A DNA stretch of 64,000 nucleotides, taken from Chloroflexi bacterium bin125. GTDB taxonomy: Bacteria > Chloroflexota > Dehalococcoidia > Bin125. Positions 1-64,000 of the stretch are shown here, piece after piece. The notes under the pieces were generated by a model. The model ran no database searches. It was not told the DNA's origin and saw only the letters and a program-made list of their open reading frames with translations. Positions within the stretch are counted from its first letter, which is position 1. Each line of letters begins with the position of its first letter. The position numbers and the translations under genes were made by a program. The stretch is from assembly GCA_002239025.1 (NCBI GenBank), contig MPNM01000001.1, positions 383,026-447,025 of the forward strand, read 5' to 3'.

Positions 1-852
1 GCGCGGCGGCAGGCCGGATCCGACGACGAAGTTGAGACGCGTCCCGACGACCAGCGCCACATCGGCGTCACGGAAGGCCTTCGAGCGAGCCGCGATGAAG
101 CAGAGGTCGTGGTCCTCGGGGACCACACCACGGCCCTGCGGCGTCGTGTAGAAGGGAATCTGTGCGGTTTCGACGAACTCACGGAGTTCTGCCGACGCGT
201 CCGACCAGAAGATGCCGGTGCCGGTCAGAACGATCGGTCGCTCGGCGTTGGCCAGCAGCTCGATTGCTTCCTTGACCTGGTCAGGGTCGGCGCCAGGGCG
301 TGAACGCGCCGCGCCGGCGTCAGGGAACCAGACGGTTTCGTCATCGGACTGCTGGTAGAGCGTGTCGCCGGGCAGGTCGAGGTAGGTTGGCCCGGGCTTG
401 GGTCCCTGGGACTCGCGGTAGGCGAGATTGAAGAACTCGGGCATCCGGGCCGAGTGTGTGACCCGGCTGGCCCAGCGGGTGACTGGAACTGCCATCGCGA
501 GCTGGTCGTACTCCTGGAAGTCGTCGCGCTCAAACGACGAGAACGCGGCGGCCCCACCGAGGGCAACCATCGGCACGCCGTCGAGATACGCATTGGCGAC
601 GCCAGTCAACAAGTTAGTAGTCGCCGGGCCGGAGGCGGCCATGCAGACGCCCGGCAGGCGCTTGACGCGCGCGTAGCCATGAGCGGCCATGGCGGCGCCC
701 TGTTCGTGTCGACAGTCGATCGTACGGATGCCGTGCTCCGCGGCAAATCCGGCGGCTTCGATAATCGGTCCGCCCATGATGTAGAAGAGGTCTTCAACCC
801 CCTCGTTCACCATCTGTCGGGCGAGAAGCTCAGAACCCATCTGGTCTGGCAT
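1..852 (-). CDS. Thiamine-pyrophosphate-dependent enzyme, acetolactate synthase-like (3' truncated by window edge)
   Basis: I translated the reverse strand from the ATG at 852; the frame stays open to base 1, giving 284 residues of the N-terminal half. It shows the Pyr domain of ThDP enzymes, with the activating glutamate (E50) in RHEQGAAMAAHGYAR and the following ASGPATTN turn. The central domain starts near residue 190 (ERPIVLTGTG). Related enzymes are acetolactate synthase, oxalyl-CoA decarboxylase and benzoylformate decarboxylase, normally about 550 residues. The C-terminal domain that binds the diphosphate and Mg lies outside the window, so the substrate cannot be assigned. It lies 95 bp downstream of the ABM gene on the same strand and is probably cotranscribed with it. 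Confidence 0.85.
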   Translation of the reverse strand, partial: MPDQMGSELLARQMVNEGVEDLFYIMGGPIIEAAGFAAEHGIRTIDCRHEQGAAMAAHGYARVKRLPGVCMAASGPATTNLLTGVANAYLDGVPMVALGGAAAFSSFERDDFQEYDQLAMAVPVTRWASRVTHSARMPEFFNLAYRESQGPKPGPTYLDLPGDTLYQQSDDETVWFPDAGAARSRPGADPDQVKEAIELLANAERPIVLTGTGIFWSDASAELREFVETAQIPFYTTPQGRGVVPEDHDLCFIAARSKAFRDADVALVVGTRLNFVVGSGLPPR

Positions 853-947
853 GTTGTTGTCCTTTTCTAACGTTCCCGCTTCCCGTTGCGGGAGCTGTCG
901 AAGGCTGAGGCGGTCCTCTGCCTGGCGCTTCTGTACCGCAGGTCTGC

Positions 948-1238
948 TTAGTCAGCGACGTCGTAACGGTGCAGTACGGGGCGGCCGGTCGTAAACTCAC
1001 GGATTCCGGCCATGCCTGCCATTGCTTCGGATGTGCCGTGCGCCGTGAGGTCTTCCTCGGTCGCCCAGTTCTCGAAGAGCAGGTAGCGAGTGTCGTCCTC
1101 GACCGAACGGAAGAGGTCGTAGTTGTTGCAGCCTGAGTCCTCTGCCTTGACCTTGGCCGTCGCACCGGCCATGAAGGCTTCAAACGCGTCGCTCTGGCCC
1201 TCGCCAATGTTGAATTCCACTGTCAAACCGATTGCCAT
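948..1238 (-). CDS. Antibiotic biosynthesis monooxygenase (ABM) domain protein
   Basis: A 96-residue single-domain protein of the dimeric alpha/beta ABM fold (YgiN-like quinol monooxygenases, heme-degrading enzymes). Typical features are the early IGLTVEFNI strand, the central FENWATEEDL segment and a late TGRPVLHRYD strand. An in-frame ATG exists at 1250, but the GGAGCT ribosome site at about 1243-1248 would then lie inside the gene, so I prefer the ATG at 1238. It is followed by the ThDP enzyme and faces the SDR operon across 123 bp that must hold divergent promoters. The substrate is unknown; ABM proteins often act on quinones or polyketides, or serve only as small-molecule binders. Confidence 0.8.
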   Translation of the reverse strand: MAIGLTVEFNIGEGQSDAFEAFMAGATAKVKAEDSGCNNYDLFRSVEDDTRYLLFENWATEEDLTAHGTSEAMAGMAGIREFTTGRPVLHRYDVAD

Positions 1239-1361
1239 ATTCAGCTCCATTCAGTTGCGCGTGAGACACGGCACACGCCGCGTCCTGTGTGGACGTGTTC
1301 GCGCCAAATGATAGCGCTCGCCTCTTCTGGAGCTTGTCGGGACACGCCGTAGACTGCCGTC

Positions 1362-2189
1362 ATGCTTGAATCGCTGCGTATGGACGGTCGGCGAGTCATT
1401 GTGACCGGAGCCGGCCGAGGTCTGGGCCGGCAGATGGCGCTGCATCTCGCCGATGCCGGCGCCGACATCGTTTGCGCCGCGCGGACCGAGTCTCAGATCG
1501 CCGCGGTGGCATGGGAAATCGAGGCCAAGGGTCGTCGCGCGCTGGTGATTCCAACTGACGTGGCAGACTCCTCGCAAGTCGATGCGTTGGTAGAGCGGAC
1601 GATTGCTGAGTGGGGTGGTTTCGAAGTGATGCTCGCCAACGCCGGCGCGAGCGGCCCGGCTTCGATGAAACATGTCACCGAAATCACCGACGAGGATTGG
1701 CGGGAGACGGTCGACATCAACTTCTCCAGCGTCTTCTACAGCGCTCGCGCAGCCGCCCGGCACTTCCTCGCCGAAGCCAAGCCAGGCAACATCATCACTG
1801 TGTCATCGGGGACTTCCCTGCGTGGTAGCGGGCCCATCTTCTTTGTCGATGGGGCGGCCAAGGCCGGTGTGATCAATATGACTCAGTCGCTCGCCATACA
1901 ACTGGCGAAAGACCAGATCCGCGCGAACTGCATTGTGCCGGGTTTCATTGCCCAGAAGACGCTTGAGGATGCAGACGAAATCGAGGTCGCGCGCAACCGT
2001 GGTTCAAGGATCCCTGTAGGTCGCGTCGGCGAGGCATGGGAGCTGGGACCGTTAGCTGTCTATCTCGCTTCCGACGCATCGGCCTACATGACCGGCGAGG
2101 CGTTCATCATCGACGGCGGCGGACTCGCAGGCGGTCTCGCGCCGACCGGCTGGGATGTGCAGTCGGGAATCGGCGGCGTGCCGACATGA
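1362..2189 (+). CDS. Short-chain dehydrogenase/reductase lacking the catalytic tyrosine (SDR A1)
   Basis: 275 residues, classical SDR length. The cofactor motif TGAGRGLG (residues 15-22), NAG (93-95), DIN (118-120) and serine pair (148-149) are intact. In the YxxxK signature the lysine is present (K167), but the position four before it is Asp163, not Tyr. Codons around it are unambiguous and the reading frame is undisturbed. The close paralog at 5325-6131 has Tyr at the same number and shares the PTGW tail. The stop overlaps the start of the next SDR gene by four bases, so the two are translationally coupled. NAD(P)H binding is expected; normal oxidoreductase activity is doubtful unless another residue substitutes or the partner contributes. 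No clear ribosome site precedes the ATG; Met7 is an alternative start. Confidence 0.88.
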   Translation: MLESLRMDGRRVIVTGAGRGLGRQMALHLADAGADIVCAARTESQIAAVAWEIEAKGRRALVIPTDVADSSQVDALVERTIAEWGGFEVMLANAGASGPASMKHVTEITDEDWRETVDINFSSVFYSARAAARHFLAEAKPGNIITVSSGTSLRGSGPIFFVDGAAKAGVINMTQSLAIQLAKDQIRANCIVPGFIAQKTLEDADEIEVARNRGSRIPVGRVGEAWELGPLAVYLASDASAYMTGEAFIIDGGGLAGGLAPTGWDVQSGIGGVPT

Positions 2190-3004
2190 GTCAGCAGAAT
2201 CCCGAGCAGCCGTCGCTGCTTAACCCGTTGTCGCCGCCCGACGTGGGCGAGGGCAAACTCCAGGGCTTCGACCTTACCGATCGACGTGTGATCGTCTACG
2301 GCGCAGAGAAGCCGGTGGCGAGTGCGATCGTGGAGGCACTGCGTGAAGCTGGCGCCTCAGTCGGTGTGACCAGCGCAAACACCGACGGCACATCGCTGTT
2401 CCGGCTGAAGAAGGCCGGCGGCAACGGTCCGACTGAGGCCGTCGAGTTGTCCAACGGCACCAATGTGCAGGTCGCGACGCGGAAGATCAGCAAGGGGCTC
2501 GGAGGCGTCGACGCTGCCATCGTGGTTCCCAATCTCTACCACGCTGCGCCAATTCGCAAGACGCTTGACGCCGACATCCAACGGGTGCTGATGGGCAATC
2601 TGGGGGGGACGTACGCCGCATTCCGTAGCGCGACGCGAGAGTTTCGCGGTCGGCCGGGTCGATTAATCGCCGTGCTCGATGCATCGGCCGTGCGCGGATT
2701 GACCAATCTCAGCATCTACAGCGCGGCGCAGTCGGGTGTGTTTGGATTGGTACGCGCGCTGAGCCAGGAGTTGGCGCCGACGGGAACCACGGTCAATGCG
2801 ATCGTGGTCGGCTGGACGGATTCGACGCCCGGTCGCGGCTCGTCAACGGTGGACGAGAACCTGCTCCTCCGCTACATCCCCATGCGCCGCTTCGGCGAGG
2901 CGCCGGATGCGGCGCCGCTGGCGGTCTACCTCGCCTCAGAGGCGAGCGGCTACATCACAGGCCAGGTAATCCAGGTCGACGGCGGGGTGCTGAAGCACCT
3001 GTAG
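2186..3004 (+). CDS. Degenerate short-chain dehydrogenase homolog (SDR B1), probable non-catalytic partner
   Basis: 272 residues from the ATG that overlaps the preceding stop (ATGA). The SDR fold is recognisable at the C-terminus (YLASEASGYITGQ, VDGG), but the glycine-rich motif is eroded (YGAEKPVA, 38-45) and the YxxxK lysine is Gln182 (YSAAQ). The first 30 residues are a proline-rich leader containing NPEQP, which also occurs near the start of B2 (6143-6949), marking the two as paralogs. Loss of both the nucleotide motif and the lysine suggests a structural subunit. Heteromeric SDRs with an inactive subunit are known, for example BbsCD of anaerobic toluene degradation. Pairing with A1 is inferred from the overlap, not seen. 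Confidence 0.85.
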   Translation: MSQQNPEQPSLLNPLSPPDVGEGKLQGFDLTDRRVIVYGAEKPVASAIVEALREAGASVGVTSANTDGTSLFRLKKAGGNGPTEAVELSNGTNVQVATRKISKGLGGVDAAIVVPNLYHAAPIRKTLDADIQRVLMGNLGGTYAAFRSATREFRGRPGRLIAVLDASAVRGLTNLSIYSAAQSGVFGLVRALSQELAPTGTTVNAIVVGWTDSTPGRGSSTVDENLLLRYIPMRRFGEAPDAAPLAVYLASEASGYITGQVIQVDGGVLKHL

Positions 3005-3039
3005 CTCGCCGTATCCTTGCACTCTTGTGACGCGAACAC

Positions 3040-3060
3040 AAAGGATAACAGATATCCTTT
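3040..3060. promoter_or_regulatory. Palindromic operator 1 upstream of the Fic gene
   Basis: A perfect 8-bp inverted repeat, AAAGGATA / TATCCTTT, with a 5-bp spacer. Its centre lies 97 bp before that of an almost identical palindrome at 3135-3159. Both lie in the 182-bp gap before the Fic gene. A regulator dimer site is the simplest reading, and the Fic protein's own C-terminal winged-helix-like region is a candidate binder. Confidence 0.7.
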
Positions 3061-3134
3061 TGCTTTGTTGATACCGCGCTAAACGATCTGCGAAGGAGTC
3101 ACCCTCCCGATCCTGACGCTTGCCTCACGCCAAC

Positions 3135-3159
3135 ACAAAGGATACGAGTTATCCTTTGT
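3135..3159. promoter_or_regulatory. Palindromic operator 2 upstream of the Fic gene
   Basis: Perfect 10-bp arms ACAAAGGATA / TATCCTTTGT with a 5-bp spacer, about 28 bp before the Fic start. It has the same core and spacer length as operator 1. A further half site, AAAGGATT (3178-3185), sits directly against the start codon. The spacing suits repression by blocking polymerase or the ribosome site. Confidence 0.72.
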
Positions 3160-3186
3160 CTACATTGGGGAAGGGGCAAAGGATTC

Positions 3187-4380
3187 ATGAGTGGTCGACT
3201 GATCCATCACGTCTGGCAGCCGCGGTCCGATGCGCTTGGGCCCAGACGGTTCCGCAGGGAGTGCGGATACGACGCCTTTGTCCCTGATCAGCTCGTCGGT
3301 GCGCAATTCAACTTACCCATCGATGTCGCGGCGTATCTCTCAGAGGGCGAAGCGGCGATTGCGCGGCTGCAAGAGCGCGATGACCGACTGCTCGACCCGC
3401 TAGCTCACCTGCTCACGCGCAGTGAGGCGATCGCATCCTCGAGAATCGAAGGCCTGCAGGTCGACGCTCGAGGGCTTGCCCGAGCCGAGGCGAGACAGCG
3501 AGTTGGGCGCAGAGTAGGAACGCGTGCCCGGGAGGTGATGGACAACGTCGATGCCATGCAACACGCGATCATTGAAGCGGCGACCGTTGAGCGATTCAGC
3601 TCCGAAGATCTGCTGGCAGTCCACGACGTGTTGATGCGGCGGCGCCTCGACTCTGCCGGCAGGATCCGTTCGTCGCAGAACTGGATCGGCGGCAACGACT
3701 ACAACCCCTGTGGAGCCGATTTCGTGCCTCCGCCCGTCGACTTCGTCCCGGGATTGATGGAGGATCTTTGCGCCTTCTGTGAATCAGAAGAAGTACCTCC
3801 GCTCTTTCAGGCGGCCGTGGCGCACGCGCAGTTTGAGACGATCCACCCCTTCGACGACGGCAATGGTCGTACCGGTCGTGCGCTCGTCCATGTTGTGCTG
3901 AGACGCCGCGGACTTGTCGCGGAAGTGGTCCCGCCAATCAGTGTGGCGCTCTCGAACAACCGGAATGCCTACATCAATGGGCTGATCGGGTTCCGCGATG
4001 GCGACCTCACGGGTTGGCTGGAGCTGTTTGTCACTGCAACGCTGCAGGGCGTGCAACTCGCTGAGCGATACCGAGCATCGGTGCTTGAGTTGCAGAACGA
4101 TTGGCGGCAGTTGCTGCGCGACGGGGCGAATCCCCGTTCCGATGCCGCAGCCTGGGTCATCCTGGATGCCTTGCCGGGATTTCCAGTCTTGAACCGTGCG
4201 GATGCTGCGGTTTGTTCCGGTCGCAGCCTGCCTGCCGTCGATCTCGGACTGCGTCAGCTTGAGGTTGCCGGCGTGCTCGTACCTGTACGTGACGATCCAC
4301 CGAGTCGACGCAGTTGGGAGCCCGTCGGACTGTTGGATCAGATCATGGCCATCGAGTCAGACCTCCCGACTGCCCGTTGA
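3187..4380 (+). CDS. Fic domain protein (class II, N-terminal inhibitory motif, C-terminal winged-helix region)
   Basis: 397 residues. The Fic core motif is complete: HPFDDGNGRTGR at 220-231, with catalytic His220 and the anion-binding glycine/arginine loop. Fic enzymes usually transfer AMP from ATP to a Ser, Thr or Tyr of a target protein. An N-terminal inhibitory motif of the (S/T)xxxE(G/N) type is visible as SSRIEG (84-89), where Glu88 would block ATP, so this is a class II, self-inhibited Fic. Residues about 320-397 resemble a winged helix, common in Fic proteins that regulate their own genes. Two palindromic operators and a half site lie directly upstream. It separates two related SDR pairs and may be a later insertion. 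The target is unknown. Confidence 0.92.
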   Translation: MSGRLIHHVWQPRSDALGPRRFRRECGYDAFVPDQLVGAQFNLPIDVAAYLSEGEAAIARLQERDDRLLDPLAHLLTRSEAIASSRIEGLQVDARGLARAEARQRVGRRVGTRAREVMDNVDAMQHAIIEAATVERFSSEDLLAVHDVLMRRRLDSAGRIRSSQNWIGGNDYNPCGADFVPPPVDFVPGLMEDLCAFCESEEVPPLFQAAVAHAQFETIHPFDDGNGRTGRALVHVVLRRRGLVAEVVPPISVALSNNRNAYINGLIGFRDGDLTGWLELFVTATLQGVQLAERYRASVLELQNDWRQLLRDGANPRSDAAAWVILDALPGFPVLNRADAAVCSGRSLPAVDLGLRQLEVAGVLVPVRDDPPSRRSWEPVGLLDQIMAIESDLPTAR

Positions 4381-4437
4381 GCAGCAGGCGTGCCGTAGAC
4401 TGGCGCTGCTGACGATTACCTCCCAGGAGACTTACCT

Positions 4438-5319
4438 ATGACCGACTACGAGAACATTTTGTACCGCGTCGAGGACCGCAAGGCCTATGTGACGCTGAAC
4501 CGCCCCGAGAAGCTGAATGCGCTCTCGATTGCGCTGCAGGACGAGCTCTCCCAGGCGATGTGGGAAGCCGACAACGACACTGCCGTCCATTGCGTGATCC
4601 TGAGTGGCGCTGGTCGCGCCTTCTCGGCCGGATATGACCTGACCGGCTCGACCCGCGACTCGCAGGAGACCTACGACAAGGTCTACCGCGGCCGGGTCAC
4701 ATTCGATGACGACACCTGGGGCATGGAAAAGGCCCAGCGCGCACGGATGTCGATCTTCGACATGCACAAGCCGGTCATCGGCAAGGTGCATGGTTACTGT
4801 CTGGCCGGCGGCACCGACCTGGTCCTGCTCTCCGACATCATCATCGCCGCCGAGGACGCGGTGATCGGTTTCCCGCCGGTCCGTGCGATGGGCGCGCCGC
4901 CAGCGCACATGTGGCTCTACCACGGTGGGCCGCAGTTCGCCAAGCGCATGCTGCTGACCGGCGACAGCATCTCGGGGGCCGAAGCGGCGAAACGTGGACT
5001 CGTCTACGACGCGGTGCCGGCCGACCGGCTGGACGAAGAAGTCGAAGATCTGGCCAACAAGATGGCTATGATCGACCACGAGTTGCTCTCTGCCAACAAG
5101 CGGATCGTCAACCTTGGTCTCGAAATTATGGGTGCTCGCACCCTGCAGCGCCTGGCCTCCGAGAATGATGCCCGCGCGCACCTGGCACCAGCAGTGATGG
5201 AGTTCGGCAAGATGTCGCGCGAGAAGGGTCTCAAGGCCGCACTCGAGTGGAGAGACAACCGATTCGGAGACGGTCGCGGCTCGGCGGCGGCGCAGCAGCG
5301 CAAGGCTACGGCGACCTAA
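4438..5319 (+). CDS. Crotonase-family protein (enoyl-CoA hydratase/isomerase-like) with atypical active site
   Basis: 293 residues with a good AGGAG ribosome site. The crotonase core is clear: the N-terminal LNRPEKLNAL, the oxyanion-hole strand AFSAGYDL, and the second oxyanion helix GYCLAGGTD. The two glutamates used by true hydratases are not conserved: the GGGxE position reads GGTD and the PE position reads FPPV. So hydration of a 2-enoyl-CoA is doubtful; isomerase, hydrolase or C-C lyase chemistry on an acyl-CoA is possible. The C-terminal 60 residues are longer and more charged than in short hydratases. It is followed 5 bp later by SDR A2 and probably cotranscribed with A2 and B2. Confidence 0.88.
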   Translation: MTDYENILYRVEDRKAYVTLNRPEKLNALSIALQDELSQAMWEADNDTAVHCVILSGAGRAFSAGYDLTGSTRDSQETYDKVYRGRVTFDDDTWGMEKAQRARMSIFDMHKPVIGKVHGYCLAGGTDLVLLSDIIIAAEDAVIGFPPVRAMGAPPAHMWLYHGGPQFAKRMLLTGDSISGAEAAKRGLVYDAVPADRLDEEVEDLANKMAMIDHELLSANKRIVNLGLEIMGARTLQRLASENDARAHLAPAVMEFGKMSREKGLKAALEWRDNRFGDGRGSAAAQQRKATAT

Positions 5320-5324
5320 TCACC

Positions 5325-6131
5325 ATGGCTACTCCAGATCGATTTCGGCTCGACGGACAGGTCGTCCTGCTCACCGGAGCGGGACGCGGCCTCGGTCGTG
5401 CGATGGCCATGTCCTTCGCTGACGCGGGCGCAAAGGTCTCCGGCGCTTCGCGCACCTTGTCGCAGCTCGAGGAGACGGCTGAGCTGGTCACTGAACGCGG
5501 CGGCGAGGCCATTTCAATCTCGACCGATGTCACCGATGCCGCCGCGGTCGAGGCGATGGTTCAGCAGACGATTGACCACTTTGGACGCGTCGATGTTCTC
5601 ATCAACAACGCCGGCGGCGGCGCCGAAGGTGATGGTTCGCCACTCACAGATCTGACCGATGAACAGTGGCGCTGGGGCATCGACATGAACCTCACGTCGC
5701 AGATGCTCTGCGCTCGCGCGGTCTTGCCGCACATGGCCGAGCGAGGCTCGGGCGTGATCATTAACGTGGCCAGCGGCTTCGGCCTGCGCGGTGGTCGCGA
5801 CAATTGGATGTATGTCTCGGCCAAGGCCGGTGTCGTCAACCTCACCCGCTCATTGGCTGTGACCTATGGCCCCGCCGGAGTACGGACCAACTGCATTGCC
5901 CCCGGCATCTTCCCCCACACACCCCAGGCATTGGAACGTTGGCGTGGAGGACGGTACATCCCAATCGGCCGCGCTGGAGTCGCCTGGGAGATGGGACCGC
6001 TGGCTGTGTTCCTGTCTTCCGATGCTGCGGCCGGAATCAGCGGCGAGACGATCGCGCAGGACGGCGGCGGACTGGCGGCAATCGGCCCAACCGGCTGGGC
6101 GCCTCGCATTCGCCTGACCGAGCCGACCTGA
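5325..6131 (+). CDS. Short-chain dehydrogenase/reductase with intact catalytic residues (SDR A2)
   Basis: 268 residues from the ATG at 5325; the frame is open further upstream, but that overlaps the crotonase coding region. All SDR hallmarks are present: TGAGRGLG (17-24), NNAG (94-97), MN (121-122), Ser150, Tyr163 and Lys167. The residue after the second cofactor strand is Ser (GASRT), which leaves NADP or NAD open. It ends with the same PTGW tail as A1. An ordinary 3-hydroxyacyl or alcohol dehydrogenase activity is expected, plausibly after the crotonase step. B2 follows 11 bp later. Confidence 0.92.
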   Translation: MATPDRFRLDGQVVLLTGAGRGLGRAMAMSFADAGAKVSGASRTLSQLEETAELVTERGGEAISISTDVTDAAAVEAMVQQTIDHFGRVDVLINNAGGGAEGDGSPLTDLTDEQWRWGIDMNLTSQMLCARAVLPHMAERGSGVIINVASGFGLRGGRDNWMYVSAKAGVVNLTRSLAVTYGPAGVRTNCIAPGIFPHTPQALERWRGGRYIPIGRAGVAWEMGPLAVFLSSDAAAGISGETIAQDGGGLAAIGPTGWAPRIRLTEPT

Positions 6132-6142
6132 GGGAGGCTGCG

Positions 6143-6949
6143 ATGTCTGATTTCGTCCCAACTCCCAATCCCGAGCAACCGGAAGATCCGTTCCTGCTCA
6201 AAGGTCGCGTCGCCCTGGTGGTCGGTGCCGGCGATCCTCTCGGCCGAGCCGCGGCCGTCTCCCTGGCCGAGGCGGGCGCAGATGTCGCCGTGGCGTCTCT
6301 GCGCGCTGGGCCTCAGGAAGTGGTTCGGGTCAACTCAGTCGCCAACGAGATCTGGTCGCTGGGACGGGGCAACACGGCCATCACGCTAGATGCGACCGAT
6401 GAGAACAGCGTCGATTCCGCCATTGCTCGAACGATCTCAGAGCTCGGTCGCCTCGACATTCTGGTCAATGCCGCCGATCTGCCGGTGGCCGCTCCGATCG
6501 ACGAGCTATCCCCCGATGACTGGCATGCCATTCTGGCTGCCAACCTTCTGGCGCCGGCATTGACGTCGCGTGCCGCTGCCCGAGTGATGAAGATGAACGG
6601 CTACGGGCGAATCGTCAATCTCGTCTCCGTACTGGCCGCTCGAGGAGTGGCAAACACCTCAGCCTACGCAGCAGCTCATGCAGGAGTGCTGGCCATGTCA
6701 CGGTCGTTGTCTCAGGAATGGGCGCGCTCCGGTATCACGGTCAACGTGCTACAAGTCGGCATCTACGAGGGACAACGAGGCTTCGGCGACAATCCGGAGT
6801 CGGTGCAGCAGGTCGCTCGGATGCTGCCAGCAAAGCAACTGGTTCAGCCCAACGATGTCGGTCCCGCAGTGGTCGCCATGGCTGCCGATTCAGGCTTCAT
6901 CACCGGAGAGACGATCGCCGTCGACGGCGCCGCAACTGCCCGCGTCTGA
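6143..6949 (+). CDS. Short-chain dehydrogenase homolog lacking the catalytic lysine (SDR B2)
   Basis: 268 residues; the start at 6143 is set by an AGGGAGG ribosome site at 6131-6137. The glycine motif is present (VGAGDPLG, 27-34), but the NNAG motif is NAAD (109-112) and the YxxxK lysine is His179 (YAAAH). The leader carries NPEQP as in B1. It is better preserved than B1, and cofactor binding is likely. Its position directly behind the intact A2 repeats the A1-B1 arrangement, which supports an SDR pair acting as a heteromer. The lysine-to-histidine change makes independent catalysis uncertain. Confidence 0.87.
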   Translation: MSDFVPTPNPEQPEDPFLLKGRVALVVGAGDPLGRAAAVSLAEAGADVAVASLRAGPQEVVRVNSVANEIWSLGRGNTAITLDATDENSVDSAIARTISELGRLDILVNAADLPVAAPIDELSPDDWHAILAANLLAPALTSRAAARVMKMNGYGRIVNLVSVLAARGVANTSAYAAAHAGVLAMSRSLSQEWARSGITVNVLQVGIYEGQRGFGDNPESVQQVARMLPAKQLVQPNDVGPAVVAMAADSGFITGETIAVDGAATARV

Positions 6950-6952
6950 TCC

Positions 6953-7939
6953 CTATCCGCTCGCAACCAGAGCCAGGGTCGCCGCCTCGATCCTCGCCCG
7001 TTCAGGAATGCATTCCAACCACCGATCCGGAATCGCCGAAACTTCGTAGCGTGCTCCGAGTACGGCCCCGGCGACAGCGGCATTGGTGTCGGTGTCCCCA
7101 CCTGCGCTGCCGATCCGGACGAGCGCGTCTTCGAGGTTGTCCTCGGTGTCCAGACACCACATGGCCGCTTGCATGCAGAGGTAGGTGTGACCGCTCACCC
7201 GCTCCTCGGCGATGCGTTGGTCGACGGCCTTGGGTATGGCTAGCGCCCAGGCGATCAGTTCCGCAGGTGCGCCATCCAGGCTGGCTGCAAGGATCAGGTC
7301 TTCGCGATTCGGACTCTGGCCACGCAGCAACATGGCGATGGCTGCATTGACCACGATACAGGACCACTGCGCACCTGGCGCGAAATGAGTCACCGCGCAG
7401 CTCGCGGCAGTCTCTGCAATCAGCCGCTCTGGATCGTAGGCAAACTTGAGCGCGACCGGAGCGCAACGCATCAGCGCGCCGTTGGGCTGGGTTTCGGGAC
7501 TGCCACGCTCCTGCCAGAACGCTTTCGCCGCGCCTGGTACGCCAAATCCGACTTCGAGATAGTCAATGACCGTTGATGTCATGATCCCGATACCGCGCCC
7601 ATTCTCTCTGCGCCATCGAACCAACCGGTCAGCCAGGCCGGCAATCGGGTCTGCATCGTGAGCGAGCGCTTCGGCAAGATCGACGGCCTGGGCAAGATCA
7701 TCGTCCATTGGACGATCGCGTTCACGGGGATCGATCTCAGTAACGCCGTTAGGGAACGCGCCACGAACTGACTCCTGGCTCGCGCCTTCGATGGGCAGGC
7801 CCAGCAGATTGCCGACAGCCAGCCCGAGCAACACACCGCGGGCTCTGTCCGCGTCCAGCGGCACCGGGTGCGCTGAACCGATCAGCTCTACGAGGTGCGG
7901 CGCCTGACGGATAATCCCGGGGTCGTCGATCGTTGACAT
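6953..7939 (-). CDS. ADP-ribosylglycohydrolase family protein
   Basis: 328 residues from the ATG at 7939; a GTG two codons earlier is possible. The family signature is visible at both ends: an N-terminal GVLLGLAVGNLLGLPIE, then MDDD, which supplies metal-binding acidic residues, and a late GGDTDTNAAV loop that completes the binuclear Mg site. Such enzymes remove ADP-ribose from arginine or other residues (DraG) or hydrolyse related nucleotides. It is convergent with SDR B2, 3 bp away. The Fic gene lies 2.6 kb away; Fic transfers AMP, not ADP-ribose, so I do not infer a functional pair. Confidence 0.88.
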   Translation of the reverse strand: MSTIDDPGIIRQAPHLVELIGSAHPVPLDADRARGVLLGLAVGNLLGLPIEGASQESVRGAFPNGVTEIDPRERDRPMDDDLAQAVDLAEALAHDADPIAGLADRLVRWRRENGRGIGIMTSTVIDYLEVGFGVPGAAKAFWQERGSPETQPNGALMRCAPVALKFAYDPERLIAETAASCAVTHFAPGAQWSCIVVNAAIAMLLRGQSPNREDLILAASLDGAPAELIAWALAIPKAVDQRIAEERVSGHTYLCMQAAMWCLDTEDNLEDALVRIGSAGGDTDTNAAVAGAVLGARYEVSAIPDRWLECIPERARIEAATLALVASG

Positions 7940-8026
7940 CGCCACGAAGCCTATCGAGTTGGAGCAACGTTCGCGCTCCCTGGCCAGCTACTCTTAGCCT
8001 TGGATCGGCAAGCTGAGGAGCTACAG

Positions 8027-9457
8027 ATGACCCTGCCAAATGACGCCTGGGGACTGCCCCTGACGACCTCCGATGAAGCGGCTGAAGCGTATCGCGACGG
8101 AGTCGACCGGATGTTGTCGTATTCACTGGGCGTCGATGCGGCACTGGAGCGTGCGATTGAACTCGACCCGGAGTTTGCGCTGGCCCATTCGCAGTTGGGA
8201 CTCTTCCACCTGTTTCGCGGGAACGGCAAACGGGCGGCGGAACTGGCTAATCGGGCGGCAGAGCTTGCAGAACGAACCACTGCTCGCGAACAGCGGCATG
8301 CGGCCATTCTCGGCGCGGCCGCGCGCGGCAAGGCCTCCGACGCGCCGGCCCTGATCGCCGAACACCTTGACGACACTCCACGCGACGCCCCCATCGTGCT
8401 GCAGTGGCTGGGAGGCAACTTCTACGGCGGCGGAGTGGAGAAGCGTGAGCGCATGCTGGAGAAGTTCGACAGCCTGGCGCCGTCCTATGGCGAGGACTGG
8501 TGGTTCCTGAGCTGGCACGCCTTTGCCAACCACGAGATGGACCAACTGGAAACCGCCCGACGCCTGGTCGAGCGTTCACTCGATTTGCGGACAGCCAATG
8601 GACAGGCGGCGCACGCGATGTCGCATGTGTTCTTCGAGGAACACGATCTCACGGGCGGCTCCGACTTCCTCGGCGGATGGCTGACCGACAATCCCGATCG
8701 AGCCGGATTCTTCCGCCATCTGACCTGGCATCAGGCGCTGTTTCTGCTCGCGAACGGTCGCCGGTCCGACGCGCTCGCCTTGCAAGAAGAGACCATCCGC
8801 CCCGGTGCCGATGAGCATGGCGATGCGCTGGGCGAAGTCGCCGATGGCGCGTCCCTCTTGTGGCGCTGCCGTCTGCATGACAGCGTCGCCGGCAACGGGT
8901 CCGACGAATTCGACTGGCGAGCAATCGCCGATGTGGCCGACAAGGCCTTCCCGCGCGCCGGCACCGCCTGGGTTGACGTACACCGAGCCATGGCCCTGGC
9001 CGCACTCGGTGACGAGGTTGGGCTGGGCAAGTTGCTCGACGGCCTGCGTGAGGCAGAAGAGCGCGGCCATCCGACGGCAGGCACGGTTGTCGCTCCGGTG
9101 GTCGAAGCGCTGTCCGCTTTCGGACAGGGCGACTTTGAGTCCGCGGCGAACGGTCTCGCCGAAGTGCGCGGGTTGTTGGTCACGCTGGGTGGATCGAACG
9201 CCCAACGCGACGTGTTTGAAGAGACGCTGGTTGAGGCGCGCCTGCGAGCCGGTCAGATCGAGCAGGCGCTGGAACTGCTGCGAGAGCGGCTCGATCGAGG
9301 CGCGACCGCACGGGACCTGTTCCGCTGGGGTCGCGCTCAATCGGCGCTGGGAGAAATGACCGAGGCCAAAGCGTCGTTCCGTCGCGCTGCCAAGCTGTGG
9401 GCCGACGCCGATCGCGATGCGCCTGAGTTGCAGGCGCTTCGGGAGGCTGCCGCATGA
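8027..9457 (+). CDS. TTC38-type tetratricopeptide repeat protein
   Basis: 476 residues from the ATG at 8027, preceded by GAGGAGCT at a normal distance. The N-terminus DAWGLPLTTSDEAA followed by a repeat-type helix pair (ALERAIELDPEFALAH) matches the TTC38 family, all-helical soluble proteins of unknown biochemical role. Further TPR-like pairs are visible around residues 200-290 and in the last 100 residues (ALELLRERL, ASFRRAAKLW). No signal peptide or membrane helix is seen. The last four bases overlap the ClpS-like gene, implying coupled expression and perhaps a scaffold role in a proteolysis pathway (inference). Confidence 0.85.
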   Translation: MTLPNDAWGLPLTTSDEAAEAYRDGVDRMLSYSLGVDAALERAIELDPEFALAHSQLGLFHLFRGNGKRAAELANRAAELAERTTAREQRHAAILGAAARGKASDAPALIAEHLDDTPRDAPIVLQWLGGNFYGGGVEKRERMLEKFDSLAPSYGEDWWFLSWHAFANHEMDQLETARRLVERSLDLRTANGQAAHAMSHVFFEEHDLTGGSDFLGGWLTDNPDRAGFFRHLTWHQALFLLANGRRSDALALQEETIRPGADEHGDALGEVADGASLLWRCRLHDSVAGNGSDEFDWRAIADVADKAFPRAGTAWVDVHRAMALAALGDEVGLGKLLDGLREAEERGHPTAGTVVAPVVEALSAFGQGDFESAANGLAEVRGLLVTLGGSNAQRDVFEETLVEARLRAGQIEQALELLRERLDRGATARDLFRWGRAQSALGEMTEAKASFRRAAKLWADADRDAPELQALREAAA

Positions 9458-9798
9458 CCTCCCAGCCGTCTCTGCCGCGACCGGATGTCATCGTTGAGGA
9501 CGATGTCGACGCCGAGCGTGGCAGCGAGCTGGAAAAGCGGTTTCACCTCTTCCTGCATGACTCCGACGACCACACCTATGAGTACGTGATCGAGATGCTT
9601 GGGGCGGTGTTCGGCTATTCGAAGGAGAAGGCGTTCGCCATCGCCTCAATGATTGACGGGCAAGGTCGAGGCATCGTCGAGACAGCGGACTACGAGACGG
9701 TCAGGAAGCATCAAGATCAGATCCACGGCTGGGGTCCCGATCCACGCATCCCACACTGTTCCGGATCGCTCTCGGCAACCATCGAGGAAGCACCCTGA
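9454..9798 (+). CDS. clpS: ClpS-like Clp protease adaptor with altered N-degron pocket
   Basis: 114 residues. The ClpS fold is evident: FHLFLHDSDDHTYEYVIEML (30-49), then FGYSKEKAF and a C-terminal beta strand ending SATIEEA. Canonical ClpS proteins bind the alpha-amino group of N-degron substrates with an Asn-Asp pair and a His. Here the Asn is His35 (followed by Asp36) and the His position in the VHxxG motif is Asp68 (MIDGQG). Ligand choice may therefore differ from leucine/phenylalanine N-degrons. The gene overlaps the TTC38 gene by ATGA. No clpA or clpC lies in the window. Confidence 0.82.
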   Translation: MTSQPSLPRPDVIVEDDVDAERGSELEKRFHLFLHDSDDHTYEYVIEMLGAVFGYSKEKAFAIASMIDGQGRGIVETADYETVRKHQDQIHGWGPDPRIPHCSGSLSATIEEAP

Positions 9799-10000
9799 CC
9801 ATCGGTCCTCTTCCGTCATATCCGTGCTTGGCGCGGATATCTCGCCGCCTCGAGTACTGACGTTGGCGCCGAGCTCCGCGAGATTGCGTCTACGTGACGC
9901 GGCAGTGACGGATTCTTGGTTCTCGCAATTGCTCAAGCAGTCAGGACTGCAGCAATCAACGGACGATTGCCTCTAGCATCCGATCCAGTGGAGGTTCACG
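9799..10000. other. Intergenic spacer with a weak hairpin
   Basis: 202 bp between the ClpS-like gene and the first selenoprotein gene. A 7-bp inverted repeat (ATATCCG 9818-9824, CGGATAT 9834-9840) could end transcription, though no T-run follows. A GGAGG ribosome site lies just before the next ATG. The promoter of the selenoprotein pair is presumably here, but I cannot pick -35/-10 boxes with confidence. Confidence 0.4.
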
Positions 10001-11326
10001 ATGGTCCGCCTGAGCGATCTACACCCCGAAGAGGCTGAGCATATGCTCCAGCGTGCCGAGGGCTTGCGGCGGCGGGAGTTTGATTTCGATGCCACGTCCT
10101 GGATCACTCCGGCACCCCTGGCCGAGTCAACAATCGCTCTGATCACGACCGCCGCATTGCATCGCCGCGACGACATTCCCTTTCGCTTTGCCGATACTGG
10201 TTTCCGGCAGATACCCGACGACATCGATCGCAACGACCTGGTCCAGTCGCACATCAGCGTCAACTTCGACCGCACGCACTACCAACGCGACCTGAACGTC
10301 GTCTTGCCCCTCGATCGGATGCATGAGCTTGCCGACGCCGGCGAAATCGATGGCGTCTCTCCAATGCACTTCTCCATCCTTGGGGCGACCGACGCATTCA
10401 TGCTCGAGCCGTCTGCAGCGGAGATGGCTGAACGGATGCACAATCTGGGCGTCAACACGGCGCTGCTGGTTCCTGTTTGACCGGTCTGCACGGCCGCCGT
10501 CGGCGTCCTTTCACATTTCCTCCAGCGACGCGGCATCGCGACGACTAGTATCAGCTTGATTCGCGAACAGTCCGAAGCCGTGCGCCCGCCGCGAGCACTA
10601 TGGGTGCCCTTCCCGCTGGGACGACCACTCGGAGTAGCCGACAATCCCGACTTCCAGCGGGATGTACTGCGCAGTGCGCTGGAACTGCTGGAATCCGCCA
10701 CTGAACCGACCATCGTTGACTACCCGCACGAGGCGCCGGAGGGCGAGGGCGTCTGGGCCTGCGCCATTGAACTGCCGACGCCGGAAGTCAGCGAACTCGA
10801 AGCGTCGCTACGCCGAGAGATCGATTTGCTCATGCCCCGCTACGAGGAAGCGCGCCGACGCCGCGGCAGGACGACACTCGGGATGAGTGGCGCGAAACCT
10901 GAGGAGATTGACGCAGTGGTCTCGTTTGCTATTGCGGTCGCCGAGGGCTCCGGCTTCGAGGAGATTCCGAAGTCCGCGAGCGGGCCGGAGTGGATCCATC
11001 CGATGCCGATGTTGGTCCGCTTTGTGGTCGAGGACCTGCGAGCCTTCTACCAGGAGTCCGTGGCCTCGGACAACGGCGCTGCACCTCCATCCCAGCACGA
11101 CATGCACGCCTGGATCTTCGAACAGACCGCGCTTGGACGCCTGATCAAGCAGATCGCGCAGTTGATCAGCGACGATCACGATCCCCGTCTGCTCTTTGTG
11201 CGAGGGTTGCTCATCCCGGAAGGTTTCTGGGAAGGCGGACCAACCTTCGGCGGCCCGCCCCCCGGCGAGGATCCCCGCGAGTTCCTGATCCGCAGCCGAC
11301 GCTATCTTCGGGGTCAAGAAGCGTGA
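10001..11326 (+). CDS. PrdB/GrdB-like selenoprotein, copy 1 (in-frame UGA read as selenocysteine)
   Basis: The frame from 10001 meets TGA at 10478-10480 and continues open in the same frame to 11326, giving 441 residues with U160. Flanking residues are LLVPV-U-PVC, a UxxC redox centre. The sequence before it (ALITTAALHRRDD, then RQIPDDID, RDLNVVLPLDR, LGVNTALL) and after it (GIATTSISLI, PPRALWVPFPLG) follows selenoprotein B of proline/glycine reductases. Residues after about 245 form an extra domain (two-helix stretch SELEASLRREIDLLMP, later VVEDLRAFYQ and HDMHAWIFEQ) not found in PrdB. A hairpin starts 12 nt after the UGA. No PrdA/GrdE-type partner lies nearby, so the substrate is unknown. 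A second copy follows 54 bp later. Automatic annotation would split this gene at the UGA. Confidence 0.87.
10492..10508 (+). promoter_or_regulatory. Candidate bacterial SECIS hairpin, copy 1
   Basis: Arms GGCCGCC and GGCGTCC enclose a three-base loop GTC (10499-10501); six of seven pairs form, with one C-U mismatch. The loop begins 19 nt after the UGA, within the range used by SelB-read bacterial SECIS elements, whose loops carry a G-U. The same loop at the same distance occurs in copy 2. Confidence 0.65.
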
Positions 11327-11380
11327 AACTGGGTACCGCTCGAGTGCCTTCCCCGTTCCGTGATTGAGTGAGGGACAGCA

Positions 11381-12718
11381 ATGGTTCGTCTTGATGATCT
11401 GCACCCAGAGGAAGCGCATCACATGCGCAACATGGGCAAGCGCTTCGACCAGATGCCGCTCGACTCCACGCCGTTTGTAACGCCGCCGCCCCTGGCAGAG
11501 TCCACGGTCGCCCTGATCACGTCCGCTGGGCTGCATCGTCGCGACGACCGGCCGTTTCGCTTCGCCGATCAGGGCTATCGCGTCATCCCCAGCGACATCG
11601 ATCCCGCCGACCTCGTCCAAACCCAGGTCAGCGTCAACTTCGATCGCACTCACTACCAGCGCGACGTCAACGTAGTGCTACCGATTGATCGGCTTCGAGA
11701 ATTGGCCGACGCAGGAGAAATCGGGGCAGTGTCCGTGTATCACTACTCGGTCCTGGGCTCGAACCCCAATCCGGCATTGATGAAGGACGCGGCCGCCGAC
11801 CTGGCGCAACGTCTACACGACTCCGGTGTGCATTGCGCGATGCTGACACCCGTTTGACCGGCCTGCACGGGTACCGTCGGTACCCTCGCGCACTTCCTTG
11901 AAGAGGGCGGCATCGCCACCACCGGCATCAGTCTGATCCGCGAGCACACTGAAGTAGTCAACCCTCCGCGAGCGCTCTGGGTCCCGTTCCCGCTCGGGCG
12001 GCCCCTGGGCATTGCCGACGATGCTGAGTTCCAGACCGATGTCCTGCGCAGCGCTCTGCGACTGCTTGAGACAGCCACAGAACCAACAATCGAGGACTAC
12101 CCGCACGATGCGCCCGACGGCAACGGCGACGGCGTTTGGGCCTGCTCCATCGCCTTGCCCGAACCAGATGTCAGCGACCTGGAAGCCGGCCTGCGCCGCG
12201 AGGTGGACCTGCTCATTCCCTGGTACGAGGAGACGCGCCGCCGTCGAGGCAGGACCACCGTCGGCATGAGTGGAGCCACTCCAGATCAGATCGACAATCT
12301 GGTCTCCTTCGTCGTCGCCGGCGCCGAAGGCGCGGGGTTCGCCGAGGTCCCAGAAGCTGCCTCAGGTCCGACCTGGCGACACGCCATGCCCATGCTGCTG
12401 CGATTCGTGGTCGAGGACCTGCGCGCCTTCTATCAGGAGGCAGTTACGTCGAGACCCGGTACCTGGGCTCCTTCTCAACACGACATGCACACCTGGATCT
12501 TCGAACAGACCGCCTTCGGACGCGCCCTGCTCCAGATCGGTCATCAAATCGCAGCCGTAGGTGATCCGCCGCTGCTGATGATGCGTGGCTTCATGATCCC
12601 CGAGGGCTTCTGGGTCGAAGGTCCAACCTGGGGTCAACAGACCACCAACGTCGGCGGTCCCGAGTGGATTCGCCAGGCACAGGAATACCTGACCGGTGAG
12701 CCAACCGAGACTCGCTGA
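11381..12718 (+). CDS. PrdB/GrdB-like selenoprotein, copy 2 (in-frame UGA read as selenocysteine)
   Basis: Paralog of the preceding gene. TGA at 11855-11857 is in frame with sense codons to 12718, giving 445 residues with U159 in MLTPV-U-PAC. Conserved blocks are the same: MVRLDDLHPEEA at the start, ALITSAGLHRRDDRPFRFAD, RVIPSDID, RDVNVVLPIDRLRELAD, then after the Sec GIATTGISLIREH, PPRALWVPFPLGRPLG and a C-terminal domain with VVEDLRAFYQEAV and HDMHTWIFEQTAFGR. A GAGGGA ribosome site precedes the ATG. The two copies differ at many positions yet keep the UGA, the Cys three residues later and the hairpin, which argues against a sequencing error or pseudogene. Function is unknown; a thiol- or selenol-based reductase is likely. 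Confidence 0.87.
11869..11885 (+). promoter_or_regulatory. Candidate bacterial SECIS hairpin, copy 2
   Basis: A perfect 7-bp stem, GGGTACC / GGTACCC, closes the loop GTC (11876-11878). The loop starts 19 nt after the UGA, as in copy 1. Two stem pairs that are G-C and C-G in copy 1 are A-T and T-A here, a compensatory change made although the encoded residues differ. Confidence 0.72.
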
Positions 12719-12775
12719 CTGTTGCCAACGCCAGTAAGCTCCCGAAACAACTCGACGCGTCGGACGAGGTGAGGG

Positions 12776-14974
12776 GTGGCCGTGACTGAGCCAGATCGTC
12801 TGCTCTGCGCGCTCAAGGAGCATTACGGATACGAGTCGTTTCGTCCGCAACAGCGCGAGACGATTGAGCATGTGCTCTCGGGTGGCGATGCGCTTGTGCT
12901 GATGCCCACGGGCGGCGGCAAATCGCTCTGTTACCAGCTCCCGGCAATTCTCTCCGATGGACTGACCGTCGTGGTGTCGCCGCTGATTGCGTTGATGCAC
13001 GATCAGGTGCAGGCACTACAACGTGCCGGCGCGAAAGCGCAGTACTTGAACAGCACGATGTCGCCGATGGAGAGCTCGCAGGTCGAGCGGATGGTTGCCG
13101 ATGGTTCTGTCCAGTTGCTCTACGTCGCGCCGGAACGCGTCAACACCGACCGCTTCCGAGGCCTACTGGAGCGGCGCAATCCCAGCCTGATTGCGATCGA
13201 TGAAGCACATTGCATCTCGGAATGGGGTCACGAGTTCCGCCCCGACTACCGAGTCCTGCGCCGGTTGACTGAGCGGTTTGTCGATGTGCCAACCGTCGCC
13301 TGTACGGCGACCGCAACGCCGCAGGTCCAGCGCGACATCGTCGATCAACTCGATCGTCCGCGCATGGAGACGTTCATCACAGGGTTCATGCGCGAGAATC
13401 TGACGCTGCGCGTCGTTCCCAAGCGCAAAGCGCTGGATCGACTGGTCGGACGTCTGCAGCAGACGCCGGGCGAGGCGGCGATCGTCTACAGCCAGTCGCG
13501 CAACAGCACCGAAGAGAACGCCGCACAGTTTCGTCGCTATGGCATCAAAGCCGAGCACTACCACGGCGCAATGACAGGCGACGCCCGGCATGGTGTGCAG
13601 GACCGATTCCTGAGCGGCGAGACGCCCGTGATCTGCGCCACGATCGCCTTCGGCATGGGCATCGACAAGCCAGACATCCGGCTCGTCGCTCACCTCGACA
13701 TGCCGTCTTCGATTGAGTCCTACTACCAGGAGACCGGTCGCGCCGGTCGCGACGGCGAGCCGGCTGAATGCTTGATGTTCTACACGAAGGGCGTCTGGCA
13801 TCAGCAGATGTTCTTCATCAACCAACTTACCGACGACGCAGAACGGCAGCAGCGCATCAAACGGCTGCGGACGATGATGAACTTCAGCGAGCAATCGCAG
13901 TGCCGCTGGTCGAGAATCCTGCAGTACTTCGGAGAACAGCCTGCCTCGGCACAGTGCGGACACTGCGACAACTGTTTAGGTGAAACGGCTGACGACGTGA
14001 TTGCAGACACTCCACAGGCTGTCGACTCCGACGATCATCCGCCTCCGCCAGGACGCAACGAGCTGCGACCGCTGAGCGAATCCGAAGATGAATTGTACGA
14101 AGCGCTGAGGCAGACTCGCGCCCGATTGGCCAGGGACGAGGGCGTGTCGGCTTACGTCGTTGCCGGCAACAAAGACCTGGCCGCCCTGGCGAGAGCACGC
14201 CCGAGCAACCTGCGCGAACTGAAGCAGGTGAAAGGATTCGGCTCACGTAGAGCCGGGAAGTACGGCGAGGATCTGCTGGAAGTGATTGCGCAATTCATGG
14301 ATGAACGAGTGCACGACGGCCCCAATGACTCCCTATCGCCGCAGATGCAGATGCCAGCCGGTGACGGGTCCAGCGGAAACGAAGAGCCGCCGGAACAGTG
14401 GCAGCAACGATTTAACGCGCTCGCCACCTGGCGCTCAATCACGAGCGCCAAGGAAGAATTCGATCCATCCAGCCTGCTGACATTTCCCGCCATGCGACAA
14501 ATCGCTGAGTCGCCACCCAGTTCTGTCGAAGAGCTGGCCGCAGTAGAGGGCGTCGGGTCGCTCGCCATCGAGCGTTTCGCCGATCAACTCACAGCCATCC
14601 TGGGGATCGGGCAGGCTAAGCCGGCTCCTCCGGTGGCCGAACCTCTCACACAATCGGAACCTGTTCAGAGTTGGCTGACCACGCTCGAGCTCTACCAGTC
14701 GGGACACACTGTGCTTGCAATCGCCGAGCGCCGGATGCTGTCGCCCGCGACGATTGCCTCACACCTGACCACCGCAATGCGAAATGGGCGCCAGGTTGAT
14801 CTCACCCCGGCCTTGCCCCCGGTCGAGCAGATTCAAGAAGTGCGCCGCCAGTTGTCGAAGGATCCTGACGCCAGCACGGTTGTGATTCACGAACGAATCG
14901 AACACCGGCTCTCGCGGGCGGAGCTGCAACTGGTCATCGCCCATTTGAGGCCGCCGGAGGCCTTCAAGGACTAA
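12776..14974 (+). CDS. recQ: ATP-dependent DNA helicase RecQ
   Basis: 732 residues from GTG 12776; GTG 12782 fits the AGGGG ribosome site better. It unwinds 3'-to-5' in recombinational repair. Walker A PTGGGKS (44-50), DEAH box IDEAHCISEWGHEF, QETGRAGRDG of motif VI, and the four-cysteine zinc subdomain (QC, then CGHCDNC) are all present. The winged-helix RQC domain of E. coli RecQ is not recognisable: an acidic linker leads straight to a first HRDC domain (about 440-505). A second HRDC-like block (about 545-615) and a helix-turn-helix region (about 640-690) follow. It is convergent with lhr. Confidence 0.95.
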   Translation: MAVTEPDRLLCALKEHYGYESFRPQQRETIEHVLSGGDALVLMPTGGGKSLCYQLPAILSDGLTVVVSPLIALMHDQVQALQRAGAKAQYLNSTMSPMESSQVERMVADGSVQLLYVAPERVNTDRFRGLLERRNPSLIAIDEAHCISEWGHEFRPDYRVLRRLTERFVDVPTVACTATATPQVQRDIVDQLDRPRMETFITGFMRENLTLRVVPKRKALDRLVGRLQQTPGEAAIVYSQSRNSTEENAAQFRRYGIKAEHYHGAMTGDARHGVQDRFLSGETPVICATIAFGMGIDKPDIRLVAHLDMPSSIESYYQETGRAGRDGEPAECLMFYTKGVWHQQMFFINQLTDDAERQQRIKRLRTMMNFSEQSQCRWSRILQYFGEQPASAQCGHCDNCLGETADDVIADTPQAVDSDDHPPPPGRNELRPLSESEDELYEALRQTRARLARDEGVSAYVVAGNKDLAALARARPSNLRELKQVKGFGSRRAGKYGEDLLEVIAQFMDERVHDGPNDSLSPQMQMPAGDGSSGNEEPPEQWQQRFNALATWRSITSAKEEFDPSSLLTFPAMRQIAESPPSSVEELAAVEGVGSLAIERFADQLTAILGIGQAKPAPPVAEPLTQSEPVQSWLTTLELYQSGHTVLAIAERRMLSPATIASHLTTAMRNGRQVDLTPALPPVEQIQEVRRQLSKDPDASTVVIHERIEHRLSRAELQLVIAHLRPPEAFKD

Positions 14975-15010
14975 AGACAGGCTGCCGGGACACGTCTCGA
15001 CTGCTCCCAA

Positions 15011-15106
15011 TCCCCGCATTAAGCGGGGACCCGCTCGGGCGGGACGAGTGAGCTAGTGCCAAGGTCGCTTGCGAGGAAGGAGCAGGTCCCCGCGTGAAGC
15101 GGGGAC
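15011..15106. repeat. Paired CCCCGC/GCGGGG hairpins between recQ and lhr
   Basis: Two copies of the same stem, TCCCCGC...GCGGGGA (15011-15029) and GTCCCCGC...GCGGGGAC (15086-15106), with ATTAA and GTGAA loops, flank a smaller CCCGC/GCGGG stem (15030-15043). They lie between two convergent genes and may serve as transcription terminators in both directions, though there are no T-tracts. The duplicated core also fits a REP-like repeat. Confidence 0.6.
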
Positions 15107-15142
15107 TAGACGTGCAGCGCTGACGGAGTCTGTTGCAACGCG

Positions 15143-18100
15143 CTAGTCCGCTGCCGCTACGCCGGACACTGGTGGTTCCAGCGGCACGCCGTCAATCAGC
15201 GTGAGCCTTGCCCCAAGCCTGGAAGGGACCTTCTGACCCGGGAGCAGGATGCCGACCAGGTTGCATGGGTCACTGGCCGCGATGGTGACATGCTCTTCAG
15301 TCGTGGCCGCTCGGCGGACCGCCCGCAACTGGTCGAGCGCTGAGGGCAATGCGAACTGTTCGCCGAGTAACCCCTGGATGAACCGCCCGCCGCGGATTTC
15401 GCCTCGCGCTTCCAAACGCCGGAGCGCTCGCAGCACGTCACGCCACTGGATCGTGAGGCTTTCTCGCGTCGCCAACTCTCTCGAGACCACGCCGTATCGC
15501 TGTAGCAGGATGCGAGCGACTCGCTCGGCCAGTTCATCCGCTTCCTCGGGATCGGAGGGCGCTGCGATGCTGGGCGGCAGCGAGGCCCAACGACCTGCGG
15601 GCCCTTCGCCAATGAAGACGCCGCCTCCGCCGTAGCGGGGTCGGCGCGACTTGCGGTTCGGCCGCAGCAGTTGCCGCAAGCCCTGGAATCCGTCGGCGTG
15701 CGCGAGTCCTGATGCGACCAGTTCTCGAATTCCACTTTCGACATCCGTTGCGATTCGCCGGGTCCCATCGACGAGTTCATCGAAGAACAGCGCGCCGCGA
15801 TCCTCCAACAGCCGCAGAATCTGGCTGGCTGCGCCGCCATCGGCGTGAAGCTGCTCGGCGACATCGGGCTGCGGTTCAGGAACGGATCGCCCACGAGCTG
15901 CTGGAATTGGCGCGGGTTTGCGTACTGCTGCCAATAGCGAACGGAAGTCACGTCGCAACGCCAGTGTGATCGGTGTGGACTTGGTCGGAGCCCGACGAGC
16001 CGAGCGGGGCGTCAGACGCGCCCAGGCGATATCGCCGGCGAGACAGAGTTCGTCCAGCCATGCTTCCCGATAATCAGACACCCGAGGTGCGAGCAGGTCG
16101 CGCTCCCAGGCGGCCGCCGGAGCCTCAAATCCCTGCAATTGCTCAATGACCGCCCGCACGCCAGCTTTGCCAGACAGTCGCGTGTCGGGCGTCAAATGCT
16201 GCCAGCGGAGCAGGAAGCGGAGGTAATGCTGCACCGTAACCGCTTCGATTTCGGCTCGCAGCCGAGCAATGGTGTAGCGATGAATTCTGGCCAACAGACG
16301 GCGGTCGCAGTACTCCTCGACATCGTCGGGTTGCAAGGGCGGCGTGAAGTGGCCATACGCCTCAAGCTGTGTCAGGCCGTAGCTGCAATCCTTCCGAGAT
16401 AGCCCACAGCGTCGCGCGAGCTGGTCGGGAGTGACAGGACCGGAGATTTCCAGATGCCCGCGCACCAGTCGCAGTCGCGCATCATCGCGGTCGGTCGGCA
16501 AGATCAATGCCGACTCCGGCACCGAGAACGACGGATCGACCGCATGATCGGGGAAGAGTTGACGAATCGATTCGAGGTGTTCCGCGGCGAACCAGATTGC
16601 TCCGTCGGGTCCCTCCGCCCTGGCCGCTCGTCCATCTGAGCGCAGTGACGCCAACATTGACGGGAGATCAAACTCACCGTGCGCCGCGGACAGGCTCGCT
16701 AACGCGCCCTCTCGTAGCGCCAGGACCGAGATCAACAACTCATGCAGCTCGTCGGCATCGCGGATCGGCGGGAACGCTTCTTCCTGGACTCGCTCGATGG
16801 CGTCAATGTCGAGCTTGCCCAGGTCGCGTTGTTCGTTGGGCAGCGTCCGGCGGGTCATGACGGCTCGAGCGCGACGCTCCTCCAGCGGTGCGTCGTCGAG
16901 GAACCCAAACGGGTTGATGTTGATAATGCTCTGAGCCATCCCTGACGGCGTCACGGTGTCGCGAGCGTGGAGACGGATTTCGCCGCGTTCGATTCGTTCC
17001 AGCACGCCGATCAGGGCGTCGGTGTCGACGGCCTCGTGCAGGCAGTCGTCCATCGTTTGCGCGATCAGTGGGTGGTCGGGCACCTCGAGTGGGCCGGCGA
17101 GATTCTCCTGGCAGCCAACCTGCGCCGGGAAGACGGCGGCCAGCAGGTCATCAGCGATCATGCGCTGCAGATAGGGCGGCACTTCCTTCGCGCCTCGTCG
17201 TCGAGGCACGGCCAGCGCACGGGTTGCGGTCCAGCGCCAGCGCGTGTTCCAGAACGGCGCGTAAAGGACGGCCTGGCGCAGCGACTGCTCGGCGTTGTCG
17301 GCCTTGAGGTACTCGAACGCCTCCTCGAGTGGGAACGACTGCGTCGGTCCCAGCGAGAGCAGGATGCCCTCCTCGTTGGCGGCAGCCTGCAGCTCAAAGT
17401 CGAAACGCACGCAGAATCGCTTACGCAGCGCGAGTCCCCAGGCGCGGTTGACCCCGGAGCCGAACGGCGCATGGACGATCAGTTGTTGTCCGCCCGCCTC
17501 ATCGAAAAAACGCTCAAACACAACGTCCGTGTCGGACGGCATCACCTGCAGTGAGTCCTGTGTGTCGCCGAGATATTCCACCATCTGCTCGGCGGCAATC
17601 GTTTGCATGTGGCACTCGCGCTGTAGGCGTCGGACTGCCGACTCGACGTCGCTCGCCATCTCGCCGATGTCGCGACGCAGCTCACCGACAGCCGCCGAGA
17701 GCTCCATGCTGCGACCGGGCGCTTCGCCCAGCCAGAACGGGATCGTTGGCGGCGCGCCGTGCGCGTCCTCGACGCGGACGATGCCCTTGTTCTCGACCCG
17801 GCGGATCCGCCACGATGTGCTGCCCAGCAGGAAAATGTCGCCGGCCGCGGTCTCGATCGCGAAGTCCTCGTTGACCGTGCCGATGAATGCGCCCTCCGGC
17901 TCCTTGATCACGCGGTAGTCGCCGGTCTCGGGAATGGTGCCGCCGTTGAGGATCGCTGTCATCCGAGCCGCGCGCTTTGGCTTGATTACGCCGTTGATCC
18001 GGTCGCGATGTACTAAGGCATTCGAGCGCCCGCCGCCCTCTCCGACGCCTGTGGCGAGCATGTCGATGGTCTCATCGAAGGCCTCGCGCTTGAGCTCGCC

Positions 18101-19456
18101 GTATGGCGCGGCACGGCGCATCAGCCTGAACAGGTCGTCTTCTCTCCACTCTTCTTCGGCCGCGGTCTCGGCCACGATCTGTTGGGCCAGGATTTCGATC
18201 GGCGCCCTGGGCTGTCGAATCCGGTCGAGGTCGCCGCGCTCGACGGCGCGGACCATCGCCGCGCACTCGATCAACTCGTCCAACGATGTAGGGAAGAGTG
18301 CTCCATGAGGCACCAATCCGAGCGCGTGACCGGAGCGGCCCACGCGCTGGAGGAAGGTCGCGATCCGGCGCGGCGAACCGATCTGACAGACGAGATCGAC
18401 AGAACCAATGTCGATGCCCAGCTCGAGCGACGCTGTTGCGACGACCGCCTTGAGGTCGCCGTTCTTGAGGCGCTGCTCCATCACATGCCGGCGTTCCTTG
18501 GACAGCGAGCCATGATGTCCAGAGACGTGCTCCTTGCCGACGCGGATACCCAGCTCGTGCGCGACTCGCTCGGCCAGCGAGCGCCGGTTGACGAAGATCA
18601 AGGTCGTCCGATGTTGCAGGATCAACTCCGCCAGCCGGTCGTAGACCGCGCCCCAATGCTCGTGGGTCGCGAGCGCCTGCAGCGGCGCGTCGGTCGTTTC
18701 AATCCAGAGTTTGAGCTCGCGCCGGTGTCCGAGGTCGAGGATGCGACAGGGCAACGCGCGTCCCGAGGCGTCCAGCCCTGTCATGAAGGACGCAATCTCG
18801 GTCATCGGTTTCTGCGTGGCCGAGAGGCCGATCCGCGTCGGCCGCTGCTCGGCGACGTGGTCGAGCCGCGCCAGCGTGAGTGCCAGGTGCGACCCACGCT
18901 TGTCGCGCACGACGGCATGGATTTCGTCGACGATGACCGTCCGCACCGTGCGCAGGATCTCGCGAGACTGCTTTGCCGTCAGCATCAGGTAGAGCGACTC
19001 GGGCGTGGTGATCAGAATCTGCGGCGGCCGCTTGACGATCGCCCGCCGTTCGGATTGCGAGGTGTCGCCGGTGCGCAGCCCCATGCGAATACGCGGCAGT
19101 TCGACGCCGCACTCGTCGGCAAGCTGTCGAATCTCGGTCAACGGTTCCTCAAGGTTGCGCCGGATGTCGTTGGACAGTGCCTTGAGCGGCGAGATGTAGA
19201 GGATTCGCACCTCGTCCGGCAGCACGCCGTCGTTCAGTTCTCCTTCGCGGATTAGGTCGTCAATCCCGGCCAAGAACGCGGTCAGCGTCTTGCCCGACCC
19301 GGTCGGAGCGGCAATCAGGCAGTCCTCGCCCGTCCGAATCGCAGGCCAGCCATCCTCTTGCGCATACGTCGGCTCGCCAAAGCGTCCGGAGAACCAGTCC
19401 CGAACCATCGGGTGAAAGTCGTCAAGGACGGAAGGCACAGTCGCTGTCTGGCTCAT
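15143..19456 (-). CDS. lhr: Large DEAD/DEAH-box helicase Lhr
   Basis: 1437 residues, the full Lhr size: a helicase core plus the long C-terminal domain. Walker A PTGSGKT (51-57), the motif II box VDEIHAVV near residue 175, SATQKP, and the motif VI segment QRVGRSGH are clear. Lhr proteins translocate 3'-to-5' on single-stranded DNA and unwind RNA:DNA hybrids; the E. coli C-terminal domain has uracil-DNA glycosylase activity. The C-terminal part here contains winged-helix-like stretches (TPDQLARRCGLS) and ends with IDGVPL. It is transcribed alone, convergent with recQ, and a role in DNA repair is likely. Confidence 0.93.
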   Translation of the reverse strand: MSQTATVPSVLDDFHPMVRDWFSGRFGEPTYAQEDGWPAIRTGEDCLIAAPTGSGKTLTAFLAGIDDLIREGELNDGVLPDEVRILYISPLKALSNDIRRNLEEPLTEIRQLADECGVELPRIRMGLRTGDTSQSERRAIVKRPPQILITTPESLYLMLTAKQSREILRTVRTVIVDEIHAVVRDKRGSHLALTLARLDHVAEQRPTRIGLSATQKPMTEIASFMTGLDASGRALPCRILDLGHRRELKLWIETTDAPLQALATHEHWGAVYDRLAELILQHRTTLIFVNRRSLAERVAHELGIRVGKEHVSGHHGSLSKERRHVMEQRLKNGDLKAVVATASLELGIDIGSVDLVCQIGSPRRIATFLQRVGRSGHALGLVPHGALFPTSLDELIECAAMVRAVERGDLDRIRQPRAPIEILAQQIVAETAAEEEWREDDLFRLMRRAAPYGELKREAFDETIDMLATGVGEGGGRSNALVHRDRINGVIKPKRAARMTAILNGGTIPETGDYRVIKEPEGAFIGTVNEDFAIETAAGDIFLLGSTSWRIRRVENKGIVRVEDAHGAPPTIPFWLGEAPGRSMELSAAVGELRRDIGEMASDVESAVRRLQRECHMQTIAAEQMVEYLGDTQDSLQVMPSDTDVVFERFFDEAGGQQLIVHAPFGSGVNRAWGLALRKRFCVRFDFELQAAANEEGILLSLGPTQSFPLEEAFEYLKADNAEQSLRQAVLYAPFWNTRWRWTATRALAVPRRRGAKEVPPYLQRMIADDLLAAVFPAQVGCQENLAGPLEVPDHPLIAQTMDDCLHEAVDTDALIGVLERIERGEIRLHARDTVTPSGMAQSIININPFGFLDDAPLEERRARAVMTRRTLPNEQRDLGKLDIDAIERVQEEAFPPIRDADELHELLISVLALREGALASLSAAHGEFDLPSMLASLRSDGRAARAEGPDGAIWFAAEHLESIRQLFPDHAVDPSFSVPESALILPTDRDDARLRLVRGHLEISGPVTPDQLARRCGLSRKDCSYGLTQLEAYGHFTPPLQPDDVEEYCDRRLLARIHRYTIARLRAEIEAVTVQHYLRFLLRWQHLTPDTRLSGKAGVRAVIEQLQGFEAPAAAWERDLLAPRVSDYREAWLDELCLAGDIAWARLTPRSARRAPTKSTPITLALRRDFRSLLAAVRKPAPIPAARGRSVPEPQPDVAEQLHADGGAASQILRLLEDRGALFFDELVDGTRRIATDVESGIRELVASGLAHADGFQGLRQLLRPNRKSRRPRYGGGGVFIGEGPAGRWASLPPSIAAPSDPEEADELAERVARILLQRYGVVSRELATRESLTIQWRDVLRALRRLEARGEIRGGRFIQGLLGEQFALPSALDQLRAVRRAATTEEHVTIAASDPCNLVGILLPGQKVPSRLGARLTLIDGVPLEPPVSGVAAAD

Positions 19457-19553
19457 ATGTTCCGTATCTTAGCGGAAGCGTGTGGAATTGGCGTCGGATG
19501 GTTGAGAGTTAACCTGAGCTGAGACGACGCCGAGGCGCGACAGGAGCACTTGA

Positions 19554-20870
19554 ATGGCAGCGACCGAAACCATCAATTGGCAAGCGACCTTTGACGAGGC
19601 GCTCGACTTCTTTGTCAAGTACCTGCAGATTGACACCTCGAATCCTCCCGGCAATGAGAAGCCGGCCGCGCGATGGCTGGGTGCGATCCTGGCTGAGGCG
19701 GGCATGGAGGTTGAGTACGTTGAGATACAGCCGGAGCGTGAGGCGGTCTTTGCCTGGCTGCGTGGCGACGGCTCGAAGCGGCCGATGATGCTTTGCAATC
19801 ACACCGATGTAGTGCCAGTCGAGGAGGCCTACTGGACCAAGCCGGCCTTCGAGGGCTACATCGAGGACGGCAAGGTGTATGGGCGTGGAGCAGTCGACAT
19901 GAAGGGCTGCGGGATCATGCATCTGATGACGATGCTGCTGCTCAAGCGACACAATGTGACGCTGACCCGCGACCTCGTGTTCTGCGGCGTGCCCGACGAA
20001 GAGGCGGGCTCGGTCTGGGGCATGGACTGGCTCTGCAAGAACCGCCCCGACCTGGTCGACGTCGAGTTCGAGCTGTCCGAGGGCGGCTCAGGTTCGACCC
20101 AGCTCATGGGCCAGGAAGCGAACATCTTCTCGGTCGCGACGAACGAGAAGGACATCTGCTGGCTCAAGCTGACCTCAATCGGCACACCGGGACACGGATC
20201 GCGACCGCACTACGACAACTCGGCTGTCCACCTGGTCAATGCGCTCTCGAAACTGGCCGCCTGGGAGCGTCCGGTGACGATTACGCCCTCGACCCAGATC
20301 TGGCTGGACCGGCTGATCGAGGAGGGCCACATCCCGCCGATCAAGAACGCCGAGGAGTTGACCGAGCACGTGATCGATCACCCCGGCACGCACGCGATGT
20401 TCATCAACACGTTGAACGTGACGATGGTCAACAGCGGGATCAAGGCAAACGTGATTCCTGCCAAGTCAGAGGCGACCATCGACTGTCGCCTGTTGCCCGG
20501 TCAGGATCGCGAGGACTGGCGACAACAGGTGATCAGTGTGATCGACGACGACCGGATCGAAGTCGAGTTCTCGGGGTGGGACCAGGAGCAGCCGGTCGAG
20601 GTCGATTGGGATACGGAGCTCTACCGGACGATCGAAACGGTCGTCAACGACGCCGTCGAAGACGCAACCGTCGTGCCCTCAACCTGCGTCGGAGGCACCG
20701 ACAATCGCTTCCTCCGACAGCAGGGCATCCCCGCCTACGGTTTCATCCCCGTCCTCCTCAGTCCAGAGGAGGCATCCGGCTTCCACGGCAACGACGAGCA
20801 CATGACAATCGAGAATCTGAACATGGGCGTCGAGCTGACATATGAGATCGTGCGTCGGATGGTGACGTAG
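19554..20870 (+). CDS. M20-family metallopeptidase/deacylase
   Basis: 438 residues with an AGGAG ribosome site. Metal and catalytic positions are readable: HTD (His83, Asp85), the bridging Asp115 in GAVDMKG, and the general-base Glu pair 149-150 in PDEEAGS, followed by the dimerisation domain with GTPGHGS. Family members remove N-terminal or C-terminal residues from peptides or deacylate amino acids (ArgE/DapE/carboxypeptidase G2). The specific substrate cannot be read from sequence. No signal peptide is seen, so it is cytosolic. The gene ends in a strong hairpin at 20876-20901. Confidence 0.92.
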   Translation: MAATETINWQATFDEALDFFVKYLQIDTSNPPGNEKPAARWLGAILAEAGMEVEYVEIQPEREAVFAWLRGDGSKRPMMLCNHTDVVPVEEAYWTKPAFEGYIEDGKVYGRGAVDMKGCGIMHLMTMLLLKRHNVTLTRDLVFCGVPDEEAGSVWGMDWLCKNRPDLVDVEFELSEGGSGSTQLMGQEANIFSVATNEKDICWLKLTSIGTPGHGSRPHYDNSAVHLVNALSKLAAWERPVTITPSTQIWLDRLIEEGHIPPIKNAEELTEHVIDHPGTHAMFINTLNVTMVNSGIKANVIPAKSEATIDCRLLPGQDREDWRQQVISVIDDDRIEVEFSGWDQEQPVEVDWDTELYRTIETVVNDAVEDATVVPSTCVGGTDNRFLRQQGIPAYGFIPVLLSPEEASGFHGNDEHMTIENLNMGVELTYEIVRRMVT

Positions 20871-20875
20871 CAATA

Positions 20876-20901
20876 CATACCTCCCCTCTGAGGGAGGTAT
20901 G
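20876..20901 (+). terminator. Hairpin directly after the M20 peptidase gene
   Basis: Perfect 10-bp arms CATACCTCCC / GGGAGGTATG with a 6-base loop begin 5 bases after the stop codon. No clear T-run follows, so termination is inferred from position and strength. Confidence 0.5.
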
Positions 20902-20914
20902 CACAATCCTCTTT

Positions 20915-21037
20915 CCTCCCCCTCGCAGGGGGAGGTGCCGAAGGCGGAGGGGGTCCCGCTGCTCCGCCCCAATCTTGTCATCACGCCCAAGGGACCCCCT
21001 CAGTCCCTGCGGGACAGCTCCCCCTGCAAGGGGGAGC
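20915..21037. repeat. Mirror-image intergenic repeat (REPIN-like), locus 1
   Basis: Two outer hairpins, CCTCCCCC/GGGGGAGG (20915-20935) and GCTCCCCC/GGGGGAGC (21017-21037), flank an 11-bp inverted repeat, GAGGGGGTCCC (20947-20957) and GGGACCCCCTC (20991-21001). The whole unit folds into one long cruciform. This is the architecture of paired palindromic elements mobilised in trans. It fills the gap between the peptidase and NIPSNAP genes, which converge. Confidence 0.7.
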
Positions 21038-21074
21038 AAGATGTCAGGCAGCTCCAAGCCCCAGCCGACTCGCT

Positions 21075-21746
21075 CTACTGCATCTTCGAGTAGGGCAGCG
21101 GATTGAGGAAGTAGATCTCTTCCTCCGGTGCGTGCTCTCGCAGCGGACCGATCACGTCGGCCAGTGGGTCGCCGGGCTGGTACTGCATCATGAAGTCGGT
21201 TCCCTGCGGCATAATCCACAGGTCGGTTAGCTCGCCGGTACGTCCGATCCGTGAGGCATAGGCCGTCACCAACTGCAACGCGCCACCCTCGCCCATGCCG
21301 TCGATCAGCTTGCCCAGCATGTCGATCGCCGGCAGCAAGCCGCCGCCCGCGGTTTGCAAGACAGCGAGCATGTACTGACGCGGCTGATCGGGATTGGCGT
21401 CGAGTGCGGCCTGGAGCCGTTCCTCGGTGCCGTAGGAGACGCGGTTGGCGAACTTCGTGATCTCTTCGATCTCGATTTCGCCCCGCAACCTCTCGACCGT
21501 CGACCAGAGCGCCTTGTCCCGTCCCAATGAGGCCAGACACTCTTCGGCGTGGGCCATGCTCTCGTAGCGATGAATCGATAGATCCCAGCCCATCTCGCCG
21601 CCGGTCATCTTCCAGGCGCCAATCAGGTCAATCCCGTGACGCTCCATGGCCGGGACGACGGTGTCGGCGTAGAAGTCGACGAACAGGTCGAAAGCAGTGT
21701 TGGTGATCGGCTTGATGCGGTGTCGAACTTCGAGATAGACGGCCAT
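21075..21746 (-). CDS. NIPSNAP family protein
   Basis: 223 residues with a GGAGAA ribosome site. It consists of two ferredoxin-like (dimeric alpha/beta barrel) repeats of the NIPSNAP type: an N-terminal strand AVYLEVRHRI with AWKMTGGEMGWDLSIHRYES, and a second repeat starting near residue 120 (RQYMLAVLQT) with LTDLWIMPQG. In bacteria such proteins are small ligand-binding or monooxygenase-like proteins without an agreed function. It is the last gene before the repeat at 20915-21037 and lies downstream of the flavin oxidoreductase gene on the same strand. Confidence 0.8.
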   Translation of the reverse strand: MAVYLEVRHRIKPITNTAFDLFVDFYADTVVPAMERHGIDLIGAWKMTGGEMGWDLSIHRYESMAHAEECLASLGRDKALWSTVERLRGEIEIEEITKFANRVSYGTEERLQAALDANPDQPRQYMLAVLQTAGGGLLPAIDMLGKLIDGMGEGGALQLVTAYASRIGRTGELTDLWIMPQGTDFMMQYQPGDPLADVIGPLREHAPEEEIYFLNPLPYSKMQ

Positions 21747-21798
21747 GATCTTCTCCTGATCTGTCTCACAGTCTGCGCGAAGGCTACTGGTTCCAATT

Positions 21799-21819
21799 CC
21801 CTCTCCCCGTGGGAGAGGG
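21799..21819. repeat. Single CCCTCTCCC/GGGAGAGGG hairpin
   Basis: A 9-bp perfect stem with loop CGT, between the flavin oxidoreductase and NIPSNAP genes on the minus strand. The same stem occurs twice more at 25235-25255 and 25331-25351, so it is a dispersed element. Confidence 0.65.
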
Positions 21820-21839
21820 CTAGGGAGAGGGCCCGCCCC

Positions 21840-22742
21840 TTACAGGCTGGGCATGAGGGCTGCGATGAATTCGCGTGTGTGCTGTCGTTCGTCGGCGTCC
21901 AGTCCTTCGAAAGCGGCGTAGAAGTCAGTCACGCCGATCTCTTTCCAGCGCAGCAACTCACGCTCGATTTCCTCTTCGCTGCCGACAATCGAGACGCCGG
22001 CTGGACCGTCGGCACCTGAGCCCTGGATTACGCGTTGATATGAGGGCAGCGTGTTGTACATCGCGAAGGCGCGGGCGATGCGTTCGCGAGCTCGGTCAGG
22101 ATCGGCAGTGACAGCAATCGGTACACCGGCGATGACGCGCGGATCGGGCTTGCCGGCCTCGCGTGCGGCGCCGCCCATCTCGGGCATCACGACTTCTTCG
22201 ATCCACTTCGGACCGGCCAACCAGAGCGCCGTGCCGTCGGCGAGGCGTCCCGTGACGCGCAGCATCTGCGGGCCCAGCGCGGCGACGATCACCGGCGGCG
22301 CATCACAGTCGGGCAGATCGATCTGCGAGTGGACCTGGAATGCTTCGCCCTCGTGGTCGACCTGCTCGCCGTTCATCAGCGGCACCAGGATCTCCAGGTA
22401 TTCGCGCATATGACGCACGACGTTGCCGAAGTCGAGGCCCCAGGAGTCCGCAATCACCACCTCATGAGAAAGGCCAAGACCGAGCGTGAAGCGGCCACCA
22501 GCGGCGGCGTTGGTCGCCAGCGCCTGCTGCGCCATCGCGACTGGGTGTCGCGTGTAAGTGGGAATGACGTACGTCCCGAGCTCGATTTCGGAGGTCTCGC
22601 CTGCAGCGAGCGAAAGCACCGTCATCGCGTCATGGCCCATCGAGGGCAGGAACGCGCCGGCAAAGCCGTCGGCTTCCAGTTGCTTCACAGCTTCGATTTT
22701 TCCCGCGAGCGTGGTTCCGTTGGGCGGGGCGAGCACACGCAT
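21840..22742 (-). CDS. Luciferase-like (LLM) flavin- or F420-dependent oxidoreductase
   Basis: 300 residues from ATG 22742, chosen over upstream starts because GAGGAG precedes it at normal distance. The TIM-barrel LLM fold is visible: DGFAGAFLPSMGHDAM near the N-terminus, ELGTYVIPTYTRHP, RFTLGLGLSHEVV (the phosphate-binding GLGLS) and a C-terminal helix. The ETSEIELGTYV pattern is closer to the F420-dependent subgroup than to bacterial luciferase. Such enzymes transfer hydride to or from small organic substrates or insert oxygen. The substrate is unknown. NIPSNAP lies 93 bp downstream. Confidence 0.87.
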   Translation of the reverse strand: MRVLAPPNGTTLAGKIEAVKQLEADGFAGAFLPSMGHDAMTVLSLAAGETSEIELGTYVIPTYTRHPVAMAQQALATNAAAGGRFTLGLGLSHEVVIADSWGLDFGNVVRHMREYLEILVPLMNGEQVDHEGEAFQVHSQIDLPDCDAPPVIVAALGPQMLRVTGRLADGTALWLAGPKWIEEVVMPEMGGAAREAGKPDPRVIAGVPIAVTADPDRARERIARAFAMYNTLPSYQRVIQGSGADGPAGVSIVGSEEEIERELLRWKEIGVTDFYAAFEGLDADERQHTREFIAALMPSL

Positions 22743-22856
22743 TAGCAACTCCTCAAGGATTCTGACGAAACAAGATCGGGCTGTTTGCAGTATTGCGCAC
22801 AAGAATCGTTAACCTGCTCCGCGACAGCACACACGCAATCCGACAGGAATAACCAA

Positions 22857-23756
22857 ATGGCATCAGCAGAACTGCAAAAGGTCCTCGGCCTGATGGCTGA
22901 GCGTCCACTCGGCGAAGGCAACCCCACCCTCGAGGAAATGCGGGCAGGAATGGAGGCTACGTCATACCCGGCCACTGACGCCGCGACGGTCACCCCGGTC
23001 GTCGCCAACGGAGTCCCCGGCGAATGGGTGACTGTGGCTGAGTCAGACCCAAATCGCCGGCTGCTCTACGTCCACGGCGGGGGCTATGTCATCGGTTCTG
23101 CCGTGACACATCGTCGTCTCTGCGAGGATATCGCTCGCGCTGGCGGCTGCGCCGTGCTGAATCTCGACTACCGGCTCGCGCCCGAGCATCCGTTCCCAGC
23201 CGCGGTCGAGGACGCGATCGAAGGGCTCAAGTTCCTCCAGGCCAACGGTCCGAACGGCGCAGGCGCGGCGGAGTCGACATTCGTCGCAGGCGACTCAGCC
23301 GGAGGCGGACTGACGCTGGCGACGCTGCTCGCAGCGCGAGATCAGGGCGTCGACCAACCCAACGCAGGAATCGGCATCTCGGCCTGGACCGACCTCGCGA
23401 TTACTGGAGAGACGATTCAGACCCGAGCCGATGCGGACCCGCTGATTACCGACTCCGCCATGGTCAGCGGGATGGCTGCGCAGTATCTCGGTGACGCAGC
23501 CGCCGATGACCCTCTTGCATCGCCGCTGTACGCCGATTACGCAGGACTGCCGCCGCTGTTGCTCCAGGTCGGCGACGCCGAGATCCTGCTCTCAGACACG
23601 ACCCGCGTCGCGGAGAAGGCGCGAGCCGCAGGCGTCGACGTGGTCGAGGAAGTTTGGAACGAAATGTTCCACGTCTGGCACGCGTTCGCGCCGATGTTGC
23701 CGGAAGGCCAGGCAGCAATCGATCGGATCGGCGAGTTCATCAATCAGCACGCGTAA
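22857..23756 (+). CDS. Alpha/beta hydrolase, hormone-sensitive-lipase family, copy 1
   Basis: 299 residues from ATG 22857. The HSL-family oxyanion motif HGGGYVIGS, nucleophile elbow GDSAGGG, the acid in LLQVGDAEILLSD and the His in EMFHVWHAFAP are all present. These carboxylesterases cleave short acyl esters and lactones in the cytosol. It is followed after 32 bp by a close paralog of the same build, pointing to tandem duplication with substrate divergence. The N-terminal 40 residues form the cap that sets substrate size. Confidence 0.92.
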   Translation: MASAELQKVLGLMAERPLGEGNPTLEEMRAGMEATSYPATDAATVTPVVANGVPGEWVTVAESDPNRRLLYVHGGGYVIGSAVTHRRLCEDIARAGGCAVLNLDYRLAPEHPFPAAVEDAIEGLKFLQANGPNGAGAAESTFVAGDSAGGGLTLATLLAARDQGVDQPNAGIGISAWTDLAITGETIQTRADADPLITDSAMVSGMAAQYLGDAAADDPLASPLYADYAGLPPLLLQVGDAEILLSDTTRVAEKARAAGVDVVEEVWNEMFHVWHAFAPMLPEGQAAIDRIGEFINQHA

Positions 23757-23788
23757 CTCGCGTAGCGCGGGCGAGATCGGAGCGGATC

Positions 23789-24709
23789 ATGCCGTCCAAG
23801 GAATACAGTGAAGTCGTGCAGGCAATGCAGGCACAGGCTGCCAGCATGATCGAAGCTGATCTGACCCTCGAGCAGCAACGCGAAGCGATGGAGGCGGGAT
23901 TCGCCTTTCCCTTGCAGGACGATGTCACGCTGACGGCAGTTGATGTCAACGGCGTCCCCGGCGAATGGACGGTGTTGGCCGACTCCGATCCGAGTCGCCG
24001 GCTGCTGTACGTCCACGGTGGCGGATATGTCCTGGGATCAATCAATACACATCGTCGCCTAGTGGCCGACATTTGCCGCGCTGCAGGATGTGTGGCGCTG
24101 AGCCTGGACTACCGGTTGGCGCCGGAGCATCCCTATCCCGCAGCAGTTGACGACGCCATCGCCGGCCTGGAGTACATCTGGGCTAACGGACCAGACGGCG
24201 GGAGCGATGCGGTCTCGGTCTTCGTCGGCGGCGACTCAGCCGGCGGCGGGCTGATGCTGGCGACCCTGTTTGCCGCACGTGAGCGCGGCGTGCGCATGCC
24301 GACCGGCGGAATTGGACTGTCCGCCTGGGCCGATCTCGCTGCAAGCCCCGAGGAGCTATCGGCATTCGGACTGGATGACCCAACGATCCCCGACAACACG
24401 GTCGCAATCACCGCCTCGCAGGGGTGGGCGGCGATGTACGCCGGCAACGCGGACCGCAATGACCCGCAGTTGTCGCCCGTGTTCGGCGACTACGAGGGCA
24501 TTTGCCCGTTGCTCTTGCAAGCAGGCAGCGTGGAGATGATCTGTCGAGATACCGAGCGGGTCGCAGCCCGCGCGCGGGACGCCGGAGTCGAGGTCGTCGA
24601 GGAAATCTGGGACGACATGTTCCACGTCTGGCAAGGATTCGCGCCAATGCTCCCAGAGGGCCAGGAGGCGATTGATCACATCGGAGAGTGGATTCGCGAG
24701 CACGCCTAG
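23789..24709 (+). CDS. Alpha/beta hydrolase, hormone-sensitive-lipase family, copy 2
   Basis: 306 residues from ATG 23789. It has the same motifs as copy 1: HGGGYVLGS, GDSAGGG, the acid-containing stretch after LLLQAGSVEMICRD, and DMFHVWQGFAP with the catalytic His. It shares the GVPGEWTVLADSDPSRRLLYVHGGG-type approach to the oxyanion motif with copy 1. The Asp of the triad is displaced compared with copy 1 (VEMICRD instead of AEILLSD). The gene ends with a four-base overlap with the convergent DUF488 gene. Confidence 0.92.
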   Translation: MPSKEYSEVVQAMQAQAASMIEADLTLEQQREAMEAGFAFPLQDDVTLTAVDVNGVPGEWTVLADSDPSRRLLYVHGGGYVLGSINTHRRLVADICRAAGCVALSLDYRLAPEHPYPAAVDDAIAGLEYIWANGPDGGSDAVSVFVGGDSAGGGLMLATLFAARERGVRMPTGGIGLSAWADLAASPEELSAFGLDDPTIPDNTVAITASQGWAAMYAGNADRNDPQLSPVFGDYEGICPLLLQAGSVEMICRDTERVAARARDAGVEVVEEIWDDMFHVWQGFAPMLPEGQEAIDHIGEWIREHA

Positions 24710-25161
24710 AGGTGGATGATCTCGACGTCATCCCAATGCCGCTGGAGGTATTCGGCGGCGAGGCGTCGGTGACAGTGTTCAGGAGACGCTTCGCTACAGA
24801 GCAGCACTCCTCCGTCGAAGATGCCTTGGTCGAGGTCGTCTTCGACCCTCTGTTCCCCTAATCCCTCGATGTATTGCTCGCTGTAGGCGTCCCAGCTCAG
24901 TTCGTCGGCACGGTACTCGCTGAGCAAGCGGTCGCTCGGCGCCAATTCGGGGACGTGGACATAGTCCATGTCGCAGAGTCGGCTGAGCAGGAACTGGAAA
25001 TCACCGCCGGACTTCGACACTTTGGCGAACCCTGAGAGTTGTGAAGACGGTCGCGCGCGTATGTCGAGGACACGCCTTGCGCCGCTCGGCGCGAGCAGGT
25101 CTTCGAAGAACACCTTGGCGGACTTCTTCGTGAAACCGACGGTGTAGATCTTCACATCCAA
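24706..25161 (-). CDS. DUF488 family protein
   Basis: 151 residues. DUF488 hallmarks are the N-terminal YTVGFTKKSA, VLDIRARPSS and the C-terminal LCSEASPEHCHRRLAAEYL, where CSE and HCHR form the likely active or metal site. The biochemical function of the family is not established. It stands alone, tail to tail with the second esterase and upstream of the repeat region at 25235-25351. Confidence 0.85.
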   Translation of the reverse strand: MDVKIYTVGFTKKSAKVFFEDLLAPSGARRVLDIRARPSSQLSGFAKVSKSGGDFQFLLSRLCDMDYVHVPELAPSDRLLSEYRADELSWDAYSEQYIEGLGEQRVEDDLDQGIFDGGVLLCSEASPEHCHRRLAAEYLQRHWDDVEIIHL

Positions 25162-25234
25162 CGCGCTTCAAGATCGTGACCGTCACGATCTGGAGACCCA
25201 AACGAAAACCACATCGCCCGCTCGGGAAGAATCT

Positions 25235-25351
25235 CCCTCTCCCCTTGGGAGAGGGCGGGGGTGAGGGGTCCCCTGCGTCGCCTGATCTGATAGCAATCGC
25301 GTGATGCTCGCACGCTGGCCCTCACCCTAACCCTCTCCCAAGGGGAGAGGG
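25235..25351. repeat. Mirror-image intergenic repeat (REPIN-like), locus 2
   Basis: Hairpins CCCTCTCCC/GGGAGAGGG at 25235-25255 and 25331-25351 face each other. Between them GGGTGAGGG (25259-25267) pairs with CCCTCACCC (25319-25327). The unit could fold into one long cruciform, the same design as 20915-21037 with a different core. It fills most of the 220-bp gap; I see nothing else there. Confidence 0.7.
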
Positions 25352-25381
25352 GACCGGAGAGTGGACTCTGCGCGCAGCAGC

Positions 25382-26743
25382 CTACGGATAGAACAGCTTC
25401 CGAGCCGCCTTCCGCAGCTCTCCGCGGAAGTCCGGATGGGCGACTGCGATTAGCTCTTCTGCTCTCGCTCTGACTGTCTTACCCAGCAACTTCGCGATCC
25501 CGTACTCAGTCACGACCGTATCCGCGATGTCCCGCGGCACTGTCACGATTTGGCCGGGGTCGAACTGGGCCATGATTGTGGAGATGGTTCCCGATCGGTT
25601 GGTTGAGGGCAGGACAGTGACGGAGCGTCCTTTCGGCGCGAGGTATGCGCCCATCGCGAAGGCCAGGTGACCGCCGACTCCTGCGTAGACTCGTGGTCCG
25701 ATGGTGTGGACTCCGAGTTGACCGGTCAGGTCGGCCGTGAGCGCTCCGTTGATCGCGACGATGTTCTCGTTGCGCGCGATCTGCCGTGGGTCGAGCAGGT
25801 ACTCAATGCTGTACGTCTCGAAGGCGGGATTGCGGTGCACTGTCGCGATCTCGTCGGGCGTGTTGCCGATGACCGTGGCGACGAACTTATCGGGATGCGT
25901 CTGCGAGTACTTGCCGGTGATGATCCCACGCTCGACCAGTGGGACCAGTCCTTCGGTGGTGAGTTCGGCGAAATAGGAGAGGTTTTCGCGCTCGTCGAAT
26001 GCGCCCAACCGAGCTAGCGCGCCGGAGTGTGAGCCGACGCCGACCTGGATCGTGTCGCCGTCCTGGACAAGCTCTCCTACGTAGTGAGCCAGGCCCAGGT
26101 CGACTTGATTGGGTTCCGGGTGTTCGAGATTCACCATCACCGGCGACTCGCCGGGAACGAAACAGTCAATCTCGGACACGTGCAGCCAGGAGTCGCCGAA
26201 CGTTTCTACCACGTGTTCGTTGACCTCGGCGATCACCTTTCTGGCTCGCTTGGCCGAGGTCACGCCATCCCAGACCGAACTGCCCAGCGACACGAATCCG
26301 GCTTCATTTGGCGGAGTCGTCCGAATCTGCAGCACATCGATCGGCCAGGCTTCGTCTTCGCGCCCGGCGTCCCACGCTTTGTGGATACCGACCAGCCAGT
26401 ACGGGTGATAGTCGGCGATACCGGCATTGACCGCGTCGCGGTCGAACAGTGTGCCAAATTGAGGCGCGACGCTGAACGCCGACATCATGTCCTCGGTGAA
26501 CCAGCCGGCGTCGGGTACCACGATGCCCCGCACCTCGACGCCCTCGAGCTCATCGCTGCGAGCGACAAGCGCCTCCAGAATCGGCAGCGATGCGTGACCG
26601 GGCGGAATCCAGAGATGGTCGCCGGAGTTGAACATCGAGGCCGCCATCTCCGGAGTGGCCAGTCGCTCGGCATACGCGTCACGCCAGTTGATCGTCGGGT
26701 CGAAGCGGGTGCTGCGTCGCTGGTTGTAGGGGGACGTGGTCAT
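25382..26743 (-). CDS. Acetyl-CoA hydrolase/CoA-transferase (Cat1 / 4-hydroxybutyrate CoA-transferase family)
   Basis: 453 residues, typical length. The C-terminal half is diagnostic: INGALTADLTGQLGVH, VGGHLAFAMGA, then VVTEYGIAKLLGK and ELIAVAHPDFRGELR at the end. The enzyme moves CoA between a carboxylic acid and an acyl-CoA through a glutamyl thioester, or hydrolyses the acyl-CoA. The conserved YSQT and AELTTEG blocks suggest a complete active site, though I cannot name the catalytic Glu with certainty. It likely activates or releases an acid produced by the neighbouring oxidoreductases (inference). The gene is divergent from the LLM gene at 26860. Confidence 0.9.
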   Translation of the reverse strand: MTTSPYNQRRSTRFDPTINWRDAYAERLATPEMAASMFNSGDHLWIPPGHASLPILEALVARSDELEGVEVRGIVVPDAGWFTEDMMSAFSVAPQFGTLFDRDAVNAGIADYHPYWLVGIHKAWDAGREDEAWPIDVLQIRTTPPNEAGFVSLGSSVWDGVTSAKRARKVIAEVNEHVVETFGDSWLHVSEIDCFVPGESPVMVNLEHPEPNQVDLGLAHYVGELVQDGDTIQVGVGSHSGALARLGAFDERENLSYFAELTTEGLVPLVERGIITGKYSQTHPDKFVATVIGNTPDEIATVHRNPAFETYSIEYLLDPRQIARNENIVAINGALTADLTGQLGVHTIGPRVYAGVGGHLAFAMGAYLAPKGRSVTVLPSTNRSGTISTIMAQFDPGQIVTVPRDIADTVVTEYGIAKLLGKTVRARAEELIAVAHPDFRGELRKAARKLFYP

Positions 26744-26859
26744 CTCGCTGCCTGCTGCTTCCGCCGGGTCTGCTACTTCCGCGGGTAGTTAGACTCGCGA
26801 TTAAGGTAACGCCGAACAGGCAGAATCCAACTCATCAGTTTCGAGCAAGGGGGGACGAG

Positions 26860-28050
26860 ATGGCAACGGATGGACGAATGGACTTTGGTATTTTCATGGC
26901 GCCGTTCCACCGGGTCGGTGAGAATCCTTCGCTGGCGATGCATCGCGACCTCGAGCTGATCGAGTGGCTCGATCAACTCGGTTACGACGAGGCCTGGATC
27001 GGCGAGCATCACTCGGCCGGCTGGGAACTGATCGCGTCACCGGAGGTATTCATCGCCGCCGCAGCCGAGCGGACCAGCAACATCCGCCTGGGTACGGGCG
27101 TCGTTTCGCTGCCTTACCACCATCCGCTGATGGTGGTCGACCGGATGATCCAGCTCGATCACATGACCCGAGGACGCGTGATGATGGGCGTCGGGCCAGG
27201 AGCTCTCTCCTCCGACGCGCGAATGATGGGTATCGATCCGCTCTACCAGCGACAGCGCATGGATGAGTCGCTGCAGGCGATCATGGCGCTGCTCAAGCAG
27301 GATGGCCCGGTCAACATGTCGACCGACTGGTTTGAGTTGACCGACGCGCGCCTACAGGTCTCGCCGTACACCAAACCGCACTTCGAGATGGCGGTCGCAT
27401 CGACCGTCAGCCCCGCCGGCCGGGTCACCGCTGGCAAGTACGGGATGGGGATGCTCAGTATCGGTGTCTACCTGCCCGGCGGGCGTTCAAACCTCGAGGG
27501 TCAGTGGAGTGAAGTTGAAGAGATCGCCGAGCGAGAGGGTACCGTCGTCGACCGCAACAAGTGGCGCCTCGTGATTCCGATGTACATCGCCGAAACCCGC
27601 GAGCAAGCCTTCGAAGAGGCCCGTGAAGGTTGGCGTGCCTGGCAGATCGACTACTTCCGGGACACGTTGCAAGCAGTCCTGCCTGGGACAGCCGAGACAC
27701 CGGAAGGCGCTGTCGAGACCGGCGGCGCGATCATCGGTACGCCCGACGATGCGATCAAGGCAATCGAGATCCTGCAGGAGAATTCGGGTGGATTCGGCGG
27801 CCTGATGATGCTCGCCCATGAGTGGGCGAATCGCGAAGGCATTCGCAAGTCCTACGAACTGTTTGCGCGCTACGTCGCGCCAAAGTTCCAGGGCCAGCTC
27901 GCGTCGGTCGAGGGGACGCAGCAGTGGGTCGCTTCAGGCGGAGGAGCGGTTTCGTTTAGCCGCAACGACGTCCTCGCAAAAGCCTTCCGCGACGCCGGCC
28001 AGGAAGTTCCAGACTTCCTGCAAGAGCCTGCAGAGGCGGCCTCGGACTAG
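26860..28050 (+). CDS. LLM class flavin-dependent monooxygenase, limonene-monooxygenase-like
   Basis: 396 residues, longer than the short LLM enzymes. The N-terminal FGIFMAPFHRVGENPS, then DEAWIGEHHSAGWE, LGTGVVSLPYHHP and GRVMMGVGPGA follow the bacterial luciferase fold with the subgroup of limonene 1,2-monooxygenase (EHHSAGWE in particular). Such proteins use reduced FMN supplied by a separate reductase. The C-terminal extension of about 40 residues is of unknown role. It is divergent from the CoA-transferase, with 116 bp between them. Confidence 0.88.
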   Translation: MATDGRMDFGIFMAPFHRVGENPSLAMHRDLELIEWLDQLGYDEAWIGEHHSAGWELIASPEVFIAAAAERTSNIRLGTGVVSLPYHHPLMVVDRMIQLDHMTRGRVMMGVGPGALSSDARMMGIDPLYQRQRMDESLQAIMALLKQDGPVNMSTDWFELTDARLQVSPYTKPHFEMAVASTVSPAGRVTAGKYGMGMLSIGVYLPGGRSNLEGQWSEVEEIAEREGTVVDRNKWRLVIPMYIAETREQAFEEAREGWRAWQIDYFRDTLQAVLPGTAETPEGAVETGGAIIGTPDDAIKAIEILQENSGGFGGLMMLAHEWANREGIRKSYELFARYVAPKFQGQLASVEGTQQWVASGGGAVSFSRNDVLAKAFRDAGQEVPDFLQEPAEAASD

Positions 28051-28085
28051 GATCGGCTGGCCCTCAAAGCAGAAGTGATTCCGTC

Positions 28086-28109
28086 ATTGCCGCGCTCCGT
28101 CGCGGCAAT
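28086..28109. terminator. Bidirectional hairpin between convergent genes
   Basis: Perfect 9-bp arms ATTGCCGCG / CGCGGCAAT with a 6-base loop, sitting 36 bp after the LLM stop and 31 bp after the stop (on its strand) of the SprT-like metalloprotease gene. Position and strength support termination for both; no T-run is present. Confidence 0.65.
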
Positions 28110-28140
28110 CTCGCCGGGTTTGCTGTGATCCTGCCGTTCG

Positions 28141-28839
28141 CTACCAGGTGAGACTGTCCGACGCATCTTTGAGCGCCTGCCGCTGATCTCGATAGTCGGG
28201 CATGATCGACTCGACGAGCTGCCAGTATGCCTTGCTGTGGTTCAGATGGATCAGATGGCATAGCTCGTGTACGACGACATAATCGACGATGTCAGGGTGA
28301 GCGAAGATCAGTCTCCAGTTGAAGCTCAATGTGCCATTGGATGAAGCGCTGCCCCAGCGGGTCTTTTGATTGCGTATCTGTAGTCGCGTTGGTTCGGCGC
28401 CAACAATCGGGGACCAGTGTTCGACTCTGGACGTGAAGTAGTCGCGGGAATATTCGCGCAGCCATCTCTCAGCGAACGCGGCGCGCTCCTGTCTGCCGAC
28501 GTTTACCTGGAACCGCTCACCATCGAAATGGAATGGCACAAGACTGGCCACCACGGGATAGCGACCACCAAGCAGCGGCAGTGATCCTCCCTCGCGGAGT
28601 TCAGTTTGCAACCCTGCAGGATGTTCCGCAGCCAGGCGTTTGGTGATCCAGTCGGCGCGCTGTTGAATGAACTCATCGATCAGTCGTTGAGAAGCCCTAG
28701 CCGGGGACAGTACCCGCAGCAGCTCGCCCTCCACAGATAGCGTGACGTTCTTGCGACGTCGCGGGCTTCGATGCAGCTCGTATGTGATCCTGCGACCATC
28801 AATGGTCGCCACCTGTTTCGACGGCCGACCACAGGGCAC
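28141..28839 (-). CDS. YgjP/SprT-like zinc metallopeptidase (M48 family)
   Basis: 232 residues from an upstream GTG; the exact start is uncertain. The zinc motif HELCHLIHLNHSKAYW (HExxH plus downstream His) is complete, and the N-terminal half carries the RRRKNVTLSVEG and ARASQRLIDEFI pattern of YgjP (DUF45) proteins. They are thought to be housekeeping peptidases or nucleic-acid-linked proteases, substrate unknown. No signal peptide is seen. It stands alone on the minus strand next to the aminotransferase. Confidence 0.87.
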   Translation of the reverse strand: MPCGRPSKQVATIDGRRITYELHRSPRRRKNVTLSVEGELLRVLSPARASQRLIDEFIQQRADWITKRLAAEHPAGLQTELREGGSLPLLGGRYPVVASLVPFHFDGERFQVNVGRQERAAFAERWLREYSRDYFTSRVEHWSPIVGAEPTRLQIRNQKTRWGSASSNGTLSFNWRLIFAHPDIVDYVVVHELCHLIHLNHSKAYWQLVESIMPDYRDQRQALKDASDSLTW

Positions 28840-28851
28840 GGTTTAGCGTCG

Positions 28852-30165
28852 CTAGCTACCGTTGGCGGCTCGGTTGAAGGCTCTACCGAGTCGGTCGGCC
28901 GCCTCTTCGAGCTTCTGTGCCGGCGGCCAGGAGTACGCGAGCCGGACCGATTCGCCATCGTTGCCGGCGTCGTTGCCGGGATAGAAGCGATTGCCTGAGG
29001 GGAAGCTGAGTCCATCCTCGGCGGCGAAGTCGCGGACGGCGTCGCCGGTCAGTCCCTCTCGTAGCTTCAGCCAGAGGAAGAATCCACCCGAGGGTTCAGT
29101 CACGTCGAAGTAAGGCTCGCCGTAGGGCTCGAGTGCGGATGCCAGCGTCTTGGCCTTGAGACCGTAGAGTTTGCGCATTTCTTCCACGTGCTCGCGGAAG
29201 TTGCCGCGCACCATGAACTCATGCAGCATCCGGTGCAGCAGAGGACTGTTGCCCATGTCGAATCGGGCCGGGACCATCGCCTGGATCCAGTCGGGTCGCG
29301 CCTGCACCCAACCGACGCGCAGACCGGTGGCGATCACCTTCGAGAACGTACCTACGGTCAGCACGCCCCAGCCGTCGGTCAGTTCAGACAGGGTCGGCGG
29401 CGGCGGACCGTCGAAGTACAGCTCCGAGTAGGCATGGTCTTCCATCAACAGGATTTTGCGCCGCGCGGCCAGCTCGATCAGTCCGAGCCGGCGCTCTAGC
29501 GTCATCGTCAAACCGGTCGGGTTGTGAAACGTCGGCTGGGTGTAAATCAGCTTGATCGTTCGGCCGTCAGCTTCGAGACGGTCAATCGTCGCATCGAGCT
29601 CGTCAAGGTTGATTCCCTCATCATCCATCCCCACGCCGATCACCGTGGCTTGCTTGCCGCGCATCGTGCGCAGCGAACCGGCGAACGTCGGAATCTCGGT
29701 AATGACGACGTCGCCCGGATCGAGGAAGGACGCGCAGATCGACTCAATCGCTCCGGCTGCGCCGTTGGTCAGCAGATACCAGTCGGCGGTTGGTTGCGAG
29801 GGATGGTTGCGGGCAAAGTAACCCGCGATCTCGTCACGCAGCGGCCTGTAGCCCTGTGCGCCGCCGTAGACGAGCGGGGCATCTCCAGGCGCTTCCAGCA
29901 CTCGACCCATCGCCGCGAGCAGTTCCGCTCGCGGCTGGGTCTCAGCGTCGGGGATGCCGCCACCGAGGGAAATCGGCGGCAACTGGCTTTTCGGTGCGGC
30001 GCCCGAGAGTCCCCACTCGGTCATGTTTCCGGCGGTCATCCCTTTGGTCGCAGTGTTCGCGTTGTAGAGCGCGGGGAAGTTGTCCCACGCCTCACGCGCC
30101 GCATCGGCAGCGCGACTGCTGATCGGCGCAAGCGACTGATTCGGGGCGTCGAAACGAGTGGTCAT
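28852..30165 (-). CDS. PLP-dependent aminotransferase, fold type I (2-aminoadipate/MocR-like)
   Basis: 437 residues from ATG 30165, which has a GGAG ribosome site; the longer frame adds 16 improbable residues. It has fold-type-I signatures: GAAGAIESICASFLDPGD, the FHNPTG strand, and the Schiff-base lysine in GTFSKVIATGLRVGW. The branch resembles 2-aminoadipate aminotransferase LysN and the catalytic domain of MocR regulators; there is no DNA-binding N-terminal domain. It probably transaminates an aromatic or dicarboxylic amino acid. It is divergent from the MsnO8-type LLM enzyme. Confidence 0.9.
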   Translation of the reverse strand: MTTRFDAPNQSLAPISSRAADAAREAWDNFPALYNANTATKGMTAGNMTEWGLSGAAPKSQLPPISLGGGIPDAETQPRAELLAAMGRVLEAPGDAPLVYGGAQGYRPLRDEIAGYFARNHPSQPTADWYLLTNGAAGAIESICASFLDPGDVVITEIPTFAGSLRTMRGKQATVIGVGMDDEGINLDELDATIDRLEADGRTIKLIYTQPTFHNPTGLTMTLERRLGLIELAARRKILLMEDHAYSELYFDGPPPPTLSELTDGWGVLTVGTFSKVIATGLRVGWVQARPDWIQAMVPARFDMGNSPLLHRMLHEFMVRGNFREHVEEMRKLYGLKAKTLASALEPYGEPYFDVTEPSGGFFLWLKLREGLTGDAVRDFAAEDGLSFPSGNRFYPGNDAGNDGESVRLAYSWPPAQKLEEAADRLGRAFNRAANGS

Positions 30166-30269
30166 AGAAGTCTCCAGCAGGGTTCGGAGGGCGTTGCGAG
30201 GACGAAGGGGCACGTGGAAGTGCGTACTCAGCTTACGCGAGCGTTCAGGGTCGGTTGTAGGCTGACGGC

Positions 30270-31313
30270 ATGGTGCAAGACATTACGCTCGGTGTGCTCG
30301 ATCAGATTCCGATTCGAGACGGCGGCACGGCGGCAACAGCGATCTCGGAGACGTTCCAACTCGCGCAAGCATGTGATCGGCTCGGCTACTCGCGCTATTG
30401 GCTGGCCGAGCATCACAATGCCGGCTCGCTTGCCTGCGCTTCGCCGGAGGTACTGATTCCTCAGGTCGCAGCACAAACGTCCCGGATCCGTGTCGGGTCG
30501 GGCGGCATCATGCTGCCCCATTACAGCTCACTTAAAGTGGCCGAAAACTTCCGGACGATCACAACGCAGTTCCCGGACCGGATTGATCTCGGAGTGGGCC
30601 GAGCGCCGGGCTCGGATGGTCGCACCGCGCGTGCGCTGGTGCATGGTCCCGGCGCCCTGGGCATCGACCACTTCCCTGAGCAGCTTCTCGACCTCTACGG
30701 CTGGCTGGCCGACGACCTGCCGCCCGATCATCAGTACCGAGAAGTCCAGGCTGCTCCGCCGGGCGCACCGATGCCCGAACTGTGGTTGCTCGGCTCGTCG
30801 CACTACGGCGGACACGTCGCAGCCGAGCTGGGTTGGTCGCACTGCTTCGCTCACTTCATCTCGCCCGAGGGCGGCGAGCAAGTCGTACGCAAGTACCGCG
30901 AACGGTTTCAGCCATCCCCGGTTAGTTCTGAACCTCGGGCCTCGCTGGGCGTCTCCGTCACCGTGGCAGAAACGTCTGAGGAAGCGGAGCGCCTCTGCTG
31001 GAGTCGTTGGTGCTGGCGGATCAAGGGCAATCGCGGCATGCGCGGTGGAATTCCGTCGGTTGAGGAAGCGTTGAACTTCCCCTACTCGCAGCCCGAGTTG
31101 GACTATCTCGCCTACATGCAAAATCGCAGCATCCACGGCTCGCCCGAGCAGGTGCGCGACAAACTGGAGCAGTTAGCTCAGGCCTACGAGGTCGACGAGT
31201 TCATCGCCCTCACGATCACACACGATTTCGCGGCGCGAGTACGTTCCTACGAACTCCTGGCGGAAGTCTTTGAAATGCCGTCCGCCGAACTCAGTCAAGC
31301 GGTGGCTGACTGA
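30270..31313 (+). CDS. LLM class flavin-dependent oxidoreductase, MsnO8-type
   Basis: 347 residues. The segment LGVLDQIPIRDGG, then YSRYWLAEHHN, LAC-ASPEVLIPQVA and VGSGGIMLPHYSSLKVAE follows the MsnO8/YvbT type of luciferase-like enzyme, including the conserved glycine-rich turn DLGVGRAPGSD. FMN is the expected cofactor. The 3' end overlaps the convergent phosphohexomutase gene by 23 bp, an unusually long overlap for opposite strands. The substrate is not known. Confidence 0.88.
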   Translation: MVQDITLGVLDQIPIRDGGTAATAISETFQLAQACDRLGYSRYWLAEHHNAGSLACASPEVLIPQVAAQTSRIRVGSGGIMLPHYSSLKVAENFRTITTQFPDRIDLGVGRAPGSDGRTARALVHGPGALGIDHFPEQLLDLYGWLADDLPPDHQYREVQAAPPGAPMPELWLLGSSHYGGHVAAELGWSHCFAHFISPEGGEQVVRKYRERFQPSPVSSEPRASLGVSVTVAETSEEAERLCWSRWCWRIKGNRGMRGGIPSVEEALNFPYSQPELDYLAYMQNRSIHGSPEQVRDKLEQLAQAYEVDEFIALTITHDFAARVRSYELLAEVFEMPSAELSQAVAD

Positions 31314-32724
31314 GCAACGGCGCCGGATCGAGCCGCTGTTCAGCCAGGATGTCAGCGCTGATCCGCCGCACTGCTTCATAGCCTGCATCTGTCCGAGCTT
31401 CGGCAACGATTGTCAGATACGGCGTTGTGTTGGACGCTCGAATGATGCACCAACCGCCGGCAGCCGCAGATGAGAGATTAATCCGGGCCCCGTCAATCTC
31501 GTTCACCGGCCAGCGACTCCGCGCGTGCTCTGTGATCGCTGCTGAGACCGCGTGTTTGCGATCATCAGGACATGAAATCTTCACTTCCGGCGAAATGCGA
31601 TACCGAGGAACGACATCAAGCAACGGCTCAATCGGCGTCCGCGACGCTAGCTCGGCAATGCGACAGGCCGTGCGGACAGCGTCGTCTGTGATGTGGGGCG
31701 GATCATCGATTCGGTAGTAGTAGTGGGTCGATGCTTCGCCGCCAAAATCGATCCCGGTGTCGCGCATCGCGAACTTGCCCAGCGAGTGTCCAACTGGTCC
31801 GAACTTGGCGTGACCACCGAGTCCGTTGATGTGGTCGATGACAGCTTGTGACGTCTTGACATCAATCTGAACACTGGCACCCGGATGTGTCGATAACCAG
31901 TCCTGCGCTAGTAAGGCCAGCACTTGATCGGGAGTGGCACGACGGCCTCGCCCGTCGACTAGTCCCAGCCGATCGCCATCACCGTCAAAGGCGAAGCCAA
32001 GGTCGGCGCCTGACTCGCGAACGAACTTCGCTAGCTCCCTGACGTTTTCTGCATGTTGTGGGTCGGCGGTGTGTGGCGGATTAGGCTCCTCCGGATCGTC
32101 GTTGATCGCGACCACTTCACACCCGATTGCTTGCAATGCTGTTCGCGCCGTCACGGTTGCGACACCATTGCCGGGGTCGATCGCGACCTGCAGCGGTCGT
32201 TGTACTCGAAACGACTCAGCCAGGCTGCGAACGTACGCCGGTCTTGGGCTCCACAGTCGGCGGTCGCCCTGCCGATCGCCAGTAGAAACACCTGACGCCA
32301 CACGGTCGGCGACCACCTGGATCTGTTCCGGCAAGAGCGGCATCGCGTCCGTGTGGAGCAACTTGATCCCGTTGTCTTCAGGTTGATTGTGAGAAGCGGT
32401 GACGACCAATCCGGCGGTGGGACGCTCCTGTGTGAGCAGGGCAGTGGCCCAGTAGACCAGCGGCGACGGTGCCCGACCGATGTCGACGACGTCCAGGCCA
32501 GCATCCAGCAACCCCGCTATCGCAGCCTGCTGCAATGCTGGCGTGGTGGGTCGCTGGTCGCCGCCGACCACGACCTGCGCGGCGGAATCGATCAGCCCGG
32601 CATAGGCCAGCGCGACTCGAATTGCCAGGTCCGGCGTGAGCAAGGCATCGGCACCGAGCGCGAGACCGCGGATGTCGTAGGCACGGAAGATCTCTCGTGG
32701 TACAAGCACGGGTTGGCGGCTCAT
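31291..32724 (-). CDS. Phosphomannomutase/phosphoglucomutase, copy 1
   Basis: 477 residues. All four loops of the alpha-D-phosphohexomutase family are visible: the phosphoserine loop TASHNQPEDNG (Ser111), the metal loop DGDGDRLGLVDG, the sugar-binding GGEASTHYYY, and the phosphate-binding RASNTTPYL. The enzyme interconverts 1- and 6-phosphates of glucose or mannose for polysaccharide and nucleotide-sugar supply. GGEAST is a variant of the commoner GGExSGH. A second phosphohexomutase of different sequence lies 0.7 kb upstream on the same strand. Confidence 0.92.
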   Translation of the reverse strand: MSRQPVLVPREIFRAYDIRGLALGADALLTPDLAIRVALAYAGLIDSAAQVVVGGDQRPTTPALQQAAIAGLLDAGLDVVDIGRAPSPLVYWATALLTQERPTAGLVVTASHNQPEDNGIKLLHTDAMPLLPEQIQVVADRVASGVSTGDRQGDRRLWSPRPAYVRSLAESFRVQRPLQVAIDPGNGVATVTARTALQAIGCEVVAINDDPEEPNPPHTADPQHAENVRELAKFVRESGADLGFAFDGDGDRLGLVDGRGRRATPDQVLALLAQDWLSTHPGASVQIDVKTSQAVIDHINGLGGHAKFGPVGHSLGKFAMRDTGIDFGGEASTHYYYRIDDPPHITDDAVRTACRIAELASRTPIEPLLDVVPRYRISPEVKISCPDDRKHAVSAAITEHARSRWPVNEIDGARINLSSAAAGGWCIIRASNTTPYLTIVAEARTDAGYEAVRRISADILAEQRLDPAPLLSQPPLD

Positions 32725-32743
32725 CGATCACTACCCTACGGCC

Positions 32744-33424
32744 ATGCCGCTTGAACTCACCGACATCGATCTGCAGCGAACCTTGTTCAGGTTTCTGACT
32801 AAGTCCGCTCGCAAGGGTGAACCCGCGGACCCTGAAGCAGCACGACTGCGATTCCCAGTGGACGTTGGCGCAGTCGATCTCGCTGAAGTGGCAGATGGAA
32901 TGCAAGCCACGATTGGGGAGATGTACCCGGAGGCTCCGAATCTGCAGAGTTTGCTCGGCGGGGCCTCAGATGCGAATCTGGCCGCGATGCAGCACTTTGA
33001 TTGGGTCACTGTTGGAATCTACGCCTTCGGATTGCCACCGACCAAGACCCGCTCGGGCACGCCGGAGAGTTCGGCGCATCGCGCGCTCAAGGAGTGGGCC
33101 GCGGCCAACGGACCGATCCTCGGAGCGCCCTCCGATGTGGTTGGTGTCACAGAGCGCTGGTTCCCTTCCGGCGACGAATCCGACGCGGCGTTCATCGGCG
33201 AATCTGATGCGCTGATTGTCGAGGTTCGCCCGCAGGGAGCCGAGTCGCACGAATTGCAGCTTGCGCTGTTCACGCTGGTCAAGATGCGTGCCGTGGTGCA
33301 AGCGGAACAACGTCTCAATGGGCGAGTTGGGACGGTACGAGTGATGCTGGTGACCGAGGCCAAACCAGAAGTGTCGATTCGTGAACTGGCCGACGAGCTC
33401 GAAGTTGAACTGTTCGTGAGATAG
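32744..33424 (+). CDS. Unrecognised protein between two phosphohexomutases
   Basis: 226 residues, no family recognised. The first 100 residues are mixed helix with no membrane segment. The middle carries LPPTKTRSGTPESSAHRALK and the C-terminal half alternates strands and helices (ALIVEVRPQGAESHELQLALFTLVKMRAVVQA), ending in a strand-rich EVSIRELADELEVELFVR. The gene is divergent from mutase copy 1 (19 bp apart) and convergent with copy 2, the stops being adjacent. Codon use looks like its neighbours. A complete, conserved-looking ORF on the plus strand supports a real gene. Confidence 0.65.
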   Translation: MPLELTDIDLQRTLFRFLTKSARKGEPADPEAARLRFPVDVGAVDLAEVADGMQATIGEMYPEAPNLQSLLGGASDANLAAMQHFDWVTVGIYAFGLPPTKTRSGTPESSAHRALKEWAAANGPILGAPSDVVGVTERWFPSGDESDAAFIGESDALIVEVRPQGAESHELQLALFTLVKMRAVVQAEQRLNGRVGTVRVMLVTEAKPEVSIRELADELEVELFVR

Positions 33425-34864
33425 CTAGATCAGCGGTTGCGGTCCGACGGTCGGAGCGTCATTGAGTTGTTCGATGCCCGCAACGGATCGGTGTGATTCG
33501 AGCGCGGCTTGCAACTGCTCAGCGACTCGGCGATACGCCGCTTCGTCTTCGGCTTCGAAGCGCAGACTCAGGGCTGGCGCAGTGTTTGAGGCTCGCGCGT
33601 GGAGCCAGGCGTCGCCCAAGGAGACCCGAGCGCCGTCGCTGCGATCGATCTGCGCTTGCGGATGCTGCTCGTCGAACCATTCACCGAGCGCATCGGCGAT
33701 GTCGGCCTTCAGCTCATCAGGACAGTCCAGACGCAGTTCCGGCGAGATCGGTCGAGGCTCGATCTCGGCCATTTCTTCCGCCAGCGTTCGTCCGCTCGCC
33801 GACAGGTAAGCGAGCAGCGCACAGGCCGCATAGACGCCGTCGTCGATCCACGGCGCGTGCTCGTTTGGTCGATAGCCGGGACCAAACATGATGTGACCAC
33901 TGGTCTCTCCTCCGAATGCAATCTCACGATCTCGCATCAGCCGTCGGAAGAATGAATACCCGGTCTTGGCCGAGACCGGTCGGCCGCCGCGACGCTCGAT
34001 GTTTCCAATCACGCTGGTGCTGGTCTTGAGGTCGAGCAGCACCTCGGCGCCAGGGACGCGTTGCAGCAGCGGCCGGGCCAATAGCGCCACCAGCCAGTCG
34101 GCCTCGTAGCGTCGTCCCAGATGGTCGAGCACGCCGATCCGGTCGCCGTCGCCATCCCAGCCGATGCCCAGTTCCGCTCCCACACTGCGAGTCGTGCGAG
34201 CCAGCGCTCGCATCGTGTCCGGATTCTGCGGATCAGCGGCGATCTCAGACGTTGGCCGAGCTGTGGAACGGATGGAGTGAACACTTGCACCGGCATCGAT
34301 CAACGCTCGGGCAGCGGTCAATGATGTCGTGCCATTGCCGGGATCGATTGCGACTGCGATGTCGGTGGAGTTGCCAAATCGACTGCGAATCATCTCAAGG
34401 TACGTTTCGATCACATCGAATTCAGTACGTTTCCCGGCTGACGGCGCAGCTCTCGGCTCTGTCGCGGACACCAGCACTATGCCATCAGGCATCAACGGCC
34501 GCGCTTCATCGGCGAGCAGCTTGAATCCGTTGTACTCAGGCGGATTGTGGCTCGCAGTCACGATCAGTCCACCGTGCAGACCGTGCTGATCGACGTTCCA
34601 GCCGATGACGGGAGTCGGCGATAATCCGGCCGCATACACATCGATGCCGGCGCTCAATAGGCCATCGATCGCGGATTCATACAGCTCCGGCGAGCTCTTA
34701 CGGGCGTCTCGACCCACTGCGGCGCTTCCGCCCCCGTTGTGTTGCAGCCACTGACCGAAGGAGTTGCCGATCCTCCAGGCGACGGACTCGTCGATCTGGT
34801 CCGGCGTCGTGCCACGAATGTCGTAAGCACGGACGATCGAGGCTGGCAACGGCTTCGGAGGCAT
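33425..34864 (-). CDS. Phosphomannomutase/phosphoglucomutase, copy 2
   Basis: 479 residues from ATG 34864, which lines up with the N-terminus of copy 1 (VRAYDIRG); a longer open frame upstream lacks family similarity. It carries phosphoserine loop TASHNPPEYNG (Ser105), metal loop DGDGDRIGVLDHLG, sugar loop GGETSGHIMFG and C-terminal RASNTAPALSLRFEAE. The GGETSGH loop is more canonical than in copy 1. The two copies probably differ in sugar preference (glucose against mannose). It is divergent from the membrane protein at 34921. Confidence 0.92.
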   Translation of the reverse strand: MPPKPLPASIVRAYDIRGTTPDQIDESVAWRIGNSFGQWLQHNGGGSAAVGRDARKSSPELYESAIDGLLSAGIDVYAAGLSPTPVIGWNVDQHGLHGGLIVTASHNPPEYNGFKLLADEARPLMPDGIVLVSATEPRAAPSAGKRTEFDVIETYLEMIRSRFGNSTDIAVAIDPGNGTTSLTAARALIDAGASVHSIRSTARPTSEIAADPQNPDTMRALARTTRSVGAELGIGWDGDGDRIGVLDHLGRRYEADWLVALLARPLLQRVPGAEVLLDLKTSTSVIGNIERRGGRPVSAKTGYSFFRRLMRDREIAFGGETSGHIMFGPGYRPNEHAPWIDDGVYAACALLAYLSASGRTLAEEMAEIEPRPISPELRLDCPDELKADIADALGEWFDEQHPQAQIDRSDGARVSLGDAWLHARASNTAPALSLRFEAEDEAAYRRVAEQLQAALESHRSVAGIEQLNDAPTVGPQPLI

Positions 34865-34920
34865 GGCAATCACTTTAGGCTGACTCCAGGTCTGGGTTTG
34901 TTGAATGCGCTGGGACGTAG

Positions 34921-36267
34921 ATGGCCACGCTGTTCGACCGGGACGACTGGCGTTCGACCCTGGCACGCTGGCGCGAAGCTGACCTGATCGACGAAGAGAC
35001 GGAGTCGGCAGTTCTCGAATGGGAGGCGGAGCGCTCCGCACCGCCCCCAGATGCAGCGGACCGCAGAATCTCGCATGGTCGAATCGCCGATGTCGCGGCC
35101 TACCTGGGCGCGTCGATTGTCGTCATTGCCTGGCTGCTACTGACGGTTTCGCTGTTCGACGATGGTCTGAGTTCGTTCGCCTTCTCCCTCGCTGGCGGCA
35201 TCATTGGTGTCGCAACCGTCTGGCTGGCCGAACGCAACCGGGCGCCAGCGTTGGCCGACGCCTGCTCTGGGGTCTCGGTGCTGCTGGTGGCTATCGCAGT
35301 GGGATGGCTACTGGACGAGATCGGCGACGATGATCAACTCTGGCTCGGCTGGTTCTTGATCACCATGGTCGTCGTGAGCATGGGCGCACTGATGCTCCGG
35401 CTGACACGGTCGCCGCTGGCTACCTTCGCCGCTAGCGCTGCACTGGCGCAATCGCCAGCGGCGTTGGCAATCGGAGCGGGGGCTCTGGATCACGGGGTCT
35501 TCGGCTCCCGATCGCTCGACGGTTGGCAGCTATGGCTGACCTTCGCCTTGGTCGTGCTGATCTCAGGCGCCGTGCTTGTCGGCGTCGGTCGGGCCCGGCG
35601 TTGGTTCGATCCCGAACTGGCAGCATGGGGTCGGTTGGGCGCGTCACTGGGCGCTGGATTCGCCATTCTGGGATTGGCCGCAGCATCTACCGAGCCAATC
35701 ATCGACTGGGGGACGCTCCTGATCGGCTGGGTCGTCACGGCCTGGGCGCTGAGAGACGGACGACCCGAGTTGCTGCCGGCGTCAGGCGTGTTGCTGGTCG
35801 GTGCGCTCGCAGGCGGTGTCTCCGACCTTGACAACGGTGCGCGCCTGGGGCTCACCGTGATCGTGCTGTTGACGGGCATCGAGGCTACAGCGCTGGGAAT
35901 GGTGGGACCTCGGCTGTTGCGACGGCTGTCGGACCACTGGTTGACGCCGCTCTGGCAGTCGGCGCTATTGGGTTCCGGGATCGTCGCAGCGTCGGCGTTG
36001 GCGGCTCAAAGTCCCGAGCTCGCTGCCATCGGGATCGTCTGGGCGCTGTTTGTGCTCGCCGCTGGAGTGGTCTATCAGCATCGGATCGGATTTGCGATGG
36101 GGGTGATCGGAAGCTACGCGACCTTGCTGACGCTGATCATTGCTCAGTTTGACTCGAGTGTCGCTGGAGCACTGGGAACTCTGGCCTTTGGGCTGCTGAT
36201 CGTGGCGGCGGGAATCATCTGGCGACGGCGCTTCGCGGGTTTGACACTGGGCAATGAGCACTCATAG
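34921..36267 (+). CDS. Multi-pass membrane protein with soluble N-terminal domain (DUF2157-like)
   Basis: 448 residues. The first 65 residues are charged and soluble (WRSTLARWREADLIDEETES), then about twelve to fourteen hydrophobic segments follow, starting near residue 63 (VAAYLGASIVVIAWLLLTV). The pattern of a short acidic helical leader followed by many helices without loops matches DUF2157-type proteins, for which no function is proven. Two segments carry pairs of aspartates (DEIGDDDQL). The C-terminus ends in RRRFAGLT, positive inside. It seems monocistronic, divergent from mutase copy 2. Confidence 0.78.
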   Translation: MATLFDRDDWRSTLARWREADLIDEETESAVLEWEAERSAPPPDAADRRISHGRIADVAAYLGASIVVIAWLLLTVSLFDDGLSSFAFSLAGGIIGVATVWLAERNRAPALADACSGVSVLLVAIAVGWLLDEIGDDDQLWLGWFLITMVVVSMGALMLRLTRSPLATFAASAALAQSPAALAIGAGALDHGVFGSRSLDGWQLWLTFALVVLISGAVLVGVGRARRWFDPELAAWGRLGASLGAGFAILGLAAASTEPIIDWGTLLIGWVVTAWALRDGRPELLPASGVLLVGALAGGVSDLDNGARLGLTVIVLLTGIEATALGMVGPRLLRRLSDHWLTPLWQSALLGSGIVAASALAAQSPELAAIGIVWALFVLAAGVVYQHRIGFAMGVIGSYATLLTLIIAQFDSSVAGALGTLAFGLLIVAAGIIWRRRFAGLTLGNEHS

Positions 36268-36352
36268 CCTTGCATCGTGTCCGCGCGTCTCCAAGAGCGC
36301 GTCTCGCGCCGTGCGGTCGTGATTATGCATGTGTTCGCCTGGAGGTGCATGG

Positions 36353-37138
36353 ATGGAAGACAAGACTATTTCGCTGGTCAACGGCCGTTTCAATGTGGGT
36401 TACATGGAGGCGGGATCGGGTCCCGATCTGCTCTTCATCCACGGCGCCGGCGGCCTGATGTGGGACCCATTCCTTGAGCAACTCTCGCAGCACCATCGCG
36501 TGCTCGCGCCAAAGCTGCCGGGAACGGCCAACTCGACCGGCGTTGAGTGGTTGATGGACCACCACGATGTCTTCTACTTCTACTGGGACTTCCTCGACGC
36601 GATGGGCGTCGACGAGGTGATCGTGGTCGGTCACTCGATGGGCGGCTGGTTCGCCGCCGAGGTCGCCGCGATGCAGCCCGGCCGCGTTTCCAAGCTGGTG
36701 CTGATCGCACCGGTCGGCCTCTGGAATGACGACTATCCCGTCGCCGACTTCTTCGCCATGATGCCCAACGAGCTCGTGCCGGCGCTGTTCCACGACACCG
36801 AGCATCCCGGCGCAAAGATGATGACCGCGCCGCCGCCGGAGGACCCGGACGAGTTGCAAATCGCCACCGTCGAGCGTGCGAAGATGCTTCAGACCGCAGC
36901 CCGCTTCATGTGGCCGATTCCCGACAAGCGTCTTGCCGAGCGGATTCACCGAGTGACCTCTCCGACGCTGATCTGCTGGGGTGCATCGGATGGTCTCGTG
37001 CCGCCGCAGTATGCCGAGGACTTCAATCGCGGCATCGCGAATTCGGAAGTGGCGATGTTCTCCGCCTCCGGGCACATGCCGCAGGTCGAAGAGCCCGAAG
37101 CGCTGCTGAGCAAACTCGGCGAGTTCCTGAGCGCCTAG
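36353..37138 (+). CDS. Alpha/beta hydrolase
   Basis: 261 residues from ATG 36353, chosen because GGAGG lies 7 bases upstream. It has the HGAGG oxyanion turn (FIHGAGGLMW), nucleophile elbow GHSMGGW, acid Asp in WGASDGLVPP and His in ASGHMPQVEEPE. This is the plain serine-hydrolase fold of the MhpC type, found in meta-cleavage product hydrolases, haloperoxidases and esterases. No signal peptide is seen. It is followed 25 bp later by the DUF2332 gene. The substrate cannot be inferred. Confidence 0.92.
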   Translation: MEDKTISLVNGRFNVGYMEAGSGPDLLFIHGAGGLMWDPFLEQLSQHHRVLAPKLPGTANSTGVEWLMDHHDVFYFYWDFLDAMGVDEVIVVGHSMGGWFAAEVAAMQPGRVSKLVLIAPVGLWNDDYPVADFFAMMPNELVPALFHDTEHPGAKMMTAPPPEDPDELQIATVERAKMLQTAARFMWPIPDKRLAERIHRVTSPTLICWGASDGLVPPQYAEDFNRGIANSEVAMFSASGHMPQVEEPEALLSKLGEFLSA

Positions 37139-37163
37139 CGCTCGGCAGTTCTAAGGCCAATCC

Positions 37164-38261
37164 ATGCCTCCGCGCGACGGTCTCGACGCGCCCAACGTGG
37201 CGCACTATCGCGACGTCTTCCATCGCTTCGCCAGAGTTGAAGCGCCCGACCTCGCCTCGCCGATGTACGCCGAACTCGCGTACGGTGTGTCGCTCAACCG
37301 TGATTTGCTCGAACTCGCGGCGCAGAAACGTCGCCGCCAGCCGGCCCCCAACATGCTCTTCGCGGCTGTGCAATACCTGCTGCTCAGCAGCGCAGCGTAT
37401 GCAGAGCATCCCCTCTCGGCGCACTATCCAATCGTCTCGGGGGCGGATCGGCCGATGGAACCGGCGTTCCCCGCGTTTCGCGAATTCTGCCTCGATCATC
37501 GCTCCGAGATTCTGGAACTGATTCGGCATCGGCGCACCCAGACCAACGTGGTTCGTCGCTGTACCTGCCTGTTGCCGGCGTTCTCGATGGTGCAGGCCGA
37601 ATCCGAGCGCCCACTGGCGCTGATCGACATCGGAGCCAGCGCAGGACTCAACCTGAATGTGGATCGCTACCACTATCGATACACACGTGGAGGCCTCCAG
37701 GAGGCGTCGTGGGGCAGCGAGCAGGCTCGAGTCTCGCTGGAAGCCGAGCTGCGGGGCAGCGGAGCCCTGCCTCCGCTCGCCGACGAGCTGGCGATCCAGT
37801 TTCGCGGCGGCATCGACCTTAATCCCATTGACCTGACCGACGAATCGGAGTTGCGCTGGCTCCAGGCATTGATCTGGCCGGAGCACGTCGAACGTCACAA
37901 ACGCCTGATCGACGGAGCGGCTGAGTTGAGACAATCACCGGTCGACCTGCGCTCGGGAGATGCCGCCGAGTTGCTGCCACAGATGATCGCCGACGCTCCC
38001 GAAGACGCAGCCCTGACCGCCTACTCGACGGTCGCCATCTATCAAATCCCGGCAGCCGGACGGCAACAGATCTTCGAAACGCTGGCGGAAACGAGCCGTG
38101 ATCGCCCGGTATGGCTGGTCACACTGGAGCACTTGCTCGACGACATCGACGACGTGCAGGTCCCCTCGCTCGCCATCACTCGCTTCCGCGATGGAGCAAG
38201 CAGCCGGCAACTCTTGGCCCGCTCATCCCCACACGGCTGGTGGATCGAGTGGGCGGCCTAG
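37164..38261 (+). CDS. DUF2332 domain protein
   Basis: 365 residues covering the whole DUF2332 domain: an N-terminal PMYAELAYGVSLNRDLLELA, a middle RRCTCLLPAFSMV with DIGASAGLNLN, and a C-terminal ITRFRDGASSRQLLARS. The DIGASAGLNL stretch looks like a glycine-rich nucleotide- or SAM-binding turn, which makes a methyltransferase-like role possible but unproven. It is 25 bp behind the alpha/beta hydrolase and probably cotranscribed. It ends 4 bp before the convergent SNIPE-like gene. Confidence 0.85.
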   Translation: MPPRDGLDAPNVAHYRDVFHRFARVEAPDLASPMYAELAYGVSLNRDLLELAAQKRRRQPAPNMLFAAVQYLLLSSAAYAEHPLSAHYPIVSGADRPMEPAFPAFREFCLDHRSEILELIRHRRTQTNVVRRCTCLLPAFSMVQAESERPLALIDIGASAGLNLNVDRYHYRYTRGGLQEASWGSEQARVSLEAELRGSGALPPLADELAIQFRGGIDLNPIDLTDESELRWLQALIWPEHVERHKRLIDGAAELRQSPVDLRSGDAAELLPQMIADAPEDAALTAYSTVAIYQIPAAGRQQIFETLAETSRDRPVWLVTLEHLLDDIDDVQVPSLAITRFRDGASSRQLLARSSPHGWWIEWAA

Positions 38262-38265
38262 TCGG

Positions 38266-39570
38266 CTAGCTGCCGTTCGCGAGCCGACTGTTCTTCGACA
38301 TGTGCCACTCAACGGCCTCTGGCTCCTTGACGAAGTCGGTGAGGACCGCCGAGTCATGATCTTCTAGCACCTGCCGAACTTCATCAGGCGATACGTAGAA
38401 GAACTCTCGTCTCAGATTGACTAAGTTGACTCGCTGGCCTCCAAAACGCTCGTGCAAGTCGCGTTCTAGCTGCACTGCATCACTCGAAAAGACGAGCGCG
38501 TGAATGTCGTATCCAAAGGGGACAGAAGCATCCCCTAACTCCTTTACACGGTCCAAGGGATCCAGGCGTCGCGTCATCCCAATCTTGACGACTCCTTCGC
38601 CAAGTGCTCCTATGTTTGAGATTACGTAGACATGTCCAGCCTTGGTGTTGGCAGCCCGCTCTTCGACTGTTAGAAACGCCTCGTCAATCTCTGCGAGTTT
38701 TGCCTCTTGCTCTTCGGCTTCTTCGATGTTCCCGTCCGCCTTCAGTTTCTTGACAAGAGCTGCGTACTGAGCGCGTTCCTTGACGAGCCGCTTCCGTTCC
38801 GCCTCGATTTCTCTTCGCGCTTTAGCCTCTTCCCGCATCAGCGCTCGCTCGGCTTTAGCCTCTTCCTTCTCGGCTTCCTTCTTTGTTAGCCAATCAGCAG
38901 TCAGTTCTAGCTCGCGGATTCGAAGTCTGTGATAACGCCCCGTGATTGCAATCTCCATCGGCTGGGCGCCTAGACGATTGATTGCGGTTCTCGATTTTTC
39001 AAGTCTCGCAACTGCTGCATCGAGCCTGAACGGACGCAGCTTGTCGACCAACGTATCCGCCTCGTTGTTGTAGGCGCGCAAGAGAAGCTTCGACGTGTCG
39101 CGAATCATCTTGCGGCCTTGGCTCTTTGATTCATTCACCGTCCATGTCGAGTCGGACGTGCTGACCGCACCATCGACCTTTACGCATTCTTTGATCTCGC
39201 GGCGCAATGAGCTGAGAGCTTCCTTGTATTCGCTCGCACTCTCCATCGGATGGCGGTAGTCATAAACGCCAACCTCTTGAAGGATGGCTTCGTCTCGCAA
39301 TGCCACAACCTCCTCCGAGAGCCGAGAGTGCTCCGCTTGGAACTCATCAAGTTCCCGTTGCAACGTCTGTCGTCTCTGTGCGATTTCCTCGCACGCCTTC
39401 GTCTGAGACTGGATTTGACCTTCTAGTTCGGCATATCGGGCTGGGATGGCCGTAGGCAAGACCTGATCGACGAATCGGCGGAGCTCCGCGATCTCCGCCT
39501 CCATCGATTTGCGTGCAGTGAATCGGCCATGTTTACGAGGCTCTGGTGGCTGAAGTGAGTCTTGAGTCGT
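38266..39570 (-). CDS. DUF4041 and GIY-YIG nuclease protein, SNIPE-like anti-phage candidate
   Basis: 434 residues from ATG 39570; other in-frame starts reach GTG 39639 and none has a clear ribosome site. Residues about 20-105 are a long coiled coil. DUF4041 follows (YKEALSSLRREIKE, MIRDTSKLLLRAYNNEAD, then a charged helix of Glu, Lys and Arg). The C-terminus is a T5orf172/Mug113-type GIY-YIG nuclease (GHVYVISNI, KIGMTRRLDP, with LERDLHERF for the catalytic Glu). This domain pair is that of SNIPE, a nuclease that cuts phage DNA at entry. SNIPE is anchored in the membrane, but I see no transmembrane helix here. The gene is visibly AT-richer than its neighbours, which suggests horizontal transfer. 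Confidence 0.8.
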   Translation of the reverse strand, partial: TTQDSLQPPEPRKHGRFTARKSMEAEIAELRRFVDQVLPTAIPARYAELEGQIQSQTKACEEIAQRRQTLQRELDEFQAEHSRLSEEVVALRDEAILQEVGVYDYRHPMESASEYKEALSSLRREIKECVKVDGAVSTSDSTWTVNESKSQGRKMIRDTSKLLLRAYNNEADTLVDKLRPFRLDAAVARLEKSRTAINRLGAQPMEIAITGRYHRLRIRELELTADWLTKKEAEKEEAKAERALMREEAKARREIEAERKRLVKERAQYAALVKKLKADGNIEEAEEQEAKLAEIDEAFLTVEERAANTKAGHVYVISNIGALGEGVVKIGMTRRLDPLDRVKELGDASVPFGYDIHALVFSSDAVQLERDLHERFGGQRVNLVNLRREFFYVSPDEVRQVLEDHDSAVLTDFVKEPEAVEWHMSKNSRLANGS

Positions 39571-39736
39571 CATGTTGGTGCTAGGAACCTTCATAGGTAG
39601 GTGTGCAATCAAGCGCTGTCCTTGCATACGCGTGAGCACAATGCTCTACAGCGGCATCACTCTCAAATCCTGCCGCGCCTTTTCCAACCAGCGAGAACTA
39701 CTTACAGTCTGTGTTTGGCCTCGGTCTGTTCAATCT

Positions 39737-40744
39737 CTATCCCTTGAGCGCGTCGAGGATGCTGGCGAACTCGTTCGGGTCCTGTTCCAGTACGTTGACG
39801 TTGTGCAGCAGGGCGCCGGCAGCGGATTCTTGCTCCAGACGCTCGACGCACTCTTCCGTCGTGCCGACGAAGCCGAACTGATCCAGCATCTCCTCGGGCA
39901 GGGACTGCGCGGCTGCTCCGCCGCCGCCCTCCTTCCAGGCGACGCGGGCGGCGTTGGCCTCGTCCTCGTAGCCCATGCGCGACAATTGGCGGTAGTAGAA
40001 CTCGCCCATCCGCGCGCAATAGAAGGCCAGCGTCCCGGCCTGGCCGGCGCGGGCGCGTGCCTTCGCCTCGGGCGAGTTGGCTACGGTGACTCCACCCGGC
40101 GCTCGGACGGTGAAGTCGGCTGGATCTTTGCCCGCCTCGCGGACCCAATCGTTGACCAGGTCGATCTCTTCCTTGAGCCGATCCATGGGAATCATGATCG
40201 GCAACCAACCGTCGGAGATTTCAGCCGTCATCTTCACCGATTTCGGATTCAGCGTGGCCAGGTAGATCGGCAGCTCCTTGCGATACGTGTCGAACCGAAG
40301 TGTGAAGCCTCGCTGGAGCTTGAACAGGTCGCCGTCATAGTTGAGGCGCTCGCCGGAGAAGAGAATCTTCATGATCTCAACGGTCTCGCGCATGCGCTTG
40401 AAGGCCGGTTGGAAAGGGACGCCGTGGAAGTGCTCGATCACCTGCGGTCCAGAGTTGCCCAGGCCCACGATCACACGACCTTCCGACAATTCGTCGATGG
40501 TGGCGAAGTGCTGGGCAAGCGCCGCAGGCGTGCGCGAGTAGATGTTGACGATGCCGGTCGCGACCTGCACGTTGCTTGTTCGCTCAGCAAGCTGAACCAA
40601 CGTTGTAAAGGCGTCCTGACCCCATGCTTCGGCAACCCAGAGCGAATCGATCCCGACTTCATCGGCGATTTGAGCGCGCTTGAGCGCCGTCTCGCGGTCC
40701 ATCGATCCTTGCCAGTCGAATCCCATCCCAATGCGTCGGCTCAT
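39737..40744 (-). CDS. LLM class F420-dependent oxidoreductase
   Basis: 335 residues from ATG 40744, with GAGGAG upstream; the longer frame adds 21 residues unrelated to the family. It has DSLWVAEAWGQDAF, VQVATGIVNIYSRTPAALAQ and GRVIVGLGNSGPQV, the set seen in F420-dependent methylene-tetrahydromethanopterin-reductase-like enzymes. A conserved FHGVPFQPAFKRMRE follows. FMN or F420 could be used; VNIYSRTP favours F420. It is divergent from the hydroxyacyl-CoA dehydrogenase gene and may serve the same catabolic route (inference). Confidence 0.88.
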   Translation of the reverse strand: MSRRIGMGFDWQGSMDRETALKRAQIADEVGIDSLWVAEAWGQDAFTTLVQLAERTSNVQVATGIVNIYSRTPAALAQHFATIDELSEGRVIVGLGNSGPQVIEHFHGVPFQPAFKRMRETVEIMKILFSGERLNYDGDLFKLQRGFTLRFDTYRKELPIYLATLNPKSVKMTAEISDGWLPIMIPMDRLKEEIDLVNDWVREAGKDPADFTVRAPGGVTVANSPEAKARARAGQAGTLAFYCARMGEFYYRQLSRMGYEDEANAARVAWKEGGGGAAAQSLPEEMLDQFGFVGTTEECVERLEQESAAGALLHNVNVLEQDPNEFASILDALKG

Positions 40745-40896
40745 GTTCGGCTCCTCGAAGCTTCGGTATTGCACAGCTAACCCTTCAAGCGTAGCGGTGG
40801 ACTTCACAATGAATGCCGTTGCACAGCGGGAGACCCTATGAGCTTGGGATAGTCTGCTGCGAGTACCATCAGCCGGCCTTCAAGTGGGAGAGTCCG

Positions 40897-41766
40897 ATGT
40901 CAGAAGCGATCGCAGAGGTGAAGCGCCTCGGGGTGTTGGGCGGCGGAACGATGGGCTCTGGTATCGCGCAGACCGCCTTGTTGGCAGGCGCAGAGGTCTC
41001 ATTGATCGACGTTGATTCCGGCCAATTGGAACGCGCCCGTGGCGTAGTCGAGAACGGCGTCAACCGGCTTGTGTCTCGCGACCGAATCTCCGAGGAACAG
41101 GGTCAGTCCGCACTTGCCGCTCTGACCACCACGACGGATATGGAAGCTCTCGTTTCCGCGCAAGGCGTGATCGAGGCGGTGTCCGAAAACGTCACCTTGA
41201 AGCAGGGCATCTTCGAACGGCTCGAGGAGCTGTGCGCAGACGCGGCGTTCCTCGCTTCCAACACATCCTCGCTGTCGATCCAGGAAATCGCCCAGCGCAT
41301 GTCCGACCCCTCGCGGGTCGTGGGGTTGCACTACTTCAATCCGGCGCAGGTCCTGCCCCTGGTTGAGGTTGTGGTCCCACTCACGGCCTCAGAAGAGGCG
41401 GTGCAAGCGGCCTGGGCCTTTGTCGAATCGACAGGCAAGACGCCGGTGCGAGTCAAGGACACGCCGGCGTTCATCGTCAATCGATTGCTGGTCCCCTTCT
41501 GCCTGTCTGCGCTCCGACTCTGGGAGTCAGGCGTGGCCGCGGCTGAGGACATCGACCAGGCCTGCCAGCTTGGTCTGGGACACTCAATGGGTCCACTGGC
41601 GACGGCCGATCTGGTCGGTCTGGACGTATTACTGGATGTGGCTGAGAGCATGCAGCGAGAGATCGGTGACCCGACACTGGCGCCACCGACGATCTTGCGG
41701 CGACTGGTCTCGGCAGGCCGCTTGGGTCGTAAGACCGGACGCGGCATCTATGAACACGGTGATTAA
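40897..41766 (+). CDS. 3-hydroxyacyl-CoA dehydrogenase (3-hydroxybutyryl-CoA type)
   Basis: 289 residues from ATG 40897, preceded by GGGAGA. The NAD-binding motif is LGVLGGGTMGSGIAQ, and the catalytic His sits in VVGLHYFNPAQVLPLVEVV, with the Ser/Asn of SNTSSLSI. The helical C-terminal dimerisation domain carries the conserved DTPAFIVNRLL and RKTGRGIYEH. It oxidises L-3-hydroxyacyl-CoA to 3-ketoacyl-CoA in beta-oxidation. It is 12 bp ahead of a canonical enoyl-CoA hydratase, its normal pathway partner. Confidence 0.95.
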   Translation: MSEAIAEVKRLGVLGGGTMGSGIAQTALLAGAEVSLIDVDSGQLERARGVVENGVNRLVSRDRISEEQGQSALAALTTTTDMEALVSAQGVIEAVSENVTLKQGIFERLEELCADAAFLASNTSSLSIQEIAQRMSDPSRVVGLHYFNPAQVLPLVEVVVPLTASEEAVQAAWAFVESTGKTPVRVKDTPAFIVNRLLVPFCLSALRLWESGVAAAEDIDQACQLGLGHSMGPLATADLVGLDVLLDVAESMQREIGDPTLAPPTILRRLVSAGRLGRKTGRGIYEHGD

Positions 41767-41778
41767 CGGAGGTTGAGC

Positions 41779-42552
41779 ATGGCTGTCACGTATGAAGTGT
41801 CGGATCGCATCGCAACAATCGTGCTTGATCGTCCAAAGGCGTTGAATGCGTTTGATCGAGAGCAGTACTCGGCCTTCGCCGAGGCCTGCGCACAGTTCAA
41901 AGATGACGACGACGCCTGGGTCGCGATCATTACCGGCGCAGGCGATCGCGCCTTCTCAGCCGGCGCGGACTTGCGCGACATGATTCCGGCGATGATGGAT
42001 GAGCCTTCCAAGGAACGCTTTGAACTTGCTCCATCGATCATGCGCGGGATGTACATCTCCAAGCCTCTGATCGCTGCGATCAATGGATTCGCGTTCGGCG
42101 GAGGGCTCGAGGTGGCGTTGGCCTGCGACCTGCGAATCGCGTCGACCAATGCACAGATGGGCCAGCCGGAAGTGGGCCTGGGACTGCTGCCTGGATGGGG
42201 CGGTACGCAGCGCCTGCCACGACTACTGGGCGAGAGCCGCGCCATGGAGATCATGCTGACCGGCGATCCGCTCACAGCAGAACGCGCTGAGGAGATTGGC
42301 CTGGTTCACAAGGTCGTCGAAGCGGATGAACTGATGGACGCTGCACGGGCGATGGCTGAGCGCATCTGCCGCAACGGACCGCTGGCGGTTCGTGCGTGCA
42401 AGTCGGCGGCCGTTCGCGGCATGCAAACGTCACTGGACGAAGGGCTGCGGATCGAGCAGCTCTACTTTGAGCGCCTCGCCTACACCGACGATATGAAAGA
42501 GGGCGTCGCCGCCTTCAACGAACGTCGCACCGCCGAGTTCCACGGGACCTAA
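41779..42552 (+). CDS. Enoyl-CoA hydratase
   Basis: 257 residues from ATG 41779 with GGAGG upstream. Both catalytic glutamates are present: GFAFGGGLEVALACD and GQPEVGLGLLPGWGGTQRLPR. It also has the oxyanion strand AFSAGADLRD. It hydrates 2-trans-enoyl-CoA, and acts with the dehydrogenase encoded just upstream. The gene differs clearly from the atypical crotonase at 4438, which lacks both glutamates. Stop and next gene's stop face each other across 5 bp. Confidence 0.95.
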   Translation: MAVTYEVSDRIATIVLDRPKALNAFDREQYSAFAEACAQFKDDDDAWVAIITGAGDRAFSAGADLRDMIPAMMDEPSKERFELAPSIMRGMYISKPLIAAINGFAFGGGLEVALACDLRIASTNAQMGQPEVGLGLLPGWGGTQRLPRLLGESRAMEIMLTGDPLTAERAEEIGLVHKVVEADELMDAARAMAERICRNGPLAVRACKSAAVRGMQTSLDEGLRIEQLYFERLAYTDDMKEGVAAFNERRTAEFHGT

Positions 42553-42557
42553 TCGAG

Positions 42558-43034
42558 TCAGAAGCGCCAGCGCGTGGCGTTGCTTGGATAGTCGGACTCT
42601 GTCCAGGCAAGCGCTTTTTTCAGCTCAAGCGTGAAGACCGGGATTGTCTCCTCGGCGCCCCAGGGCATGTCGTACTTGGTGTTGAAGGCTTTCTGGATCT
42701 CCTTCGTCGAGTCATGCAGTGTGAACTGACCTTCAAGGATGACGACCTCGTCGCCCGACTCCAGGTTGACGACCGATTCGGGATTCTGTTTCAGGTTCTG
42801 CGCCGTAACACCGAGCGGGTCGGTGGCGAAGTGGAAGGCGTCGTCGACCCAGACCCCCCAGACCGGGACCGAGTGGGGTCGCCCTGACGGCCGAGTCGTC
42901 ACGATCCAGTAGTTGCGAGCCGATTCAAGTTGTTCCGTAACCCACTGCCACGACATTGGCTCGAAGGCATAGTCCTCAATACTGAAGCCGAAGCTATCCG
43001 GTACGTGAGGTCGTTCTGGCTGCGGAACGTCCAT
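42558..43034 (-). CDS. Pyridoxamine 5'-phosphate oxidase-like (PPOX) flavoprotein
   Basis: 158 residues from ATG 43034; the longer frame has no supporting features. The split-barrel fold is suggested by ARNYWIVTTRPSGRPHSVPVWGVW, FHFATDPLGV and VVILEGQFTLHD. Members bind FMN, F420 or heme; the TTRPSGRPHS start resembles F420-linked reductases. It lies next to two VOC genes on the same strand, the first ending 8 bp upstream. The substrate is unknown. Confidence 0.85.
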   Translation of the reverse strand: MDVPQPERPHVPDSFGFSIEDYAFEPMSWQWVTEQLESARNYWIVTTRPSGRPHSVPVWGVWVDDAFHFATDPLGVTAQNLKQNPESVVNLESGDEVVILEGQFTLHDSTKEIQKAFNTKYDMPWGAEETIPVFTLELKKALAWTESDYPSNATRWRF

Positions 43035-43041
43035 TGTCTGC

Positions 43042-43446
43042 CTAGTCCGATTGCGCTTCGAGCGGGTCGTATGTACCGAAGTGCCAGAAGTTGCCCTCAG
43101 GGTCGCGTGCGGTGAAAGCGTGCGATCCGTAGTCAGTGTCTTCGAGTGGAACGGTAATGGTCGCTCCCGCGTCCTGAGCTCTGCGATATAGCTCATTGAC
43201 CTGCTCGTCGGATGCCGCAGTCAGGCTCACGGATGCTCGTCCGATCGACTCGTCGAGGAAGTCCGCGTGACCGCGAGAGGATCCCAGCATGATCAGGCTG
43301 CCCCGCCATTCGAGCTCAGCGTGAGCAATGCCCCCTGCGCCGTCAGGGACAACCATGCGCTCGGTGAAGCCAAAGGTGTTACCAAGCCAGGAGATCAATG
43401 CCTGGGCGTCTCGAGCTCGGAATGCAGGGATGATTGTTTGGTGCAT
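43042..43446 (-). CDS. VOC family protein (glyoxalase/bleomycin-resistance fold), copy 1
   Basis: 134 residues with GGAG before the ATG. Its two beta-alpha-beta-beta-beta repeats are readable: AFRARDAQALISWLGNTFGF and, in the second half, VNELYRRAQDAGA with DYGSHAFTARDPEGNFW. The metal ligands of catalytic members are not all obvious. It is 17 bp downstream of a paralog with the same DYGSHAFT block, so the pair arose by duplication. Function of such small VOC proteins ranges from metal enzymes to antibiotic binders. Confidence 0.88.
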   Translation of the reverse strand: MHQTIIPAFRARDAQALISWLGNTFGFTERMVVPDGAGGIAHAELEWRGSLIMLGSSRGHADFLDESIGRASVSLTAASDEQVNELYRRAQDAGATITVPLEDTDYGSHAFTARDPEGNFWHFGTYDPLEAQSD

Positions 43447-43463
43447 TGCGTATCTCCGGCGCT

Positions 43464-43859
43464 CTAATCCTGAGCCAGGGCGTCGTATGTGCCCAGGTGC
43501 CAGTGATTGCCCTCGTAGTCCTCGATGGTGAAGGCGTGGGAGCCGTAGTCGGTGTCGGTCAGGGCCTGAATCACCTTGTCGCCGGCAGCGACAGCTCGCT
43601 CGTAGGTCTCATCCACCTGTTCCGCCGACTCGGCGGTCAAGCTGATTGAGCCATGTTTGTGCGGCAGGTCGTGCGAATCGCCTTGCAGGTCGCCAAGCAT
43701 GACCAGCGATCCACGGAAGGCCAACTGGGCATGTTCAACGTGTCCATCGTCATTGCGAACGACGAAGTGCTCAGTAAATCCAAACGTGTCCGCCAGCCAT
43801 TGGATGGCGCGATTCGAATCCACATAGCGGAGTGAGGGAACAACAGTCTGGTGGCTCAT
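43464..43859 (-). CDS. VOC family protein, copy 2
   Basis: 131 residues from ATG 43859, which has AAGGAG upstream. It aligns with copy 1 through IQWLADTFGF, RGSLVMLGD, the VDETYERAVAAGD helix and DYGSHAFTIEDYEGNHW. The YEGNHW variant replaces DPEGNFW of copy 1 and adds a histidine in the second repeat. Together with copy 1 it probably forms an operon with PPOX, possibly as detoxification or resistance proteins (inference). Confidence 0.88.
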   Translation of the reverse strand: MSHQTVVPSLRYVDSNRAIQWLADTFGFTEHFVVRNDDGHVEHAQLAFRGSLVMLGDLQGDSHDLPHKHGSISLTAESAEQVDETYERAVAAGDKVIQALTDTDYGSHAFTIEDYEGNHWHLGTYDALAQD

Positions 43860-43918
43860 GCATTGCTCCTTCCGAGCAGGATGCAACATAGCATATGCGT
43901 TCTTAGAAGATCAACTGC

Positions 43919-45991
43919 TTAGGCCGGCAGCGGCTCGTCGATGATCTGACGGAGGTCTGCGGCTGTGTGAACCGGCGCAGAGCAGGCAAACGACTGGCAG
44001 ACGTATGCCGTGGGTTTACCACTCTGTTGCATCTTGTCGGCAAGCTGAGGAACAAGTGTTTCTGTATCTGAGCGGCGCATCATGACCATTGGACGCGGCG
44101 GCCCCGACCACAGGTCTCGACGCATCTGGGTCAGTACGGAATCGTCGTCAGCGCCGACGAGCGCGACCGATCGATGATCGGACAGCCAGTCCTCAACCGA
44201 AACGAACAGCCCCAGCATCGTCGGGGCTTTGCTCAGGAAGGCGGAAAAGGTCGAGCGCATCGCTTCAATCAGGTCTGCATAGCGGCCGTCAGACGTGAGT
44301 GCGTACATCCGAGCCAGCGCTCGAGCGGCAAGCGAGTTGCCGCTCGGCGTTGCACCGTCCTGGACCGGTTTGCGCTGCGCAATGAGCTCTTCACCGCCAC
44401 GTCCGACAGTGAAGAATCCGCCGCCTTCATGATCCCAGAAGCGGTCGATCATCGCATCGATCATCGCTCGCGCCTCCGAGTACCAGGATTCGTCGCCGGT
44501 GGCCTCGTAGAGCGAGATCATCCCGTCGGCGACAGCGGCATAGTCCTCGACAAACGCGTCAACCGAAGCGCGCCCGGCCGAGTGGATACGCAGCAGCCCG
44601 GCGTCATCGGCGCGCATGTTGTCGAGGATGAATCGAGCCGCACGTTCCGCCGCCTCGATGAATCGCGGCTCCTCAAGCACTGCGCCAGCCTTGGCGAGTG
44701 CGTCGATTGCCATGCCGTTCCAGGCAGCGATAATCTTCGTGTCGGTCGCCGGCGGTATTCGCGTCGCCCGATGTTCCAGCAACGTGCGCCGGCTGCGCTC
44801 CAACGAGTCCCGCACGTCGCTCAAGGGCAGGTCGAGCCAGCGCGCGACATCCTCTGGCGACTGCGCGGCCAGCAGGATCGAGTTGCCCTCCCAGTTGCCA
44901 CCGACATCGACTCCCCAACGGCGACAGGCAATTTCCGCGTCACCATCGCCAAGCAGTTCGTGCAGTTCGTCTCGAGTCCAGACAAAGTACTTGCCCTCAA
45001 CGCCTTCCGAGTCGGCGTCGGTTGAGGCGAAGAACGCGCCGTCCGGAGTCTGCAGCTCGTTGAGTAAGTAATCAGCAGACTCGCGGGCGATTCGTGCGAA
45101 GAGCGGATCTGCTTCCGACGCATCCTGTAAGCGATGTGCGTCCAGATAGAGAGGAATCAACAGCGCGTTGTCGTAGAGCATCTTCTCGAAGTGTGGGACC
45201 AGCCAGATTTGGTCAACCGCGTAGCGATGGAATCCGCCAGCGAGCTGGTCATAGATGCCGCCTTCGGCCATCTTGCGCAACGAATCGGCGAGATGCCTGC
45301 GAGCGTCGTTGCGATTGCTGGCTGTCTCGTCGAGCGCCTGCTGTACGAGTAGTTGGAGATAGAAGGGCTGCGGAAACTTCGGCGCTGCGCCGAAGCCGCC
45401 GTGCGTGCGATCGGCGGATTCCAGGAGCGCCGTGGCGGCGCGAGAACGGACCTGCGCGGCAGATTCGCTCAGTTCCTCGCCAGCCAATTCGACACGAAGA
45501 TTGAGATGTTGCGTGAGCTGCGTCGCCTGTTGTTCGACCTGGTCACGTTGCTCTCGGAACGCTCGTGTGACGCCTTCAAGGACATCAGTCCAGCCAGGCA
45601 TACCGGTCCGCCGCTGCGGTGGGAAGTAGGTGCCACCGAAGAATGGGCGACCGTCGGGAGTACAGAAGACGTTGAGCGGCCACCCGCCGTGGCCGTGGAT
45701 CATTTGTTGCGCGTCCATGTAGATCTCGTCGACATCGGGTCGTTCCTCGCGGTCGACCTTGATGCTGACGACAAGCTCGTTCTGCAGTGCAGCAATCTGA
45801 TCGTTCTCGAAGGATTCACGCTCCATCACGTGACACCAGTGGCAGGCTGCGTAGCCCACGCTGACCAGGACAGGTTTGTCTTCCGCCCGAGCGCGAGCCC
45901 AGGCTTCATCGCCCCATGGATACCAATCCACGGGATTGTTGGCGTGTTGCAAGAGGTAGGGAGAGGTCTCCCGTGCAAGTCGATTTGGCAT
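43919..45991 (-). CDS. Thioredoxin-domain protein of the YyaL/SSP411 family
   Basis: 690 residues. An N-terminal thioredoxin-like domain starts [21 protein letters not shown] and contains the CHWC motif at residues 50-53. The remainder is an alpha/alpha barrel of the N-acylglucosamine-epimerase type ([27 protein letters not shown]). The family is widespread (human SSP411, B. subtilis YyaL) with no proven reaction; a redox or carbohydrate role has been proposed. It is monocistronic and divergent from the aquaporin. Confidence 0.92.
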
Positions 45992-46083
45992 AGACCAACC
46001 TTAACAGCGCGCACACTTCGACCGATTTGGTCGCTGTTAGCGTTTCGGTCGAGTTGTTCAGGTCGATTCGAAAGGTGGCTGCG

Positions 46084-46851
46084 ATGACTCCGATCGAACA
46101 GGTCCTGTCGCCGGGACGGCGTCTGCTCAATCCCCTGATTGACGCATTCAGCCTCGACCAGGCCAGCGTCAATGGCAATGCCCGTCAGTTGATGGCGGAA
46201 GTCCTGGGGACGTTCGGGCTCGTCTTCTTCTGCGCCGGCTCCGCGCACGTCAACTGGTGGTCGGGTGGACAGCTTGGAGCATTGGGGGTCGGGCTGGTCA
46301 ATGGATTCGGCGTTGCGGTGATGATCTTCGCCTTCTGGGCGATCTCGGGCGCGCACCTGAATCCGGCGGTTTCCCTAGGGCTGTGGCTGAGCGGGAAGCT
46401 GCCAGGCCGCAAGCTGGTTCCGTACATTGCGGCACAACTGGTGGGTGCCTTGATCGCCTCCTCGGTGATGCACGGACTGTTTCGCAATCACACGGGCGAA
46501 GGCGAATCCTGGCTCGGAGCGAACTTCTCCGATGGGCCGTTGATCCAGGCATTTGGCACCGAGATCGTGATCACATTCTTCCTCGTTTATGCGATTCTCC
46601 TGATGGCCGAACGTGGACGCAGCGCGACGGTGTTCGCGCTTGCAGTTGGTCTCTATGTGGCGGCTGCCGTAACGATGGCCGGCAGTGTCTCAGGGGCATC
46701 GATGAATCCTGCGCGCGCCTTTGGTCCTGCCGCGATTGCCTGGTTCTGGACAGATCATTGGATCTACTGGGTGGCGCCAGCGCTGGGAGCGCTGTTCGCA
46801 TCAGTGTTCTTTGCGGTGCTCCGCGACCGGAGTGTGTCAGAATCTGGATAA
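46084..46851 (+). CDS. MIP-family channel (aquaporin)
   Basis: 255 residues from ATG 46084, with an AAAGG ribosome site; a longer N-terminus from 46027 is less likely. Both pore loops are there: GAHLNPAVSLG and GASMNPARAFGPA, with six hydrophobic segments between residues 35 and 245. The selectivity arginine is provided by NPARAF. Water rather than glycerol is suggested by the length and by the absence of a glycerol-channel Asp after the second NPA. It sits in the cytoplasmic membrane. Confidence 0.92.
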   Translation: MTPIEQVLSPGRRLLNPLIDAFSLDQASVNGNARQLMAEVLGTFGLVFFCAGSAHVNWWSGGQLGALGVGLVNGFGVAVMIFAFWAISGAHLNPAVSLGLWLSGKLPGRKLVPYIAAQLVGALIASSVMHGLFRNHTGEGESWLGANFSDGPLIQAFGTEIVITFFLVYAILLMAERGRSATVFALAVGLYVAAAVTMAGSVSGASMNPARAFGPAAIAWFWTDHWIYWVAPALGALFASVFFAVLRDRSVSESG

Positions 46852-46872
46852 GATTGGGTTGGAGGATTGGCG

Positions 46873-47292
46873 ATGGTCACGCAAGAGGAACTCAGCCAGG
46901 AACAGCTCATGAGCATGACGTATAAGCAGCGGCAGTCCTGGTTTAGGGAGAAGCACATCGCGCAGGGCATCGCCTGGGGAATGTCCGACACGCTGGAATG
47001 GGTAAAGGCTGAAGAAGAAGGGGAAGAGGACTCGCCGGAAGAGATTGCAGACGACATTCGAGTTGCTAAGGAACGCAGAGGAACTGAGATCCCTGGCGAC
47101 TGGCTCTCAGAGATCGACCAGCAATTTCCCGAAGACATCGCCTTCTTCAAGCGAATGAATGAGCGGTTTCCGGATGGGTATCAGTGGGTGCGCCTCTTGG
47201 ATCCGGAGTCGGAGGATGGACGCCGCTTCTTTGCCCAGTTGAATAGTAACTTTCCTCAGGCATGGGACTTTTTCCTGGCTGATGTGGAGTGA
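46873..47292 (+). CDS. Unrecognised acidic protein, possible antitoxin
   Basis: 139 residues from ATG 46873, with GGAGG upstream; an earlier TTG is less likely. No family recognised. The N-terminus is polar and helical (EELSQEQLMSMTYKQRQSW), an acidic stretch follows (EEEGEEDSPEEI), and the C-terminus alternates FPEDIAFFK, FPDGYQWVRLLDP and FPQAWDFFL, three similar FP-start repeats of about 20 residues. No helix-turn-helix is clear. Its stop overlaps the GTG of the RelE-like gene, so it is placed as the antitoxin of that pair. Acidic pI and partner position are the evidence; a DNA-binding domain is lacking. Confidence 0.55.
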   Translation: MVTQEELSQEQLMSMTYKQRQSWFREKHIAQGIAWGMSDTLEWVKAEEEGEEDSPEEIADDIRVAKERRGTEIPGDWLSEIDQQFPEDIAFFKRMNERFPDGYQWVRLLDPESEDGRRFFAQLNSNFPQAWDFFLADVE

Positions 47293-47594
47293 CGACTCCG
47301 TTCAGCTTGCGATGGAACGTCATCACAAGTGCAGCGGCCGAGCTGGAGTACAGCTCGTTGCCTCCTGTTCGACGCCAAAAGATCAAGGAAGCGTTGGAAT
47401 CCCTGGAAGCTGGACGCTGGGTCGAGAATTCCAAACTTCTTGATCAATACGAGACGCTGTGGAGTCTGCAGGTTGATCGCTGGAGGATCGTGTTTGACGT
47501 GTATCACGATCGACGGCAGATCGTCGTCAGGCGCATCCGACAACGGAAGACGGCGTATGAAGACTTGCTTCCGCGATTGCGGCCGGAGTCTTAG
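47289..47594 (+). CDS. RelE/ParE-family toxin-like protein
   Basis: 101 residues; the GTG start overlaps the upstream stop. The RelE fold is suggested by an N-terminal AAELEYSSLPPVRRQKIKEAL helix pair and strands LWSLQVDRWRIVFDVY followed by RQIVVRRIRQRKTAYED. RelE toxins cleave mRNA in the ribosome; ParE toxins poison gyrase. The basic RIRQRKTAYED ending resembles the RelE active region but the exact catalytic residues are not certain. It is convergent with the HAD gene, overlapping it by 4 bp. Confidence 0.75.
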   Translation: MTTPFSLRWNVITSAAAELEYSSLPPVRRQKIKEALESLEAGRWVENSKLLDQYETLWSLQVDRWRIVFDVYHDRRQIVVRRIRQRKTAYEDLLPRLRPES

Positions 47595-48226
47595 CCCGGA
47601 TCAATCCCCGCAGCCCTGAGCGCGAATCTGAGCGCCTTGTAGTTGTTTCGGGTGAAGTGGTAACCGCCCATGCCGATTGCCTGGGCGCCCAGCACGTTCT
47701 CTTCCAGATCGTCGATGAAGAAGCAATCCCTGGGCGCGACTCCGATTTCCTCGGCGGCGTGTTCGAAGATCCGTGGATCGGGTTTTCGCATGCCGATTTC
47801 TCCCGACACCACGATCGCGTCCCAGTTCACTTCGACCGGCAAGTCGCTGAGGAATCGGTCGCGTAGATCGTCAGGGGCGTTGGAGAGGACGCCGATCTTG
47901 TGTCCGGCCGCCTGGAGATCGTGGGCGAGCTCGAAGTTGGGATGGTGATACTGCCAGGGCTGGGCGTACCAGGCATCGAGCAGGCTCTGGACCTCCTCGG
48001 CCACGTCGCCCTGCAAGTAGGGCTTGAGGCTCTGCTCGACGCCGCGCTGCCAGGTGTCCCAGTTGCCACGGCCGGTCTCGATCGCGTGCCACTCCGGAGT
48101 TCGGTAGAAGGCGTCGACCAGCGTGCCCGCCGGTAGATTCCAGCGTTTGCCAAACTCGTCGTATCCGTCCCAATCCATTCGAATCAGAACACCACCAAAG
48201 TCGAACAGAACGGCGCGCTGCGTCAT
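47591..48226 (-). CDS. HAD-superfamily hydrolase
   Basis: 211 residues. HAD motifs are all visible: DFGGVLIRMDW (nucleophile Asp9; the second Asp of DxD is replaced by Gly), VLSNAP, GMRKPDP with Lys, and IDDLEEN. The cap is a small helical domain (class IA). It is a phosphatase of sugar or nucleotide phosphates or an epoxide-hydrolase-like protein (HAD-IA). The glycosyltransferase gene overlaps its start by four bases, so the two are coupled. Confidence 0.88.
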   Translation of the reverse strand: MTQRAVLFDFGGVLIRMDWDGYDEFGKRWNLPAGTLVDAFYRTPEWHAIETGRGNWDTWQRGVEQSLKPYLQGDVAEEVQSLLDAWYAQPWQYHHPNFELAHDLQAAGHKIGVLSNAPDDLRDRFLSDLPVEVNWDAIVVSGEIGMRKPDPRIFEHAAEEIGVAPRDCFFIDDLEENVLGAQAIGMGGYHFTRNNYKALRFALRAAGIDPG

Positions 48227-49575
48227 GGCTCGGTCTCCTCAAGGTCCAATAGTGATCCGCCCATGGCGAGTTTACGTGCGATCCTGACAATCCGTTCCCC
48301 TGCGACCGAGAATGGCCGTTCGCGACCCCAGCGCGCCGCCGTTTCGCGACGTTGAGTGATCTCGCGAGTCTCGTCGGCGTGCAGCGCGCGTCTAATCGCT
48401 GCTGCGAAGGCCTGAGGCGTTGGATCCGCAAGCCAGCCGTGTCGCTCGTCAACGGTGGCTCGAGCGCCGGCATGTGGCGCCGCAATCACCGGGACGCCGC
48501 TGGCGAGTGCTTGGGCGATGGTCAGGCCGTATGCCTCGTAGTAGCTGGGAGAGCAGAACGCATCGGCGGCCGCGAAGAGTCGCCACTTCTGGTCGCCGCT
48601 GACATATCCGGCGAAGTGAACTTCAACATGTTCCAGCGTCGCGGCAGCACTTCGTAGCTTGCGATCGTATGACTCACCACCCATGTAAGCTGGCGCGCCC
48701 GCGACGATCAGTTGGATTCGCTCCGCTGTGGATGGTGATTGTTGCTCGATCAGCTTCAGAGCATCGATCACTAGTTCAATGCGCTTTTCCGGTGAGATGC
48801 GGCTGAGCGTGAGCAACGTGAAACGGTTCGGATCGGCCTGAATGACTCGTAACGTTGCCGTTCGCTGTGTTCGTAAGTCGGGATTCGCGTCGCCGATCAC
48901 ACCCCAGGGAATAACCTGCGTGCGCTTGGCGACACCGCTACCTGGATAACTATCGGCCAACGACCGCGCGATCGCTGCGGACGGTGCAATCGGCACGTCG
49001 ACATACCTGGCAAGATTGCGTTCCTTGGGCCAGACCAGTCGGGCAATGTCGGGCGCGTGTTTGGTCAGGCCTCGATCTTCGACAAGTCTCCACAGGGCTG
49101 CGAGATGATGTCCACGAACAGGGATGCCGGTGGGCTGCGAGATGTAACGACGACTGAAGAACTCGCTGACGATCACATGTAACAAGGCCATCTGTCGGAA
49201 CCCGTTGTTGTGGAGTTCCGCGAACGGCGGCCCTTCTGACGTGTCGTTGGCTAAGACGACTGTGTCCGTCGTTTCGATGTCCGAGAAGTATCGCCGCAGT
49301 GCCGATTCCCACTCGAGCGCAAATCGGGCATAGCGTCGAGCATTGAGCTTGAGGATTTCGTCCGGATTCGCCTGAGCAAGTGTTGGGACTGAAAGTGATT
49401 GGCGCAGGCCGTCGAACGATTCGTCGCGACCGGGAGTCAGCAGCATGACCTCGAAATCGGACTGGACTAACTGAGGGATTAGGGCTTCCAGTACGGCGAC
49501 GCCACCACCGACGGGGGCCGCCTCGGACGTGAGTGCGCCGGTCGCGCTGCAGAGGAATATGCGTGGCATGTCCAT
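48223..49575 (-). CDS. Family 4 glycosyltransferase
   Basis: 450 residues of GT-B fold. The N-terminal domain has GGGVAVLEALIPQL; the C-terminal domain has LLTLSRISPEKRIELVIDALKLI, the donor-binding YYEAYGLTIAQALASGVPVIA with the E-x7-E pattern, and AGARATVDERHGW. It transfers a sugar from a nucleotide-sugar to a glycan, lipid or metabolite. The two phosphohexomutases 14 kb away could supply precursors (inference). It is coupled with the HAD gene downstream. Confidence 0.9.
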   Translation of the reverse strand: MDMPRIFLCSATGALTSEAAPVGGGVAVLEALIPQLVQSDFEVMLLTPGRDESFDGLRQSLSVPTLAQANPDEILKLNARRYARFALEWESALRRYFSDIETTDTVVLANDTSEGPPFAELHNNGFRQMALLHVIVSEFFSRRYISQPTGIPVRGHHLAALWRLVEDRGLTKHAPDIARLVWPKERNLARYVDVPIAPSAAIARSLADSYPGSGVAKRTQVIPWGVIGDANPDLRTQRTATLRVIQADPNRFTLLTLSRISPEKRIELVIDALKLIEQQSPSTAERIQLIVAGAPAYMGGESYDRKLRSAAATLEHVEVHFAGYVSGDQKWRLFAAADAFCSPSYYEAYGLTIAQALASGVPVIAAPHAGARATVDERHGWLADPTPQAFAAAIRRALHADETREITQRRETAARWGRERPFSVAGERIVRIARKLAMGGSLLDLEETEP

Positions 49576-49647
49576 GAGGCTATTCGGTCGTTGTTTGCAG
49601 GCTCAGAGGTACGCTGCGGGCACGGAGACGAGTGGAGGCACGGAATC

Positions 49648-50589
49648 ATGGCGCTGAAGTATGAACGCCTGGACGGACTCATGGCTGCCCAGGTGACGCC
49701 GTTCACGGAAGGTGGCGCTGAGGTCGACGTGGACTGGATTGGTCCGCACATCGACTGGCTGCGAACGATGGGCATCACGGGGATTCTGACGCTCGGCACG
49801 AACGGTGAGGGTCCTTCGGTCGGTCTGGAAGAGCGCAAACGCGTTGTTGAAGCAGTGAAGCAGGCGTCTCGAGGGATTGGTGGCGGATTGGTTGTGGTTG
49901 CCGGCGCCACGTCGCCGTCGTTGCCTGACACTATTCGCGCGGCCAATGATGCGCTTGACGCAGGAGCCGACGCCGTGGCGTTGTTGCCGCCGTTCTTCTT
50001 CAAGAACGTCGATTCCTGGGGGATGATCAAGTGGTTTTCTGCTGTGATCGAATCACTGCCCTCGGAAGGCCGGGCACTGCTCTACAACATGCCGGCGCAG
50101 GCCGGAATCGACATTCCCGACGATGTCCTGGCTGGCGTGCTGCAGCGACATCCTGACCAGCTCATGGGAATCAAAGACTCCGGCGGCGAAGCCGAACGCA
50201 CGCAGCGATACATGGCGCAGGTTCCGTCAGAGGGTCCAGGTTCCGAGTTTCGTGTGATGGCTGGATCAGATGCAGCCCACGCAGCGCTGTACGGTGTCGG
50301 ATGCGTCGGCGGTGTATCGGGCATGGCCAATGCGGTGCCGGCGCTGGTCAAAACCATTCAGTTCGCCCATCGTGAAGGCGGAGAGCCGCATCGGCCGCAA
50401 GATCAACTCAACGAGCTGCATGCCATCCTCAACCTGTTTCCCCGGGTGGGAGCGTTGAAACAACTAACCTCGATCACCAGCGGTCTGCCACTCACACACA
50501 CGAGGCCGCCATACCGAGATCTCGATCCGCGTGAAGTGTCGGCGTTGGAGGAGGCGGTCGGACGCTACCTGCTCGGCGATGCGGTATGA
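49648..50589 (+). CDS. Dihydrodipicolinate-synthase-family aldolase/lyase
   Basis: 313 residues from ATG 49648, behind a GGAGG ribosome site. TIM-barrel with the family motif TNGEGPSV, the catalytic tyrosine in LLYNMPAQAG and the Schiff-base lysine in LMGIKDSGG. The family includes DapA, N-acetylneuraminate lyase and 2-keto-3-deoxygluconate aldolase. No lysine-pathway neighbours lie here, so a sugar-acid or other keto-acid aldolase is as likely as DapA. Confidence 0.92.
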   Translation: MALKYERLDGLMAAQVTPFTEGGAEVDVDWIGPHIDWLRTMGITGILTLGTNGEGPSVGLEERKRVVEAVKQASRGIGGGLVVVAGATSPSLPDTIRAANDALDAGADAVALLPPFFFKNVDSWGMIKWFSAVIESLPSEGRALLYNMPAQAGIDIPDDVLAGVLQRHPDQLMGIKDSGGEAERTQRYMAQVPSEGPGSEFRVMAGSDAAHAALYGVGCVGGVSGMANAVPALVKTIQFAHREGGEPHRPQDQLNELHAILNLFPRVGALKQLTSITSGLPLTHTRPPYRDLDPREVSALEEAVGRYLLGDAV

Positions 50590-50593
50590 GCCG

Positions 50594-51850
50594 CTAGAAG
50601 TGGTTCATGCAGTGCATGGCGTACTCGGTCGCGAAGAGGTGATCGGCGCGGATGAGTGCCGCTGCGTCGCTTGCTTCGATCCGACCCAGCCGATGGGCAT
50701 AGGTCGCGGTCAGCGCTCCGGTTGCGAGATGCGCCAGGGTGAACGCGTCCATGGTCAGTTGCGGTGTGGCGTCTACCTGGCGAATGTCCGCGCCTTCAGG
50801 ACCGGTCGATAGTTTCCAGGTGCCCTGGTTCCAGTCACACAAGTCGTCGATGACGCGGAATGTCAGCTCGGATTCGACTCGGTACTTGCGTGTCATCAAT
50901 GCGCGCGGCAGATCGACGATACGCACCAGGATGCCGTCACCGACATCAACACGGAGCGTCCGTGGGTCGCGGGCGAAGTGCTGGATTGGATCGTCGGACG
51001 GCGCGTCGTTCACGTGAATCCGGTAGACGAGATCCTGTCCTGCGGCGAACTGCCACATGGCGACGTATGCCTCGGGCGTAAGCCAACCGTATTCGCGGAT
51101 CGTCATGCGCTGGTCGCGCTGACCGGCGCTGAACGCGTTCAGCGATCGGTCCTCACGGCTGGTGTAGACCATGTAGCCCTGCGTCTCGCCGTCCTCCTCG
51201 TAGAGCAGCACGCGGACGGGACCCTCGGTGATGTCGTCCGGCTCGGACAGCACCTCGGCGCTCCACAGATTGAGGCCACGATGCAACAGGCCGTTACGGG
51301 GCTGCATGTACTGGCGGTAGAGGTCACGAATCACTTGCGCGTCGTCAGGTAGGTCTTTGGCGTTCGTGACGCTCAGTTGTCCGCTCGGCGTCGGGGCCTG
51401 GACGAAGTTCAGATCGAGCGGGTCAATCTCGTACTTGTGGCGTCTGGAGCAGATCGCGTAGCCGAAGCGCTGGTAGATGCCGGCCTGCGAGGCATACAGC
51501 GCTGCCAGCGACTGTCCGCGCTCATACTGCTCGTCCAACGAGTGTTCCATGGCGAAGCGCAAGTAGCCGCGCCTGCGCTTGGTCGGGTCGGTACCGACGG
51601 CGGTGACTCCGGCAACGTGCGCTCGTTCGCCATTGAAGCGCATCGAGAATGGCCAGGCGCCGAAGGTCGTGGCGAGCGAGCCGTGCTCGAACACACAGGT
51701 CGACCATTCGGGCTGGAGGAAGGTGACCGGATCGCGCATTGGGTTGCCGTGTTCCTGCAGCGCCAGGTTGGCGACGAAGCGGAAATCTTCCATTTCTTCG
51801 GCGTTGGCGGCTCGGACTTCGACTCCGGCAGGTATCTCGCGACGCGGCAT
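50594..51850 (-). CDS. Eis-like GNAT N-acetyltransferase with SCP2-type C-terminus
   Basis: 418 residues from ATG 51850, with AAGGAG upstream; a longer frame adds 58 residues that look unrelated. The first 150 residues form a GNAT fold: VTAVGTDPTKRRRGYLRFAM is the acetyl-CoA pyrophosphate loop (RRRGY) and ERGQSLAALYASQAGIYQRFGYAI is the next signature. A second GNAT-like domain and a sterol-carrier-like tail (TLAHLATGALTAT) follow, as in Eis. Eis proteins acetylate aminoglycosides and other amines. Substrate not known. The gene is convergent with the DapA-family gene. Confidence 0.85.
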   Translation of the reverse strand: MPRREIPAGVEVRAANAEEMEDFRFVANLALQEHGNPMRDPVTFLQPEWSTCVFEHGSLATTFGAWPFSMRFNGERAHVAGVTAVGTDPTKRRRGYLRFAMEHSLDEQYERGQSLAALYASQAGIYQRFGYAICSRRHKYEIDPLDLNFVQAPTPSGQLSVTNAKDLPDDAQVIRDLYRQYMQPRNGLLHRGLNLWSAEVLSEPDDITEGPVRVLLYEEDGETQGYMVYTSREDRSLNAFSAGQRDQRMTIREYGWLTPEAYVAMWQFAAGQDLVYRIHVNDAPSDDPIQHFARDPRTLRVDVGDGILVRIVDLPRALMTRKYRVESELTFRVIDDLCDWNQGTWKLSTGPEGADIRQVDATPQLTMDAFTLAHLATGALTATYAHRLGRIEASDAAALIRADHLFATEYAMHCMNHF

Positions 51851-51991
51851 GTGTGCTCCTTGGCAATGTGGACATCCTGAGGCTATCAACGACACGGGTT
51901 TTGGAGCATTGTCCGGATGCTGCCCGTGAAACCCGTCATCAAGCGATTGAGGTTCTATAGTGAATTTTGGTTGGCTGGCAGGCTGAACGCC

Positions 51992-52732
51992 ATGAAAATA
52001 CTCATCGCTGATGACGAGCCCCACATCCGTGAGTTAGTCCGGCTGTACCTCTCGCGGGAGGGATACGAGCTGGAGTTCGCTTCCGACGGCCAGGAGGCCC
52101 TCGAGAAAGCGGTCATGCTGCAACCTGACCTGGTTGTGCTTGACCTGATGATGCCCAAGCTGGACGGCTTTGAGGTGACCAAAGGGATCCGTCAGGACTC
52201 CGATGTCCCCATCCTGATGCTCACGGTTCGACGCGAAGACGCTGTCAAGGTCGCCGGCTTCGAGCTCGGCGCCGACGACTACCTGACCAAACCGTTCAAC
52301 CCGAAAGAGTTGGTCGCGAGGGTCAAGGCGATCTTGCGGCGGGCCGACGGGATCTCTCGCTCGGGCGTCGAGGTTGCGGTCGGCAGTCTGACGTTGAATC
52401 GGCAGACGCGCGAGGCTGATCTTGGTGGGACCTCGCTGAAGCTTCGGACGAAAGAGTTCGACCTGCTATTCGCGTTGGCGCAGAATTTGCAGACGGTGAT
52501 GTCCCGCGAGCAACTGCTGTCGTTGGTGTGGGGCTACACCTTCAGCGGTGAGACGCGCACCGTTGACGTGCACATCAATCATCTCCGTCAACACCTGCGC
52601 GACAGTGACCTGCAAATCGAAACGCTGCGCGGAGTCGGTTACAAGATGACCATGCGCGACAACCCGTCTGGTCTCTCCCTGTCATCCAATGGCGACGCCA
52701 ACGCCCTGTCGCCAAACGGTGACACCAACTAG
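51992..52732 (+). CDS. OmpR/PhoB-family response regulator
   Basis: 246 residues from ATG 51992, chosen to match the receiver start MKILIADDEP; no strong ribosome site is seen. The receiver has the acidic pair DDE (7-9), phosphoacceptor Asp51 in VVLDLMMP, Thr78 and Lys100. The C-terminal winged helix is of OmpR type (RTKEFDLLFALAQN, SGETRTVDVHINHLRQHL, GVGYKM). A low-complexity tail with two SxNGDxN units follows the DNA-binding domain. It precedes the sensor kinase gene by 36 bp and acts with it. Confidence 0.95.
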   Translation: MKILIADDEPHIRELVRLYLSREGYELEFASDGQEALEKAVMLQPDLVVLDLMMPKLDGFEVTKGIRQDSDVPILMLTVRREDAVKVAGFELGADDYLTKPFNPKELVARVKAILRRADGISRSGVEVAVGSLTLNRQTREADLGGTSLKLRTKEFDLLFALAQNLQTVMSREQLLSLVWGYTFSGETRTVDVHINHLRQHLRDSDLQIETLRGVGYKMTMRDNPSGLSLSSNGDANALSPNGDTN

Positions 52733-52768
52733 TCGGCAGCGGCAAACGTTGCCAACAGGGCGAATCCA

Positions 52769-54337
52769 ATGATCCCGGGCACGCAGCGACGGCTACCTGT
52801 TCCGGGCTGGCCGGGCTTGCAGTTCAGCACGATTCGTTCCCGCATCTATGTGACCCTGGTCGCGATCGTTCTGCTGACCCTCGTCGTTGTTGGCCTGATC
52901 AGCTTCCTGTTGCTGGGTGGATACCAGGACCGTGTCGAGCAATCTCGACTACGGGAGCTAGCGACCGCCTGGGGTCCTGAGCTGTTCACGGAGGAGTGGG
53001 AAGGTCGCGAGCCCGACAACCTGCTGCGTCCCGAGAATCTACTACGCAGCTTCCAGACCGAGCGCCGACTGTCGGGTTCGATCGTGAGTGAGCTGGATGT
53101 TCCGGTCCTGGGCGTCACATCGTCGGGCGAGGTCGTACGGGTGCTTGAGTCTGGCGATCGCTTCCTCGGCGAACGGCTTGAGTTCGATTTTGGCGCCCTG
53201 GACACCAACCAGGTGGTAGAAGGACAGATCACCACGGAGGACGGAGAACGACTGGCGTACGTCCTGACCAGCTTGCCCAAGGAGGAAGAGGAACGGCAGG
53301 GCTACTGCTGTGTCGTCGTGGCCCTGGTCGGCGAGTCCAGAGGCGCGCTGTTGGCGGATCTGGCGCCGAACCTGCTCAGTGCGGGCGCAATTGCACTGGT
53401 GGTCGCCTCGCTCGTGGGCTTCCTCGTATCTCGTTCGATTTATCGGCCGATCCAGCGAGTGGCAGCTGCATCGCGCAGCGTGGCGCGCGGACAGTTACAG
53501 CAACGCGTCGATGTCGGCGGCTCGCAAGAAGCGCAGGAACTGGCCCGATCGTTCAATCAGATGACTGAAGAGGTTGAACGTCAACAGACCGCGCTGAGGG
53601 ACTTTCTGGCCAATGTTTCGCACGATCTGCAGACCCCGCTGACGTCGATCAAAGGCTTCTCTCAGGCGCTGATGGATGATGTGGTCAAGGGAGACGAGCA
53701 GCGGAACGCCTACCGAATCATCGAGGACGAGTCGCGCAGGCTGTTGCGGTTAGTGGAAGGATTGTTGGACTTGTCGCGGATCGAGGCCGGACAGGTCCAG
53801 GTGGAATCGAATCCAGTGGATGTTGCTTCCCTGCTCGATCACGTCGGTGATCTATTCGCACTCAGAGCACAGGAGCTAGATGTCAATCTGTCGGTGGCTG
53901 CGTCGGATGTGGGCGACGTGCTTGGTGATTGGGACCGCCTGGACCAGGTGTTGGGCAACCTGCTCGACAACGCACTACGCCACACACCGCCGGGCGGCAA
54001 CGTACAGTTGAGCGCACAAAGCGAGAGTCGAACCAGCGTGTCGATCGCGGTCGCCGACACGGGTGTCGGCATTCCCGAGGAAGCAATCCCCAACCTGTTC
54101 GACCGCTATTACAAGTCGGACCGACCCGGTGCGCAAGGCGGCACTGGCCTTGGTCTGGCGATTGCGCGCGAGCTAGTGCGAGCGCAAGGAGGCGAGATTC
54201 GGGTGTCGAGTGCGCAGGGGGTCGGCACAACCTTCCACATCGTGCTGCTAGCGGATCGCGGCGACGACGAGCTCGGGGACGCTCTGGCCGAAACAAGCAC
54301 GAATGCGAGAGACCGTTCCGACCAGGAGAACGAGTAA
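52769..54337 (+). CDS. HAMP-domain sensor histidine kinase
   Basis: 522 residues. The first transmembrane segment is about residues 27-50, an extracytoplasmic sensor region of some 150 residues (51-200) follows, then the second segment (about 203-222) and the HAMP linker (SIYRPIQRVAAASRSVAR). The H-box is VSHDLQTPLTSIKGF with His285; the N-box is LGNLLDNALRHTPPGG, then DTGVGI, LFDRYYKSD and GTGLGLAI. It phosphorylates the response regulator at 51992. The sensed signal is unknown. A putative lipoprotein gene begins one base after its stop. Confidence 0.95.
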   Translation: MIPGTQRRLPVPGWPGLQFSTIRSRIYVTLVAIVLLTLVVVGLISFLLLGGYQDRVEQSRLRELATAWGPELFTEEWEGREPDNLLRPENLLRSFQTERRLSGSIVSELDVPVLGVTSSGEVVRVLESGDRFLGERLEFDFGALDTNQVVEGQITTEDGERLAYVLTSLPKEEEERQGYCCVVVALVGESRGALLADLAPNLLSAGAIALVVASLVGFLVSRSIYRPIQRVAAASRSVARGQLQQRVDVGGSQEAQELARSFNQMTEEVERQQTALRDFLANVSHDLQTPLTSIKGFSQALMDDVVKGDEQRNAYRIIEDESRRLLRLVEGLLDLSRIEAGQVQVESNPVDVASLLDHVGDLFALRAQELDVNLSVAASDVGDVLGDWDRLDQVLGNLLDNALRHTPPGGNVQLSAQSESRTSVSIAVADTGVGIPEEAIPNLFDRYYKSDRPGAQGGTGLGLAIARELVRAQGGEIRVSSAQGVGTTFHIVLLADRGDDELGDALAETSTNARDRSDQENE

Positions 54338-54338
54338 C

Positions 54339-55088
54339 GTGACTCGCTGGTTGGTCCTGGCGGGACTGATCGCGATCGCCGCCTGGGCAGCGGCGACCGC
54401 TGCTGCGTGTAATGGAGACGTTCAACCTTCTGAGCCGGATCCGGTTGACCAAACCCAGATTGAGCAGCCGTCTCCGGATCAATCGGCGCCGTCCACATTG
54501 CAACCCAGCACTGGCTTCACGCTGGAAGTTCCTGACGAAGTGGTCGGAGAGCACCTGGAGGCCACCGGGATCTCGGTGCCGTTGGATCTGTTGCTGCAGG
54601 AATCGGACGATGCAGAGGTCGGCGCGTTGCCTCAGCGGGCGAAGGCCTCGGTGGGCCTGCTGTATCAACCCACGCTGGACAGTCAGACGCAGGAGACGTT
54701 CTGGTTTCACGTCATAACCGACGAATCTGAGCAGGCAGCAGTCGACTGGGTCAAGTACCTGGCGTCGCAGCCGCCGTCACTCATGCGTTTCATCGCGCCA
54801 CATCCCGACCTGATGTCTGCGGAGTTTCGGCCTACACCCGTTGTCGGAGACGCCGCAGTCTCGATCCAGTTGATTTCGGGCCATAGTGGCGGGTGTTGGT
54901 TGTCCGAGCTACTCGTCTTTGCCCAGCGGAACGCGCTCGTCTTCCTCAAGAATGCCATCGAAATCACCGCTCAGGAGGGCAATGTCGAGGGACCAGCGTT
55001 GTGCGACGAGACCAGGGCGCAGTTTCAGTTGACAGATATCGATGCAATCGCCCGTTTGATCTCCGAACGGTTGTCAACAGCCCCATAG
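54339..55088 (+). CDS. Putative exported lipoprotein downstream of a two-component system
   Basis: 249 residues from GTG 54339, one base after the kinase stop, with an AGGAG in the kinase's last codons. The N-terminus is a hydrophobic signal segment (WLVLAGLIAIAAWAAATAAAC) that ends at Cys; the lipobox TAAAC is weak, so signal peptidase II cleavage is probable but not sure. A Pro/Gln/Ser/Asp linker (about 26-55) precedes a domain of unknown type with YQPTLDSQTQETFWFHVI and NVEGPALCDETR. It could be a sensor accessory protein or output of the two-component system; this rests only on the operon position. Confidence 0.65.
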   Translation: MTRWLVLAGLIAIAAWAAATAAACNGDVQPSEPDPVDQTQIEQPSPDQSAPSTLQPSTGFTLEVPDEVVGEHLEATGISVPLDLLLQESDDAEVGALPQRAKASVGLLYQPTLDSQTQETFWFHVITDESEQAAVDWVKYLASQPPSLMRFIAPHPDLMSAEFRPTPVVGDAAVSIQLISGHSGGCWLSELLVFAQRNALVFLKNAIEITAQEGNVEGPALCDETRAQFQLTDIDAIARLISERLSTAP

Positions 55089-55181
55089 GGTTCGGTTAAG
55101 ACACCGCGAGCACAGTTCGATAACCTGTATCGCCAGAGTCGGTACGATTGATTGCGCCACCACGGGCGATCATGAGGGCAA

Positions 55182-56210
55182 TTGGATCGGGCAGAGCGGG
55201 AGGCAACGGGGGCCGTGCGTCGGGTGCAAAGCATCAGCCGTCGGGAAGCGACAGGCGCCGTGAGCTGGGCCGCGTTGGCGGTCGGCATCGTTGCCGTACT
55301 CCTGCGCCAGACCGTCTCTCTCGAACCTGTCGTCTTTGCTCCAATCAGCGGGATCGCCGTCGTAGCCGTGTTCGTCCTGGCACGCCGATGGCCCGACTGG
55401 GGCATCCTGGTCGCCTATGTCGTCGCAATGGCCTTCTTCATTCAACTCCGCGACGCTGCAGATGAAACCGGATTGCGCACCCTGACCGGCTATGTGCTGG
55501 ATTGGGAGCTTTGGATGTTCGCCGGCGTGACGCCGTCTGCCTGGCTGCAGGCGCGTATCGGTGGAGCCAGTTCGGATCCTGGATTGCCTGCGTTCTTCTC
55601 CGCGTTCATTCACTGGACCTGGTTTGCGTTCCCTCACGCAGCCGTGCTTGGCGCGTGGCTCTTTGTCCGCAAGATGGCATGGCGCGTGACGATCATCGTC
55701 GCGCTGACCTTCTACCTCGGCGTGTTGCTCTACTTCACGGTTCCGACGGCGCCGCCCTGGATGGCCTCGGATCAGGGCCTCGTTGAAGGGATCGCACGCG
55801 GGATGAATGCTGTGGGTCCGGCGATCCTCGGTGTCGACCTTTACAACTGGGCCTTCGCCACCATGGCCGAACCGAATCCAATTGCTGCGATGCCGTCGCT
55901 CCACTTCGCCGCGTCGTTTGTAGTGGTCGGCGTCGGCATCGTCCTTCGCTCGCGCTGGGTGGTGGCGGTGGCTCTGCTCTACTCGGCAGCGTTAACCTTC
56001 TCCCTGGTTTACCTGGGCGAGCACTACATCGCCGACATTCTGGCCGGCGGCGTGGTGGCCTTCATCGCGTTCTCGGCTGTCGAGGGCGGGCGATACGTGC
56101 GAGCACAGCTCATGCTGCGCCGCGCCCAGCTCAGCGCCAGCGGCCAACGCATGGCCCAATGGCTGCGAGAAGCCCTGCGGTTGCCACCGTCTCGAATCGA
56201 GGCAGGCTAG
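55182..56210 (+). CDS. PAP2-family membrane phosphatase (inositol-phosphorylceramide-synthase-like)
   Basis: 342 residues; the TTG at 55182 or GTG at 55215 may be the start. Six or seven membrane segments are visible after residue 27. The PAP2 phosphatase motifs are AMPSLHFAASF (C2, with His) and YLGEHYIADILAG (C3, with His and Asp). PAP2 membrane proteins dephosphorylate lipid phosphates such as undecaprenyl or phosphatidic acid. The WFAFPHAA and APPWMA context matches the AUR1/IPC-synthase branch, which transfers phospho-head groups. The gene is 29 bp before a flippase-like membrane gene. Confidence 0.82.
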   Translation: MDRAEREATGAVRRVQSISRREATGAVSWAALAVGIVAVLLRQTVSLEPVVFAPISGIAVVAVFVLARRWPDWGILVAYVVAMAFFIQLRDAADETGLRTLTGYVLDWELWMFAGVTPSAWLQARIGGASSDPGLPAFFSAFIHWTWFAFPHAAVLGAWLFVRKMAWRVTIIVALTFYLGVLLYFTVPTAPPWMASDQGLVEGIARGMNAVGPAILGVDLYNWAFATMAEPNPIAAMPSLHFAASFVVVGVGIVLRSRWVVAVALLYSAALTFSLVYLGEHYIADILAGGVVAFIAFSAVEGGRYVRAQLMLRRAQLSASGQRMAQWLREALRLPPSRIEAG

Positions 56211-56239
56211 CCTCCGCCTGAATACCGGCGGAGTGATTG

Positions 56240-57295
56240 ATGACGGTACGGATTCCAGGTTTGGCGACAGGTCGCGTCGCGCGTCTGGTCTTGGGGATGG
56301 GCGGCAGCAGCGCCTTCCTGGTGTTGTTCCTCCGAAATGCAGATTTCCATCAAGTTGGCCGGGCGTTCACCGAGGTCTCCGCCTGGTGGATCGGTCCGGC
56401 GCTGGTTGTCTACTTCGCCGGCATCGCCGCGCGGGCATGGCGCTGGCACTGGTTGCTGCTGCACATCAAGAACGTCTCCTGGTGGCGCCTGTTTCCGATC
56501 GTCGCGATTGGATTTGGCGTCAACAATGTCCTGCCGCTTCGGGCGGGAGAGTTTGTCCGAGCGCACGTCCTCTATCAGCGCCACGACATCTCCCGGCTGA
56601 CCGGGCTCTCCAGCATCTTCATGACGCGGGTGTACGACGGGCTGATGCTGACGTTCTTCCTTGTGATCGGTGTGATTGCCAGCCTGGTCGGGCTCTGGGG
56701 TATGACCGATGCCGGCGACGAGTTGACAGGGGCAATGTCGTTCCTGGTCTTTGGTATCACTGGCGCCTTTCTTGTCTTTGGGGCGATTGCGCGTCGTCCT
56801 GACGACGCCGAACGGATCATTGGCCGACTACTGGGTCGGCTGCCGGGCCAGTCCGAGCGCGAATGGACCTGGCTGCGCCCGCTGATCACCGGGATGTCGG
56901 CGCAGGCCAACCGCAAGCAGGTGACCGGCGCGCTGGTTGCCAGCCTGATCGCCTGGGCGCTGGAAGCGTTGATGTACTGGATGGTCGGCCAGGCCTTCAA
57001 CCTGGGTTTGCCGTTTCCCGTTTATCTGCTGGTCGCGGCGGCTGCGAACCTGTTGATTACCGCGCCGTCAACAGCCGGCGGCGTGGGTCCGTTTGAGTGG
57101 GCCGCGAAAGCGACACTGCTGATCTGGCTCCCGACGCTGGGGACGATGGGCATGCAGGACGCCGAGTCGACCGCGGTGGCCTTTGCCGCCATTCTCCATG
57201 CGCTGGTGCTCATTCCTATCTCCCTGACCGGCCTGATCTTCCTCTGGGTGTTTCAGGTCGCCCCGCGACGTCGGATGTTGCAGCCCGAGTCGTAA
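56240..57295 (+). CDS. Flippase-like lysylphosphatidylglycerol-synthase transmembrane-domain protein (YbhN/AglD)
   Basis: 351 residues from ATG 56240, which suits a GGAG ribosome site. Eight or so membrane helices are visible. The family's hallmark motifs are present: GFGVNNVLPLRAGEFVRAH in the N-terminal third and STAGGVGPFEWAA near the end. AglD/YbhN proteins are proposed to move lipid-linked or phospholipid substrates, and the domain is shared with MprF. The neighbours (PAP2 enzyme) fit envelope lipid work. It ends 41 bp before the CaiB gene. Confidence 0.88.
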   Translation: MTVRIPGLATGRVARLVLGMGGSSAFLVLFLRNADFHQVGRAFTEVSAWWIGPALVVYFAGIAARAWRWHWLLLHIKNVSWWRLFPIVAIGFGVNNVLPLRAGEFVRAHVLYQRHDISRLTGLSSIFMTRVYDGLMLTFFLVIGVIASLVGLWGMTDAGDELTGAMSFLVFGITGAFLVFGAIARRPDDAERIIGRLLGRLPGQSEREWTWLRPLITGMSAQANRKQVTGALVASLIAWALEALMYWMVGQAFNLGLPFPVYLLVAAAANLLITAPSTAGGVGPFEWAAKATLLIWLPTLGTMGMQDAESTAVAFAAILHALVLIPISLTGLIFLWVFQVAPRRRMLQPES

Positions 57296-57336
57296 TCTGG
57301 GCAGAGCATGCGTCGGTTGGAGGAGGGCTGGATCGG

Positions 57337-58545
57337 ATGACAACCCTGGATGGACCATTGGACGGAATTCGCGTCGTCGACCTGTCGGCGCTGGCGCCGG
57401 GACCGTACTGCTCGATGTTGCTGGCTGATATGGGCGCGGAAGTGATTCTGATCGAGCAGGCAGGACGACCGCGCGGTCGGCGCGACATCGCAGGCAAAGA
57501 CCCCAACGAAGAGCGACGACGCTACTCCTCCTATGCGCTCGGACGTGGCAAGCGCTCGATTGGGCTCAATCTGAAGTCCGACGAGGCGCGCGAGATCTTC
57601 TATCAGCTCTCCGACAGCGCCGATGTCGTCCTGGAGGGATTCCGTCCCGGTGTGGTCAAGCGCCTCGGCGTCGACTGGGAGACGCTCTCGGCTAGGAATC
57701 CAAAACTGGTGTATTGCTCGCTCTCGGGATTCGGGCAGACGGGTCCGTATGCCTCGCACGTGGGACACGACATCAACTACATCGCCACTGCTGGCGCATT
57801 GGGCATGATCGGCGACTACGCCACTGGCGGTCGCCCGGCGATTCCAGTCAACATCATCGCCGACTTCGCCGGCGGCGGGCTGATGGCGGCGTTTGCCATC
57901 GTCTGCGCAATCCAGGCGCGGGAACGCACCGGCGAGGGACAGTACATCGACCTCGGCATGTCGGATGGAGCGATGTCGCTGATCACATCGGCAATGGCCG
58001 GCTACGAGGGCGCCGGGGCAGACATGCGTCCGGCGCAGCACGTGCTCAATGGCGGCGAGCCCCACTATCAGGTCTACGAGACGGCCGACGGACGTTGGTT
58101 CTCGGTGGGTTCGATGGAGCCGTACTTCTACGCCAACCTCTGCCGAGCGCTGGAGCTTGAGGAGTTCATCGATGACCAGGGAACGTCGAACGTCCAGCGC
58201 CGCGAGGAAATGCGTGCGGCGTTTGCCTCGGCATTCAAGACTCGCACCGCCGATGAATGGCACGAGCTACTCAACAATGTCGATGTCTGCGCCAAACCGG
58301 TGCTCAGCCTTGAGGAAGCGATGCAGGACCAGCACAACATCGCCCGTGAGATGGTGGTCGAAGTCCCCACTCCGGACGGCGGCGTGATGCGGCAGGCGGG
58401 AGTGGCTCCAAAACTGTCTGCTACGCCAGGACGGGTTCGAGGGGGCGCACCGAGTCGTGGGCAGGACACGGAAGCGTTGTTGTCGACGCTGGGATACGAC
58501 GCCGACGTGGTGGCGTCGTTACGAGAGCGCGAAGTCATCGCTTGA
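57337..58545 (+). CDS. CaiB/BaiF family (class III) CoA-transferase
   Basis: 402 residues from ATG 57337, with GGAGGAGGG upstream; the open frame extends upstream only over the preceding gene. The N-terminal GIRVVDLSALAPGPYCSMLLADMGAEVI is diagnostic. The catalytic Asp lies in NIIADFAGGGL. Others are CSLSGFGQTGPYA and a C-terminal GRVRGGAPSRGQDTE. The enzyme transfers CoA between acids, or acts as alpha-methylacyl-CoA racemase, the closer match here. It may act on branched or terpenoid acyl-CoAs. Confidence 0.92.
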   Translation: MTTLDGPLDGIRVVDLSALAPGPYCSMLLADMGAEVILIEQAGRPRGRRDIAGKDPNEERRRYSSYALGRGKRSIGLNLKSDEAREIFYQLSDSADVVLEGFRPGVVKRLGVDWETLSARNPKLVYCSLSGFGQTGPYASHVGHDINYIATAGALGMIGDYATGGRPAIPVNIIADFAGGGLMAAFAIVCAIQARERTGEGQYIDLGMSDGAMSLITSAMAGYEGAGADMRPAQHVLNGGEPHYQVYETADGRWFSVGSMEPYFYANLCRALELEEFIDDQGTSNVQRREEMRAAFASAFKTRTADEWHELLNNVDVCAKPVLSLEEAMQDQHNIAREMVVEVPTPDGGVMRQAGVAPKLSATPGRVRGGAPSRGQDTEALLSTLGYDADVVASLREREVIA

Positions 58546-58560
58546 GTTGGATCTCAGCTA

Positions 58561-59847
58561 CTAGTCCGCCAGATCGAGATGGGCTCGACGCCAACCGATC
58601 CAGAACAGTAAGCCGCCGCCAACCAGCAGTCCGAATGCCAGAGTGAAGCCGGCGCGGAAATCGAAGACGTCCACCAGAACTGAGGAAGAACCAATCACGA
58701 TGGTGATCATCACGGCAGTGAGTAGCGAGAAGATGGAGAGCACTGTCGCCCGCTGGTCGGAGGGGATGCGTCGGTTGATGTAGCCGCCAGCGATCGGTTG
58801 CACGGCCGCTGTGCAGGCGGCCAGAAGCGCAAATGAGGCGACGATGGCGAGATGGTCGGCGACGAGCAAGGGTAAGAAGACCAAGACGCCGACTACTAGT
58901 ACCGCTGGCAACGCCCGGCGTTCCCCGAGCCGCGCGGCCAGCGGAGCGGCAACAATGGCCCCGAGCATCAAACCGACGAACGACGGCAGCATGAAACCGG
59001 AGTAGGTCAGACCCTCGATCAACGTGATGGCAGGATCCACGCCGTGCGAACGGACAAAGGGTTGGATGAAGAACTCGGGGAGATCGAGCGTGGCGAGCAT
59101 GACGCCACCAAAGAGGATCGCCCAGAGTACGGGGCGGGTTCGCAGGGCGATCCTCAATCCAGTGCGGATCTCGCTGAGGACTGCAGTGCCGGAGACGTGC
59201 GATGCAGATTGCTCATTCGTGTCGATGGTCGTGTCGCTGAATTCCGATTCGCGTCGCGGCGGTTCACGCAGCGCCAACGCGAGCATGCCGGCCAATCCCA
59301 TTCCCGCTGCGCTGATGATGATCACAGTGCGGAAGTCGAGCACCGAGACCAGGGGACCAGCAAGGATTGTGGCAGCCAGCAAGGAAGCGGTCGCCACAGC
59401 GCTGGCTCGACCGGCGTGGCGCTCGTACTCGTCAGTGCGCTTGAGTTGTCTGAGGCTGTCGTAGAGCAACGCGTCGTCGGAGCCGGACATGAGGGTTCGG
59501 GTGATCGACATGAACAGGTGGCCGAGGATCAGGCTGGGGAAGTTGAGCGTGGCAAAGAGCACCGTCGCTCCGGCAAAGCCCAGCGCTCCTATGCCCAGGG
59601 CCACCCGGCGACCAAAGCGATCGGCGATCGCGCCGGTCGGAACCTCCGCCATGATGGTCGCGATCCCGAAGAGGACTTCCATGAAGCCAATCTGGACATA
59701 AGACAATCCATGCTGGGTTTGCAGGAAGAGAAACCAAATGGGCAGCCAGAAGTGAAATCCGCGAACGAACTGGAAGCTGTAGTAGATCGGAATGTTGCGC
59801 GCGAATGGACTGCGAGCCGACACGCCGTCCGTCGGCGAGCTACTCAT
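58561..59847 (-). CDS. MFS transporter, tandem copy 1
   Basis: 428 residues with twelve membrane segments. The motif A after helix 2 is GAIADRFGRRVALG, typical of drug/H+ antiporters and multidrug exporters. The N-terminus reads SPFARNIPIYYSFQFVRGF, shared with copies 2 and 3, and the family ending is WRRAHLDLAD. Its start overlaps the stop of copy 2 by four bases. It likely exports a hydrophobic compound; substrate unknown. Confidence 0.9.
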   Translation of the reverse strand: MSSSPTDGVSARSPFARNIPIYYSFQFVRGFHFWLPIWFLFLQTQHGLSYVQIGFMEVLFGIATIMAEVPTGAIADRFGRRVALGIGALGFAGATVLFATLNFPSLILGHLFMSITRTLMSGSDDALLYDSLRQLKRTDEYERHAGRASAVATASLLAATILAGPLVSVLDFRTVIIISAAGMGLAGMLALALREPPRRESEFSDTTIDTNEQSASHVSGTAVLSEIRTGLRIALRTRPVLWAILFGGVMLATLDLPEFFIQPFVRSHGVDPAITLIEGLTYSGFMLPSFVGLMLGAIVAAPLAARLGERRALPAVLVVGVLVFLPLLVADHLAIVASFALLAACTAAVQPIAGGYINRRIPSDQRATVLSIFSLLTAVMITIVIGSSSVLVDVFDFRAGFTLAFGLLVGGGLLFWIGWRRAHLDLAD

Positions 59848-61316
59848 GCCCGATCGTTAGGTTCCGACATCGGAGCGGTCAGCGCTGATTCCGGAGAGAC
59901 ACCATTGGTGTGAGCCACCCGGCCGTCTGTTCCGTTTCCATTCGCGCCGTTTGACCAATTGACGGCGAGGTCGGCGGGAACCGCTCGGCCGACATCGGCC
60001 TGGGGTGCCGGACGGATGCTGATTCGACGCAACGTGTCTGCCTGATCACGGCGATGAGAACGCCGCCATGCAATCCAGAATCCGACGCCTACCGTCAGTA
60101 CGACGCCAACCGAGAGTCCGTAGGCGAAGCGGAAGTCGATGCTATCTGCGGACGCAGAGATTGCTGGCACAATCAGGGCCATTTGGGCGGCCATCATCAA
60201 CTCAAAGATCGACAAGACAGTGGCTCGCTGGTCAGAGCGGATGCGCCGGTTGATATAACCGGTGGCGATCGGCCGAATCGCAGCGTGGATGCCGCCCAGA
60301 ATCGCGATCGGCGCGATGATGCTGATGTGGTCGAAGAGCAGCAAGGGAATGAAGAGGAATGCGCCACCGATCATCAGGATCGGGATCGCCCGGCGTTCCC
60401 CCACGCGGGCAACGAACGGAGCGGCCAGCAACGAGCCAGCGGACATGGCGGCGAAGCCCGGAATAATCAATCCGCTCCAGACCGCGCCGTCCAACAGTCC
60501 TCCTGATGGGCTGAGACCGTGATGCCGGAGGAACGGCTGCACGAAGAAGTTGGGCATCTCGTAGGCCACCGTCACAACACCGGCCAACAGGATGATCCAC
60601 AGCACCGGCTTTTGACGTATGACGATTCGGAAGCCATTGAGGATGTAGCTGACAATGCCTTGCGGCGAACGGTCGTCGGCGGATGCATCGACCGCTGAAA
60701 CCGGAGCGGCGTGCAGTCCGTCGTCGCCGAACTCTGCTTCGGTCCGCGGCGGCTCACGTAGCAGGAGCGCGACGAATCCGGCCAGGGCCATCGTTCCGGC
60801 ACCGATCAGGAAGACGGCTTCAAGGCCCCAGAGGCCGGCCATCGGACCGCCGAACAGCGCCGCGCCGAGCAGTGCGCCGGTCATCATCGCTTCCGAGCGG
60901 CCCATGTGCTTCTCGTACTCGCGACTGCGGCCCAGCGTGCGCAGGGTGTCGAACAGCAACGCGTGTCCCGAGCCGGAGTAAAGGGTCATTGATACGGCCA
61001 TGACCACATAGCTCAACGCGAGACCAACGAATCCATCGGCCATGACGAACAGGAACGTTCCGCCCGTGAACATGAAGCCGCCCAGCGCCAACGAGGTGCG
61101 GCGCCCCCAACGGTCGGCGATCGCGCCGGTCGGAACTTCGGCGACGAACATCGAGACCCAGAAGACGGCCTCCATCAGCCCGACCTGGGTCAGCGACAGA
61201 CCGCGTTCGTCCTGAAGGAAAATGATCCAGACGGGCACCCAGATCAGGAATCCAGTGGCGAACTGAAACAGGTAGTAGATCGGGATGTTTCGCGCGAAGC
61301 GTTCAGTCTGAATCAT
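59844..61316 (-). CDS. MFS transporter, tandem copy 2
   Basis: 490 residues, twelve membrane segments. It shares with copy 1 and 3 the opening RFARNIPIYYLFQFATGF, motif A GAIADRWGRRTSLA and the late INRRIRSDQRATVLS helix linker. A 60-residue polar C-terminal tail rich in Asn, Pro and Gly replaces the short tail of copy 1. It is coupled with copy 1 by a four-base overlap. Confidence 0.9.
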   Translation of the reverse strand: MIQTERFARNIPIYYLFQFATGFLIWVPVWIIFLQDERGLSLTQVGLMEAVFWVSMFVAEVPTGAIADRWGRRTSLALGGFMFTGGTFLFVMADGFVGLALSYVVMAVSMTLYSGSGHALLFDTLRTLGRSREYEKHMGRSEAMMTGALLGAALFGGPMAGLWGLEAVFLIGAGTMALAGFVALLLREPPRTEAEFGDDGLHAAPVSAVDASADDRSPQGIVSYILNGFRIVIRQKPVLWIILLAGVVTVAYEMPNFFVQPFLRHHGLSPSGGLLDGAVWSGLIIPGFAAMSAGSLLAAPFVARVGERRAIPILMIGGAFLFIPLLLFDHISIIAPIAILGGIHAAIRPIATGYINRRIRSDQRATVLSIFELMMAAQMALIVPAISASADSIDFRFAYGLSVGVVLTVGVGFWIAWRRSHRRDQADTLRRISIRPAPQADVGRAVPADLAVNWSNGANGNGTDGRVAHTNGVSPESALTAPMSEPNDRA

Positions 61317-61396
61317 CGGCAGGCGCGTGCAGAGTACCGGTCATCGTTGGCAATGCAGTAGAGCGTAGGGAGTTGGGACGAAGCTGGATTGGCCCG

Positions 61397-62860
61397 TCAG
61401 TCAAGGTTCTGCACATTGCGGTACAGAGCGGAGCCCTCGCCGCCTTGGCCATTCTGATTTGACGTCGGTTGTCGCTGAAGCGCCTGCGGTTTCGCGACCG
61501 TCAGCGACCACTGACGAATGCGTTCCGCCTGATCGCGGCGATGGGCGAATCGCCAACATAGCCAGAGCACCACGCCGAGCGTGACGACCACGAGCAGGTC
61601 GAGGCCAAAGGCAAATGGGAACGAGAAGAAGTCTGCTGCCGGCAGAATCGCAATCATCACGATGCTCATCGCGATCCCATGGACCAGCGAGAAGATGGAC
61701 AAGACGGTGGCACGTTGATCAGAGTTGATGCGTCGATTGATGTAGCCGAAGGCGATCGGCCGAATCGCGGCCTGGGCAATGCTGACCATAAAGATCGCGC
61801 CCAGCAGTCCCAGATGATTCCAGATCGCCAGCGGAATCATGAACAGAGCGCCAAACGCGAGAAGCGTAGGGAATGTCCGCCGCTCTCCCAGCGAGCCGAT
61901 CAATCTTGCTGCGGCCATCATGCCCAGCATCGTTCCCAGGTAGCCGGGGATCAGCAACGCCGACCAGATGATTCCGTCGGTCACACCGGCGAGCGGGTCG
62001 AGACCGTGCTGAGCCACATACGGCTGGGACAGGAAGCGAGGTACGTCGAACAGTGAGATCAGGATGGCGGCAAAGGGCACCAGGAAGCGAACCGGCCGAT
62101 TGTTCCAGACGATTCGGAATCCCTCGATCATTTCATGCAGGACCGGCAGTCCAGCACTCGTCCGAGTCCCGGTTCGACCTTGATGGGCAAGGTCGGCAGC
62201 GGTATGGCGCACAGCTGAGGGCGGGGCATGGAGGGGATCGGGTGGGAAATAAGATTCACGCCGAGGCGGCTCTCGCAGCAGCAATGCCATTGTTGCCGAG
62301 ACCAAGAAGATGCCCGCGGAGATGAGAATGGTGGCCGAGTAGCCGAGAAAGTACGCAGCCGGGCCGCCAATCGCGGTCGCCAGGACCATCATGGCCCAGA
62401 ACAGTCCATGCGACCGGCCTGCGTGTCGTTCATATTCGCCGGTGCGACCGATGACTCGCAGCGTGTCGTACAACAAGGCATCGCCAGCGCCCGAGTAGAG
62501 CGTCATCGCGACACCCATGACGAGATACGAGCCCAGCAGGATCGAGAAGGAGTCGGCCATGGCGAAGATGACCGTCGAAACAGCAAACAAGATTGCGCCG
62601 AGCGCCAGCGAGATGCGCCGCCCGAATCGGTCCGCGATTGCACCGGTCGGTACCTCGCCGATGATGATCGTGAGCCAGAAGAACGATTCGAAGATGCCGA
62701 CCTCGGTGAGCGAGAGGCCGCGTCCATCCATCAGGTAGATGATCCAGACCGGCAAGAAGATCATGAACCCGGTCGAGGCCATGAACAGGTAGTAGACCCG
62801 GATATTGCGTTGGAAGCGACGGGGATCGTACTTCGGCGGTGCGGTGGAGAGGGCAGTCAT
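61397..62860 (-). CDS. MFS transporter, tandem copy 3
   Basis: 487 residues from ATG 62860. It has the same family marks: FQRNIRVYYLFMASTGF, GAIADRFGRRISLA and INRRINSDQRATVLS. A 40-residue Gln/Asn-rich tail ends the protein. It lies 80 bp upstream of copy 2 on the same strand, and behind rsmG. Three neighbouring paralogs point to repeated tandem duplication of one exporter. Confidence 0.9.
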   Translation of the reverse strand: MTALSTAPPKYDPRRFQRNIRVYYLFMASTGFMIFLPVWIIYLMDGRGLSLTEVGIFESFFWLTIIIGEVPTGAIADRFGRRISLALGAILFAVSTVIFAMADSFSILLGSYLVMGVAMTLYSGAGDALLYDTLRVIGRTGEYERHAGRSHGLFWAMMVLATAIGGPAAYFLGYSATILISAGIFLVSATMALLLREPPRRESYFPPDPLHAPPSAVRHTAADLAHQGRTGTRTSAGLPVLHEMIEGFRIVWNNRPVRFLVPFAAILISLFDVPRFLSQPYVAQHGLDPLAGVTDGIIWSALLIPGYLGTMLGMMAAARLIGSLGERRTFPTLLAFGALFMIPLAIWNHLGLLGAIFMVSIAQAAIRPIAFGYINRRINSDQRATVLSIFSLVHGIAMSIVMIAILPAADFFSFPFAFGLDLLVVVTLGVVLWLCWRFAHRRDQAERIRQWSLTVAKPQALQRQPTSNQNGQGGEGSALYRNVQNLD

Positions 62861-62894
62861 GCCCACTCAGGGTACGGCTAACGCCTGGGACGAT

Positions 62895-63632
62895 TCAGTC
62901 ACGAATGCGGCTCGGAGACAGTGGTCGCCGACGCATCTGGTTCCATGAACGTGGATATCTCGAGTTTGTGGGACGGATCTTGGTTGCGACCAGGATGTCT
63001 TCCGGTGGATCGATTGGCGTGATCTCGGCGCCCAACTCATGGGCCGTTTGTGCAGCCAGATGCTTCTCCGCAAGTGAGAGCTCGCCCGTCCAGGCCGCGG
63101 CGATGCCGCCAACCTGCAGGAAGGGAACCATGAGCTCGAGCGCGGTTGCCGGTGGAGCGACTGCCCGGCTGATCGCCAAGGAGAACCCTTCGCGCACTTC
63201 AGTGTGTGCGGCCAGCTCGGCGCGTTCCCGCAGGACTCCGATGTGAGGTGCGTCAAGCAAGGCAACGATCTCGGACAGGAAATCCGCTGCACCAGTGCGT
63301 GAGTCCAGCAATGTTGACGCTCGTTCTGGTTCGCAGAGGGCGAACGGCAACCCCGGAGCGCCATTGCCGCTGCCGATGTCGATCATGGGTCCGTGTGGCA
63401 CCGGCAAGTCGGCGCCAATCAGGCGATGTCGCCCTGCCAATGGCTCAATGACGTGCTTGTGAATCGCGGCTTCGGGCTCTCGAATTGCTGTGAGATTGCG
63501 TGGCGCATTGAGCATGCCGCTAAGCCAGATGCTCAGTTGCGCGGCCAGATTTGGATTCAGATCCTCCACATAACTCAGGCCTGCCAGGCTGAGCGCTTCT
63601 CGAATCTGCTGTTGGTCTATCAAGTGCGCCAT
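62895..63632 (-). CDS. rsmG: 16S rRNA (guanine-527-N7) methyltransferase
   Basis: 245 residues from ATG 63632. RsmG/GidB fold: an N-terminal helical part with LWLSGMLNAPRNLTAIREPE (the conserved NLTAI), then the SAM-binding motif IDIGSGNGAPGLPFAL and the later RAVAPPATALELMVPFL. It methylates G527 of 16S rRNA; loss gives low-level streptomycin resistance. The C-terminal end is Arg-rich, longer than in E. coli. It is divergent from the partial gene at 63747. Confidence 0.92.
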   Translation of the reverse strand: MAHLIDQQQIREALSLAGLSYVEDLNPNLAAQLSIWLSGMLNAPRNLTAIREPEAAIHKHVIEPLAGRHRLIGADLPVPHGPMIDIGSGNGAPGLPFALCEPERASTLLDSRTGAADFLSEIVALLDAPHIGVLRERAELAAHTEVREGFSLAISRAVAPPATALELMVPFLQVGGIAAAWTGELSLAEKHLAAQTAHELGAEITPIDPPEDILVATKIRPTNSRYPRSWNQMRRRPLSPSRIRD

Positions 63633-63746
63633 CGGCAAGGGAGTAGGATAGGGGTGTCGGAGCCTGGTGATGCTCTATCCGCGTCGCGTGTCGCGCGGGA
63701 GGGCCACCGGACGACTCGATCACTGCTCGATAGTTGGAGACGACTG

Positions 63747-64000
63747 ATGGCATTCTTTGACGACGAACAGACAACCGGCGCGGTGGAGGAGTCCGTGGAC
63801 GACGTGGTAGAGGGCGAAGCCGAGATTTTCGATGAGCCGGTTGTCGCAGAAACGGAAAACGCGAGCGTTGCTTCGTCCAAGCCGATCACCCTGGACATCG
63901 CGGTGATGGAGTACTTCAAGTGGGAGGAAGAGCGAGAGGCGAAGCGCTCGCGACGCAAGACAACGACGGCTACGCAACCCCGTCGAGGCGCCTTTGTTCT
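63747..64000 (+). CDS. Unrecognised acidic protein (3' truncated by window edge)
   Basis: The ATG at 63747 is preceded by GGAGA and the frame is open to base 64000, giving 84 residues. The N-terminus is strongly acidic (FFDDEQTTGAVEESVDDVVEGEAE), then comes TLDIAVMEYFKWEEEREAKRSRRK, a switch from acidic to basic. No family is visible in this piece, and the rest is outside the window. It is divergent from rsmG with 114 bp between. Confidence 0.6.
   Translation, partial: MAFFDDEQTTGAVEESVDDVVEGEAEIFDEPVVAETENASVASSKPITLDIAVMEYFKWEEEREAKRSRRKTTTATQPRRGAFV

Follow-up and report, generated by a model that had tools for sequence, protein, structure and literature searches.

The apparently broken gene at positions 10001-11326 of the window, the 64,000-nucleotide stretch of Chloroflexota DNA analysed here, is almost certainly, as judged from its sequence, one selenoprotein gene of 441 residues whose internal stop is read as selenocysteine (Sec). 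The selenoprotein reading is correct and of a known kind; the new element is a two-domain, all-Sec, multi-copy subfamily. The locus defines a separate PrdB-like subfamily, with an added domain, five copies in one genome and Sec in every member seen. The identity assigned to the gene, leaving its predicted reaction aside, is held with high confidence. Ordinary ORF calling breaks every copy at the UGA, so that the added domain is overlooked or turned into a false separate gene. The features of the locus are as follows.

9990-9994, plus strand: ribosome-binding site GGAGG, read off the sequence, 6 nt ahead of the ATG at 10001.
10001-11326, plus strand: predicted selenoprotein gene, copy 1; 441 residues with U160 and C163; ATG at 10001, stop TGA at 11324-11326.
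10112-10705, plus strand: PrdB/GrdB-type core domain, residues ~38-235; TIGR04483 E 4.5e-26, hhalign to true PrdB 99.9%.
10478-10480, plus strand: UGA predicted to encode selenocysteine 160; TGA in 5/5 paralogues and 78/78 homologues, TGC in Cys forms.
10487-10489, plus strand: Cys163, second residue of the UxxC centre, found in 78/78 homologues.
10492-10508, plus strand: putative SECIS hairpin of copy 1; arms 10492-10498 and 10502-10508, loop 10499-10501, 6/7 pairs.
10712-11323, plus strand: C-terminal helical domain, residues ~238-441; invariant C254, E273, G289, D345, Y350, W371 and T376.
11381-12718, plus strand: tandem paralogue, copy 2; 445 residues with U159; 54 bp past copy 1.
11855-11857, plus strand: UGA predicted to encode selenocysteine 159 of copy 2, at the same column as in the paralogues.
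11869-11885, plus strand: putative SECIS hairpin of copy 2; arms 11869-11875 and 11879-11885, 7/7 pairs.

Without readthrough, copy 1 appears in a mechanical ORF list as two ORFs, one of 159 aa and one of 256 aa that starts from TTG 10556. The segment from the UGA at 10478 to this TTG encodes UPVCTAAVGVLSHFLQRRGIATTSIS, a peptide that is conserved in relatives, and the initial annotation was right to read PVC and family-like sequence there. In five comparisons (Nei-Gojobori) the dN/dS ratio ranges from 0.04 to 0.18 ahead of the UGA and from 0.07 to 0.18 behind it. GC3 does not differ between the two sides (0.74), and each of the two alternative frames past the UGA contains six stops. The genome carries five paralogues with one TGA apiece, all at one alignment column. 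Copy 2, absent from the initial annotation, is 64% identical to copy 1 across the UGA and probably lies in one operon with it.

The same codon recurs across a broad set of genomes. Matches were found in 33 of 61 relatives; those that cover the site have one TGA in almost every case. A scan of species genomes returned 59 loci from sponge- or sea-associated Chloroflexota/Dehalococcoidia, Acidimicrobiales and other Actinomycetota, Alpha- and Gammaproteobacteria, and Thermodesulfobacteriota. In all 78 distinct homologues the codon in this column is TGA, and Cys comes three residues later; this set was chosen by a U-x-x-C/U pattern, the locus searches that fed it ignored the Sec column, and the tblastn list prior to the pattern step had TGA in every gene. 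The homologue sets include close relatives and some same-genome copies from two collections. With the TGA column shared by paralogues and homologues and with low dN/dS, the UGA pattern is well beyond chance. Both the single 441-residue product, with TGA 10478-10480 in frame to 11326, and the U160/C163 UxxC centre, as put forward in the initial annotation, are thus borne out by these homologues, the five paralogues and dN/dS.

A hairpin lies just downstream of the UGA throughout the family, with arms at nt 15-21 and 25-31 counting from the T of TGA. Over 41 distinct sequences, identical ones having been taken out for the covariation counts, 84.3% of cells pair versus 61.4% when shuffled (0/500), and the covariation score is 0.579 versus 0.171 (0/500). 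Sliding the partner arm by 1-3 bases lowers pairing to 36-45%, and RNAalifold independently recovers five of the hairpin's pairs. Because the hairpin region is coding, a synonymous-recoding null built from each gene's own codons was also used: the 78 sequences form 5.92 of 7 pairs against an expected 3.95 +/- 0.12, with a maximum of 4.32 in 500 draws. The TGA forms of an added set gave 5.86 pairs versus 4.08 under this null, and the seven TGC forms 3.43 versus 3.21, with no clear excess. The G in the apical loop is invariant, and a G in a small apical loop is a feature of bacterial SECIS elements described in PMC1088965. An Rfam search of the locus returned nothing meaningful.

The machinery for decoding such a UGA is encoded in the same genome, a 66-contig draft that is 96.7% complete with 2.4% estimated contamination. 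The initial annotation had proposed looking there for selA, selB, selC (tRNA-Sec) and selD, and all four are present, each above its curated cut-off: tRNA-Sec at 66.4 bits, with anticodon tca by ARAGORN, SelB at 328 bits (cut-off 242), SelA at 516 bits (cut-off 268) and SelD at 351 bits (cut-off 125). These genes sit on contigs other than that of the window, and SelA was found in 14 of 14 same-genus relatives. The selD gene (G000:C5:154737-155678, locus L019) has one in-frame TGA, in a GGUG motif close to the N-terminus of its product, so SelD is probably itself a selenoprotein. One relative, G037 (95% complete), has TGA-type short PrdB-like genes but no SelA match, which may reflect a missing contig, a divergent SelA or a different Sec route.

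These observations bear directly on two other readings of the interrupted frame. Truncation or decay of the gene, a fault in the assembly, or two separate genes, the first truly ending at 10478 and the second starting from TTG 10556, would explain why the mechanical list splits the frame at the UGA; yet the same TGA stands in all 78 homologues and all five paralogues, the conserved peptide spans the gap, purifying selection continues downstream, the SECIS hairpin covaries and the Sec machinery is present, and we regard such a break as very improbable. Reassignment of UGA to Trp or Gly in this genome would likewise account for an in-frame TGA that is read through, but it is scarcely credible, given that TGA terminates both copies and other genes of the window, that homologues with another codon align Cys and neither Trp nor Gly, and that the genome encodes a Sec tRNA with anticodon UCA.

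When the search was widened to 400 genomes of the phylum, both TGA forms and stop-free forms were found. Five stop-free loci were examined; they and the Roseomonas and Haematobacter plasmid homologues have TGC as the codon. The clearest Sec/Cys pair sets TAGUPLCHRTVV against TAGCPLCHRTVV (TAG-U-PLCHRTVV versus TAG-C-PLCHRTVV). The alignment for Cys at the U position suggested by the initial annotation therefore yields TGC/Cys homologues among short relatives and plasmid forms, with none inside the two-domain clade, where 0 of 71 members have Cys and all 71 use Sec. By the tree, Cys arose several times among the short forms. SelA occurs in both TGA-form genomes checked for the bacterial family f66 and is missing from three stop-free-form genomes, in one of which (G279) the TGC was read directly; because other stop-free carriers possess SelA, the association of the Sec form with SelA is only partial. 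The use of Sec by every two-domain member seen suggests that selenium is essential to the predicted chemistry.

The N-terminal part of the protein resembles PrdB more closely than any other curated family. The best NCBIfam model is PrdB (TIGR04483; E 4.5e-26, residues 38-235, 91.8 bits versus a cut-off of 300), and scores of 91.8 and 106.2 bits both fall short of the curated cut-off. The next models, GrdF, GrdH and GrdB, are all far under theirs: TIGR01917, NF040794, NF040795 and the subfamily model TIGR01918 give 27.5-54.9 bits versus cut-offs of 65-800. The Pfam GRDB model (PF07355) gives 24.1 and 40.1 bits versus a gathering score of 22, which is just passed at 24.1. A genuine PrdB for comparison was Terrisporobacter petrolearius WP_083399465.1, encoded on a plasmid that also carries prdA. 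Its hhalign match spans 212 residues with a probability of 99.9%, and its U falls exactly in the column of U160, in agreement with the comparable Sec position that the initial annotation gave for PrdB. The residues held in common with PrdB extend beyond the UxxC to D97, P103, R106, E109-L110, G114, P197-R198, G207, G211 and Q219.

The tree of 106 sequences places the two-domain forms in one supported group (100/97), in which the lone 'short' row, L037, is the same gene as L070 with a sequence that ends at the locus end. True PrdB, represented by a single sequence on a fairly long branch, falls elsewhere, among the short forms (100/90). PrdA gave no match in this genome (G000) or in seven relatives, while the control plasmid scored 976.5 bits; GrdA (GRDA, PF04723) gave no match in the genome in a search in which no control rang. 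By these comparisons the protein belongs to the PrdB/GrdB superfamily as a subfamily that is separate from true PrdB and has no PrdA. Of the proline/glycine reductase B type claimed at the outset, the superfamily assignment thus stands, with PrdB as best model and U160 aligned; PrdB or GrdB identity does not, the curated cut-offs being missed, and the type describes the core but not the C-terminal ~200 residues, a domain foreign to both PrdB and GrdB.

In the predicted structure (whole model pLDDT 84, pTM 0.63) strands and helices alternate along the core, and Sec160 sits between the strand 153-157 and the helix 162-176, just ahead of the latter. Such a spot, at the end of a strand and before a helix, is where reactive thiols or selenols usually lie. 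The C-terminal domain, modelled alone, is predicted to form a compact helical bundle (pLDDT 86, pTM 0.80). No Pfam or NCBIfam model matches this domain in 29 members, and Foldseek returned nothing below E 3 for it, with a best second-look Z of 5.0 that lies within the noise of helical proteins. The sequences of solved structures yielded no convincing relative. The whole-model fold search gave a best Z of 7.5, to LacI-type repressors over residues 38-251. No fold relative is named here because the Z 7.5 and Z 5.0 matches resemble common arrangements. A fused piece of PrdA was also considered for the C-terminal domain, whose size presumably resembles that of the pyruvoyl-bearing PrdA fragment and whose invariant Cys254 also prompted the idea; it was rejected on sequence, with an hhalign probability to PrdA of 0.1%.

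Comparison of gene neighbourhoods revealed no partner gene common to the loci and no pointer to a pathway. With no PrdA in the genome and no shared neighbour, the lack of a nearby partner proprotein or Stickland operon remarked on in the initial annotation holds, and its suggestion that the reaction is probably new for the family would fit the missing PrdA. The RecQ, ClpS and TPR-protein neighbours represent genus-level synteny only: a small ClpS-like gene lies just upstream of copy 1 (9454-9798), and its place and that of RecQ downstream (12776-14974) are kept in several close relatives. Genes of acyl-CoA metabolism recur beside some copies, in a pattern that is not constant. One paralogue group (L078, L079, L084 and L095, ~5938-7104) is found in several Chloroflexota between biotin-dependent carboxylase-like and acyl-CoA dehydrogenase-like genes, flanks that are a possible functional hint for that group. 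Near other PrdB-like selenoprotein genes lies an ORF (L073, 7404-9686) that we take to resemble an NDH-SelD fusion, and L102 and L105 carry members of the same ORF cluster in a like position. On the Roseomonas plasmid p546-2 (L139, 5869-8254) a Cys-form PrdB-like gene adjoins an annotated selO. Elsewhere in the window, three tandem MFS-like transporter genes on the minus strand (58561-62866) resemble local duplicates. A search of viral contigs found no relatives.

In the mechanism that we propose, SelB and tRNA-Sec would decode the UGA at 10478 at the SECIS hairpin just downstream, giving a PrdB/GrdB-type alpha/beta core, with Sec160-x-x-Cys163 at the N-terminal end of a helix, fused to the helical domain. 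The selenolate of Sec160 would act as nucleophile on a small-molecule substrate, and the Se-substrate or Se-S intermediate left on Sec160 would be resolved by Cys163, possibly also by C254, with electrons supplied by thioredoxin. The C-terminal domain may supply what the pyruvoyl partner contributes in D-proline reductase, either substrate binding or contacts between subunits, and the paralogues would differ in substrate. To a PrdB-like reductive cleavage of a small molecule we give a little less than an even chance; it is favoured because the residues in common with PrdB reach far past the UxxC and because a set of several paralogues would be in keeping with substrate specialisation, reported also for the grdB genes of Cloacibacillus (PMC10838667). 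The fuller picture is put forward tentatively, at somewhat below even probability: a partnerless, two-domain selenoenzyme of PrdB/GrdB type that cleaves carbon-heteroatom bonds, its C-terminal domain replacing the pyruvoyl partner, with substrate-specialised duplicates in sponge- and sea-associated Chloroflexota and also in Actinomycetota, Pseudomonadota and Thermodesulfobacteriota.

Carbon-heteroatom cleavage may not be involved if the protein is instead a general thiol/selenol oxidoreductase, reducing peroxide, disulfide or selenium compounds. The UxxC motif at a helix N-end, the missing PrdA and operon partner, and very weak profile matches around the motif, to protein disulfide oxidoreductases (E 0.33) and to TIGR02187 in 4 of 29 members (best E 0.0066), all speak for such an activity, but the core fits PrdB/GrdB far better than any thioredoxin-fold family and its conserved residues in common with PrdB lie well past the UxxC, so that we consider it a real possibility that is clearly below even probability. 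That PrdB is the best curated model (E 4.5e-26) could also mean that the protein is a true subunit of D-proline or glycine reductase, with its partners encoded at some other place in the genome. This has very little likelihood, however: the score of 91.8 bits compares with a cut-off of 300, PrdA is missing from this genome and seven relatives although the control was found, and true PrdB branches elsewhere in the tree.

PrdB and GrdB belong to the textbook account of amino-acid fermentation by anaerobes. PrdB-type UxxC selenoproteins are on record as a family (PMC13188914), and two seawater surveys count PrdB-like proteins among the commonest selenoproteins there, with 42 PrdB sequences from the Sargasso Sea in 2005 (PMC1088965) and 235 Sec and 110 Cys forms in the GOS metagenomes in 2008 (PMC2398784). 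Our literature search for PrdB-like selenoproteins of Chloroflexi, or for ones lacking PrdA, found no description of the two-domain subfamily, and no role for PrdB-like selenoproteins outside Stickland fermenters. The marine proteins share with the present one the UxxC PrdB type and the existence of Cys homologues; in the accessible parts of both surveys they are listed by family only, with no C-terminal fusion, tandem or fivefold paralogy, or function named, and the domain fusions in the accessible part of PMC2398784 concern families other than PrdB.

Among characterised or annotated systems, GrdB, GrdF and GrdH (PF07355, TIGR01917/01918) share a homologous region around the Sec, although the match is confined to the C-terminal part of models of 431-435 positions, whereas the extra domain of the present protein is C-terminal and unrelated. 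Roseomonas WP_207415257.1 and Haematobacter WP_035710215.1, both named 'glycine/sarcosine/betaine reductase selenoprotein B family protein' by NCBI, are likewise stand-alone PrdB-like proteins with no Stickland operon, but have Cys for Sec, no excess SECIS pairing, ~305 residues and no matching C-terminal domain. FarB, a GrdB-like subunit proposed for fluoroacetate reduction in Cloacibacillus (PMC10838667), offers a parallel as a GrdB-type selenoprotein for another substrate with many paralogues in one genome; it is encoded with FarE and other operon genes, in contrast to the present gene, which stands without such a partner. PrdB itself has ~241 residues, the motif UGTC and a gene encoded with PrdA, while the present protein has the motif UPxC, an extra C-terminal domain of ~200 residues, no PrdA and a score below the curated one. 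The two nevertheless share a homologous core of ~212 residues at 29% identity, with Sec at the identical column and Cys at +3, and PrdB too has a hairpin downstream of its UGA.
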